Positions 1 to 64,000 of a stretch of 64,000 bases of DNA are shown one piece after another. The stretch is taken from the NCBI GenBank assembly GCA_963669155.1, contig OZ022583.1, positions 2,247,730-2,311,729 of the forward strand, read 5' to 3'. The first letter of the stretch is position 1. The number at the start of each line of letters is the position of its first letter. Position numbers and translations under genes: made by a program. Below the pieces are notes generated by a model, which was not told the DNA's origin, searched no databases, and was given only the letters and a program-made list of their open reading frames with translations. The stretch is from Arbacia lixula. Its lineage: Eukaryota; Echinodermata; Echinoidea; Arbacioida; Arbaciidae.

Positions 1-2595
1 TATTCACTGTGCCGCGTTTGAGTTCATGAGAAAATGACGCGTTGCTTCTATTTCTCTTTCTCATCGTAAACAAATCGGCTGAAAACGATCTCACAGGGTG
101 ATATATGGCTGATATAGTCATTAACTATATATAGATTTCAGGCAGCTTATACAAGTTAAAAGCTGATGTTCCGGTGTCTTTATCTTGTCGCCGATTTTTC
201 TTTCTTCACACCTTGGAAAAGGTCAGCAGGCATCTACACGTCTTATGAACAATAAGAAAAACATCTTCTCCTTTTTATCATTCTTTTTTCCGTGCTCTTC
301 CTTTTGTTTGTGTCATTTTGACTGTTCTTGATCTTCGGTTGAGAACTTGAGAGCCAGAAGGGCGTTCAAGATGGATTCGTGAAGAACCAGAACACCGTTA
401 TGGCGTGATTTACGAAACACGGTGTTTCTAATCGTTCTCATCCAGCGTGTTGTCCTTCCATGCACGCAACCCATCTTTCTATTTCTTACCGTCACCCCTT
501 CTATGTTTTAATTTACGCCCACTCTCCGTACTAGGTAGTATATGACGTATCCAATTTTAATCAAACCATTCATTAGAGCGTGGACCTTACTTCGGAGGGT
601 CGCTGATTATATTCATTCACAATATTTCATAGAAAAGAGCATAATTTGATCTCTCTCCCCCTTTATCTCCCTCTATCTTTGTCTCTTCATAGCTCCCCCT
701 CCTCCCCTCTTCCACCCTCCCTCTTACTGACATGAAAATTACGTTGCAGAAAGTTGCAATTATAATTTTGTTTTCGGGTGTTGTTATTTACTATCATCAT
801 GATTATACTTTTATATATTTATGATCCTCTATCTTTTATAAACATCACATCATTGTAATCGCGTTACCCATGGTAACATTGATAGGGAATTTATCTTGAA
901 TAAAATCTTGAATAAAAACGCAACATGAAATCATTAGAAGATAAACAATACAAGCATGGTTTGGATTTTGGACAAAATGATGAAACTTGATTTAAGAAAA
1001 ACAAGAACCCCTTGAGAATGAAATTGATCTCGTCGATTCAAAGTGTTATAAGAATCTTTGAACGGGAAGACGGAAGTTTTGTAATTTAGATAAATATTAT
1101 TACCACTTTTTTCCCTTCTGAACTATCGTTGTCCTGCTAATTCCCCAAGCAGAATGACGCCAAAAGTTGTTCCCAAGTTGACAAGCCGTCGGTGTGGTAT
1201 AAACATGTCGAACAAGCTCTTCTCCGACACCTCAGCAAACATGGTCTATTCCTCAGCCGCGACACCAAGAACTGCCCGTGCCACAACTATCTTGTTATCT
1301 CCTCTCCGAACCCTTCTAAATAAACTCCTCCATCACCAAACCCAATTTAAGCCGCCAAATTTCAACACCCTGTCGCATATTCCCTGGCTAGGCATAAGCA
1401 GTGTCTTCACGTCTATACGGGAATTTGAAATAAAATCATAAAAAAAAATCCGCGAGATCGTACATGATGGGAATGGGGAGATTAGTCTTCCTTCCAGATT
1501 GTTGATAAATCATAATAAAAAAAAATCACAACTTTCCTTGAGTCTAGAGCTCCAAAGACTAACTATCTCTATATTCGATCCGTCCAGGGCAGAAGAAGCC
1601 AGTATTTGGTCTATTCTAACCAGACCTGTTTGCAATCATTACCCTTCATGTGATTGTCGAGTTTGGATTATAAGTGTCCAACAGCCTGAAGATAAAGGGT
1701 TAGAAGGAGAGAAAAACGGTGAAAGGAGGGGGGAAATATAGTGGGAGATATCTGAAAAATGTGGGTATAGTTTACGTTTTGGTGGTGGTATTGATGTTGG
1801 GTAAAGTGCTCCGTTAATCTGTGTTATTCCCGACCCAGACAAACTGTCTCGCGATGCTTGCGGATGTTTGGGGCTACTTCAGACGTTTCTGGTGCGACTT
1901 CTACGTCATAGGCTATATCATAGGTGACTTTATGGAGCCAGAATGCTCACAATTTAACAGACAATGTCTCAAATGTGAAAAGTAAGAGTTTAATCGTAGA
2001 ATGCTATAAAAATTATACGACAATAAATGGGTAAAATATGATCCGGTTGAACACATTTGGTTTATATTTTTACCCACCCCAATATTACATTTGATTAAGA
2101 AATTCCCCCAACTATTGGTAAATCTTGCAAAACTATGTGTTAAAACATTTTTTTGTAACTTGATTGATGATATTTCCATAGTTTCAACAAGAGCCGAGCT
2201 TAAATTTACACATTGTAATGCTGAAGAATGTAACATTTATTGGGTAAAAAATATGTGACATTTCATCCACCTTTATTCTTAAAACATGCTTCTCAATATC
2301 AAATGACATCCTACTTTTTCATCACATATGGTAAATCCACCACACATTGATCTGGTAGCAGAATCGTGGATTATTAATGACACTAGGAAAGAAATCGATG
2401 ATCTTGCTTTTAGTCGTTATTTGGATTGTTTGGATTTGGGAATAAGATATTCCCAAGAAGTTCTACCAGAAAGACTTACAAATGTCACTTATAGTAATAC
2501 ATAATTCGTGATGCTTTTTTCTGTCTGAGATGCGATGGATTGACAGTTGTGATCCACAAACAATATTATCATGTTATAAATCAATTATCTGCAAC
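1..2595. other. No gene recognised
   Basis: Unique AT-rich sequence with a CT-rich patch at 650-720. The longest open frame is 107 codons (minus) and resembles nothing known. GGATTTTGGACAAAATGAT at 963-981 recurs at 10115-10133. Confidence 0.6.
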
Positions 2596-2597
2596 AG

Positions 2598-2669
<72 letters not shown>

Positions 2670-2789
2670 GAAAAGGAGAGAGGGAGAGACAGAGACACAG
2701 AGAGAGAGAGACAGAGAGAGAGGGAGAGAGAGAGAGAGAGAGAAAGAAAGAGACACAGAGATGGTGAGAAATGGGGGGGGGGGGGGGGG
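2596..2789. repeat. (AG)n array ending in a 17-G run
   Basis: A long interrupted AG array is followed by a homopurine spacer and G17 at 2773-2789. Open frames across it are low-complexity artefacts. Confidence 0.95.
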
Positions 2790-3489
2790 CGGGGAACTAC
2801 ATACAACTATTAATGTTTGCCTTACTTCTCCCTACCTTCTTTAATCTTCTTCAAGACGCTGGACGGACACGGAGCCCACTTATGATTCTTCTTCGTCTCA
2901 AGGATCAGCACCACAATCCTTAAATTGCTTCAGTCACACGAAAATCAGACGGAATTCGGTGAGCTGTCAATTTGACTCAGATTGTCTAAACGTCTCGAAG
3001 CCCCCGGACGAATCGCGACATATCTCCACAAATTCATACATGCTACCAATTTGCTTGCAAAACATGCAGACTATAATCTTCCTCAGCAGACGACACCGTC
3101 CGTATTTTTGGACGTGAAAATTCTAATCCAGATAATGTTTCCGGATGTGTCATTTGGTCTCTGTGCCATTTCTACAAGACCGACAAACACGTCTTTAATA
3201 CACGGACGTTTGTACGAAGAGAATACTTACTCAGACAAAATGTGTGAGAATGATAAAGCCAGACATGCTCAAAATAGCCTCTTAGATTTAATGAGATAGG
3301 CCTATATTAGTCTGGGTTTCTTAAAATGTTGGACTTAAAATATTTTTGACTCACGATTGTCTTGGTTATACTATCAGGATGAATATCATTGTCAATTTTA
3401 TACACCCAACATCATCTTCATCGCATTAGATAAGGATTAAATTCGCCAATCTGAATCGATGAATTAAAGGATAAAAATGAACACAATAT

Positions 3490-3660
3490 AGAGTTGTGAG
3501 CATGTGGACGTCACGGTATGGTGGTAGTGGGTTGAAGACCAGAAGGTTCCAGGTTCAACCCTTATTGTTCTTTACTTGGTCCTTACTGCTGCTGTCCACC
3601 CAGGAGTATAAGTGTCTACGTCACTGTACGTGATAGGGTGAATAAATACATGAATAATCT
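3490..3660 (+). mobile_element. tRNA-derived SINE
   Basis: A tRNA-like head contains an A-box-like TGGTGGTAGTGG and a B box GGTTCAACCC, fitting the RNA polymerase III promoter pattern. The body that follows includes CTGCTGTCCACCCAGGAGTATAAGTG, similar to the body of a SINE I recall as common in sea urchins and other marine invertebrates. Element ends and target duplications are not clear. Confidence 0.6.
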
Positions 3661-4333
3661 TGATGCAGCGGTGGCAGGGAGTTTTCTCCAGGGGGTGGAG
3701 GTGGTGCACACAATACAGATGATGCGTTCCTATTTCTTGTAGTCAAAGCTATGACTGTACAGCTAAGTCAGTGGAGCGGTATAGGACAGACCATACTACT
3801 GATGACAAAATTCGGACAAAAAGTACTACTGACAAGAAAGAACGTGTGCTTTTTTTGAACAAGTCTGACGTTTTCATTACGAAACAAATTTATGTACACA
3901 ATAGCAAACATTATCATCTTCTCTAAAAAAAAAAATAATTTGTTCATCAAAAGATTAAGGATATAATAACGATACTTGCTACCATCATTATAGTCGTTTC
4001 GTATATACTATATTATCATCATTACAGATATTACGAAAGGCCGTGAGTATGAAGATGAATACCATTAAACATATAATCAATATGAAAGTTTTACTCACAG
4101 AATAATGCAAAACGTAAAGAATATTTGGAATGAACACATAAATCCTGAATGGAATTGTGTTAACTTAGGCAAAGGTTGATGAACTTGCAAAAATGACTGG
4201 AAAAGAATTTGTACAATTGACGTTTGATAACTATTTATTCCGCACTTTGTTGCAAATTGCAAATGTTATATTCAGCCTGCATATCTACTCCTCCAAATCT
4301 TGTTTCCTTACCCTGCCTGTCTATCTGCCTCTA

Positions 4334-4337
<4 letters not shown>

Positions 4338-4406
<69 letters not shown>

Positions 4407-4407
4407 C
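4338..4407. repeat. (CT)n-(AT)n compound microsatellite
   Basis: About 26 CT units pass directly into (AT)n and then CTAC, the same order as at 8744-8803. Confidence 0.95.
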
Positions 4408-4541
4408 TACATACATATTTATGCACACACATATGCGTCCATTTGTCTGTCTCCTCCTTCCCGTCTTCCCTTCTCATTCTCTCAAACTATCTCTCTCCTC
4501 CCTCTCTTCCCAATCTCATCCTCTCTCCCCAGACGCTCTGA

Positions 4542-4859
4542 TGGAGCACCTGTGCAGGTACGAACAGACTACACACCTGTGCGGCTTCTTTCAAACCTCG
4601 AATAAGCCAACTAGAAGTACTTAAGCAGCTGCTGAGTGACGAAGAGTTTGCCTCTTCCGCGATGCCCTCTCTCCCGGACCCTCGGCGGGCTGACATCGTG
4701 GATGCTCGCCTCGGAGGAGAAGGCGACAGGAAGCCCGAGACATCGCCACCTTCTTGGCTTACTAGCCGGTCAAGGACCCGTAGAACCGAAAAGACATGGG
4801 ACAACTCATCGTACGGGACCCGCTATTCCATGCCGCATCACGTTTACTGTCGGGAAGCC
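4542..4859 (+). CDS. Possible coding exon, unknown protein
   Basis: This frame stays open from just after a TGA at 4539-4541 to a stop at 4890-4892. It is markedly GC-rich at third positions compared with its AT-rich surroundings and reads as a mixed, non-repetitive protein: an amphipathic start near SQLEVLKQLLSDEEF, then a region rich in Arg, Asp and Pro (LPDPRRADIVDARLGGEGD) and a basic stretch with RTRRTEK. A long pyrimidine tract ending in CAG (acceptor candidates at 4532 and 4557) precedes it. A 62-bp tandem duplication begins at 4860, so the real end is probably near there (GCC then GTAATA is a weak donor). No family was recognised. Chance openness in a GC-rich patch is the main alternative. 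Confidence 0.28.
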
Positions 4860-4981
4860 GTAATATTGTGTAATCAAAACTTTCATGGTTAAAATGAGGT
4901 TCAGTAACTCTTGAGAAGAAAGTAATATCGTGTAATCAAAACCATCATGGTAAGAAGAGAGGTTCAGTAACTCATATGGAT
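4860..4981 (+). repeat. 62-bp tandem duplication
   Basis: GTAATATTGTGTAATCAAAA...GAGGTTCAGTAACTC (4860-4921) is repeated with a few changes at 4922-4981 (GTAATATCGTGTAATCAAAA...). It overlaps the last codons of the open frame from 4542. Confidence 0.8.
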
Positions 4982-6128
4982 AATAATTATCGAGCTTCAT
5001 TATTTTTTGTATTTTGCTCTCTGTGGCATGTTTTTCTTATTTTCCTTCCCTTCCCTTTTCTCTACTTCTCCTTTCTATTCTTCTTCTTCTTCTTCTTCTT
5101 CTTTTCCTCCCCCTTCTTCCTGGCGACTTCGCAGTTTAATCTGGTTTAAATGGTTGCGTAATGTTTGTGCTTTACTAGCGTGGCGATACTGTCCATTTTA
5201 ATGGAGATATGATGACAACAATTTCGGTATCGAAGTAAGAATTAACAGCCTACACGTTAGTTATTAGGCCTTTGTAAAAAGAGTAACAAAGGAGAGAGGA
5301 GAAGTTATGAGGGGAAGGACGGACAAACAAAAAACAGAAGAAAGAGGAAATAATAGCGAAACGGGTGTATGTAGATTAAGAAATAAAGAACGAAATCCTA
5401 AAATGCAAAAAAGGAGGAGGAAAAGGGGAAGCAGCTAGATGATACGAATAAAGGAAGAATTAAATAATGGGAAGAAATTGTGTTATTCCTTCGGAAAGAG
5501 GCATCAATGTGAGAACCTTTAATCTACTTATCTCTTTCACTAAATTCTTTGAAACCTTGCGGATATCTTAATCTCTCCTGGGTATGGAGCGGCAATAATG
5601 GTTGAATGCTCTGCTGGAGGACATACGTGGGGCTCCGATATTTAACCATCTCAGTATCATAGGTGCAATTATCATTGGGATTTACCTGGATTAGTACTTA
5701 GAGAGTTAAACCCTAATTTTCAGATCTAAAAAAAAACGGTTTACTACATATCAGTACCATGCATATATTATCACAATCACGAGGCAGTACAATGAAAAAT
5801 GAATAAGAACGTGAACAGACGAAAATACAACAATGACGAATTGGGGGCAGAAAACATAGGTCATGTAAATCTGATTTGGCTGAAATGAGAGACTTGGAAA
5901 ATGATGAAGAAATTCGTGGACTGGTCGTGATAGTTCGCCTGAGTATGACATCCTTACTAAGATCTAAATGTAGCGGCAGGAAATGAAATAACACGGAGTG
6001 TTATTAACGATGGGTGATACAACACGTATAGGAGCAGCATGCACGCTGTGAGCGATCAGCCATGAATGTGCAGATTTCATCAGCCTTTTCATCTTCTTTT
6101 CCCACTCTTCTATTTCTCCTCCATCCAC
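4982..6128. other. No gene recognised
   Basis: A short (TTC)n tract at about 5077-5102, then purine-rich unique sequence (5280-5470). No coding or structural signal was found. Confidence 0.6.
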
Positions 6129-6173
6129 TGTTTTTTTTCTCCTTCTTTTTCTTTTTTTTTCTTCTTCTTCTTC

Positions 6174-6227
<54 letters not shown>

Positions 6228-6256
6228 TTCTTCTTCTTCTTCTTCTTCTTCTTTTT
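6129..6256. repeat. (TTC)n-(ATC)n-(TTC)n array
   Basis: A block of about 17 ATC units is bracketed by TTC repeats. Apparent polyHis, polyIle or polyMet/polyLys frames are artefacts of the repeat. Confidence 0.95.
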
Positions 6257-8742
6257 TGTTCTTCTATTTATTTTCCACGTCTTCTTCACTTCTTGTTCTT
6301 CTAGTTCTTTGTCGTCCTCTTCTTCATAAATTTGATAAGCTACAATTGTTAAAGCAAGCATGAAGTTTATCGTTGCCTTTATATAACTCGGTGGGCATTC
6401 AATTCCATATCGGGGTCAGATGAAGTAGCTGTTGCTTGGTCGGGTGACAGACATATATGTACAGTGTTGAGAGATCTTTTGATAACCATTATTTCCATAA
6501 TGCTTGGGAATGCAATGCACGGTTCAGGTAGATAGAGTATTGTTGAACATAAAAAGTAAATCAAAGTAATTATCTTGTATTTTCTTTTAATTTACAATTC
6601 CAGTCACATATATATAATCTACCTCTCCCCTCACCCAGTTCACCTAGCAGTGGGGTCCCCAAATAAATTGCCACGTTCGCTTTGCTATCATGTACACATC
6701 CCTGCATCTACCAATACGAGTTTAGCAGACAACGCTCCATACAGACATGTACTGATGTAATATGACACCAATCTATCGACACCCGTGACATGACAATGTT
6801 AAAACACCAAGGTTCTGCCCCTCCCTCTGACCCCCAGACAAAAGTTCAATGGACCGAGAACTCCGGGTTCAAACCGTACGTAATTTCATTAACCCGTTAT
6901 CGTTTACATTCGTCCGTGACTGTGCAAGCATCCAATGAGGATTCCAGACGGCGCCGGAGCGCTCGTCACGGCCGCGGGCGAGTCCATTCTGTCCCAGGTT
7001 AGTCTTACCCCTTTTTGTGGCAACATTATAACATCTACCAATATACTTATTGAGTAAAATCAATAGTGATGGTGCATGATACATATACATGAAACAATCC
7101 CATAAAAGTATTTCAGTTAAAATGAGACAGTTTGGCATTTAAAGGTATTTTGCTGAGGGACGGGCAAAAGATGATTTTACAGTCTGTGTTGTTTTGTTTT
7201 CTTGTAAGATTCAATGTTATCTCCCCTTTTACAATATTTGGGAGAATGTTTGTAATACCATGTAAATACGAAAACAATCTGATAAGAAATTTCGACAATG
7301 AAAGATTCTGTTAAGAATACATGAATACACTAATTCACCGTCTTTCCATCTAAACCTGCCAAGCGACTTGAATCGTACTTCAGTACATGTATTTCTATTT
7401 CATAGCGAGCAGGATGTTGAAAGCAACATTTTTTTTATTATCATTATATTCACCTAAAAACCAATGGACCTATCATTTACCCAAATTCAAAATTTTATTT
7501 TTGAATAAGGATTTTCCATACTTTTATAACATTGTGTGATTATACATTAGCAAAATCTTGAATCAATTATTATGATAATGTAACATCCTGACACCTTCTC
7601 AATCTATTGTTCGATCCTTACATGAGTACACAAATTACTCAGCCACCCCCCCTTCCCCAAGCAGTGTCATCGCGGTCACTGCCAAGTAGAACATGTATTG
7701 TAAACCTGCGTGTGTCTGTCTGTCTGTCCGTCATTCCGTCAGCGTGGTCAGGGGGCTGCCCACCTCTCTTTGTTTATGTACACAGATTGCGCTCTGATCA
7801 CTGAAAGAATCAAGTTTGGGAATGATCGGTCGGGATCCTCAACATAAACATGAAAATAGCCCTCGAGCTATCTTCCCGCCGTACGAGTGTCGTGGTGGTG
7901 TAAATTTGGCGTCTCGCAGACGACACTGCAGTGGGAGACGGAACGGCAGAGAATTTCTCCCGCGCGTTTGAAATATGTTCCGCGCTCCGATGAGTGTCGC
8001 GCGGAACGACGACGGAAACTCGAGACTCTTGTTTGATCGAGGGTAAATCATGTCACGTGACGGGGAAGACGGAAGACGTCGATAGAATGTAGATAATACA
8101 TTGTTTACATTTGGAGGAAATGCATAGCCATTATTGGACACATTCATGTGAAAAGATAAACGAAATTGAGTGAATGTTCAAGGCAATTTGCAACTCTTCA
8201 GAATTGCCACACACTAATAAAACCTCCACCAACATATAAAACTATGAATAAAAGTTGTATAAGACTTACTAAGCTAGATCATTGATCAATTTGATCACAA
8301 GTATAAACAAATGGTCGAATACAGATGTTGAAGACGTTTTTCGTTAGCACGATTGAAAGTAACGTACTTGACTATACTTCGAACCAACAATCCGCTAGTA
8401 CTTTTTCGTGGTGTTCGGAGTTAGTGATACATCAAAATTGCAAACATTACTTACCAACCGAAACACGCTTTGACCTTTTACGATAATATATGGTATGTTG
8501 AAGGCAAAGACGAAGAAGAGAGTAAAACAGGCATAGTATGGACCAAGGGTTATGAGAATGGTAGGGCAATAAAGGTGAATTGAAAAATTGAAAATTTTTA
8601 TAAAAACACAAACAGACCAAGGATCAGAGTTTTGTTTTGATGAGCTGCACAACGTCATTCGTGTTTACAAATTGATAAGGCCCGTTATAATGCTAAATAC
8701 TTCTAAAACCATGACTACATGATTGAATGTTCCGTATCGCCT

Positions 8743-8743
<1 letters not shown>
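6257..8743. other. No gene recognised
   Basis: Unique sequence with a CpG-richer patch at about 7850-8060, a (TGTC)n stretch near 7712 and AT-rich remainder. Open frames are short and overlap on both strands. Confidence 0.6.

Positions 8744-8803
<60 letters not shown>
8744..8803. repeat. (CT)n-(TA)n compound microsatellite
   Basis: CT units run into TA units and then CTAC, parallel to the array at 4338-4407. Confidence 0.95.
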
Positions 8804-11360
8804 CTACCTTTCTCTCAGTGCGTTCACCCCATCCCTTCTGTCTTCTCTTTCACTTTCTATATTCCTCCCTCTCCCTCTCTCTTCCATATCGTGCCCGTGG
8901 ATGTGAACATAGAAGAGAGATCTCCATAATGTGAGCAACGTTATAAGTTGCTGCCCAAAGTGTGTGGGGGCTTACGAGGGATCAGTGCGGCCAGAAAGTT
9001 CAAGGCGATTTAGTGCGGGGCGAGGGGTATGTGGAATCCCTGCACCCCTGCATCAATGGGCGCAGTGTAGACAATAAGACAAGTGGTCGAGCCCTATACA
9101 CCATGTACACAAGCCCGGGGAACCGACTCTCGATGCGATCCGATGAATTGACGTCATTGAGGTCGGGGTTCATTGTTTAGTATGAAAAAGGCGCAACAAA
9201 GAAACAACCAAACAAATACACCAACATAATGACATTAACAACAATAACTTCACCTTTTATAAATATACGTTCACAATTTCACAATTTTTAGCTGCTTCTG
9301 TAGCCAAATGTCATCATTGCATAGAGTTAAAAAATCAACTCGTGCCACCATGCTTTCACTGTTAGTGCTTGACTCAGTGAACGTGCCTGAACAATATAAA
9401 ATAGATTAGCAACGTGAACACATTATTTGAAAAAAAAAAAAACATTGGAAATTATTACTTTTAGCTGTAAAGAGGCCACCGAAGGAAATGATACGAGTGA
9501 TGTGAATGATTCAGTAGCTGGTGGGTGGAGTGGGGTGTAGCGGATCTGAAGAAGGGGCGGGTTGTGTGTTTTAAATGTCAGAAGGCCAAACATTTCACAA
9601 TACCTGGGTAAGGAGAGTCATCATAAACATATTTTTGTGTACAACGATTCCAAATTGTGATAAGCGAAGGTTAAATAAATTTAATGACATTATATCACTT
9701 TTGAATTTTGGATATCGTCGTAAATTCCACTGTTCATGTTTTGTTCAAATCTAACTATAATTCTGAAATATGTAACAATTAATATTGTTATCAGAACTGT
9801 GTATTTTATGTGTATCGGTTTTCCCTTTCGCAACATCTTGTTAGGTGCACAAAATGTATGCATTTCCAGACGTTTATACCTTCATCATATCCCACAATGA
9901 CCCAGAATTTCTTATGCAATATGATATCATTTTCAGAAACTCCACAACACCTCTGCGTTTGCCATGTTCTGCTTCATAACTGTCCACGGCCTTGTTTCCA
10001 ATTCACAATAAGCAGTGTTGTTCAAAACACACAGGCTTCCCTAGAGTATACTGCTTTCATCAATTTCATAAAAATGCGCCGTAAGAGCAAAGTCATTAAT
10101 TGGCGTTCAATGGCGGATTTTGGACAAAATGATTTGTGATTCCTGTCTTACGCTTGACTGCAAACGGAGGGCGCAATTACTCTCGATTTTCTCAAGGAGT
10201 GCCGTAAACTCTCCATCTCTCTTCCTTGAGAGATATACGATTTCCATCTTCTAGAGATGTCTGTTTGCTAAAGAAACTGTAGTAGATGTACGTACTCGTC
10301 GAATTCTTCCGCATACAGGTAGCCTGCTACCAGATTGTTTGATTTTTTGAATCTTCATCACCACAGATAAATGTTGTGTTTGACACTAAAAAGACTAATT
10401 TCCATCTACTCTCGGAGCCGAACAATAGTTAGCAAAGAATTGTCAGTAGTCTAAGACAGCTAGACCCATCTGAAATTCATGCTGTAAAACTGATTGGAAA
10501 GATGGGATGAGAAAATAATATCCTACAGCTTGGAATCTAAGCTGTATACAATGAACCGATATTGGAGCGAGGATGTGACGATAATTTATTGTTTGAACTA
10601 GAACGAAGTTCAGAATGAGAAATAGTTGAGTCGTCGAGGCGACTTCCTAAGAACATCTCGTTTCATATTTCAGAAAGCAGATAAGTGTGGTATATTTGGA
10701 ATGGGCATGGATTTTTAGATGCTTTTTCGTTGTTTCCTTGGAAAAACAAATGAATTAGATTAGTATGTATGAACGAGCTTCGTGGGCAACTATTTTGACA
10801 CATGAATGGCATCCTGTCATCCTTCCTACTCATAATGCAATGTTTGTGTGTTGGGAATACAGTGCGTAGAAGCGTGGCTTTCGCCATACACGCATGTTAC
10901 GCTCCATCTAGAAGGGTATGTGTTTGATCATTCGGATCGTTCAAATAGAAGAAGAGGTGGGATTCATCTCTTTGTTCGTAATAACGAACTTGTTCTTTGG
11001 TTCTCGATATACGAACTTAACCCTAAGCCACGCAAAGTTTGTATATTCCTTCCACAAAAATAAGAAAATAACGGTTACGTCTATTGTCGTGGCGCCGCTG
11101 TAGACCCCATTTGCCTTCTTACATCTCCCCCCCCCCTCCCGGGCCAGGGGCAGGGCCAGATGACTTCGGGTCTGAACAGATATCTCTACTAACGAAACCC
11201 TCCCTCTCAGGTAGGTTCGTCCACATGGCCGACACGGCTAGTGCGTGAAGGTGATAATGAGAATGAACTTTTGGATGTGGAGGAGTCGGGGTGAGAAGGA
11301 TGATGGGTGAGGGAGGTGGATAGAAAGAGGAATAGAGAGTGGGGAGGACAGAGAGTGAAA
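8804..11360. other. No gene recognised
   Basis: Unique sequence. The second copy of the 19-bp match lies at 10115-10133. A GC-rich patch with a C10 run is near 11126. No convincing exon. Confidence 0.6.
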
Positions 11361-11361
11361 G

Positions 11362-11446
<85 letters not shown>

Positions 11447-11510
11447 CAGAGGACGGGGGGTAAAGAGCGGGAGAGAGAGAGAGAGGGGGTGAGCGAGAAA
11501 GAGAGAATCA
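11361..11510. repeat. (GT)n-(GA)n compound microsatellite
   Basis: About 17 GT units switch to GA units, then a G-rich degenerate GA tail. Confidence 0.95.
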
Positions 11511-12318
11511 AAGAAAATCACGGACATAATAAGATAAGTTAATGATGTACATGTATTCAATGTATTTATGTCGACCGGTCGTTAGTTTGGAAAGGAGTTT
11601 GACCAATCATAAATTTTCTTTATGGTTATGGGTAAACCCTGCAGAATATACATAACTTGCTTGTACCCTACACACTCTCTTATTCATTACGTATTTCGAG
11701 CTTCTATAATCATTGTGCGTTGGGCACCGATTCACAGCCTGATGATAGAACCCGACTACCGCCCTCTCTCGATGACCTCGAAACCGACGTCATAGTTCTG
11801 TGACTTTGCTGATGGGTCAGATGAAAAGTGTAGGAAAACGACTCCAGAACAAAGTGGTATTGAAGGATCAATTCCTAACAAGTTGGTCTTGTCGTGAAGT
11901 GGGTTGTTTTACCGTAAGGCATACAAGTGATAACAACTTCCGTTGTCATTGTTGTATGACTACACGAGGGATCATAGGAAGATGTCATCTCAAAAGCATC
12001 TTAACCACTATCATTCCTATCATACCTCTCTAAATTTCGCCTTTATCATATCCATTGTACTTTAGATCGCTATTCAGTCCGAAGTTCACTGTTCTATCAT
12101 CTTGAATGCACATTGCTTTTAAACACTACTGCCATAATCATGCAAGCGTGAAAAGAACACGTGTCTTTAGAGAGGAAGATATACATCAACGTACCGTCTA
12201 TTTCGGATGAAAACGATTATGTACATGTATTGTACAAAAAAGTATTGCTAATCGTTAAATATTTACGACGGGTCCATACGTGTAATAGGAAGACAAAGAG
12301 CCATAGAAAGGATGGTCG

Positions 12319-12399
12319 TGAGCAGTCTAGTTGCCAATGGTCTTAAATTTATATATTGTCCATTTTAGAAACTTCTTGAAAGTTATTTGCCCTTAAATG
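12319..12399. mobile_element. Arm fragment of the TTAA palindromic MITE
   Basis: About 80 bp (from GAGCAGTCTAGTTGCCAATGG through GTTATTTGCCCTTAAATG) match the inner part of one arm of the complete copy at 63.5 kb. Terminal and central parts are absent, so this is an old fragment. Confidence 0.75.
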
Positions 12400-12424
12400 C
12401 ACATTCACTCGAATTTATTTGTAC

Positions 12425-12512
12425 ACACACACACGCTAAGCCAAGCTTATACACATGTTCACACCCGCGCATACAAACACCTACACATATTCACACACAT
12501 TATGTACACATG

Positions 12513-12557
<45 letters not shown>
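12425..12557. repeat. (CA)n microsatellite
   Basis: A perfect CA tract at 12516-12557 is preceded by a degenerate CACACA/CATACA region. Confidence 0.95.
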
Positions 12558-12559
<2 letters not shown>

Positions 12560-13595
12560 AAACGTGCACATTTCGCTTCGTTTTTCAATGATTTAACGTA
12601 AAGACAAGCTCATCTAGTTACACACATACGCACACCCACCATGCAAACAACTTTATCATACTCAAAACAAGTTTGTAAGCACCTATGATGGTATGTATGT
12701 GTGTTCATACTAGTATGTTCGTGTTTTCGGTGTACTATTGTACGAGTGTGAATGACATTGCCTGGTATACAACAGAAATTAACAAAAATATATGATGTGT
12801 GTGTATATGGGCATGTACTAGTTCTCACTTTGCACATTTACCTGTTGCTATACCGTAACAACATTGCGCAAGCGTCAGGTAAGTCAATTTACGCCTATAC
12901 ATATAATTGTAAAATGCTAGTAAACCTACGATTTTTATAAAAAAAATCCAATGTTTTTTTTGCAAAAGTTGGGGGTGGGGGGGGGGGGGGAGTTGTGAAT
13001 ACATTTTCGATGTCGAGTTCACTAAATTAGTGAGTGTGACTTCAATCAGAAGAAAATTACCTGATTATGTCAGCGCAACGGACTCTCGTTGACCACGATG
13101 ACCAGTGAATGGATAGGTCGATGACTTCTGGTCAGTCATGTCCAGCAGTTAAGCGAAGGGCCTTCTCATTCGCCCGCAGCTGCCGTCGCTCGTGTTTTAG
13201 TGTCGTGAGAATGGACGATGGCACGACGACGTAACCTCGCCGCACTCTGACGGGTAACATTCAGCCCAAAATATATCGGACCGGAGAGAAATGATGATCT
13301 ATATTCGTTGATCCCCTTTCCAGTCATGTTAGGTATTTATTTTCAGTAATGTTTGGTATTAAAACACATCTCCCTCCTTGTCTATAGAGGTGTTTGCAGT
13401 TGATCTTAAGATAATTAATCAATTTTGAACTGCTCTTTCAGGTAAATTGTTGTGGACGTTTGTTTGTTTGCGATAATTATGCTCTATTAACAAATTTATC
13501 ACTATATCACTGATGAGGAGTGGGAGGAAGATGGAGATGGTGATGGTAATGGCCTTGACGATATTGTATTATTATTGTAATACATGAGGTAGGGA

Positions 13596-13651
<56 letters not shown>

Positions 13652-13762
13652 ATAGTAGGTCTAGTAGTAGTAGAAGTAGTAGTAAAAATAGTAGTACATG
13701 TAGTCTAGTGTAGTAGTAATACATGAAGTAGTAAAATTGATAGCAGTAGTAGTAGTAGTAGC

Positions 13763-13812
<50 letters not shown>

Positions 13813-13879
13813 GAATAGTAATAGTAGTAGTAGTAGTAGTAGTAATAGTAGTAGTAGTAGTAGTAGCAGTAGTAGTAGC

Positions 13880-13929
<50 letters not shown>

Positions 13930-13942
13930 CAGTAGTAGTAGC

Positions 13943-13982
<40 letters not shown>

Positions 13983-13992
13983 CTAGTAGTAG
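13596..13992. repeat. (TAG)n trinucleotide array, about 400 bp
   Basis: TAG units have scattered CAG, TAA and other variants. It reads as polyVal on one strand and polyThr on the other; neither is a real protein. Confidence 0.95.
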
Positions 13993-16900
13993 TACATGTA
14001 TTAGTAGTCAATGTATATCTCTTGCGAATAACAACTGCTAGAATGCTCAGATGAGTTATCATCGAACTGAGTTGTACATTCCGTAGAAAGATGGCAAAAG
14101 CATGAAAATGGTAACCACAGAATGGACCCTGAACTAAGATGGCCCCTCCATCTAACCGCAAAAGAAGAAATTTCGCTTTTGAACACCTTTCCCTCATGTT
14201 TCAACAAGCTCGCGGCTTTGTGTCCATGAGGATTAATAAAGCTTGATAAAGGAAGTGCTGATTCAAGAATGTTCTCCCCCAACTCTAATCAAAATCATTT
14301 TTATTCCCAGATGGAAATTGGCTTGGACGATCGGGGAAGGTCAGAGACCAACAATTGGTCGTTTATTTGAATTTAATGGTCGTATACCTAGCGGGATGGT
14401 TTGGCTGATGACGAGAGAGATGACGTATTTATGAATCATCTGCTCCAGGAGATCAACGGTTATAAAAAAACTGAGAACATTTTTACTGACCAACACATTT
14501 ACCGAATGTTTGTAGAAAATCTACTTTATGTTCGCAATGTACTTATTTTCTTTTCTTTGCAATTGAATTGAATTTGAATCGTTCCTTGCTGATTCGTCGA
14601 AATTCTCTTTTCTTGCAAAAAAAGGTAATACACTGTACTTCATTACATAATGACATTTTAAACCTTACAATACCATGATTTAAAATGAATTACACAAATA
14701 TAAACCAAATCAAAGAATAATCTTCTCCTTTTTAATAAAGACATAATCAACCTGAAAATAAAATATAAAAGTATTTACATGATAAGATACACAGGATGAA
14801 GTTTGCAATATAAATTCTGATAAATGACCGAATTTGTCTGATATAATTCTTGTCAATTCATTTCATTGTTACAGGTTATAAGCTTAACTTATTCCTCATG
14901 AATAACAAATTTTCTTCGATATAATTGTTTCCATAGTTATGCAAGTTTTACAATACTGCACACATCTACAATATAATGATAATATAAATCAAACACCCAA
15001 AACAGACACAGCACAAGGCAACCTCATTATTCTTGCTTTTGATGATCTTCGAGCCTAGGTTTTCAGTCTCCCCTATTTTACAGCATCGTGTTGCACATCC
15101 ACGTGTGAAAATAGTGAAATATGTGCTCCTTTCTGCCGTGAACGAAATAATTGATACTAGTGACATTTCATGCACTTTTAGAATATAATCTTATGCGAAA
15201 TGTGTTAATTTATCACTTCGGATCCTCAAACATTGATACAAACGTACGACAGAAAGCTAACCTTATTTATAAATGTACGCGTGGCGGCGTAGGTAAATGT
15301 GTTACGCTGCATGGGCTATACATGGTGGAGTACTGCATTGATTTTGCCTTCGCTTCGCCGCTAGGTGCCTGTTCATAACGCAGGCCTTTTTCGTGTAGAA
15401 ATTCCTCCACACCTATCCGCCCGACAATTCTCTTTGCAACGTAATCTGTTACCAGTATTTCAATCTCATTAAATAAACGATTTATCCCCAAATGATACTC
15501 CATATTGCAAAACTGCAACTGTGCATACCCAAAGATCAATCAATAATTATTGATGAGGTTTTCATAAAATCAAACCACAGATTTGATTTTAGATACCGTG
15601 TAGAAAAGAATTGAAACGTGATTTTGCAATATTTCGCTAGACCTGCTCTATTTGTTGTCAAATAATCATTGAAACGACCACTTACCTCGCAACATTGTGA
15701 TTTTATTTGAAAGCATCAAATAATGGATATTACGTTCACAAGTTACTTTTACAAACACCGTGCCACAATAAGGAAAACGCAACGTACTACGGTTAAGATC
15801 GCTAGATTTGTAGTGGGGTAGCTCTGTCTCACTGTACACAAGCAAGAACACTTATTTTCAATGCATTATATTTATATATTTACATATCACATGCACGATT
15901 AAAAACATAAATGTGTTTGTGATAAATATAGTTTTGATATGAACATGAGGTTGCTGTTTCAACTACCACCACCACTTTAACAAGAGCATTTTTGCAATGT
16001 GCTGACGATGCGCATTAAGTGACCAAGACGCCCATCTCTCCTCATGTTTGTCTACCTTGGTACAGGCATCATAATTATTCATGGCTTATTTACTCCAAGT
16101 CCAAGTGTGATTGGCCAATCGTGAATGATGCAGTTCACGATGATAACTGGACTAACAGAAGGGAAAAAAAGAGTGAGTGAGAAAGAGATATGAGGAGAGA
16201 GAAAGAGAGAGTCAAGGGGAAGAGAAAAGGTGTGTGTGGGGTGGGGTGTCTGCGTAAGATATGAATTATACCCCGTTCTTTCTCAAAATCAATATATCTT
16301 TTCGAATCAAGGCCTTCCGCGCCGTGAGGCAGGCACCCCCAACGGTCCGTAGAGACCCATTAGGTGAGCTCAGGTCCCGGGGCAGCGTGCCCGTGCCACA
16401 CCTGTCGCCTGCCCGCTGTGATTTGTCAGCCCAGCACCTCCCATCGACAGCAGTCAACAACAGGGTCCGGCTTCAGCCAAATCTGGGATAGATCGGAATG
16501 GAAAGAAGGAAAAATGTCACAGACACCAGTCCTGGTACTAACGAAATTATATTTTCAAAACGTTAATATTCAAAGTTTACTTAGACATGTGTGTTAGAAG
16601 ACCGGTGGACTACTAACAATTTTTGAATTAATTGAATTCATTAATTGAATGCATCCATGCAAAAAGGAACGAGAGACGATGTCGGAATATAAGTGTGTTT
16701 TAAGTAATATGTCATAAGTAAATTATATTTCAGATTTGTGTAGTTATTGGTTATAAAATAGATTGGCAACGACACTGTACTAACAAAATGAAATCAGGAG
16801 GGAACAATAATTGAATAAGAAATGAATCAATTGCACGGATTAATACCATCGGTAAATTTGGAAGTAACACAGACACATGCGGATTTCAGGAGTGAAGCTG

Positions 16901-17034
16901 ATAGTATTAAGTTATTCTACATATTCGGTATTGCTCAATTTGAAATACCACTGTCTGAAGATGTCATGGTCGTGTGGTACACGCCTTAGCCCTATCCCCA
17001 CCCGTCACCATACACTCAGTGTAGTGAGAAATCT
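13993..17034. other. No gene recognised
   Basis: Mostly AT-rich. A GC-rich patch at 16310-16490 has an open frame on each strand without recognisable domains; a GA-rich stretch is at 16165-16215. Confidence 0.6.
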
Positions 17035-17173
17035 GGGGGGCATTTCATCAAAGGACTTGTCGGATATTTTATCCGACAAGTTTGCTCTCGGCCAATAAGA
17101 TGCAAGCATTTCAGTAGCTTATAACAGTTTGTCGGATAAAACGTCCGACAAGTCCTTTGATGAAATGCCCCCC
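17035..17173. mobile_element. Palindromic MITE with GGGGGGCATTTCATC ends
   Basis: A 139-bp element has terminal inverted repeats GGGGGGCATTTCATCAAAGG continuing into CTTGTCGGAT. Near each end sit further small palindromes in which TTGTCGGAT pairs with ATCCGACAA. The middle holds a CCAATAAGATG-type segment. Similar GGGGGGCATTTCAT...CCGACA elements are, from memory, widespread in echinoderm and other marine genomes. No clear target duplication is seen. Confidence 0.85.
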
Positions 17174-18120
17174 TGGTCAAGCCCCGCGCTTCTTGCAGGG
17201 AATTCCCCTCGGCGACCAGAGATGGTGCACATATGTACGTTGGCTTGCCACGTACACCAAAAGCAAGCACGGGCAAGCGCATACTTGCAACACAAAACTA
17301 AAGGCAAGATGGTATTGCATTAAAAATATAAAGGACAATGTGCAGTCGTGGTAAAATGATGGCACACACGTTTTGTTCTGTTCTGTAATCCAACACCATT
17401 CTGCTTCACAGTGAAAGCCCCATTGCCATTGAGTGTCACTTTTACACCCCAAACAGCGGCGATGTTTATTCATTGATATGATTTTTATATTCATTTGATA
17501 TAATTTTCCAGGCAGAACAACACAAAGCAGGCGAATTAAAACGTGACACACGCTTAAATCATAGCAGAAACCAAGGTCAAAGTATTGCTTGAAAATACGA
17601 AATATTTTCATCGTCGGAAAATTCAGAGTGATTTATCTTAACCGTGCCCATGGTGTCGTTGGCGTCTTACACCTCTCAAACATGTAAAAGAAAGACGACC
17701 TTATCCCCATGAATTCCACTTCCACACCCCTCAGAGCTAACATCATCATCTTCACACTCCATACCCTCCTTAAGTGGAGCTGATCTGCGTCTTATCACTC
17801 AGAAGGAGAAGGAGAAGAAGGAGGATGCCAAGACTGACAAACGTGACAAATTGGGCAAAGTCCGTCAAGTCGGTCCTCCTTTTTAGCACCTTCTGCCGCT
17901 GACAGACATCCAACGGTTTGTGACAAACAGACACCTTAGAGAGGCGAGGAGTCATGATCTATATCAGGTCTTATAGGTATCATGATGAGGGTGGACAAGG
18001 ATCATCCCAAACAGATGTATATTGCTAGTTATATCCCTCATTAATATATTCCACTTCGTTGATTGGTTGAAAGGGTGTCACATGACCACAAATAGATGAA
18101 CTATTTGAAGGAAGAGAGCT

Positions 18121-18214
18121 CAGAGGGAAGAAAAGTACTATTTCATGACGTCAGAGGGAAAAAAAGTACTATTTCGTGACGTCATGTCAAAAATAGTCTT
18201 TTTTTTCCCTCTGG
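18121..18214. repeat. 31-bp direct repeat plus inverted copy with two CRE sites
   Basis: Two tandem 31-bp units (18121-18151 and 18152-18182, starting CAGAGGGAA and ending TGACGT) are followed by a shorter inverted copy (18188-18214). The units create two perfect CRE palindromes TGACGTCA at 18146-18153 and 18177-18184. Confidence 0.75.
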
Positions 18215-18540
18215 GCTATCGATATCGGGTTATCGGTGATCGATACAATTTTCATCGATTCATCCCAGGTAAATGCGCGACACGCAAAATCTACGCGATA
18301 CATTTCTTTCCAGCTGGTTTTTGGCGTTTTAGCGGAAAATCATTAGGCGCGCTGCCGGAACTCCCGCGGTGTTGCGGCCGAGGCGCAACTTGAATTTCGG
18401 TTGGTTTACTCAAGCCGCAGGAAATAACAAAACATCTGAGTCGGGCTCCTGCGTTCGGAGCTTAGAGCATGGGCACTGTATTACAAGGTCCATCGTAAGG
18501 ATTAGATTAATGGACAAAGAATATATTAATGTAGGATATA

Positions 18541-18726
18541 AAACAAATATTTCATGATCTTTATTCGTGAACTTTGTGGAATCTATTGGTTCCCTCGGTG
18601 AAGTGGAGGGCGTGCAGTACCATTTTCCCTCGACCTGCGGTCTCGGGAAAATAGTACCGCACGCCCTCCACTTAACCTCGGTGCAAATAGATTCCACAAG
18701 ATCCCTCATGGTCATGAAATATTTGT
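18541..18726. repeat. Long foldback (first of a pair)
   Basis: Arms of about 85 bp starting AAACAAATATTTCATGA pair with TCATGAAATATTTGT at the far end. Inner arms share TGTGGAATCTATT and AAGTGGAGGGCGTGC, and the loop is about 13 nt (TCGACCTGCGGTC). It is probably a MITE or part of a compound element. Confidence 0.8.
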
Positions 18727-18746
18727 ATAATATTGTTTGTCTCGCA

Positions 18747-18877
18747 AAGATCACGACGTTCGTGCGCCGCTGCAACACTTCATCAGGTGTGATACAAAAT
18801 TGTAGTGAGTAGGGTTTAACAATTTTGTATTAGACCTGACCAAGTGTTGCAGCAGCGCACGAAACGTCGTGATCTTA
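18747..18877. repeat. Long foldback (second of a pair)
   Basis: Left arm AAGATCACGACGTTCGTGCG continues through CGCTGCAACACTT to ACAAAATTGT (18747-18803). It pairs with 18819-18877, which ends CACGAAACGTCGTGATCTTA. It starts only 20 bp after the first foldback, so the two may be halves of one element. Confidence 0.8.
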
Positions 18878-21800
18878 GATCCTTTATTGACCACACATTG
18901 CGATTATCACTAGCGATTTATCTGCAATGAGCATCATATTTAGCATTAGGAGGTATATTGTTATTTTTTTAAATACTAAAAATATTCTTCATTTTTTTCA
19001 GGATCCATTGGATAACGGCAAATAACCTTCTTGAGACAAAGTCGTTTATAATATCATATTGCGTTGTTGATGAAAAGCACCCTAGTAAGCTAGTGATACG
19101 ACGGCATCAAACTAATGATATGCACATAATACCATTACCCTACTAACTTATTGCTCAGACCTCTCTTCCTTCACGTGACACGTATAATCATATATATACC
19201 ACACTGGTGTCAATGCTGTTCGATATTTTTTGTTTATCTAAACTGAAAAAAATAGAGTCTAGTAGTCATAACACTTTCAGGTTTGTCAGTCCGTCTCAAA
19301 TGTGAAGATATCGTATAGGATTAGTCTATTGCAGTCAGACCTTTATATTGTATAGTTTAGAATTTGGATTAGAAATGCCTAACAGTCTTTAAGCAAGGCT
19401 ATTTCCGACGAGTCACCTCCACATTCCACGCAAGATGAAAAGACGCCATTTTTGTTGTTCAACGAAGACCATCATTTCACCTTTATCGTGACCCATGACT
19501 ACGAATATTGACACCACTCGTTGAATTCCAAAGCTTACATGCTTGACACCATCACCTACACTGAAGCACAGATTCACATCATTCATGTGTGATGTGTTCT
19601 TTATTTTGATTAAGATTTCACGCACTTTATGACGACACATTTTTCACGCCGCATCCGTCACCTTTTCCCGCCTGTCACTCCGGCAAGGCTGTCCTGACGG
19701 CGTGGGACATCGGCCTAGGGTGTGAAGACATTGAGGATTGATAGCGGAATAAAATCGACAATAAAAAATGACCATAAAACGCTCTTTTATCTCTTCTCAT
19801 GTTTACGCATCTTCCAAACAGACCCCGTCACGCAACACCATGTCTTTAAGACGCCTCGAAGGGGGGATCTGTGCTGTTTATGATCTCGGGAAGGCGGACG
19901 AAGACGCCGGGTTTAATAAGACAGTGGACGCACTTCTCCACGTTTTCGTAACAGCTCCACATTGCGATCCTTACACCGTGTATGTGTGACACTAATCGTC
20001 CATTTCACAGAACACGATTGAGTGCAGTGCCTAATGCCTATACTATACTAAAATAGACACCCATGCTTTATCTTCACTCCTGTAACCATGGCAACTGAAT
20101 GAAGACAATTACCGCCCATGTATATTTTCAACTAATATTCCAGGTACATGTATACGGTATTTCTATTTCTTTTTGTGTCAATTTACAGTACACTTTAACG
20201 CATAAAATTGTATTTAAATGTTCGAATGGTACAATAATATTTTAGAAACATAGTACTATTTGCTAAAAATGATGAAATTATTTTATCTTACATTGGCCCT
20301 CATTCTCTATGAGCTTATATGTAGCGGCGTGTATTAGACAAAGTGATGGTAACATCATACAATTATCAAGTTCATTTTAGTTAGGAGGATCTTGCTTTAT
20401 CACTAAAAGCATTTTTGGTGAAAATAAGATTGAAATGACAACCTATTTTAGATTTAAACAATTATTTCGAATAACCGAAACAATGGAAAATGTCTGTTTG
20501 CATGCAACGGGACGTAAAGTCACTTTAATCTGAGATTTGGGCGATGAATAGGTACGCCATACAATGTCACAATATGTTACACTTGTAAACGGATATAAAT
20601 GATGATGGCTTTCATAAAGACCTGCATAGCAACGTGAAATCACCAAATAGCTACATGGCCCGTATCACTATGTTAGGCGATGTCTTATAAAAAGCAATAC
20701 ACCTTCTTAAACTGAACTTCACTGCCACACATCTATCTTTTCACAATCTTAGAAACGGCCTAACAACCTCTCAAGTGTTCGCTTTGATCTGCTGCAAAAG
20801 TAATAGGCTGGTGTTGACACGGGCTCTCCATTCGCTTTCAACGAGGCGATTTGTCAGGGCGGTTTTGATTTGAAAGCTCCACTTTCTCCTCGGTCGACAA
20901 TCGTTTGATACCTTCACTCTCTATCCCCCACTCTGATTATCCTGATTATCTTTTGAATGCTTATTACCAGACAGAAAAATACAATTATTGATGATAATCT
21001 TAATACGAGCCACTTTGATCTATTGTAGATAAAATGGGGTAGCTATACTCTAGCGATGTTATGTACTTATCAAGGCGGTGCAGAGTCGTGATCTTGGCTG
21101 CAGTCAGTCGGGACCTTAGCGGTAATTTTTAATAAAGATTTGTTGAAAAGAATTTCCGTTATCAGATTAGATTCTTTGCAGCAAGTCGTGGTAACAAAAA
21201 GGGGGTAACTTTGTATCCAAATGTTCACGGTATTATATGCGTAATATAAGTGGGGAACCATTTTTTTCCAATCGATATTTAGTACACATATTCGAGATTC
21301 GTAATCTATCACCTAGCTTTTAAAACAATGTAGCATAGGTATATTAGTTCACGTAAGAAACAGTGTAGTACTGATTGATGTTTGCGATGTTTGCGATTTG
21401 TTAGACACAAACATCCATGGGGACTTTAAAACAAAGTTTGATGGTTAATGGTGATCTATATGAAGCTAAGAAGGGTATTATTGTATACAAATATATCGTA
21501 TTGGGAGAAAATATTAGAACAGAAAGAAGAAAAGAGAAGAACTAATTTGACGTATTTCATCGTTATCGATATGATGTGTGATTGAGAATGTGTGTGCACC
21601 GTCTAAGGCGTACCAAAGCTTCGATGGGAAATATCTAGAAGTATAAGTAGTCGTTTAAAATGTGAGTGGTTGTAATAGTTGTTGTTGTTGTTTTTGTTGT
21701 TTTTACTATCTTTGCAGCAATTACGGTTACAGCCATCTTCTCAGATAGCGTACTGCATGTATTATCATGTTACGTTTATTTTTGTTCTTGTTGTGGGTAA

Positions 21801-23614
21801 AAGCCTCACGATTAGGGGTGGAATGGTAAGTGGAGAGAGATAGGGTCATCCTTCAGTCCCGCCTGTTTGATATATCATACATGTAGAAGGAGGATGGTTG
21901 GGCGGTCCTAAGGAGCAATACACACATTATATAGAGACGACCGACAAAAGGGAGCTCTTCCTATTTCTTGGAGGACTTTCAAAAGCTCGACCACTGGTTA
22001 GGATGTTACAATCACGTGATCATGGTGGTTGGGGTGAACGTCGACGCAGCCGGAAGTGAAGGCCAGATAATCCCCAGGATAAGATAATCAAGCTGTCAGC
22101 TTCTCCCGTACTTGACCCCTCAAAGTTATCTCAGACGAGGTGAGAGAGAGAGAGAGTAACCTTCGAGCATTTAAAACATACATGAGGCCAAAAAGCCAGC
22201 CCGGAGAACAAGGCCTGCATAATTTTAAGTGACAGAGCAGTAAAGATAGTGATGAGCTTGTATGAGCGCGTAAACGAATCTGTGGTTTTAAAATATTTAT
22301 GAGAGAAGATGTTAGTCTTGGAAGATGGGTGGTCTGAAGAAGATGGATGCCATTGACACACCGTGTGATGATGACATTGTGTCAAGGTTAATAACAAACT
22401 ATTGTCTCTGCACCTTTGAGGAGGTACTGAAACAACACAATATAGCAACCTTGATAGAAATAAAGAAGCCAAGCAACAACCGCAAACATTTTATATAACG
22501 TTTTCGAAAAAAGAAAAAGGTTGACAACTCAAAGAATAAAACACCACCCAGTACTGTTGATTCTCATTAAAGATTCTTCTTTAAGATTCTGATCAAAGAA
22601 CACATCATCATCATCATCATCATCATCTGTTAAAGCATATATATTGATGGCAGATTCTGCTCACAGAGAAGCCGTTCTTCAAATCGAGTATATTTCGTAT
22701 AGACATTACAATTCATGCGTCGAATATAACAACGAACTTATACTTGTCATTTACGACTACGAACAACAGTTACGGCGTTGATAATGGTTGCACTAGAGGT
22801 TGGCATCATTCGCAACATGAGCAATCCTATCGGACCGTGCCGATGATTTTAACAGAGGAGAAATCGTTCCACGATGTCCATTTACACCAAAGCAGTGTAA
22901 ATATGTGTAGTGAGCGTACTTCGCTCAAGGAATGACTGCCAATTCTCGTAATTTTGAAAGCAAAATACCCCTTAGGTATGTGTATACAAGAGAGCAAACG
23001 AACAGATCAGGCCTAATGTGAAGTACTCTCTTTCCGACTAGCCGTATGAATTAATCGGGGCCCTGTTCCCGGCGACCAGGGGGTGTAGTGCGCCAGTGGT
23101 AAATGGCAGGAACAGCAGATCAAATAATGCCTACGGTGGATTAAACGGGCACCAGCGACGGAGCGAAAACATTTAAGGAAATTACGAGTAAATAGAGATG
23201 CCGTCTTTGTGCGGTTTATTCGAGGAGTGGCTTGCTTTCCTTTGCTTTGCTTTGCTGCACTTGTTGAGATGTCCGTGTGGTCCAATAGATTTGAGCAAGA
23301 GAAAAATGAGGACAAAATCCGAGACAGGGAGAGGAAGAAGGGAAAGGTTTGAGACCTCAACTGCAAAAGCATACTGTTATTGGTGTTTGCAGTGTATTTT
23401 TAATGGAAAGGCGGTACATCAAATAAGGAAGAAAGGGAGAAGGAAATCAAAGATTACAAACTAGAACAGCTTTTTCCATGTTCTCGTCCTTATTTAAATG
23501 AGACGTAACACAATTGACTAATTACTCATATAATGTACATCATCAGTTAGCTTTCTTCACGACAATTCCGTTTCAGAGTCGGTGTATACTGTTAACAGAC
23601 GATGGTGTTATATC
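18878..23614. other. No gene recognised
   Basis: Long unique AT-rich stretch. An open frame at 19768-19989 (+) and a 75-codon frame at 19413-19640 (-) look mixed in composition but match no known family. (CAT)n lies near 22605-22627. Confidence 0.6.
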
Positions 23615-23715
23615 AAGATGATGGACGGTCCCTTGTTTGGTTTGATCCTGCAACCTTCAGGTCCTCACTCACAGCTCACAACCACTGAACCACGATAATG
23701 CTGTACCCACAAATG
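23615..23715 (-). mobile_element. tRNA-derived SINE head (minus strand)
   Basis: Read on the minus strand, this shows an A box TGGTTCAGTGG and, about 45 nt later, a B box GGATCAAACC, followed by ACAAGGGACCGTCCATCATC. The spacing suits a tRNA-derived SINE. Without a foldable anticodon arm it is not called a functional tRNA. Confidence 0.5.
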
Positions 23716-24549
23716 CACTCCGGCAGACCCCGCTCACAAGATCGGGTGAATGGGAAAGGGGACATGCATGTGAGGATTGTGGTTGTAATTGTTTGTTTGA
23801 ATGTGTGTGTGTGTGTGAGTAGAGTGTGTGTTTGTGTGTGTCTACACACTGATACATGTATGTGTCATGTGTGGGATAGCCTGCGTTACCACTGGGGCTG
23901 GGACGCCGTTTCCATTGGAAATGTGTAGCCGTAGCAACCACAACACTCACGAACACTATACCGATTACCATCTCTTCGTAGCACGTTTTCGGTGCTAAAA
24001 GAATCAAATTATTTCATCTCGAGGAAGCACAAACTTTCATTGGCTATTGTGAAGTAATTGAAGATCTGAATTCTCAAAAGGCACTAAATCAACTTGCTAT
24101 GGAAAATGACTGATCTGGCCTAGCCTACCTGTAATCTTGTCGAGTAAGAAACTATCAAACGGTATCAGCAGGAGACTATACACATTCTGGATTCCGATTT
24201 GAATGTGAATAAAAGGACAAGCCTTTACCAGAAAAATTCTAAATATATTAATTATTTATGTTATTACATTAATAATTATTGGTTAGAACTTTCTAAGAAA
24301 AAGAAAAAAAAAACTGATCCTCACCCTTGAACCCTATATTTCTGTCTCAAATGCCTTGTTTTCTCCCTTTACTGTTCTCATAATTTTCTTCCCGCCATCC
24401 AGGAGTTCTCCAAAAATATATTATCAAAATCCATATCTCAAAAGGATATTTTTATCGTAAAAAGGATAAGGGAGGGCTCAATAATGGAGCTTTTTCCGTA
24501 CCGAGATTTATATCACCTGATGTGAACTGGCGTCGTAATTTTTACTTGT

Positions 24550-25170
24550 TTGTCAACTCGCCTTTTACCTATATCTCGTGAATCATGCTGGGACTCTCGG
24601 AGTGCGAGAGACACAGCGAGACGTCGGACACGCCTCGGCATTGCTCGTAAACTCTCGTCAACTCACTCGTCACCCTGTCGGGCGCCAATCGGTCATTTTC
24701 GGTTGATTTGCATCTACGCTGTCTGTGATCGACAATCTTCGTTGAGCACTCGATAAATGTTCAAAACGATACATAGGTCTCATCTGATAATCTCTTAAGT
24801 CGCCGCATGATCTGACCATAACGAGATCTTCAGTCGTTTCATAATCTGACAATAACGAGATCGTCCGAGTGCAAAACATCTGCACCATTCAATTACCATT
24901 CGTCAACCGGTCGGGCAAGAAACAATGGTTCCGCCTACTACTCGGTTCACAATTGGGTTAATACTGGGCATTTCAAGCACTTTACATTTTGTTCGCAAAT
25001 CGGCCATTCGTGCTGAATAATCGCCATCTTCATGATAAATCGTCGTCTAGTGACTAGTCGGACTATATCGGCCATCTTCGGCAACCACTCGTCACCGAAT
25101 CGGTTGCACGTCGGTTCACGATGAAATTTCGTAATCATCTTAATAATGCCCCGTGCACTTATTTCCAATG
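24550..25170. repeat. TCG-rich degenerate repeat region
   Basis: Recurrent short blocks such as ACTCGTCA(A/C)C, ATCGGYCATYTTCGG and a duplicated ATAACGAGATC phrase are spread over about 600 bp. The periodicity is weak; it may be a decayed satellite. Confidence 0.35.
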
Positions 25171-27054
25171 ACTCTTGGCATTCTTCATGTACGATATCAG
25201 ATAACGGTTTTCGTTCACAATTTATTTTCAGTTGAAATTGTATCTTTCAAATATATATTTCGAAAGGCGCTTTAAAGATTACATTCATTTGTTGACCAAA
25301 TTTATCTTTGAAGATTTTTTCATGACAGTTTTTCAATGTTTCAAAACCATTTAATATCTCATAGAAATATGAGCAAGCAAAAGTTAGTATAAAGGTAATG
25401 TGTGGTATTGGCAATAATTATGAAACCTTTAAAAATAGCTGATCATTACTGAACGTGCCACCAGGGGTCTGGATCTGGTTTGAGCTCAACGAAGACACAT
25501 CAGAGCGACTCTCTAATCATGACCTGTGCTACCCACTACCTTTATTAGTTTAGCTTCTCCTAAAACACTTCGTGATCTTTCCTGGTGCTTTCTAATTTTA
25601 ATTAAAGTCCAATAACGATAATCGATGTTGGCGCGACTTTATCACCTCTATCGCCTCCATCAAGTAATGTGCGAAAAATAGATTCGGAGTTGAGCAGAGT
25701 ACCACCTCACTTTTCACTACGCACTTACAAGGCAAGTGACCATATTAAGACTTAACACTTTGCGTGCAAGAGAATCCACATCGAATGCTGCTCTACTTAA
25801 TATAATCTATAAACTAATAAGTGAATAACCTAAACCAGCGGTACATAGACTGTTGATAAGATTCATCTTCCTTAGATCACCCTCTCTCTATATTATCCAC
25901 TACATACTTTATTAGACTCGGTTATTAGTGATAAAACATTTCCCCTGTAAATCGGACATGTACAGCGCCGAATTTGAACTATTTTACGACGCAGCAAGTC
26001 ATTTTGAGCCGAAATATTACCGTGATGCACGAACGGAACAGCAACAGAAGTCTTCAGTGAGTAGCATGGCAGAGGACATCATGGAGACGCGACGGTCACT
26101 GCTTGGATGACGACTGCAACCGTCTGCGCCTTTTAAGCTGGTCAGACAGAATATGCTTGCGTCACGTACGTCAGTGCGTCAAGTTAGTGCGCCGATTCAG
26201 AACATTCACTTTCGTCAATCAAGTAAATGCATTAATCCCTGTGTAAAATGAATGTAATTTACTCGTGTTGCCTCTATACAGCATCCAATATGGTTCGATC
26301 CAGGCCCCCAGCCCGTTTAACTGGCAAAGGTCTGAGGACTTCAGAGACTCCCCTGGACCTGAATTGTTTTTCACCTTCAGTTCTATTGCTCACCCCCCCC
26401 CCCCCCCCACCCCACCCCCTTTCCTCAGATATCTCTCCGACCCCAAGGGGACATCTTGGGTCGGAACACTTCACAAACATGTCATGTGGAAAATTGCTTG
26501 TCGAGGGCTGTTATTCAACTTACACGTCAGCAGCGATTCGGGTATTGTTGTATCACAGGGGAGATAACCAACCACTAGAGTAGTGTTAAAGGGACGATTG
26601 AGGGACCAAAGTATATAAATAGATTTCACTGATTGCTGTCTGATTTGTAGATAAAGGTACATAATGCACACACGCACTCACGAATACAGACAGACAGACA
26701 GAAAGACAGACAGACAGACAGACAGACAAACTCACAACTGTCTAAGGGGCACACAATGACACAGGAAGATGGGGGACAACAGCAATTGTAGTAAAAATAT
26801 AGAGTAAAAAAATGGTCCAAACGAGCGATATTCCTTCGCAAATTTCTTCACATGGCTTCTTGCCGACCAGTAACGCAGGTCAAGGATCTACTAAGATCTC
26901 TTGATTCAATCGAGTACATGTACTCCATTTACCTCAAAAGGTCAATAATTGTTTCCAAAGTTAAAACCGCAACGATCTGTGCAAGATTGTCCAAATCCTT
27001 TAAAGTTGAAAGATTTAGAATAAGTGAGAGTTATATTGTGTTAAAAAATCCGCG
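25171..27054. other. No gene recognised
   Basis: Unique sequence with a C-run at 26394-26409 and the (CAGA)n repeat. A 60-codon frame at 25928-26110 (+) lies in a CpG-richer patch and is unassigned. Confidence 0.6.
26689..26730. repeat. (CAGA)n tetranucleotide repeat
   Basis: About ten CAGA units carry one CAGAAAGA interruption. Confidence 0.85.
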
Positions 27055-27285
27055 TGGGCGTGTAGTGATTAAAACACAAATCCTCAAAGTGTTCGGCCCG
27101 AACAGTTTGAGGATTTGTGAATTAATAACTTATTTCTCCAAATGTGGATAATTTGAGGGCAAATTACTTTCAACAAGTTTCTTAAATGGACAATACATGA
27201 ATTTAAGATAATTGTCAAGAAGATTGCTCATAATAATCTTTTTGAAGTTTTTTTTTGTCTTCTCAGTACAGTATACTCCTTTTAA
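27055..27285. mobile_element. Half copy of the TTAA palindromic MITE
   Basis: The central palindrome (CAAATCCTCAAAGTGTTCGG and its mirror) and the whole right arm match the complete copy at 63.5 kb, ending CAGTATACTCCT followed by TTAA at 27282-27285. The left arm is missing or replaced beyond about 27055. Confidence 0.85.
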
Positions 27286-29890
27286 GTTTTAGCGCGTCAT
27301 CTCAATGCTTTGTCAACGAGCGACACACCCAAATCACATTTGGCTGATGGCGTTAAATCTTTACGCCCCATTCCTACACGCTATGAGCCAGCAATACACA
27401 GCTATCCCATTGAGCTTCGGCTTCTCTGGGACGGGAGGAGTTAAGGACCGGCAGCACCGGGCCTCATCTCGCTCCAGGCGACTTCAAGAACATGTCACGT
27501 GGCTGATTGGTTGTCGCCACTCATAAGAGGCGCGGAGACGTTACAGCCTGGCGCGTGTGGGCGTGTACCTCTCTCTAGCCCGCATGGGTTCAACAAGAAG
27601 GACTTGACGTGGAAGATCACGTATGGGACTACGAGTAAGTGGTGGGAGTATGGTGTACTGTAACGACAGGTAAAACCAGTGATTTCGTTGAACCCTTAAT
27701 GTGCCACCTATGGATTACACACACATACACACGCATACATATATACACAAATCCCATAGTGCAGCAGTTTACCTGTCACTCAAACCGTTAAAAGAGAAGA
27801 TACATAACTACATCCCACTACTACGCCAATTTGTTTCAAGATTACTACACTAGCTAAGAACAAAAATCAGCTGAAATGTCACAAGCATTGTTGAAAAAAC
27901 ATAAATCGGCCGAACATAGCTCATTGGAATTATGCAAATGAGAACAATCAAGACACAGAGATTTTTATTTTATTTTTTTTAATAAAAAACCTTCAAGTGC
28001 CAGATCGATGCCCTTTGATTCTCAATGATCCCAGACCAGCTTGGAACTAAAAACGAGTCGGCCCAACCATCTTTTTAAAACCCCTGGTGAGTTCACAGGT
28101 ATCAAAGGGATAGTGATGGTAAAGAATGACATCTCGCGATCACAGAATGGAATCGTCTCAAAATGTTTAGCTATTCATATTGAAATGAAACGGAACCTGG
28201 GCTGAGAAGACGGCAGGATGGTCCTAACATGATGACAAAAGGTCTCGTCTACTTCATCACTACCCCTTCCTCTAAAAACAGTTCACAAGGCATTCGCCGT
28301 TGTTGTATTTTTCTCTCAATAAACCCATGTGATTCTTGTTGATAGGTCAAACACAACCTTGTGTTTTTCCATCACGATGTCTTTAAAAGCCTGTAGATGT
28401 ATAGCAAATTAATGTAACGTGTTTGTTTCCGTGTGGAATATCTCTGAACAATCCTTGGTGACAATATTTGCAACGATCATGATTATTGAATAACGTGTGC
28501 TAGCATTTTTATATCAGTCCACGTGCAACTCTCAGGAAATGATTTAAATAATTGCATTCCAAGTGACGACGTGCGTATCTGCCAATGTTGCGCGCACACC
28601 GGTCCCACGAGTCAAGTTGAATAAGTCAATTCAAGTTTTGTTTGGTGATTCTTGAGGGGAAATTCACTTTGCTTTCTCGCTTGTCGGCCCTTACCGATGT
28701 GATGAAAGCTGCCGTGCAGCCCCCCTTATAGAGGGTCAAACGGAAAACCTGATGTGCCTTTCATCTATATAATAAAGGAGATTCTGTCGACTTTAAAAAT
28801 AAGTCTAGAGTCGGCCTGTTAGTAAAGACATGGATTGTACGTGGAAAAAACATCTGGGCCAAAGTTAAAGAAACAGATGATATCCTTTTTAAAACTGTTG
28901 GTGAGGGGCAGGAGAATATAAAATAATCCTATTTCTTTGAGCATGGATGAATAAAATAGTTATAAACTGTGAAAAAGAAATCATTAGGAATCTTTTAACA
29001 TCACCATTCCAAATCATATTCGTTATTGATTTATATTAAAAAAAAATAATTACGTATAAAAAAAACATACCAGATTTAGCCGTGCTTGCACTATCGTCAA
29101 CCAATGATTTAGCATTTTATCTTAACAACAACATGCATCTTAGATGAATCCCATATCTTAGTCGATATCAGGATAGCTTGGAAGAAGTGGTGATACGTTC
29201 GTACAAAAGGAACAACGGATGCTGATTGTCCAACTTTACAACCACTTAGATATTCATGCCACGCCCAGCTTACTAGATGAGACATTTTAATCAAACTGGT
29301 AAACAAGAAGAAAAAACGCACCCAATAATGGTGGGAACATGACAATATGCTCTGGCACTTGTTTTCCATAACCTCCACATAATTGAGTAGGGTACATGGA
29401 AATAGCACGGATCATTTATTTTTAAAGCGCGGTTATGGATCACTTATGAAAATTATCTTGAGTAAGATTGATAGTCAGATCTAAGGAGGAGAGAGTGAAA
29501 GGGAAAAAAGGTCGGTTTCTTGTCAGTGATAGAGGCAGAGGATCGACATTCTTTGAGGTACCTCCACCTCGCCTTGGCCTCCTATTAGGCCTAGACCCGC
29601 TCCCTCAATGGGAGGCGAGGGGTAGACCATGGGGGTAGAACTTGACCTGAAGGGGTGAAAAGAGTGGGAGGAGGGGGAGGGAAAGAGTGGGAGGGAGGGG
29701 GAGGCGGGAATATGCACGGGCATGACGGGTGAGGAGGGTTGGGGAGATTGGGATGGGGATGGGGATTGGGTGGTTGGGAGGGCTGGGAACCTATTTAGGA
29801 CATGTCATACGTATCATAGAGAAAGCAATGATAATAATGATGAGGAAGACACAAAAAACAAAGGAAGGAGATGTAGAAAACGAAAATAAT
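27286..29890. other. No gene recognised
   Basis: Unique AT-rich sequence; purine-rich from 29640 to 29760. No domain-bearing open frame. Confidence 0.6.
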
Positions 29891-29967
29891 ATAAAAAAAA
29901 GAGAGAGCAAGAGAGTGGGAGAGATAGAGAGAGAGAGAGAGAGCAAGAGAGAGAGAGAGAGAGAGCA

Positions 29968-29998
<31 letters not shown>

Positions 29999-30089
29999 AG
30001 GAGAGAGAGAGAGAGAGAGAGACACACACACACAGTGCACATACTGAATTTAAATATTAAAAAAACATCCTAAGGGGAAATGGGTGTAA

Positions 30090-30164
<75 letters not shown>

Positions 30165-30168
30165 TGTG
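29891..30168. repeat. (AG)n, short (CA)n and (TG)n array cluster
   Basis: An interrupted AG array (29891-30020) ends in ACACACACAC. After 55 bp of unique sequence, a long TG array follows (30091-30168). Confidence 0.95.
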
Positions 30169-30991
30169 AGGGGTGGGGGTGGTAGTTGTGGGGATAAGTT
30201 TGATTTGACAAGTTCGAAGTGGAAACATGAGACAACTAACAACTGGAAAATCAATATCAAATATGATATCAAATATGATATCAAATTCTTTTTACAGATA
30301 GGAAGGATAAGGTGTATATAGAATCGTGAAGGAAGTAAAGAAGAAGAAAGAAACAACGGCAAGAAAACAGATTGTTGATGGACCGTTACCTCGTAATAAA
30401 TCATGATGGCATGCCCCCGAGTCCTTCTCATCTGATCAGCTTCTAACTCCACTCTCATAAGACTTGACCTGGCAGATTTAGCGGGCCAATTCCTTCGCGT
30501 CCTCGGGCCGCAAGGCGTGTAATCCGCGGTAGATAGCAAGATGCAAGACGCGCATAAACTACACGGAGCGGGATGGTACAACCAACGCAGAATGCCACGA
30601 ATGGGGCCGTAATAATCAGAGCACATAACGACAAATTGTTCGGGTGAATTGAGTTGCACAGTGGTATCAAATATCGAGGTAACGATGCCACTATAATGAT
30701 TTTATAACCTTGAAAATCAGTGTTCAAAATACAATAATTTACCTAGTTTTTTGTAGGATTAATCAGTTATTGATTTGCCACCTGTTATGATTTTGTAGTC
30801 TTTCTTAACCGCTTATATTGTAACTCTTTCAAGTTTGGAAAAAATCAACAGAAACTATTTTAAACATATCTGCAATATGACAGTGGTTTACAGAGACCCA
30901 TATAACGTTTCGAACTATTACACATCAGTTGATGACATAACTGCAAGGGAAAGGAACAAGATTTTGTCATAAAAGCTAACTGTGCAGCAAG

Positions 30992-31065
30992 AAAAGGGAC
31001 ACAATTCTCATTTTGTAAAGGGGCACACTTGGCATGTGGAAGGGGCACTTGATTATATGTCTTGG
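30992..31065 (+). repeat. Degenerate 25-bp triple repeat
   Basis: Three imperfect units begin AAAAGGGACACA, AAAGGGGCACAC and AAGGGGCACTTG at 30992, 31017 and 31040. Confidence 0.55.
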
Positions 31066-33126
31066 CAATAGAGTCAAGATCATCAGGGAGAGGGGAAAGG
31101 AGTACGTGACCCCGCCCCCAGTTCGGTCGCACTTGGTCCATGACACTGTGCCGAAGGAACTTGTCTTCGTAAACACTTGCCATTTATCGTTAAGTCCAGA
31201 CTGTCACAACTTTCTTTTTCTTTTCTGTTCTACAATTCTGAAAATGATGTGTTCGGGACATGCAGACAAAAGTGCTATTTTACTTTCTCTTCTTAAGTCA
31301 TTAGGTCAATGATGCTATTTAAACCATGTATCATATTAAAGCAATTGTTGTACCTTGAAGATAAATACGCCACGGCCTTGAACCTAGACTACTAATAACT
31401 CTCGCCATACAGACGTCGTTCCTTTGACGGACAACGCGTCCGTGCGTCGATGTGCGTACACGTATTACCTTGATGAGAAAAGCAGGCGCGCTGCAAGCTT
31501 TCTTCCTTGGTGTTAACTTTGATTGACTCCTCAGAGTGACGTTGAGGGTTTGGGGAGGTGGTGGTGGTGGGGGGGGGGGGGGGGGGGGGCTCTTTCCTGT
31601 CACTCAATCGCAATGGACTCAAGGGTATTGACCTCTCGGCCGTTAGTACTACATGCAGGGACATCCGGCTTCGCAAGCGTTGCATGTTTTCCATGGGTGC
31701 GATAGAACACAAAACAGTATAGACAATATTGAATCATATAGAGGATAACAATACCCCTTATATTCACTACCAAGCTAATTCAAATTTGGAAGGCGTACAA
31801 AATGTTCATTCTTTTGAGGAAAAGTAAGTCTACCATTTCATTTTCCTATTCCATGTCTTTTTCCTAATGTCTCATTTTGAAAGTACAGCATCTTAACGCT
31901 TTACTTACTTATTTTTATTTCACCATCGAAACACACAAAACTCATTGAGCAATATTGTGTCTGGTATACAAAGGATTAAAATGTTGGAGGATCATAAGAC
32001 GGCGTATGAGTACAAAACAAACAAAAGAGATGATTTGAAGAATTCAGTTGCACCTCTTTTTTTTCTTAATGTCTGTTGGCGAGTATCAGTGATGTGTGAA
32101 ATATAATTTGAAACATTTCATTCAGCTCTTTTTCTGGTACAACTCATTAGTAAGGAAGGTAGGGATTGTTACCAATGTTTATAATTGTTGTTTTAGTTAT
32201 ATACCTCACAATCATCTTCAACAATTCACGTCAAACTTTACACCCGGTCGCAACCTAGCGCCAACGTCTAAGGTGATTCAGCATAGTCACACTCCTACAC
32301 ATGAAAGAAATCGCCCTAAGTTGAATCAACCATTCCGTGTTAATCAGTAATGTGGCCCCATCGATCAATATCACAGCGGGGTTGCGCCCTTTCTCAAGGT
32401 AAAATGTTTTTTTTTCTCAAGTTCTCCAATTATCCCTTTCGTGAACAATAATGAGAGGAATCGATTTATTGCGGTAAAAGCTGGCAGCTTAAGACTCGAC
32501 AAAATGAACTGATGAGTGATATTCATATCAGGATAAAACCTCACGGAACCTTTTGATCTTTTCCTTTGTTTTGTTCTAAAGATTTATTGAATTCACACCG
32601 TTTTCTATTTAAATTCTGAGAAAGGTCAGCATTGATGTGGTTGGAAATGAAATACTTGACCCGGCAGTATTAATACTTTGATTTGACCTCGGTGCTCTGG
32701 TATAGGACGATTAGGGCCGACTCTGTGCCATATTCTACTGTAGGCCTAAGTTGTATAGTTCAAGGGACATTCAACTTGTCGTCATAAAAAAAACTATTGT
32801 TTCTGCTAATTTGATTTACTGATTCCAAGCAACCATGGTCACGGTAATTTTTTTTAGATTTGTTACAAGCAATGAACCAATACCTTACTGGTACACCTTT
32901 GAAGATTGTGCATTTTTGTTTATTTTCTGTGCCACAAGGTGAAGAGAGGCGTCAATATCTTGATAGGCCTAGTACATTTCAAATAAAGGATAACTCTATA
33001 AGTACCACTACTGCATGTTCAAATCAGGAAAACCCACACAATCGTTGCATTTTCTTTGATTAAGGAAGGATTAAGGATGAAAAGACACAAGCCAAGCGAA
33101 ATCAGCAGTAGATATTAACATATTCG

Positions 33127-33182
33127 CGTGTGTGTGTGTGTATGTGTGTGTATGTATGTGTATGTGTGTGTGTGTGTATGTG
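33127..33182. repeat. (TG)n/(TATG)n microsatellite
   Basis: An interrupted TG array with TATG units. Confidence 0.85.
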
Positions 33183-33337
33183 TAAAAGACAGAATATGTG
33201 TGTGTCTATCTGTCTGTCCATGTGTAATTATACTGTTAAGCCCCGATTCTTAGTCATATTAGTCATGACACTTCCTCAGGCATGAGAATGACTTTCTTTA
33301 AAAATATCTGAAAGTAAATTAAACCAACGGCGGGGGT

Positions 33338-33392
33338 CCAGGGGCCCGCCTTAGGGCCCCTGGCGGGGGTTCAGGGGGCAGCGCCCCCTGAA
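33338..33392. repeat. Twin perfect GC hairpins
   Basis: CCAGGGGCCC pairs perfectly with GGGCCCCTGG (33338-33363, 6-nt loop). After 6 nt, TTCAGGGGGC pairs perfectly with GCCCCCTGAA (33370-33392, 3-nt loop). The block is far more GC-rich than its surroundings and probably a dispersed repeat. Confidence 0.8.
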
Positions 33393-33881
33393 GCTCCTGG
33401 GTTTTAGCATTTTAAGGGGGTATAGGAAGCCATTCTGGAGTACCAATGTGATAGAAAAAGGAACCCATAGTGGTGTACCTATTTGGCGGGGGGGGGGGGG
33501 GGGAGGGGGGGGGGGGGGGTGCACGTGCACCCTGGCCTGGGCCCCAGTCTAGACTATGCCCTTGGGTACCCATCAATCATTCATGCCCTTACAGACCACC
33601 CGATGGCTTGGTAGTCTGGCTCACCCCTGGGGCTTGTGTCACTCCATACCTCGGACCATCGTGACTTGCCCCAAGGGTGGTGGCAAAAAACAATGATAAA
33701 CTTAAAACATAGACTAGTCATTGTCATTGATGAAGCCCAACATCAAATTAATAAGATCAAGATCTAGACTTATCATTCAATCATAATCATCAATAAAGAT
33801 AAAGTTCACGAAGTTAGTAAGCTTAACTTTAAAATGAATGTCATGTACAGTAATTATTCACAAACAAAGTATTCAAATTAC

Positions 33882-34201
33882 CAAAGTTTAGGCAGTAGTT
33901 GGTCCTTCTTTCACGGTATCTCTTCTTGTGTTTGTCTCCAGTGGCATGCTGACGCAGTGTTTTAAGACCTCCGTTGCCATACCTTAATCCTTATGCCGTC
34001 ATTGCACCATAAGCACCAAGCTTCACCGGGATTGTACAGCTTACGAAAACAATCCCCAACTAAATGTTGATCAGGAGTGCCTTCCAAAAATACACGGTCA
34101 CACCACGACCAGTTCCATCTATTTTTGACGGATTTATCTATCTCTTTCGGGTCCGCTTCTCCCCCATCGCGATCAACGAACTTCGGCTTGGATGCCGCCA
34201 T
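33882..34201 (-). pseudogene. Frameshifted exon with a CCHH finger, hAT-derived-protein type
   Basis: The frame starts at ATG 34201 in a good context (CAAAATGGCGG). The first 70 residues look coding: a basic region SVKNRWNWSW, then GDCFRKLYNPGEAWCLWC with a Cys pair (C63, C66). The frame then drifts and stops at 33962. In the +1 frame the finger continues as YGNGGLKTLRQHATGDKH, supplying the His pair and a basic tail, to a possible splice donor (TTTG then GTAATT) after 33882. The break falls at ATAAGG-ATTAAGG (33982-33994), an imperfect 7-bp tandem duplication; without it the spacing would fit the family. From memory, such N-terminal fingers occur in BED-like, hAT-derived proteins of marine invertebrates and fish. 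No transposase core was found nearby. It could be a dead transposon remnant, a decayed gene or an allele with an indel. Confidence 0.6.
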
Positions 34202-34318
34202 TTTGATACTGCATAGTCTGAAAGACCAGCCGTTACGATGCTGTCAATTTCTCTCCAAGATGCGAACATTGTGGAGTGTAACGAAACAGCATCATTACGG
34301 CTGTTTATGAGACTGAAA

Positions 34319-34445
34319 GCCACCGCACACATGCTACACGATTTTCGGTCGCGCTCGCGCGCGCACCACTGAATCAGTTCAGTGGCTCGCACGATCAGTG
34401 CAGCAGTGGTGCGACCGAAGCTCGTGTGGTGTGCATCTGCGGTGC
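34319..34445. repeat. Imperfect inverted repeat, MITE-like
   Basis: The left arm (about 34319-34354) and right arm (about 34408-34445) are imperfect inverted copies. Both contain CCGCA..TGC...CACGA and TTCGGTCGC blocks, around a CpG-rich centre with a second small inverted repeat (CACTGAATCAGTTCAGTG). It lies about 120 bp upstream of the broken zinc-finger exon and could be a transposon end or a small MITE. Confidence 0.5.
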
Positions 34446-35038
34446 AATCTCGCGCTCCGTGCGAACAAATCGATCAGTGAGGCGCGTTCCCGGGGTGCGG
34501 CCCGGTAAGGATTCAGCCTCGCGGTGACTCGCTACGCAATGATTTCACTCGAAATGGTGAAGTACTTTTATAGTTTCTGAGTGTAAAAATGACTTGACCC
34601 CCCAGACCCTACCCCCCAAATATTATTTCAAATTCACATCGAACTCGGCGACCACAGATTTTGATGTAAAAAAATCGGAATTCCGATAAAAATCGGAAAA
34701 TTCTCATGCCTGATTTTCCTTTAAAAATCATAACGCAGAACACATCTGAAAGTGTAATTTCCGTAAATATTTTGAGCTGAGGGATATAATGCGTGCTCAT
34801 ATTCATATATCGGTTAGATCAATGTATGGCTGTTGCCATGGAAACGATGGACTTGAATTCATCTGCGTCGTGAGCGCCACTCACCACTCCATCCCCTTTG
34901 TTTCTCTCTCCCTTCCCTCCATAACACATCCCTTCTATCAGTCTCTATCTAAATCCCCATCCTTCTCTCTTCCTGTCCTCTTTTTAATCTTCTCCTCTTC
35001 CACAATTTTGTATCGCAACACCACTTGTTTCCATCTCC

Positions 35039-35040
<2 letters not shown>

Positions 35041-35087
<47 letters not shown>

Positions 35088-35110
35088 ATGTATATATTTA
35101 TTTAGCAATT
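35041..35110 (-). mobile_element. Poly(A) tail of a probable retrocopy (minus strand)
   Basis: Forty-three uninterrupted T at 35041-35083 form a poly(A) tract on the minus strand, and AATAAA lies 13 bases before it (35097-35102). This is the signature of a reverse-transcribed, polyadenylated RNA. The body would lie to the right (35084 to perhaps 35800) but was not recognised. Confidence 0.55.
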
Positions 35111-35864
35111 CAACTTTGACCAACTTTGATTCAGCTTGACCAGGAAAGGAGGGTAGTGCGTATGTACGTACCGGAGATGGAGATTGGGATTATGTACCCC
35201 CCATAATTATCTTATTACAATATTAATACTGGTTATGATTACATTAAAAGTAATTTAAGCTTTGTTTTATTTGGATAAAGATAACTACCTTAATATAATA
35301 AACATAACTATCATTTGGTTAACGACATTTTTTATTAGCTGATAATATCCTTCAATGATATCAACGAAATAGCTAATCTGAAATCAATTACGGTCAAGGA
35401 TTTGCGACTGACAGTAAGTCATCAGAAAACAAGTGTATATTCCTTTGAGTGGGAGTCAAATTTTCTTCTGAGAAGTGTATCGAGCTAGATCAGGCGGGTT
35501 GTAAATAACAATCGGATGTGAACCTGCGCGTTGTCTGCCGCACACTTGATCTGAGAATGTTGCCCTTGAGTTTGACATGACGTCATGTAAATCAATTCTA
35601 GCTTAATGGCCGCAAAACACCCCCTATTTCATAAATTAATTCCATGTAATAGACCCGCATTTTTTTTTACTCCTAATACAAAGAGGTATCCTCATGGGCG
35701 GCCCAGCCCCCTTCTCGTAATTTAAGATAAGACGTCCCTTATCATTCGTTTAACCTTAACTGTGTAGTCTTTCGTTCAAGTCCTTATCAGTTTGTGATTC
35801 TTGCGATCTTATCGTTAGTATTGGCGATATGAAGTTTAAAATTGAATGGAGCAGAATAGAATAA

Positions 35865-36277
35865 TTTTATGTATTGGGTTAGGTACATAAAGATAATACA
35901 CAAGACACGAACAGAGAGCAAGAGTGACTTGTCTGCTTGATGTATAAACTACAAGTGTCTTTATTCTGGAATACTTTCGATTATATATACAGGGTATAAT
36001 ATTTCCATCATTAGTCATCATTGGTACTGGTTGGTACAAGGAGATGTGGGGTGAGAGAAGTAAGGGAGTGACCAGTGGCAGGATGCTGTGGTCAAGTGAA
36101 TACATAGATTGGAATGCGGGAATAAGAGGAGAACTGAGAGTTTGAGATAGAGCGAAGTGCAAAGTGAAAGTGTTACATGCAAGGCATGGTTGGAACTTAA
36201 AGGAGCATAACACAAATATACATGTAATATGGATGTGCAATATATCTCATAACAATCATGTAGTTCAATACACTACA
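35865..36277 (-). repeat. 3' LTR of the Gag-only retrotransposon
   Basis: This copy has the same length (413 bp) as the 5' LTR and appears base-for-base the same apart from a small cluster of changes at about 35877-35893, next to the element's left end. In sense it is preceded by a purine tract. It carries the same TATA-like sequence (35981-35990) and AATAAA (35960-35965, minus), and the left-flank target duplication AATAA is at 35860-35864. Confidence 0.92.
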
Positions 36278-36293
36278 TTTCCTCCCTCCCTAA
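36278..36293 (-). promoter_or_regulatory. Polypurine tract
   Basis: In sense this reads TTAGGGAGGGAGGAAA and directly abuts the TGTAGTG start of the 3' LTR, which is the expected place and composition for the plus-strand primer of an LTR retrotransposon. Confidence 0.8.
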
Positions 36294-36665
36294 ATAGTAC
36301 TTAATCTACTTCATCATAATCGCAATTTTAACTTTTACAATATCATTTTTAACATTCCAAAGCAATTCTTTCATGAAGCAATGTGAAACAGTAGTTATCT
36401 TAATTTGTTACAGCAAATCGTACATGCATGGCATTTAGATTTTGGAGCAATAACATAGCAGTCCATTAACTTTTATTGAGTCCAAAATAATTCAATTTGT
36501 TCTGTCCATGTAATGCAATTCCGGTTTTCCACTTTAATATTCTTTTAACAATATTTAGTGTACAAGGAATTAGGGTGATATTGAGTCACTGTTCACCTAT
36601 CATAAATCTTTCGTATCCAACGGGGGTCAATCATTTTAAAGCAATATAGCTACAATAGGGATGCC
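36294..36665 (-). other. 3' untranslated internal region of the LTR element
   Basis: About 370 bp of AT-rich sequence lie between the gag stop codon and the polypurine tract. No remnant of reverse transcriptase or integrase was recognised. In a complete element this space would be short or hold the end of pol. Confidence 0.5.
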
Positions 36666-38000
36666 CTAGCGTTTCGGTAGTTTCCGATCGCGAGTCAAGT
36701 AGGCTTCTCGAGGCACGCTAGATTTTCCTGGTTCGCGAGGTCGTTCAGCGCTCGGAACAGGTGGTGGTAATTTCGGAGGACCTTCAGCGGTAGCTGTGCA
36801 TGAGCTGGGCCCGTCGTCATCGTCCTGGATGTCGTTGTCATTTTCGATGTCGTTGTCATTTCCGATGTCGATGTCGTCGTCGACGTCGGGATTTTTCTGT
36901 GGATATGTCTCCACAACGATTTCACGCGCGCGATTGTCGTCATTTCGCCGTTTGTCTCTGTGGCCGTTTTCTTCCTCCCCTTCGCTATCAAATAAACGGT
37001 CTTTAGCTTTCTTGAAATGCCTTCCTTCTTGCCTCCCCTGTTGATCGTTGACGCGGGGAGCGATGTCGGAACTCTGGTTTCCGATATGGTTGTTCGAACA
37101 TGGTCGACTCGGATTGCTCCGCTGGTGGAGAGGCTCCCTAGCGGATGACGACTGGGTCAGCTGCCAATCCATCTTTAACTGGAAGAGTCGATACGTGCCG
37201 TTCTCTTCATCATCTCGATCGTCTGCAGCATGGCTCGCAGGATCATTCACACCAACAGCGTTCACTGCTTGCTGCGGCGCTTTGCTGTGATGTTTGCTAC
37301 GACACACCGTGGCGATGTGTCCTTTCTCCTTGCAGAAATGACATGTGCTGTCGTTGAATCTGCACATGTCTGGAGTGTGATTATATTTTCCACACCGAAA
37401 GCAGGGCTTCGGTTTCGTTTCTTGGCGCGGCTCGGTGGGAGACATTCTGTGTACTATCTCCCTTGTCGACTGCGCAGCTTGCAAGTCTCTCACATTGATG
37501 GCAGCTGTTTCAATGCTGGTAGCAATCTCGACTGCCGTCTGGAGATCAAGCTTTCTCTTGGCCAGTAGCCTTCTCTGGATACGGTCGTTGCGAACGCCGC
37601 AAACCAGACGATCACGGAGCATGGTGTCGAGTGTCGACCCAAAGTTGCAGAACTCTGCCAGTGATCGAAGCGATGCCATGAACTCGGAAATGGATTCCTC
37701 CTCCATCCGACATCGGCTATTAAACTTGCATCTCTGCACGATCTCACTTGGTATAGGGTTGTGATGCTTGTTCAGTGCCTGTACCAATTCTGCATACTTC
37801 ATATCTGCTGGCTTAACGGGAGCCACCAGATTCCGCACAAGCTTGTAGGAAGATGGACCAATAACTGTCAGCAAGGTAGCCTGCTTCTTTCCCTCAGAGT
37901 TGATGCCATTGGCTTTGAAGTATAGGTCTAGCCTCTCGATGTACTGCGACCACTCCTCCTTCCCCTCATGAAAATCAGTGATTTTTCCAATGAGAGCCAT
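36666..38000 (-). CDS. gag: Gag polyprotein of the LTR retrotransposon, 444 aa, intact
   Basis: Gag forms the cytoplasmic particle that packages element RNA. The frame is uninterrupted. The chosen ATG at 38000 begins MALIGKITDF, 42 nt after the LTR; the frame stays open into the LTR, but that extension would lie upstream of the primer site and is unlikely to be used. Residues 1-200 look like a retrotransposon matrix/capsid region. Two CCHC zinc knuckles follow at residues 200-213 (CFRCGKYNHTPDMC) and 220-233 (CHFCKEKGHIATVC), the usual nucleic-acid-binding pair. Residues 268-276 (GTYRLFQLK) resemble the segment that leads into protease in complete elements, but the protease DTG motif never appears. 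The tail is charged, with an imperfect D/N-rich repeat at about 372-395 and a Pro-rich, basic end. This suggests an internal deletion joined Gag to the far end of Pol while keeping one frame (inference). Confidence 0.9.
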   Translation of the reverse strand: MALIGKITDFHEGKEEWSQYIERLDLYFKANGINSEGKKQATLLTVIGPSSYKLVRNLVAPVKPADMKYAELVQALNKHHNPIPSEIVQRCKFNSRCRMEEESISEFMASLRSLAEFCNFGSTLDTMLRDRLVCGVRNDRIQRRLLAKRKLDLQTAVEIATSIETAAINVRDLQAAQSTREIVHRMSPTEPRQETKPKPCFRCGKYNHTPDMCRFNDSTCHFCKEKGHIATVCRSKHHSKAPQQAVNAVGVNDPASHAADDRDDEENGTYRLFQLKMDWQLTQSSSAREPLHQRSNPSRPCSNNHIGNQSSDIAPRVNDQQGRQEGRHFKKAKDRLFDSEGEEENGHRDKRRNDDNRAREIVVETYPQKNPDVDDDIDIGNDNDIENDNDIQDDDDGPSSCTATAEGPPKLPPPVPSAERPREPGKSSVPREAYLTRDRKLPKR

Positions 38001-38023
38001 GTTGTGTGTGAGATAGAAGTATC

Positions 38024-38041
38024 GAAGAATCCTCGTCGCCA
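38024..38041 (-). promoter_or_regulatory. Primer-binding-site-like sequence
   Basis: In sense this begins TGGCGACGAGG, one base after the LTR end. TGG is the expected complement of a tRNA CCA end. The priming tRNA could not be identified by eye. Confidence 0.65.
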
Positions 38042-38042
38042 G

Positions 38043-38455
38043 TTTTATGTATTGTGGCGAGGCACATAAGATAATACACAAGACACGAACAGAGAGCAAG
38101 AGTGACTTGTCTGCTTGATGTATAAACTACAAGTGTCTTTATTCTGGAATACTTTCGATTATATATACAGGGTATAATATTTCCATCATTAGTCATCATT
38201 GGTACTGGTTGGTACAAGGAGATGTGGGGTGAGAGAAGTAAGGGAGTGACCAGTGGCAGGATGCTGTGGTCAAGTGAATACATAGATTGGAATGCGGGAA
38301 TAAGAGGAGAACTGAGAGTTTGAGATAGAGCGAAGTGCAAAGTGAAAGTGTTACATGCAAGGCATGGTTGGAACTTAAAGGAGCATAACACAAATATACA
38401 TGTAATATGGATGTGCAATATATCTCATAACAATCATGTAGTTCAATACACTACA
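38043..38455 (-). repeat. 5' LTR of the Gag-only retrotransposon
   Basis: This 413-bp LTR starts in sense with TGTAGTG and ends with CATAAAA, abutting the primer-binding-site region. The 3' end does not show the usual CA. A TATA-like stretch (sense GTATATATAA, 38159-38168) and an AATAAA signal (38138-38143, minus) lie about 15 nt apart. The right flank carries AATAA, matching the left flank of the other LTR. Confidence 0.92.
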
Positions 38456-38460
38456 AATAA

Positions 38461-40416
38461 AAACAAATTATGATTAGTTTGCCATGAAAGCCACTTTTAA
38501 GGAAGTGGTGCGTGAGCGAAGTATGTAGACCATCCAGGGACGTCGTGAATAGGCCTTAAAAATAGGAGAAAAACTCGATGCGTCATGCAGCGAGGCTAAC
38601 AGTGGAAGTGTGGAATGCGGCTCATGTCAGTGTAACTTTCCTCCAATGACTGCTCCTATCAGAAGTATGATTGAGCTCTTTCCACTTGACCGCGCTGGCT
38701 GGCTGGCTGGCTGACCGAATCCCCAAAGTGTCGTCTCCTCAAACACACGGCAAATTTATGTCCACGACCGTTTCAATCTTCCCGCCTTTATCTGAATCAG
38801 CAGACCATCATAAAACATTCGCAAACAAATCAAGGCAGTTATTGCGCTTCTGTTCTTACATAGTTCGTGATGCATTTCTTCTTAGCTGATACAGTGCACG
38901 TTCTTACCGGGGGACGGGCGGCATGGCTGCTTTCCTCTTAGGGGTATCAAATACTCAAAAATGTGCTGTTCTCAAGTGGGTGATTGGATGTTTGACTCGC
39001 GCGTTCGAACGATAACCCACGACCCGAGGGAACAGATATTGTTAGCCATAAAGCATTTTTAGCGAGCACCCTAAATATGTGGTCCAATACATACCCTACG
39101 GCAGATAAATCGGACTATAATAGCTGTATAGTCTGTGGACTTTGCTGTTTCGGAGTAACATGTAAAAAAGGGGATCTGACGGGCGAACTAACATAATTCT
39201 TGATGTCTGGGACACGTACAGGTTCACGTTGATTTACGTGATGTGCTGCGAATAGGCTCCGCGCGGTCTGCCATCACGGATCCATATAACATGGTAGATG
39301 TCGAAACAGTAGCCAATATGCAGGGTCAGGGGTCAAAGGAGAGATGATTCTTCGGTTGATATCTTCAATGTGACATTTTTCTTCTCAAAGTCTAAACGAT
39401 AAATATTGAAACAGGTACCCATTTTGCCCAAGCACTAATGACAGAAAGAGGACAGGTAGAATAGTTTATTAACCTCGAATTTATTTGCTCTTTCCCTACT
39501 CTGCCATCCAGAGCGAGACATATTTGAATTAAAATGCATTGCACATTTAGGTCGTTCGAAGAGATAAATAATACAAAGACTCTTACATAAGGAACATATG
39601 AGGTTGCGATGGCGCTAAAAATGTAAAAGTAAGCACAAACAAATAAATGAAGACCTTTATCAAGGTCTTTGACCTTTCTCAATACCGAAATATCGATAAA
39701 CTTTTCTTTTCCGGCGTCTTCGTCTTTGCATTTAATGTTTAAATAGAAATGAACAAGACACACTGTGCAAAAGATAGCTAGCAAGATAAATTGATATAGG
39801 TAGATAGACACACACACAATTAGATATATAGATAAAAAGATGAATAGATAGATGGACAGATAGCTTGATAAATAAGAGGGACAAATAAATAAATGAAAGT
39901 AAAGATGTAAGGTATGCTTTAAACTGAACGAATCTTAATTAGATCATTTTCGGTGACACATTTTACTGACAATACGCAAGCCTTGACGGGCAGTAGAATC
40001 AAGCCCATCACTAACACTTATTTTCAATGGTTAGAGAACAAGTATATCCCCCATACTCATTACAATCTCATATGTATACAAAATGATAGTTTTCAGAGAG
40101 AGTGGATGTGTAGGAATGAATGAAAGGTATAAATAAAACCTTGGTCTATTTGTATAATGGTGTTATTGGATATACACTGATTGCTGATCGTGGCTGTTCC
40201 GTATCATGCATCTGACACCAGAACCAAACCTTAACCTTGCAATGACAGTAGAAAACTACATTTCATTTGTTTCAATTTGAATTAATGTGATTCTCGTCAT
40301 CTTCATTCGTACATCTGTCTTTACCTTACGTTTTAAATATGTTGTTGTTAAATTTTCTCTCACTCTCTCTTCTTCTCTCACATACACATTCGCTCTCTCT
40401 TTCTTTTTATTTCTCT

Positions 40417-40457
<41 letters not shown>

Positions 40458-42287
40458 CTCTCCTTCTCTCCTTCTTTTTCTCTCTCTCTCTCTCTTGTTT
40501 TCTTTTTCAAAATGGTCTCTAAATTCAGACGTGTACATGAGGGACGGGGCAAGGGCAAAAGGTCATTGCTGACTGCAGCCTGACTAGCTTCAATCCAGGC
40601 GGTTTGACTTGAGACACTTATTCAAAAAAGAATTGTTTTCAATCTAAGCACACTTTGAGAAACAATCCTTGACAAACAACACTAACGTCAACAGTTTCTA
40701 GTGTCTCCGCAATTGCACGATACTAATATTGATGCTAATCGAGTTATTATACACGTTTTAAAATGATTGTTAGATATATAAAATACAACAGTTGTTAGGT
40801 ACAAGACTAGCGGGTGTGTGCGTGGGAGAGCTTACATTTAGGTCTCCTCTGCCTTCGTGTCAAAGGTCAGAGCAGGTTTCGGTATATTCGGATTGCTCCA
40901 AATACACGGGCATTGTTTACCGGCCGATGGCTTAGATTAGCAAGCATGTGGACGTATGTTTCACAGTACAACTTCACACATAAACCGACACCTTTCGCAT
41001 ACATTTCTATTCTAGTTGTAAGTATAATATTTCATAAAGAATATGTGTTCATGAAAGTGTACATTTGGTGCGCAAAACAGGAATATTCGTTGAAATAATA
41101 TGACTTATATTTTATTAAACCATGAAGCTAATAACCACGCTCCATGGTTTAAATATACAAATCTAACCAACATGACTTCGTTTTAGAGACCATAATACAC
41201 CAATTTAAAGCGACGCAAGTAATACTGATACATTGCAGAGATGTCAACCACAATGAATGTACATATTGTGACCTATTTATTTCACGGAAATTCGTTAATC
41301 TTGTTCATGTAGGCCTAACATCGGAAATGAGATTCCACATGATTAGTTTAACTGAACGGATACAACGGAATGTAACGCCCCAAACGATGTCAGGCAAGTC
41401 ATGAATACAGAGCTTGGTGACGTGCTGCAATCATATCATAATTTAAAAAGATCATAAATATTTCCTATTTTTGGCAAAAATATGTTGCACTTTTCGCAAA
41501 CAGATGCATTCACATACAATCATACATTTGGTAAACATTCGGACATTATGAGCGTATTCTGATTTCGTTGGTTTCCCGTTTCCTGGTGTGCCAATTGAGC
41601 TATTTTACGAAGCCCAAATGACGCGAAGTTATGTCCTGCAAGGCTGCAGTACAATAAAACTACAAATGAATACTAATAAAAACTTCGTTCATCGCAATTA
41701 GCCCGATTAATTTCCTGTTATCATTCCGATTATTCTAAATGATTCAGGAATAAAACTCATTATAAGGTACTTCTTAGACTGTCTCTGCTATAATTTATGT
41801 CTATTCTAAAAGACGAATCAAAGGAAAGAAAGTGACAATCGTCATAGTTCAAAGTACTTTATCGCTCCGTCTATGGTTTCCATCCTGAAATCTACTATCG
41901 AAGTACGATGTTTGGTTCCACAAAACACGGTCCCAACTAGTCATGCATAAACCGTCGCCCGTGTCACGATCAATTAGATCACAATCATTGCTTTTTGTAG
42001 CGAATAATTATAACATACGACTCTGCCTTTTCTTGAACCTGGCAGACGTGGCAAAGGGGAAAGTGTTCATTTTGTTTCTCCAGAGACACACAAAAATGAA
42101 ATTGTACAGGAAACCCCCAAAAGAGAAGAGAAAATGGCATATGTGACAGTTGTCAATCAAAGGGCTTTCTTTTGTTTGCGGTTTTTAGTGACGAGTTGTA
42201 ATGGATACAGCATTTGGCGGGAATGAGAGTCGTTGTGGATAATGAGAAAATCACACTTTTTGAGTGGACGTGATTGGACTACCGGAG
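38461..42287. other. No gene recognised
   Basis: Unique DNA right of the LTR element, with a short (GGCT)n near 38693 and the CT array at 40.4 kb. A 141-codon frame at 39392-39817 (-) is Leu/Ile/Tyr-rich with no recognisable domain. Confidence 0.6.
40391..40495. repeat. (CT)n interrupted array
   Basis: CT-rich tract interrupted by TTC, CCT and poly-T bits. Confidence 0.85.
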
Positions 42288-42316
42288 GGGGGGGGGGGGC
42301 GGAATTGGGAAATCGA

Positions 42317-42386
<70 letters not shown>

Positions 42387-42411
42387 TGTGAGTGTGTGTG
42401 TGTGTGTGTGT

Positions 42412-42462
<51 letters not shown>

Positions 42463-42480
42463 AGGGGGGGGGGAGGGGGA
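42288..42480. repeat. G-run, (GT)n, (AG)n, G-run composite array
   Basis: A G12 run (42288-42299) and short spacer lead into (GT)n (42321-42413), then (AG)n, then long G runs. Confidence 0.95.
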
Positions 42481-44584
42481 GGTAGGGAGAGAGGGAGAGA
42501 GATCAACGACTACGTATAACTTTCATCTGGAGGGCTAGGTCATTGGCGCAGCCCACAGACTGCATGCGATCAACATCCGATAAATAATAGCGATATATTC
42601 CTGAAAAGGACGGAAAAGTGGCATTCAAGAAAATCAGAAGAGAAAAAAATCAGAAAAGCGCAGACAAGGTGGAAAAGAAACACAAGGCCGTCCGCCAGTG
42701 TTAACATTCATTGCCAACCAACTCAATGGATGCTATTGGAACGTCGTAGAGATGCTTGCTGTATTGGGATTTTTATGACCGCTCTTTTGTCTAATGTTCA
42801 AATTTTTCATCGGCGATCGGTCTGTGGGCAAGCGCTATTGGGGGCAGTTTGAGAAGGACACTTACATCGTTTGGGCCTTTTATAGGGGTCAAACAACTAA
42901 CATGGAAGGGTCACGGGGTCTCCATAGTACTGCCCCGTCGCCATCGAAGGTTCCCTCTTGTTAGGCTTTAATCAAGGAAACACGCTTTAAAGATCGTTCA
43001 TACATCAACCACCATATTAACATAGGATATCAACCGAGTTCATTGTTTATCAGTTCATCTCATTATACATGGAAGTTATGGTGGTGCAAGCACGATTTGA
43101 TAGAGGCACATTACATAAAACGAAACAAAAACATAGATTGACGACTTGATTATAAGCTAGGCGTCCACTTTGGAGAGTGAGATGGTCGTCTCAGCATTAT
43201 GGTATGCCAACCATTCACCCAGCGTGGAAACCGAGCGCGATCTTACTACCCCAATGACCACTACAATGACAAGATCATGACGTTATGGATGACAACAACA
43301 CATGGCTTGTCATGGGAAACCCCTGTCTAAATAAGACTGATGGGTTGGTCTGGAGATGATAACAAGACTGCTCTACCTTCTTGGAAATCAACAACTCAGA
43401 AATTATGACCCAAATCCGAAAGTTCGTTGAAGTAGATGACTAATGCCAACACAATGCTACTAATGTAATAATTTGGTATTTGGGATCGCAAGTGTTCATA
43501 ATAATTTAGTCAACATTTCGTTTTCAATCTAAAAATTCATTACGAATGTCACCATCTAAATCTTTAGAAATACATGGGGATTGAAATATCTCACACGTGC
43601 TGCTACAATTACAAAACGAATAATCAATTCAAATAAGTTTTTGTCTCCCGGTTATTTGTTCCTTAATAGTTGGAAAGAGAGTCGTGAATCTGAAAGTCAC
43701 CGAATAATGTCGGGAAAACATATGATTGATGATTTTGGACGTTTTTACTGATATAAAACAGGCCTACTATTTTCCTGAACGGGTTGATATTACAATGTGG
43801 AATATTGTTGTGATTAACATAATAAAATATTAATAGAGGCTAAGGCCATTTGAGGAACACTGAGTGGTACTCTGAAGACAAGCGTCAGTTTTGACTTACG
43901 TTTCGACTTACCACCCATAACACCAACAACTGGGATTAGTCTACAGGGCATGCAGTTTGCAGAAAACCAACTCACTTAGCTAGGACAGATTTGGAGATAC
44001 GTTTCTTTAAGAATGTCACCTCGGTCAATATACCTGTATCAGCTGCGAGGAATACCTCTCATGTAGACCATCTCATCTGTTTTTCTGACTTCTAAGACGG
44101 ATGCATCATGCCACGGTCAAGACTGTCGATTCTGTCGCGGGTTGATACCTAACACGTGTGCCCCCTTTTCATAAAGGGGCAATGCCCCGGTGACTGCAAC
44201 CAACCCCGCCCCTTCCACCCTCCCCATCTTCCCTATATACCTCCCCTTTTCCGGATGCGAGGGATAGCACAGGGGAAATTACTATGTGGAGAGGTACTGC
44301 ATGAATATGAATTAATTAACAAAGATACATATTATCATTGATTTCATTTATCAACATGGAATTGTTATAGCTATGTAGTATGTTGTATGCACGCACTGGA
44401 TTTCAATGTTTTATTGTTAATATAAAACATAATGTATGATGTTCAAGTCGTATCATCATGATCGTTAATGTGATAGGGTGTACTCATAAATTACATTACA
44501 TATATTGCTTGTTATCACGCCTGTAAGATTTCAATGATTTATATCTTGCTTTAATCTTGTGTTATCTTTTTTAATCAAGAGAAA

Positions 44585-44588
<4 letters not shown>
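42481..44588. other. No gene recognised
   Basis: Unique sequence, no open frame of note. A small hairpin (CCCCTTTTCATAAAGGGG) is near 44163. Confidence 0.6.
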
Positions 44589-44663
<75 letters not shown>

Positions 44664-44696
44664 GAGAGAGAGAGAGGGGGGGGGGGGGGGGGGGGG
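44589..44696. repeat. (AG)n passing into a 21-G run
   Basis: About 43 AG units with one TGAG interruption continue directly into G21 at 44676-44696. Confidence 0.95.
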
Positions 44697-47600
44697 CGTA
44701 CAAATCGAGAAACAACTCAGCTCCTGCACGTTGTTCTAATCTATAGCTGGTGCGGCTGACTCACGGACTCAGCGGTCCATGCCCCGGGGAGGAAGCGGGG
44801 ACTTGTAAGTCGGAGCTCCGCTGCGGAACCCGCCGCTTGTAAGAAGGAAGCGGCTGAAGCGAACCAGGATTTGGCTCAATTTGAGGAGATGCCGCGACTC
44901 CGAGCTAGTTTGGGTGAGAACTATATTTTGCCTGTACTTTGGCGGAAATAAAGATAACACCAAGTACAGGGGAGAATGCTGACTGACATTTATTGATGGC
45001 GTATTCGTTGGCAGCGATGTTGACTCTCGAAGAATATCAGGTCATAATGCTTCAACGATAAAAGTTACGATTAACAAAATAAAAAATGTTTTTTTTTTGG
45101 CCCTGAATTCCCTCTTACTTCGTCATGTTTTGGAGGAGGTTCGTCACTCCTTTTCTTCCAAAGCGACGAATTGGTCGACATGGAAAGGCAGAACACACAA
45201 CATGAGCCTGAGGGGGAGTGGGAAATTCTTACAAACCCTACACGTTTGTCCGTTTTGGCATACCTTTGAAAAGAGCGGATAAGTTTTTAAAGTTAAACTA
45301 GAATAAATTATAAAATACAACAGTATTTTTTCTTTTCATATCATAAACGGACATATTTTTGAAGACATTTCTGCAGTATAGAGAAGCCTGACTGCATCTT
45401 TGAATCAGTAATTTCGTTCAGGCATGAACAAAATCCGGATGAAATGTTTTTCTAAATTTTATCCTGTTGCACGCAACACTCCGTCACTTTAGCCATGGGC
45501 ACTACCCTTCGTGGTAGTCATTTTAATGCATGGGCCCTACCATGTCTGTGTGGGAAGTGATTTCTACGAGTTTGGAAGCAATATGATTTTTTCTTTTACT
45601 TCTGAAAGATCCATTTGGGAACAAACGGTCGGCCCAAGCAAACTACAGTGGCATCCAGTCCCTTTAATTGTTGAGACTGATGACATCATGGGTTCGAGGC
45701 ACAATTCCCTCCAGCTACACAGTCTGTGCCATTACTCGGGATAGGAGTGTAGCCTCGATTCGAGGCGGGTTCGTTCTGATGCACTGATGAAAAAACAAAG
45801 TTCTGGGTATTTACCTTCATTAACACCCCCCCCCCCCCCCCCCCTTGATAATGGCTAAAAAGGGTATATTTTGGCTGACGGCCATAATATATACAAATTT
45901 AAAAAAAAATACCTACTACTGAGATAGATGAATCTATTATGTCCAGACTTAGTTGTTGCTGCAGTGCACGAGGATATAAATAGTTTTCACTTCACCGCCT
46001 TGTGCCTAGACTATGCTTGTGAGACCGGGGAGGTGGAATGGAGAGAGAAAAAAAGGTCAAAACTCGTCTCCATAAAAAGTGGTAAATTCTATCACTATTT
46101 GCAAAACAGAATACCCGGGCTGAGTGTACAGCTTCTTTAAAAAAATATTTCTTAGGCGTTTTATTCTTATTTCGTTTTCAAACTTCATACGATACCCTTT
46201 AATCTAGTTTGGTATCGTCCTATCGCATGGCACAGCACACCGCGTTTACGACATTATAATCGCCACAGTGAAATATATATGGTTTTATGTTACATCGAAA
46301 CCTGGATGACACCATTTGTTGGCACCTGAGTTAAAGTTACATCTTATATTTCAAGAAGACTGGAGACATTTCATCATTCTCCATCAAATTGCCAACATTT
46401 TGCAAGTTAACAATTCTCAAATGAAAGTGATTACTGATAAAAATCCTGAAGTCTGTTTCATTTTGCTACAATAATATTGTGGTGAAGAAGGAAAGGCGAT
46501 GTCGATTCCTAGGTTCATGCATGTAGACATTTCGAGAAGACTATATAGTGTATTATATCAATTTTCTTTATGTGATAGCGTTATTTGATTACCAAAGTTC
46601 ATTTCACCGATGGTATTTTTGATAACCCCACACATGTAAATAAAAATAATATTTCCAATTATATTAGGAAGTTTATAATCAGCATGAACCATGGTCATTT
46701 CCTCACAAACGAATTTCAGAATTATAAGACCAAATATGTATCTTTTAATATTCTACTATTTTGTCCACAGTATACCAAATACTGTTGGTGCAAGTTATGA
46801 TAAATTGATCACTAAAAATCACCAAATCAATCACTTTTTACTACACATTTACATATGAAATCATAATTAATCTTGACCATGTAGTATGTTTCGCCAATTG
46901 AACGAACCTAGCGACACTAATACGAATTTACGAAAATTTCGAGGTGATACCAATCTGCCTATATCTCCATCCTCCAATGACAAACAAATATAATTACTAC
47001 AGATCAATTGAAAGAGATTAGATAACAAGGATGAGTCTCAGGCAAATTACACAGGTACGCAGAGGCCCGTGTTGTTGACTATACGCTCAACGCACTGTAC
47101 GGTAGCGGGCAGGGACGGGCATCAGGCTGCCTAATGTTTTTGACGGTGCCCCCGCCGCGGTCAAAAGCCAAGCTCGAGCAGGCGGGTCGTATATTACGCA
47201 GAGGTCACATTCTTTGGAGCTGAGGGTATCGCCTTACGTCTTGAAGAGTTAACCCTCTCCTTTTTCCCTCTTGCCTCCTCCTCCTTCTCCGTACAGACGT
47301 AATGTATGATATACAACGATGAAGAAGAAACACATTTGAACTGTACTGTACGGTTGACTTGCACGAATTCCGAAAAGGATTTTTTTTAGAAGATGTACGC
47401 CTAACTAGTCTTTTGAATTCTTGCTCGAAATCAACCCATTCTAAGATTCTCGTTTCGTTCAGTAAGATAGCGTTGACCGAAGTAAGAGTTCAACAGATAA
47501 TTTCACATCAGGAAATGTATGAAACACTTCCATACATTTCAATGAAATACAACTACAAATTCGCATGCATAATAATGTTCCTCGTATGACGGCCAGCAAA

Positions 47601-49322
47601 AAAATACCCTGTTTTGCTAAGAGACAAACACAGACGGGCAAGTGTCATGGAAGTGTATTCATACAAGATGGAGGCACATAGACATCTAATTTTCTTCCAT
47701 AAAACATTTTAAATGAATCAGTGATAAAAGAACTTCATCTTCAAATGATACAAATACATTCAGAAGTTCTCTTCTTTCTTGAATATTTGTTTCTTCTTCG
47801 TTTTCTCTTCTGCTCTCACTCGATTCTATATTTTTGCTCATCTCTTCTCCCTTTTTCTCTTCCTTCTTCCTCTATCTCACCCTCCTTTTATTTGTCTTCT
47901 TTTTTCTTCTCCTTCTTTTCTTTTTCTTCGTCTCTCCTTCTTTTGTCTGATGATGATGATGGTGATGATAAAATTTCTAAAATGTGTATTTATTCATTAT
48001 TTCTTTTTTGTTTCTTCAATCCTAGTCGTCTTCAATCCTAATAATTTCATTACAGTTGATCAGATTATTTATTGAGTTTTATTAAGGCACAGAAAACAAC
48101 AACTTTACAAAACGAACCTGCTATGAAAGAAGCAAGTTATTCAATCTCCCTTGATGCACGGTAGGGAAAGAGTGCGTAAACCACAATAAACCGATTCCTT
48201 TTGTTGATTTATTACGTTTTCACGCCGAGAAAACTGGTTGTTTTTCTGAGGGGCCGAAGTTGCCAGACGGAGAACCCCACCGCGCATATTGCCTGGAGCT
48301 ACATGTATCATGCACCGTACCCCGACAACACAATCGTCTCACATTCCACCACTAGTGTAAAGACCTAATTACGATCAGTTTAAAGGCGGTATCGCCATAA
48401 CAATGTCATCTTATTATTTAACTTTATCTCTCTGACAGACTCCATACTGCCCTATGTGAAGTGTATGTATAAACATTGCAAAAAAACAACAAAAAACTCA
48501 ATGGGGCTTCAAGAGCTATAAATCTGCTTGGGTTAAAAGTTATAACGATCCTGTTGCTTGCAATTTGGAATAACCAGTACTAATTTACCTCCACATTTCC
48601 ACTTCTATTTCTTTCCCTCTATTTGTATTCCAATGATAATCATACAATTCAAAATAAACCTTATTTACATTCGTTGTCTTTAAAGCATACCTTCCGTTGA
48701 ATTAAATCTACCAAGCCCGGAATTTCCAATCACACAGTTCTAAAATATTTCCGATTGCGATCTAAGACCTGTCTCATATTCAGGGTGAGGGTAATGTATT
48801 TTACGTCAACTATTCTTCTCCCAACCCACCTTATATGTATTATATTTCTCTTATTATTACACCTCTTTGCATCATATCGTGGCTCACTTTGGATAACAGT
48901 GAGCCGCAGTATCATTTATGTTTTCTGCTGTTATAATATTCATCTTCTTTGGTTAAGCAGAAAAAGAAAACATTACATTGTCCTAAATATTTTTTTTGTG
49001 TGTATCAACCAAAAGAAAAACATGTTCACATACTCCATCTTTTCCACTCACCTTCCCCTTCACCCCATCATCTCACCCACCCCATCAAAACAAAAACATT
49101 TCATCCCCACCCCTCCGTCACTCCCGATGCCCCTCTCTCACCCCTCTGCAAACACGTCTGGTTTCCTACTTGCCATGACAACCCCTCTTCTGGGACCAAA
49201 GTCCCGGATGGAAGGGGCCAGAGAAATGCCAGAACAACATTCGGCGGTGGCTATGTTTGGAAGGGTAATTTCTGAGTGCTTTTGAAGTATCGCTTCTGGT
49301 TCCTTGATATCTTCCGATCGCT
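44697..49322. other. No gene recognised
   Basis: Mostly AT-rich. A GC-rich patch at 44720-44900 follows the G-run, a C-run is at 45826-45844, and a CpG-rich patch is near 47060-47200. A possible B-box (GGTTCGAGGC) near 45692 is too isolated to call a SINE. Confidence 0.55.
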
Positions 49323-49622
49323 GGTAAATGGTTCAACAGATAAACAAGAGGAACCTGGAAGGGCTGGAAATTATTCTGTGCAGTATGATATTATAAGTAG
49401 TTTAGCCAAAAATATACCCGTTTAACTATGAATCATGGTTAAATGTTTCAACAGATGAACATTAGGAATATAAAAGCTCTCAATTCTGTAAAGTATAACA
49501 GTATAACCAGTAAAAACAGAAATATACCAGTTTGGCTCTGAAAATTGGTTAAATGCTTCGACAGATAAACAAGCGGAACACTCTTAATTCTCTCTAGTAT
49601 AATATCATACAAAATCTAACCA
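49323..49622 (+). repeat. Tandem repeat, about 112 bp x 2.6 copies
   Basis: Units begin GGTAAATGGTTCAACAGATA (49323), GGTTAAATGTTTCAACAGATG (49437, first 20 alike) and GGTTAAATGCTTCGACAGATA (49547). Each runs through an AATTCT..AGTATAA segment. The units are diverged, and the L2-like tail follows about 140 bp later. Confidence 0.75.
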
Positions 49623-49764
49623 ATAACACCATTTACTAGTCATTTAACCCTTTATTGGTATTTAAAATACCCTTGGTGCTGTATCCAGTGTGAAATTGGA
49701 CACCATGGGTATTGTCTTGATATGTCATACTACGAAACTGGTTTTTATTTTGAAATCGATTTTG

Positions 49765-49853
49765 GGGGTACTTTTTAAAGCGCATAGGGACTTAAATTCA
49801 TTTTTTGTGATATGCGCTATACAAGAATTGTTCATTATTATTATTATTATTAT
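49765..49853 (+). mobile_element. L2/CR1-like retroposon 3' tail
   Basis: AAAGCGCATAGGGACTT and later ATGCGCTATACAAGAATTG lead into (ATT)n. This GCGCTATA-plus-(ATT)n arrangement is typical of the 3' end shared by L2-type LINEs and the SINEs that use them. Only the tail is recognisable. Confidence 0.6.
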
Positions 49854-51077
49854 AACCGTGATCAGCTATGCGTTAGTAAGTTCAGTAAAAATTGAAGAAA
49901 CCTTTATTTTTATAACCTATATTCTATGATCATTTCATGACACCATTTATATTTCGATAATGAGGTACATGGTATGAACTGGTGCCAATTGCAGTAGTTA
50001 AAACATAAACATATATTTTGCAAAAAAAACACACAATTGTTGTGTACCTTTGAATATTGAATTTTAAAGATAAGATAAGATAAGATTAACGAAATTAAAA
50101 TTGTGACAAATTTAATTGTACATGATAAAAGAATACATAATACAGCTGTTGCCTACGTGAAATGTTGATCACATGTTGATTCCAATGGTTTCATGAACTG
50201 AAGACACATTTTAGATGATAAGTCATAGGGGAAATTATGCAAGTTTTCATTCTCTAAATTCATTCATCAAATAAGAAAGAGAATAATACATAAACGAAGA
50301 TAAAATAATTGACTACTTTTTTCTTCTTCTCTTTGCTCTCATAAGCAAGAATGTAATAGATGGAAGATGTTCTGCGTTAAGACTAGATCAAACACACTGG
50401 CTTTTATGTCTCATAAGTCTACTTCACATCCAAAGCAAGTTGTCAAGTTTGGATTAATACAACAATACATGATGCGAATTTGCGAATAGCTTATTTAATT
50501 GCAAGCATTTTGGGGTATTCAGATATACATGTATTTCGGACACATTCGATGCAGTTAATGTGGATATTATCATGTACATTGATGCATGGCCGATATCTAC
50601 ACATCTGTGGGACGTGATTCCTTGTACGACTTTTCATTAAACGAAAACCAGTGACACACAAACAGACTGAATTGATATTAATAATGCTGTTATTGATATC
50701 TCTATCTGGTCATAATATGACATGATTATGATATGCTCAACGGGACCCTGACATGTAACACACGCATGGAGAAGTGCGCGTCACCAAGTTTGGACGATAT
50801 CACCGGGGCATACTGCAACACGCACAACAGCGCGACCCCGCTCGATCTCGATCAATCACGACATAATGTTTTCAAATTTCCCGATACAAATCAACGAATA
50901 AATAGCATAAACCTCAGGAAACCTAGACGACATGACACCCACGATGACTATTAGTGATGTCGTTAATAAATAATGGAGCTATTTAAAGAATACTCACCGA
51001 TGGTTGGCTCTTATCTTGGATGAAATCGATGCTCCGAAATCTGAGACGCGCGGTTTGTGCTACCTACAGTTTTCAAA

Positions 51078-51170
51078 ATGGCGGCGCCCATTAGCGCAGG
51101 TCTTTCAGTGCTCATAATGGTATGCCTGTTGATATACAAGCGAAGACGAATGGAGATGTTGGTGAAATAA
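51078..51170 (+). CDS. Candidate 30-aa single-pass membrane micropeptide
   Basis: A short frame begins in a strong context (CAAAATGGCGGCGCC) that also resembles a YY1 site, a motif often found at the start of animal genes. It encodes 30 residues: a short N-terminus (MAAPISAG), a hydrophobic segment of about 12 residues (LSVLIMVCLLIY), then KRRR and a short tail, which is the layout of a small membrane protein with a cytosolic basic flank. The stop is TAA at 51168-51170. It may equally be the first exon of a longer gene, since ATAATG-GTATGC is a usable donor at 51120. No homologue was recognised. Confidence 0.25.
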   Translation: MAAPISAGLSVLIMVCLLIYKRRRMEMLVK

Positions 51171-53398
51171 ACAATGGATTGGGATGCTAATCTAATGACA
51201 TTCATGCTTTGTCGTGATTTCAATGAATTCCTTGAGATACAGGAAGGGATAACAATACAAACTTATTCATAGTTAAACAAAACATCGATTCAATTTCAAT
51301 TTGAAGAGTTGGATGTTCTATCTACGTACGTGGACATGGTTCTAAACGGGCCGTAAAAAGGTCAACCCCAGTGATCATTGAAAACTCATAAATGACATGC
51401 GAAACGAAAGCTAAATCGTCTAAACCTTAAGTCACAATTAGTTTACAAAAATACATAGAAAATGAGGCTTGTCCTCAAAGTCACGTGACTAACACTCGTT
51501 CCTAGATTACACATACAAAATATCATATACAAATACTGTATACCCACAGATGCTTACTGAATATTTATCACAGTCACACTGGGTATGTGGATGGCATAAC
51601 AAGTGTAAAACAGTACTTACAGTCGGTTGAACATGTTTGGTGGAGGAAGTGTTGTAAAGCAGACCATTGCCATGATTGCGTCGATGGTGTGCGATACGAA
51701 GGGGTTGGGGTGCCGAGACAAACCATACCGCGGGCACTCCGAGCATGTCTTCAAGACACCATGTAAAGCTATGTTTTGCTGACGAATTCCTCAACACAGC
51801 GCGGCTCGCATTACATGGACGGATATGTAAGGACCATAAATTAGACAAGATAGGGGGAACAAGAGAGCGGAGAGGGGTGAAAGTCCCCCCTCCCTCACCC
51901 CCATTTCCCCTCAAGGGGTACTAAAGCCAATTAAGACCAGCCGTTAAGTCCCTCAATGAACAGCTTAATGTCTTTAGCAGAGTCTGCGTCATAAAAGAGT
52001 TGGGAAGTATTTGGGTGGTTTCAGCGTGATTTGGTGCACAAGGATTTTATGTTTACTGGTCTTTCCAAACTACTTTACTGATTTGGGGGCTTATGGCAGG
52101 TATACGTTCTTGTCATCAAAATATTTTCTTCGTTCCAGATCAAACCCCAAACTATTTCAGGAACAAACAATTCTGTATTAGCTCTCTTTGAATGTTGAAT
52201 TATGACAAGAAACTAACTAAGTCCAAACAATAAGCCAACCATGAAAATCCTCCATTAAGGGAATATAACTTATCACTGCATGGTCTACTAGAATAAGTAT
52301 TTCAAACGGTGTCAAGGAAAAACGAAATTCATTTAAAACGTAATGATTTTTTTCGCAACATGTACATTGCAATACACCTCACAAGAAATGGCATATACGC
52401 AGGCAAATTATATACATTTCAAGTGGATGATTTTTGGTTTTCCGGTTAATTTATTCGAGTTTACCTGTTTTAAGTGACTTGATCTGGAGTGCATTTTGTC
52501 ATCAAAGGAGGAGACGAACAGAAATGTTTCTGGGGGAGATTTCTGATCAGTTTCTCTATACCATACAAGCTGCACAGCTCCTGTCTTTCAAGTTTCATCA
52601 GATACCTCGAATATTTGATGATGATTGTTTTTTATTATAACCATGTATTGATCTATAAACCCGCAGTGGATGTGAGGTGAACGTGACCACTATTGGAAGC
52701 TGCTTACCGTTACCATCATTGTTTTAACTGAAAACACAGTCAGGATCGCAATAAACATGTAAATAAGATTTTGAGAACGAGTTAAACAGAAGAAATAGTC
52801 AAATTTGATCAGAATATGTTACATATGGCGTCACGGATCATGGACCATTCATGTACTAGCAAACTATTGTAACAAGTTTACATTGATGAAATGTTTTCTC
52901 AATTAGCTCGCAATGTTTTATGAACATCATGTGTTCTGCGATATAACAATCACCGTTGTCGATTCAACGTCTCACGACTAGATTATTATGTAACCATCTC
53001 AATAACTAGATACTGTACTACATAGGTCATAGCAATACTTTTAAAAAAATTAAGAATTGGATTCAAAATGAAACACAGGGCAGAGTAAAATTTGTCGAAG
53101 ATCTCGTGAGCAACTAATGCTACAAAATGCTGCACACACAGACGTTTGAAAAGTCAAGAGTCATCTGCATTGACCCAGTCCGTTCGGTTTCTTACTCAGG
53201 GTATGGGATCAGTCAGGACTGGAGCAACAGCAAGTCAGGGGATTTGGAGCGGAGTTTGTTGAACTTGGGGGGACTTTCCTTCTCCCAACTGCATACATCA
53301 TCCCAGTGCTAGTTGGGACGGTGCACACAAAACCACGACAGTAATTAGAAATCCAGAAGTCAGAAAAACTCCCCAGAGCGAGGGGGGAGGGAACGAGA
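51171..53398. other. No gene recognised
   Basis: Unique sequence with an E-box-like TCACGTGA at 51481. Frames at 51507-51924 on both strands are unassigned. Confidence 0.6.
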
Positions 53399-53466
<68 letters not shown>

Positions 53467-53500
53467 GGGAGGGAGGGAGAGAGGAGAGAGAGAGAGAGGA

Positions 53501-53567
<67 letters not shown>

Positions 53568-53570
53568 GGG
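53399..53570. repeat. (AG)n double array passing into a 14-G run
   Basis: Two AG blocks are separated by a GGGAGG-type spacer; the second continues into G14 at 53557-53570. Confidence 0.95.
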
Positions 53571-54720
53571 AGCAGAGGGAGTCTGAAGAACAAGCAAGTT
53601 CTGCAGAGTCGTTCAATGGTGGGCAGAAGCTGCAGCCGCGGTACTTCTCTCATGATCGCCGAATCTCTAGCGGGGCGGAGCCCGGGGAGAGGTAAGGGGG
53701 CATTCTCCATACCTCTGTTTCGACCCCAAACCAAGTCTCAAACCTCTATTGCAACTCTCTTTTCGGTTTCTAGTTTACTCTTTGTTGTGCTTTGACATAA
53801 TAGAATTAATATAAAACGGAAGACAAAAAGGCTCCTAAAGAAGCATCGAACAAATTAAAATGGCGTTTCTTCTTAAGGGACGTTTTCGATTTTTATCACC
53901 ACGATGAACTAATTATTTGTTTTAAAAAATGGAAACCATTGTTAAACAAGCTAATATTATCCTCTAAAGGCCTTTCAGAAGTGTTGACTCTCGATTTCAA
54001 TCACGCAGTCATCTGCATAATTAGGCGAATGATTCGGTTGTCGACGACCAATGATTTACGAGTATCGTTGCATAATTTAGCGATGTCGTCAGTGCCCGTG
54101 CTTCTCCGTGCCCCGAGCACTAGACAAGCAACCAATCAGAGGCGCCGAGAGTCCCGGCATACCTGTGACCAACAGATAGTCGCTGACTTCAACCCGAGAA
54201 ATAGAGGCGGAGGCTGCACAGCGCGTACTAACTTTGGTGTCCCAAACGTGGATGAAGTTAGCGACTGATATAAGTGAGGGGGGTGATGACGACGGTGGTA
54301 GTGAGAGGGGTACGTTGGGGAGAGAGATAGAAAAAAAGGGGAGAAAGCTATCATTGCAACACTTGTGCGCTAATCTGACAACAACGCCGTGGAGAGGGTG
54401 AGCAACGGACTTGGTGAGCCTTGGGGTCTCCCACACTACACTTCACAGATAGCGCTTGTCACGGATGGACTGGGATATTTCGGAGCTCTGAACTACTCTA
54501 CACTATTTCAATAGCTACCCATCGTATCACCTACGTTGCTACAGAACCCCCGTTTGCCAATGGAACGCCTTCTATAACTTTCTCTAACTCCCACCCTGCC
54601 TCCACCGCACCGAGCGTCTTGCTCACAACATCGTAAGGCTATCGACTCGTTCTGACGGATTTTACGCGCGAAAGATAGTTCAGTGATACTACAAAATCCC
54701 TGCGGGCAAGCCGAACATTA
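53571..54720. other. No gene recognised; upstream of the TBX20-like exon
   Basis: A GC-rich patch at 53580-53700 ends in GGGGAGAG-GTAAGG, a good donor motif, and could be a non-coding exon of the downstream gene (speculative). The rest is unique with CpG-rich parts at 54100-54250. Confidence 0.35.
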
Positions 54721-54876
54721 TCGTCTGCTAATAACTAATTAGAGCGTGCACGGGTGTATACGAGTACTAACACATATTCGGGAGTTTTTATCCAAATCGT
54801 GCATCGGGTAAATCTGAATCTGGAATTTATCCGATATCACCGACAGGTCAGCTTCTTTCTTTGAAGCTAGCTGGCT
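54721..54876 (+). promoter_or_regulatory. Presumed 5' UTR / promoter-proximal region of the TBX20-like gene
   Basis: This is the sequence just upstream of the TBX20-like start codon. It contains a TAATTAG homeodomain-type core near 54735 and no clear TATA box. A pyrimidine stretch followed by AG (TTCTTTCTTTGAAG, ending near 54866) could instead be a splice acceptor, which would make the coding exon the second exon with a non-coding exon upstream. Placement as promoter or UTR is inferred only from position. Confidence 0.25.
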
Positions 54877-55114
54877 ATGGATATTACGAGCCAAACTGCG
54901 GACCCGCTATCTCCCAGAGCGAACGCATTCAGCATAGCATCCCTCATCTCACCCAGCGACAGAGACGGGGACGAGGACGAGCTGTCGGCCGGGTCTGGCG
55001 GCGTGGTGTGCCCGGATAACTCCGTAGGATCGCTGCAGGCGTTACATGAGGTGCAGAACGGGAACGCAGAGTGGGGAATTCGATACAGTAACAACGACTA
55101 CCATAGCATGGAAG
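54877..55114 (+). CDS. tbx20: TBX20-like T-box factor, first coding exon (partial gene)
   Basis: This reads as the first coding exon of a T-box transcription factor of the TBX20 type, a nuclear DNA-binding regulator known from heart, hindbrain and mesoderm patterning. The frame opens with ATG at 54877. Residues 11-25 read LSPRANAFSIASLIS, which closely resembles the TBX20 N-terminus (an S-RANAFSIA-LMS pattern recalled from vertebrate TBX20) and contains an eh1-like motif (FSIASLI) of the kind that recruits Groucho/TLE co-repressors. An acidic stretch rich in D/E and a Ser/Gly-rich segment follow. The exon ends at 55114 in ATGGAAG followed by GTACTA, a plausible donor leaving one base of a split codon; read-through hits a stop at 55153-55155. 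The DNA-binding T-box is not in this exon, and no T-box sequence was seen in the remaining 9 kb, so intron 1 probably runs past the window. TBX15/18/22 factors have a related motif (HAFSVEALI) but fit less well. Confidence 0.72.
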
Positions 55115-58100
55115 GTACTATTACATTGAATTCTAGCAAGACCTTGTTAATATAATTATGGAAATAGTCATGTATAGATATAGTTTGTGTAAGACATAAT
55201 CAACAGTAACACATGGTATGACATTAGCCTTGACTTTAGTTTATAGAATAATTACAAATGTGACATATCTAGACCTTATAAGAAATGCCAATTTGTTCCA
55301 ATTTTCTGGCACTAAATTTTTGGTATAACCCTTTTGGTCCCAGATAAAATGCTGTTAAATACACGTATGGCACATAATGAGTGAAAATCCCAAGCGCATT
55401 CTTATTCTGCTGCCATGTCGCTATACGTTAATTTATGATGTTTCTACGTTGAGCCATTAAGCGGATATTTCAAAGAGTTTTTTTTTTTGGTTTAAATACA
55501 CATATCCATTTATTTAGTTCAAACAGTAACATTTGTGGCGTATAGTAATAGTTTATAATTGTAATGCACTATCAATGCAAATAGAACTAGGACTGACATG
55601 ACTGACTAGGTGCAAGCCTAATATTGTTTTTGCGTACCTCCAGACATCTCGTGCATCTCTCTCTTGAATTTTAAATTCTTGCCAAAATAAAGTCTAGAAG
55701 GTTACAATGTTACAGGTCTAAACATGAGCGCAATTGTCTTTACCTAAATTTTCTCCACCCTCCCTCGACCCCCTGGTATATCGTAACTCCAAAAGTTAGC
55801 CCTGGTCTGCCCAGCACTCCCCGGTACCGGCCCTCCTGGGCCCCGCCTTTCACGTCTATACCCGCTCCCCCCATAAATATGTCTGTACCCATACGTAGGG
55901 CTGAGACACATTGGTGTTTTATACAGGTAGAAGGAGAGTTCGGTGCTTGGTGCTTGTTTTCATGACGACCAAGGTGTTTTAACACCTTGATAGCAGCACC
56001 TGTATCTTTCTATCTTACTCTACGTGCTAGGAGCATGTGGTGGTGGCGATTAAGCTGATGGGTGGTATCACGAGCATTCTTGAATGGGTTAGGGGGGAGA
56101 TGGGGGTGAGGGAATGTGGAGGAGGGGTGTATAGTGCAGAAGGAGCGGGATGATTTATTTTTGTATAAACCTGGGACATGATGGGAACCCTGTCTGTCGT
56201 TGGGGTCAATTCCTCTGATGACAGAAAGGGGAAGAGGGAAGGGGAAAGAGGACGAAATTAAAGATCCATGTACAAGGGACATAATCAAAATTGGTGCAAG
56301 CGAGTTATGGCAGAAGTACGCAGAAAAACGACGACATCGCTTAAAAGAAAGAGGGGCAGATATTTGCTTTTTTCGCTTAGGTTCCAACGGCAAAAAAGAC
56401 CATTGCAATAAATGAAAAAGCAGAACCTGATTTACTTATACAAGAGACAGATAGATGTACACTCTATGTTTGACATCATTGTTTGTTGTTGAACATACCT
56501 TTTTCAGAATTTTGATTATATCATGCACTATAATGATGGGAGCGTACAAGTGAAAACTGATACATCGATAGTCGTGGGATTCGCTCTTCAAACTTTTATG
56601 AATGTCTGTATGGGGCTCACATTTCGTTGACAAGCAGTTTAAAATGAAACCAGGAGCATAGAAACAAAAAGTGATGAGGATGGTTCGCGAATGATGTCAC
56701 ACGCATGCTGGGACTCTTTGTTACCTTAGACTCAATGTGAATGACGTAAAATAAAAAAAATCCTTATTTATAGAGTATCACATGCTGATTATAGTAATTT
56801 TTCAGCCATTTTATCGAATCCCACACGTAAAACCCCCTAAAATTGAGGTGATCAATGCTTTTAACTTTCTTATGTACTCAGTTTTCATACCGTGTGCTTA
56901 GGGCTGAGGCTTTGAGATTTGAGATTTTCGTTGTATATGAAATCTGTAATCATTTATCCGACAACGAAAGTGGTTTTTCTCTCTCTTCCATTGCTCACAG
57001 AAATAAAACAATATTTTTGTAGCAATTTTTTCAAAATGATCAAACATGAACGATTTAGTTGATTTTGAAAGTCATCATGTGCAAGTTTGACTTTCCAGAA
57101 CCATTGTATCTCAATTTGTATTATATTTGTTTAATATTCATATGACCATTTGTATTATCTAATTTCGATTCTGCACTTAACCATTTTTTCAATCTGCTGT
57201 ACATGCATGTACAAGGGATACTTTAATGTACACGTTGGGCCAGATGAAAAAAGAACTAATGCCGTGTCTGTACATCAGTTAAGACACATGTATGTTGATA
57301 TGTACATGTATATGGAAACGGAAAAACGGTTACTGGAAAAGATGGTAAAATCTTGAACGCTAAGAATGAAAATTAATAAGATGAAGTCGGTATTTGTTAA
57401 AACCTTTACTGATTGGCAATTAAAAGAAGCATGCTATTATCCTCGCATGGCAATTACACTCGTTTTGTAGACGATACATCTCGATATGGCGTGCACTGTG
57501 CAAGGGGCTATCAAAAATGATTTTAGGGGAAATATAATGATCTTGTTGGATGTAGTATGTCACGATGGAAGGTGGAGATGAGGTATAAGAAAGGCGTAGT
57601 GATGGAGCTTTTATACCGATGTCAACCTCACCAAGCATAGCGGATGAAAGAAGGTCATTGATCCAGCTATCGCGTATTGGGTTAGAAGCCTGCCCGAACT
57701 CCCCCGTTGGTCCCGGCCGGTGATCCCATAGGCGGGAGGGGCATATTATGCTGCTATCTGGTAAGATCCCATCTACTGCGCTGTATACATGTACTATGGA
57801 GTGATCACATTGGCCATGCCAGTGGGTCCATGGCTGTACGACTCCTCGGCCCTAATGCATGCGGAAGAGAAGCTGAGGCGGATGAGACCTTGATCATACG
57901 AGCTATCCAAACACGACCAACGTGCATTTTCATTTTCGAGGATTTACAGGGTCAAGAAAGATGCCAAGACATCTTTCTCTCCCCCTCCCCCTCTCCCTCC
58001 CCCACCTCTCTCTCTTTCTTTCTCCTTCTCTCTCTCTCTCTCTTTAGATTTCACTCTCCAGCCCCCTTCTCCCCCTAACCCCCGTCTCTCTCTCTCTCTC

Positions 58101-60404
58101 TCTCTCCTTCATCTCTGTCCCTCTCTCTCTTTATATCTCTCTCTTCCCCTCCCCCCTCTTCCCCCCCCCCCCCCCCCCAGCCCGGTGTTACTCCCCTCTT
58201 CGTTCCCGCAGCGGATATCCAAACATATGGGCCATATGGGGCGTAGGATGACGTGTGTATAGCAGACACGACTGGACAGGGGAGCTTTTAAGAACAATTC
58301 AAAGGTGGAAAAAATATCTCCACGGCCTGTCAGAGGTCTGATGTAGAATCGAAGACTCCATCTGCCATTGATGAATGTTTGCCCGGCAAATAAGTCCAAA
58401 TCCAATAGAACAGAGATTTATCTATGTAAAGCATAAGCTGGTTTGACACGATGATTTCTGTACTACCATCCAATCCTAGAATTAACTCAAGTAATAATGG
58501 AATTCAAATGTTAATGAATATCATTCTGTATTATAAAAAAATCCGCAATGTAAAAGAGACACGTATTTGGTGTTGCTTCGGAATATGACATGAGGACTGA
58601 AAACCCATTTATTTATTTACATAATTGAACTTTCTCTTATTCTATAAGAACTTACATTTTCAAACAATATTGTTTGGATTCATATTTCGAATATAATTGA
58701 TTCCGAGTAGCATGGTAGAAGTGGTATTATCTTTTAAAATATGCAGAAACGTAGATTTACTCTTCAAACAGCAGAACTACATTAGTGATATCTGAGCATT
58801 ATCACGATGTTATAATCATATCGTTTGGGCACTTATAGAATTAAATCTAATACAAAGAGAAGACTAACAAATGAAATGGTGATAGCATTATCGTATTAGG
58901 ACGATTCGTTTTCGTTACCTTTAGTTTGTAGGCCTACATTTTTTTTTAATTAACATTGCTAATCGGCTTCGAGGAGGAATTGAATCGCATAATTGCATTG
59001 TGGGTTGTGTGTGGTTTATGGTTATTAGAACATTACATTGCTAAGCAATATCATAATGTAAATAAGATTGGATTAGGACGGGTGCGAAAGTTGGAATGGA
59101 TTAAAATGTTTCATGTGCTCATCAATATATATGGTTGGGGAGCAAGGATTTATAATTATTGTGGAAAGAGAATTAACGTGGAATATACACATAGCCACAC
59201 ATTTCGTTCAATTGCCTATTTTCGATGCTGCTTATGATAAAGCGTAATTAAGTTTTATGATACTAGCGAGAGTGTGTGATATAGTTATTTACATACTGGC
59301 TTGTGGTACATGCGAATAGGACATTTGAAATAGTTATGTGCAATAGCTTTGTGCAATAAATCTAGTTTAATATCCTGTTATTTCTTCTTCTCCTCATCTT
59401 TGTCAAATTTAAGGAGCAAATGAAGGCTTAACATACTGATTTACAACTGACATTCGATTTATGAATAGTTAACTTAAGTAACAGACTCGAAGAATTAAGA
59501 GTACAATTAATATTTCAACATCGCGACATTGCAATTTATTGATAATAAAACGTGTAATTGCTCGTGAAATAGGAAAAAACCCACGCGAAAATATATAAAA
59601 TAAATCTAATTATTTCCGTGACATTGTGACACAAGTCAGCTCTACGACTAAACCATTCCTCGCTATTTGCTTTGTATGATTTGAGCGGGCGATTAAAGAC
59701 TCCCGTAGGTGTAACGTTATTTAATTCGCAGCTGCGACATGGCTGACGTATCAATGCAAAAAGGAATTAACTCGTAATCAGCGAAAAGAGATTTTCACCG
59801 AAGGTTGCACAAGTCATCGACCTATGCAGTAGGCGTGGAGATTTCTCACCCGACGACAAAGACAAACGAAGTGAGACGTAAAAATTGAAGTTGAGGCGAT
59901 TTTGTCCTTTTTTGTGGATTAATGTTTGATTTTGATGTTGGGGAATCGCGAGCGGGGATAACCCGTATGATGCGGGGAGATTTGGTTGAATGAGTCAGTC
60001 ATGAGTGGGCCAGACTGTCAGAAGACTTACTCAGCATTGAGCAAGATATTTCAGCTGCGAATTGTCTATAATTTAAGCTCGTGTTTGGTTCAAAATAGCG
60101 CATCGTTGTTCCACACGAGCTCCCATGTATACTTGATTGATGATTTTTAGAAAACATTGATACAATTTCATGAGAGGTAAACTTTCCCGACGTCATGGGA
60201 TTTCCCAACCACTGGGCAACATACATGTTATATTGGTAAATAGCGAAATTGAACCTACAAAGCCCATCTTAAAAGAATATATCAGAAAAACTAGTTCCCT
60301 GTGACCAATCTCGTGTTCATGCGCTCTTGGATATGTTGTGTGACATTGGATACTCGAGTGCATTCATTGGTTAGGTAGAAGGCAGACAGAGAGAGTGGGG
60401 TGGT
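55115..60404 (+). other. Presumed first intron of the TBX20-like gene (part 1)
   Basis: No T-box exon or other recognisable coding exon was found. The stretch is AT-rich unique sequence with a CT-rich tract and C-run at 57979-58178 and one TAGGCCTA palindrome at 58929-58936. A GC-richer patch at about 57690-57930 has open frames on both strands, but none resembles a known protein. Calling this intron is inferred from the donor at 55115; enhancers could lie here but cannot be recognised by eye. Confidence 0.4.
57979..58178. repeat. CT-rich pyrimidine tract ending in an 18-C run
   Basis: Nearly all-pyrimidine plus strand with several (CT)n blocks, ending in C18 at 58161-58178. Confidence 0.9.
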
Positions 60405-60464
<60 letters not shown>

Positions 60465-60465
60465 G
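60405..60465. repeat. (GA)n passing into a 12-G run
   Basis: About 24 GA units continue directly into a G run at 60454-60465. Confidence 0.95.
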
Positions 60466-63465
60466 TATAGGGGTGAAAGAGAGAAAAGTGGGAAAGAGGC
60501 AGATACAGAGAAAGACACAGAGATCATAAGCATGACCGAACTTTTTTTTAAATTAAATTATATAAATATTTCATGCTTTTGAAATTATATTCTCTCAACA
60601 TTGACCTTACATGCTCTCACAAAATGATGACGGTCTTCTTCGTTTTGGTATTTGTTTTATGTTGTGAACATAACGAGAGAGAAAAGGATACACCATACCA
60701 TAGGCATGATAGGCCCAGGGCTGGAGGTATAGGCCAAGTCAAATGGCATGATAAGGTAGAGGTAGATTATAGTTCCCCTTGGTACTTGGTAGACAATATT
60801 TTGACAGGAAGATGGTCGGCGATTTTCACGCCCTGTCACGATTGTTTGTGACTCGGGTTGTAAATCACAATGATCACAAGGTCGTCGGCCATTCCAAGGG
60901 TAGAATATTCCTCGATCACGGCCTAGTACCCCTCGATTTCCCATCGCTCTTAAAACCTATACCATGTACTGTTATTTCATTTTGTGTCGGGCATATCAGA
61001 TAGGAGGCTTGTTGATCTGTGAGTATAGAGCTCATAGTTATCAACTATATTTTCATTCGTGCTCAAAATGAGGGTATTTTGTTATTCGCCCTTCGTAATA
61101 GGAGAAAGAGAAGGTGAGAGCAGGAGGAGGAGCAGGACGAACAATCGAAGAAAAATATGACAGACGGGGGGGGGGGGGGGGGCACAGCTAAAAAGAACAA
61201 GGGAGGGGGAGGAAGAATACGAAGACGGAGAAGGACGAAGTGGAGAAAAGAGGAAGACAATTATCAGACATATGCGATGTTTATCCAATTCGTTATCTTT
61301 TGTTTTGTATAGTTACGCTGAACATAATAATCTTAACAATGTGTGGGAGGATTTTGATTTTAGTTTTTACGTTTTTCAGTCAACCCGAAACACGGTTGAG
61401 GGCAGCAAAACGTGCATTGTATCACCACTTCATAATCTGCAATAAGTATCCAGTCGCTAATCACGCCTGAATCTCTAGACTAAATGTTGATACACGTTTT
61501 CAAATTGAGGTTATCTGAAGCTCGAAAGAGCCCAGTGAATTCGGTGAAGATCCCCCGTTCGCGATGCGCATACACGATGTGATTCATTTAACAACTAATT
61601 GGCAGGTTTCCGCATAAGAAACAAATCTGCCACGATCATGTGCGATCAATATCGGTCTGATGTCGTCTGCTTTTAATGAACATGTCGCGTAGCCTCGTTC
61701 CAGACGTCGAGGGGCGTGTACATTATGTTAACGATGCGTATGATTTTAATACTGCTTTTACCCCCAACTTAGACACTGCGTATAATGTCACACAATAGAC
61801 ATTGGTTGTTATCATTGTTATTGAGATGCGTAAAGGTGCTGTAAATAAGGTACGATGCTGTAGATTCTTCGATCCGCCGTCCTTGCTACCACACTACCAA
61901 TAGTCGTGCTAGCAACAGTGGTTTGATGCACGGGCAAAGAGACATACACAGTAGGTTGCTGGGTGGCAGACATGTAAACATGTGGATGGAATGGAGTTGA
62001 AAATGAAGAACTGGGAATAGACGGACGACATGTTGGACAGTAATAAAATAATGGTTAACCCTTTGTGTACCAGATAACCTGTCGCTCTGAAAGATGTATG
62101 TGTATTAATTGTCAAAGCAGCACACATACACACTCAAGAGGTCACGGTACATGAAATATAACATTATTTCTATTCATATCTAGCGCCCTCAAACGCTCAA
62201 GAAAGAAAAGGACCCGAAACTTCTCATGTGCTTTGTAAAAGTGGTGTAGAAGTTCAAACAAAAAATGTATTCAACCTCACAACAGGATATTTGTCTAAGT
62301 TAATTTTCACTTTGTTAGTTACCTTTCACCTGTTCACTAATGGATCTTGATGTGAAATATATAGGCAATCAAATCGAGCGTTAAGTATGTGATACCCATA
62401 ATCTTGTAAGACCGTCAATTTTTGACGCTAACATTATCTCATATTTGTAACATTAACGGAGGTATCTGTCTTTAATGAAATTGTGAATATACACGTTTAT
62501 GTTTGTATTTTTGAAGATTGCACTGGTCAAACTGGTGATCATTCTCAATGCGTAGCATCATGCGATTAGGCCTCACGAATACCGTGCAGTCATAACAGCG
62601 AAACTATGTAAGAATATGATCAAATCATCATTGATTGTGAAGTCATTCAACTATTGCACTTTCCAACACATTGTCACTATTCCAGCCAACATGCAGAAAT
62701 TAGTACGCTTACTATCGAGGTCTAAAGAGAAATAGGGTGAGTAAGTTTGAGAGTTTGGGGCCACGTGACACAGACCGCAGTCAATCGTCCAATCAGAGGT
62801 GGCGTTGCGGTAGGGAAACCAATCGGAAGTTCAATTCCAATTTAAGCTGCCATGTTCAATCACGAAGTACACGCTTCATCATACTTGTGGTGGGGAGGGA
62901 GCGTGGAAACCTAGTATGCCATATCATAAGAAGCGAGCAGACGTTTGGAAGTACGGTGGTGTCTAATGCACACTTCCCGCCTCTCTAATCTAGGGTTCAG
63001 ACGGAATTAAATATTCTTGGTTTAACCTTTGTACCTTTTGATAGTAGAAGCATGTTTAAAGACGGATCCGATATCAATTCACCAGAAAATAGTATTATTT
63101 TATCAGACTCGGCTACGAACATGAAGATCATCAACAAAGAAACAAACTAATGGAAAGATGATTAATTACTGTGAAAGTTTTAAGTGGTAGCAATTATTTG
63201 ATGTGATAACGTATTCATTATTATCGTTTTGTTTCGTTCTCGTATTTATTAGTAATGATGAGAGTAGTTGTGTTCTGATCGGATCCGTCTTAAATCTACA
63301 CTTTCACATGACTACAAGACGAAGTATTCAAATGTGAGGATGGAAAGGAAACATACAAGATTTTGTGAAGTTCAACTACTTGTTACAAATGTTGTGATGA
63401 TAAATCATCATGAAAAGCAAAACCATCATAAGGCTTCCACAACGCAAATAATAGTAAGAAGACCT
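60466..63465. other. Presumed first intron of the TBX20-like gene (part 2)
   Basis: No exon recognised. A 75-codon frame at 60624-60851 (+) begins with a signal-peptide-like hydrophobic run but is otherwise unassigned. A G17 run lies at 61166-61182. Confidence 0.45.
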
Positions 63466-63837
63466 TTAAAGGGCATATACTGTACTGGGAAGGCAAAAAA
63501 GCCTTCAAAATGTAATTGTTAGCAATCTTCTTGCCAGTGGTCTTAAATTCATGTATTGTCTATTTCAGAAGCTCGCTGAAAGTTATTTGCCTCAAATGAT
63601 CTACATTTGGAGTAATGAGTGATTAAATCACCCATCCTCAAAATGTTCGGGCCGAACATTTTGAGGATTTAATCAATAATCATTAATTACTCCGTCTGTG
63701 GATCATTTGAGGGCAAATAATTTTAAGCAAGTTTCTAAAATAGACAATACATGAATTTAAGACCATTGGCAAGAAGATTGCTAACATTTACATTTTGAAG
63801 GCTTTTTTGCCTTCCCAGTACAGTATATGCCCTTTAA
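63466..63837. mobile_element. Complete palindromic MITE with TTAA target duplications
   Basis: A 364-bp body (63470-63833) is flanked by TTAA on both sides (63466-63469 and 63834-63837). The ends are perfect inverted repeats (AGGGCATATACTGTACTGG), and the arms pair along their whole length. At the centre are 17-bp perfect arms (ATCCTCAAAATGTTCGG) around a single G at 63651. TTAA duplication points to mobilisation by a piggyBac- or Kolobok-type transposase (inference). It has no coding capacity. Fragments of the same family occur at about 12319 and 27055. Confidence 0.92.
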
Positions 63838-64000
63838 GCCCGGCACAGATTGAATAGTCACAGACTCGGTGGAGTTATGTGGCGGTTTTTTCCACCTAGC
63901 TCCGTCTTGCCTGATGTGGCAAGCTTATCGCAAGTTTAAGGCGACTTCCAGAAACAAACAGGGAGTTCCGCTCAGTTACAACCGCCTTAAGAGCTTCCGT

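What the first reader, a model, noticed from the sequence alone, without database searches (positions are those of the whole stretch)
35865..38455. Gag-only LTR retrotransposon with intact ORF and near-identical LTRs
The whole pol region is gone, yet a 444-codon Gag frame is open and the LTRs are almost identical, with a perfect target duplication. This resembles recently mobile Gag-only elements that parasitise an autonomous partner, or a candidate for capture as a host Gag gene.
Basis: partly seen in the sequence, partly recalled or inferred. Interest (0 to 1): 0.75.

Follow-up and report, generated by a model that had tools for sequence, protein, structure and literature searches.

The report
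Gag-only retrotransposon family, mobilised in trans
A short jumping element in an animal genome has kept little more than its coat-protein gene, has spread to many places, and carries in its ends marks that suggest it was copied by the machinery of a complete relative.

Summary
On the minus strand, 35865-38455 is a complete Ty3/gypsy-type element: two 413-bp LTRs, a 5-bp target duplication, PBS, PPT and one open 444-codon frame. It is not an isolated deletion: 13 places in the same 607-Mb genome match the whole 1,375-bp gag query, and 11 of 12 copies checked have 5-bp duplications.

Relatives were found. Seven copies, 99-100% alike in PR-RT, are full-length, with the same PBS and LTR ends. Three copies lack RT-RNase H in frame and share that deletion junction with the Gag-only class. 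"The whole pol is gone" needs correcting: the end of the frame derives from the integrase tail.

In 5 of 10 copies the LTRs are identical outside the last 30 columns, beside the PBS; four of these differ inside. In 5 of 13 copies the 3' LTR ends like the partners' and the 5' LTR differently, as expected if minus-strand DNA starts on a partner-type RNA and moves to the Gag-only RNA. Gag is under purifying selection.

Closest known: plant TR-GAG and wheat RLG_Quinta/RLG_Cereba. This is a new variant, in an animal (probably an echinoderm). Mobilisation in trans is inferred, not shown.

The parts
35860..35864 (.). 5-bp target site duplication, copy 1 (AATAA on the plus strand)
   Evidence: same length in 11 of 12 Gag-only copies, 4 of 4 F and 3 of 3 M elements checked
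35865..36277 (-). 3' LTR, 413 bp
35865..35892 (-). U5-end tract of the 3' LTR, type A: 28 of 28 columns identical to the LTR of full-length copy C12
36278..36290 (-). polypurine tract GGGAGGGAGGAAA directly upstream of the 3' LTR
   Evidence: near-identical sequence in partner C5
36278..36665 (-). 3' untranslated stretch between the stop codon and the 3' LTR
36666..38000 (-). open frame of 444 codons: capsid-like part, two zinc knuckles, remnant of an RT-deletion junction, integrase tail
36676..37088 (-). part of the frame that contains two stretches homologous to the C-terminal end of the partner's pol (gag nt 913-1030 and 1154-1325)
37096..37175 (-). 80-bp patch holding the RT-RNase H deletion junction shared with the M class (88.75% identical to M)
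37290..37405 (-). two CCHC zinc knuckles (approximate limits)
38029..38041 (-). primer binding site TGGCGACGAGGAT; 12 of 13 nt fit the 3' end of a tRNA-Ser(GCT) gene, 13 of 13 a second tRNA-like copy
38043..38455 (-). 5' LTR, 413 bp (TATATA at LTR nt 289, AATAAA at 313)
38043..38070 (-). U5-end tract of the 5' LTR, type B, not found in any F or M copy read
38456..38460 (.). 5-bp target site duplication, copy 2 (AATAA on the plus strand)

Best explanation
The window holds one member (class G) of a multi-copy, non-autonomous LTR retrotransposon family that encodes only Gag with an integrase-tail extension and is copied and integrated in trans by the enzymes of a small, young, autonomous Ty3/gypsy-type family (class F). 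An intermediate class (M: Gag-PR-integrase, RT-RNase H deleted in frame) shares the RT deletion with G. Shown by sequence: the three classes, their shared PBS, LTR termini, 5-bp duplications, shared junction, recent insertions, selection on the G frame, and mosaic LTR ends. Inferred: G and F or M RNAs are packaged together; minus-strand DNA of a G element often starts on an F- or M-type U5 (or on a G RNA that already carries it) and switches to the G template, leaving a 3' LTR end of partner type and a 5' LTR end of G type; F supplies RT, RNase H and integrase; G supplies Gag for its own particles and perhaps for F.
For: Copy number: 13 places match the whole gag query (46 candidates, 40 scored); LTR search: 40 scored of 247 candidates, 94-100% identical. 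TSDs: 11 of 12 G, 4 of 4 F, 3 of 3 M. Partner: 7 full-query PR-RT matches at 99-100%, 16 of 16 candidates scored; pieces of one F hold protease, RT, RNase H, H2C2 and rve domains; 4 of 4 F LTR pairs identical over 412 bp, M pairs 0, 0 and 3 differences. Shared junction in 3 of 3 M pieces and in the window copy. U5 end: type A in 9 of 9 F/M 5' ends and 7 of 7 F/M 3' ends read; G copies with both ends read: B/A 5, A/A 4, B/B 4, A/B 0 of 13. LTR-LTR differences in 10 copies: 24 columns in the last 30, 17 substitutions in the other ~384. Selection: pooled pN/pS 0.42 in 8 open copies, 0.24 in the capsid part; gap events that are multiples of three: 9 of 12 in the frame, 2 of 25 in the 3' UTR, Fisher p = 8e-5. 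U3 is 81-85% identical to F/M in 10 copies while R plus upstream U5 is 97-100%; the first 225 nt after the 5' LTR are 90-100% identical to M in 10 of 11 copies, and L011 is F-type there.
Against: No expression, particle or transposition data. B/A against A/B is 5 to 0, two-sided p = 0.0625, so direction alone is not proven. The p-value 2e-17 treats linked differences as independent. Four G copies are B/B, so the partner-type end is not required. In W, L010 and L016 the A donor could be another G RNA of type A. One copy (C5:19056831) has no target duplication and diverged LTRs. C3:12565862 showed no 5' LTR in the 481 nt read. Six of 10 copies lost a cysteine of zinc knuckle 1. M is 90-98% identical to F but G only 72-76% to either in the integrase tail, so the order F to M to G is not proven.
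Confidence: 0.85

Rival explanations
1. Each short copy is an independent deletion of a full element, dead after insertion.
For: Deletion derivatives of LTR elements are common (recalled); fragments such as L030 and L033 exist.
Against: The short copies read share the same order of parts and, where compared, the same frame, own target duplications in 11 of 12, and frame-preserving indels.
Confidence: 0.02
2. The frame is being kept as a host Gag gene (domestication).
For: Purifying selection on the capsid part.
Against: Selection is seen across a multi-copy, LTR-flanked, recently inserted set; no single conserved locus was found, and no other species was tested.
Confidence: 0.03
3. The differing U5 ends come from later events (mutation, gene conversion) or from selection on the integrase site, not from template switching during reverse transcription.
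For: LTR ends are integrase binding sites (recalled); F and G are also identical over the first 25 nt of U3 in 10 of 11 copies.
Against: In W, L010, L013 and L015 the other ~384 columns of the two LTRs are identical while 3-6 columns differ in the last 30; the A tract matches F/M exactly; the 3' end of C1:13168978 matches M copies C1 and C16 over the whole tract and beyond. Later conversion should not prefer this tract.
Confidence: 0.12
4. The enzymes come from another autonomous family, not F.
For: Four distant RT relatives (65-67% over about 360-430 bp) exist in the genome.
Against: F shares PBS, both LTR termini, PPT region, U5 end and gag with G, and its insertions are as recent. The LTRs of the distant relatives were not examined.
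Confidence: 0.05

Closest known systems
RLG_Quinta with RLG_Cereba (wheat; PMC11302176, passages seen)
   Same: Non-autonomous Ty3/gypsy-type element with an open GAG frame plus an extra domain, an autonomous partner with the same PBS and LTR termini, and signs of recombination.
   Different: Plant, centromere-specific; Quinta's extra domain is of unknown function, here the extra part is an integrase tail. Here a middle class shares the RT deletion, and the LTR ends carry per-insertion mosaics.
TR-GAG elements (named in plant papers, listings; original description recalled, not seen)
   Same: Short LTR elements that encode only Gag.
   Different: Here an animal; partner, intermediate and U5 mosaics identified. 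One listed paper with the phrase concerns a brown alga (PMC12477816, listing only).
RLG_Sabrina and RLG_WHAM, semi-autonomous (wheat; PMC9744471, passages seen)
   Same: Keep GAG or GAG-protease while lacking RT and integrase.
   Different: The M class keeps protease and an altered integrase core, the G class neither.
Non-autonomous pararetroviruses with homogenised regulatory sequences (PMC5491270, abstract seen)
   Same: Partner and dependent elements share a regulatory region through region-specific recombination.
   Different: Different virus group and no integrase-dependent LTR ends.

Membership tests
Ty3/gypsy-type LTR retrotransposon (family as a whole) | Partner pol in the order protease, RT, RNase H, integrase | tested here: met
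   Pfam on two separate pieces of F copy C12
Ty3/gypsy-type LTR retrotransposon (family as a whole) | LTRs, PBS, PPT, short fixed-length target duplication | tested here: met
TR-GAG / Gag-only non-autonomous LTR element | LTR element with open gag and no RT or RNase H | tested here: met
TR-GAG / Gag-only non-autonomous LTR element | Multi-copy with shared structure | tested here: met
TR-GAG / Gag-only non-autonomous LTR element | Found in plants, where it was named | tested here: not met
   Host COX1 reads as an animal's by recall; so it is filed as works-like, not as a member of the plant set
Quinta/Cereba-like partner pair | Identical PBS and LTR termini in the autonomous partner | tested here: met
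Quinta/Cereba-like partner pair | Centromere targeting | not tested
   No centromere map was used
Mag clade of Ty3/gypsy | Placement in an RT tree | not tested
   Only recalled features (tRNA-Ser PBS, single gag-pol frame) point there
Domesticated Gag gene | Single conserved locus without LTR mobility | tested here: not met
   Many LTR-flanked copies with own duplications

The most novel reading that the evidence does not exclude
A three-tier cooperative system: the autonomous element F reads Gag and Pol in one frame and so would make them one to one; the Gag-only element G supplies the surplus Gag that particles need, and in return is copied from heterodimers in which minus-strand DNA routinely starts on F or M RNA and moves to G RNA. 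The integrase tail fused to G's Gag is kept for a function, such as joining the particle or guiding entry to the nucleus.
Probability: 0.25. Interest if true: 0.8.

Novelty: new variant of a known kind. Interest (0 to 1): 0.62.

Why it matters
How a non-autonomous LTR element is copied by its partner is usually inferred from shared termini. Here individual insertions carry what look like birth marks at the LTR end, so co-packaging and the first steps of reverse transcription can be counted from genome sequence alone. The F, M and G set also shows reduction of a retroelement with its frame preserved, which makes the question of parasite or Gag-supplying mutualist testable.

Tried and rejected
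Searches that found nothing: phage records and IMG/VR for Gag; Rfam and tRNA scans of the window. Pfam gives only weak matches for the Gag frame itself (zf-CCHC 0.006, below cut-off; Retrotrans_gag 0.026, below cut-off); its identity as Gag rests on its homology to the gag of F, which precedes protease and RT. A structure prediction of the capsid part was tried five times and never ran. The search with the 3' UTR did not complete. Rejected: independent deletions, assembly collapse, host-gene capture (see rivals). The top 40 LTR places hold no full-length partner: of the 22 not in scored pairs, 18 show an LTR only, 2 a two-LTR G structure (one truncated, L028), 2 a gag fragment; the partner was found through gag. 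A first split of frame and 3' UTR mis-set the stop in two copies and was redone. Literature: searches listed no Gag-only animal family by title, but several returned more papers than were listed, so absence from print is not claimed.

Full report
What is there. The element runs from 35865 to 38455 on the minus strand. Each LTR is 413 bp if taken as TGTAGTG...CATAAAA, which gives a perfect 5-bp target duplication (AATAA on the plus strand). The same choice of LTR end gives a 5-bp duplication in 11 of 12 Gag-only copies, 4 of 4 full-length and 3 of 3 intermediate copies checked; the exception is C5:19056831. PBS and PPT are in place. The frame has 444 codons.

The genome. The window lies in G000:C8 of a 607-Mb assembly with 590 contigs. 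The COX1 frame on contig C590 is open for 521 codons with TGA as Trp; the echinoderm code puts Asn at two positions that I recall as conserved. The host is therefore probably an echinoderm; no tool named it.

Class G, the Gag-only family. The LTR search gave 40 scored places of 247 candidates at 94-100% identity. The gag search gave 13 places over the whole query (40 of 46 candidates scored). Eight of 10 copies read in full have an open frame; L012 has a 1-nt gap and L013 a 58-nt insertion. Substitutions between the two LTRs outside the last 30 columns number 0 in 5 of 10 copies and 2-6 in the others, so several insertions are recent.

Selection. Among the 8 open copies pooled pN/pS is 0.42: 0.24 in the capsid part, 0.63 around the zinc knuckles, 0.53 in the C-terminal part. 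Gap events in the frame are multiples of three in 9 of 12 cases, in the 3' UTR in 2 of 25 (Fisher p = 8e-5). In 8 of 10 copies the frame is kept as far as the integrase tail. Indel combinations show all four gametes (the 6-nt and 12-nt events in W, L009, L010, L011), so G copies also recombine with each other.

Class F, the partner. Seven places match the whole PR-RT query at 99-100%, one matches part of it, and three are M copies (16 of 16 candidates scored). Pieces of copy C12 contain protease, RT, RNase H, H2C2 and integrase core, and its gag frame is in phase with the protease-RT piece without a stop in the pieces read. Four of 4 F LTR pairs are identical over 412 bp.

Class M. Three copies keep gag, protease and integrase core but lack RT, RNase H and the integrase zinc finger; the junction is the same in 3 of 3 and leaves the frame open. 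From the aligned coordinates the deletion is about 1,806 bp, a multiple of three. All 3 carry NNG where F copy C12 has DNG, at what I recall as the second catalytic aspartate of integrase. The G frame contains the same junction within an 80-bp patch that is 88.75% identical to M, against 74.7% to F over 75 bp. Elsewhere G is 72-75% identical to M and 71-76% to F in the tail, and M is 90-98% identical to F. So G and M share the deletion by descent or exchange; the order of events is not settled.

Mosaic LTR ends. F and M carry one U5 end, type A, in 9 of 9 5' ends and 7 of 7 3' ends read. G copies carry type A or their own variable type B. Of 13 G copies with both ends read, 5 are B/A (5'/3'), 4 A/A, 4 B/B and none A/B; L028 among the A/A is truncated. 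In 10 copies the two LTRs differ in 24 columns within the last 30 and at 17 sites in the other ~384. W, L010, L013 and L015 differ only inside that tract; L014 does not differ; in L016 two further differences lie some 45 nt from the end; L009, L011 and L019 differ only outside it, and L012 at 3 sites outside and 1 inside. The 3' end of C1:13168978 matches M copies C1 and C16 in the tract and beyond, and its U3 is 94% F/M-like against 81-85% in the other 10 copies.

Reading. In retroviral reverse transcription (recalled) both LTRs take U5 from one strong-stop DNA. A 3' LTR of partner type beside a 5' LTR of own type fits strong-stop DNA begun on a partner-type RNA, an early switch to the G RNA, and minus-strand synthesis that later runs through the PBS into the still intact U5 of the G RNA. 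This is inference. The R-U5 and first 225 nt after the LTR of G are also close to M (or to F in L011) while U3 and later gag are not, as expected if the 5' end of the RNA is exchanged repeatedly; shared constraint on packaging and promoter signals could add to this.

Compared with the known. Wheat RLG_Quinta/RLG_Cereba is the closest described pair (PMC11302176, passages); its authors propose that Quinta supplies GAG. Sabrina and WHAM (PMC9744471, passages) are semi-autonomous. TR-GAG is a named plant class (listings only). Homogenisation of a regulatory region between partner and dependent elements was described for pararetroviruses (PMC5491270, abstract). The kind is known; the animal host, the RT-less middle class with a shared junction, the integrase-tail fusion and the per-insertion U5 mosaics make it a new variant.

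Verdict. Supported as a replicating Gag-only family with an identified candidate partner. Mobilisation in trans, co-packaging and the strand-switch model rest on sequence alone.

Noticed in passing
L028 (C17:1504501-1505604) and C20:19537380-19538481: Two gag matches end at nt 1108 and 1105; in L028 the sequence then enters the LTR at nt 239. Possibly a further shortened subtype.
   Followed up: no
C7:15717714-15718796 and C7:16018760-16019829: Two gag matches on one contig both begin at nt 266, as if they share a 5' deletion or a duplication.
   Followed up: no
Gag-only copies L009, L010, L013, L014, L015, L019: Six of 10 copies share a 6-nt deletion that removes a cysteine of zinc knuckle 1.
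   Followed up: partly
window 63466-63591 and 63712-63837, relatives at 12281-12399 and 27064-27254: Inverted repeat with 94% complementary 126-nt arms and related copies in the window, like a miniature inverted-repeat element.
   Followed up: no
G000 C5:19056831-19058152: A Gag-only copy without target duplication and with strongly different LTRs, perhaps a recombinant between elements.
   Followed up: no
C19:11044107, C4:4676763, C7:17953936, C2:16612830: Distant RT relatives of F at 65-67% identity.
   Followed up: no
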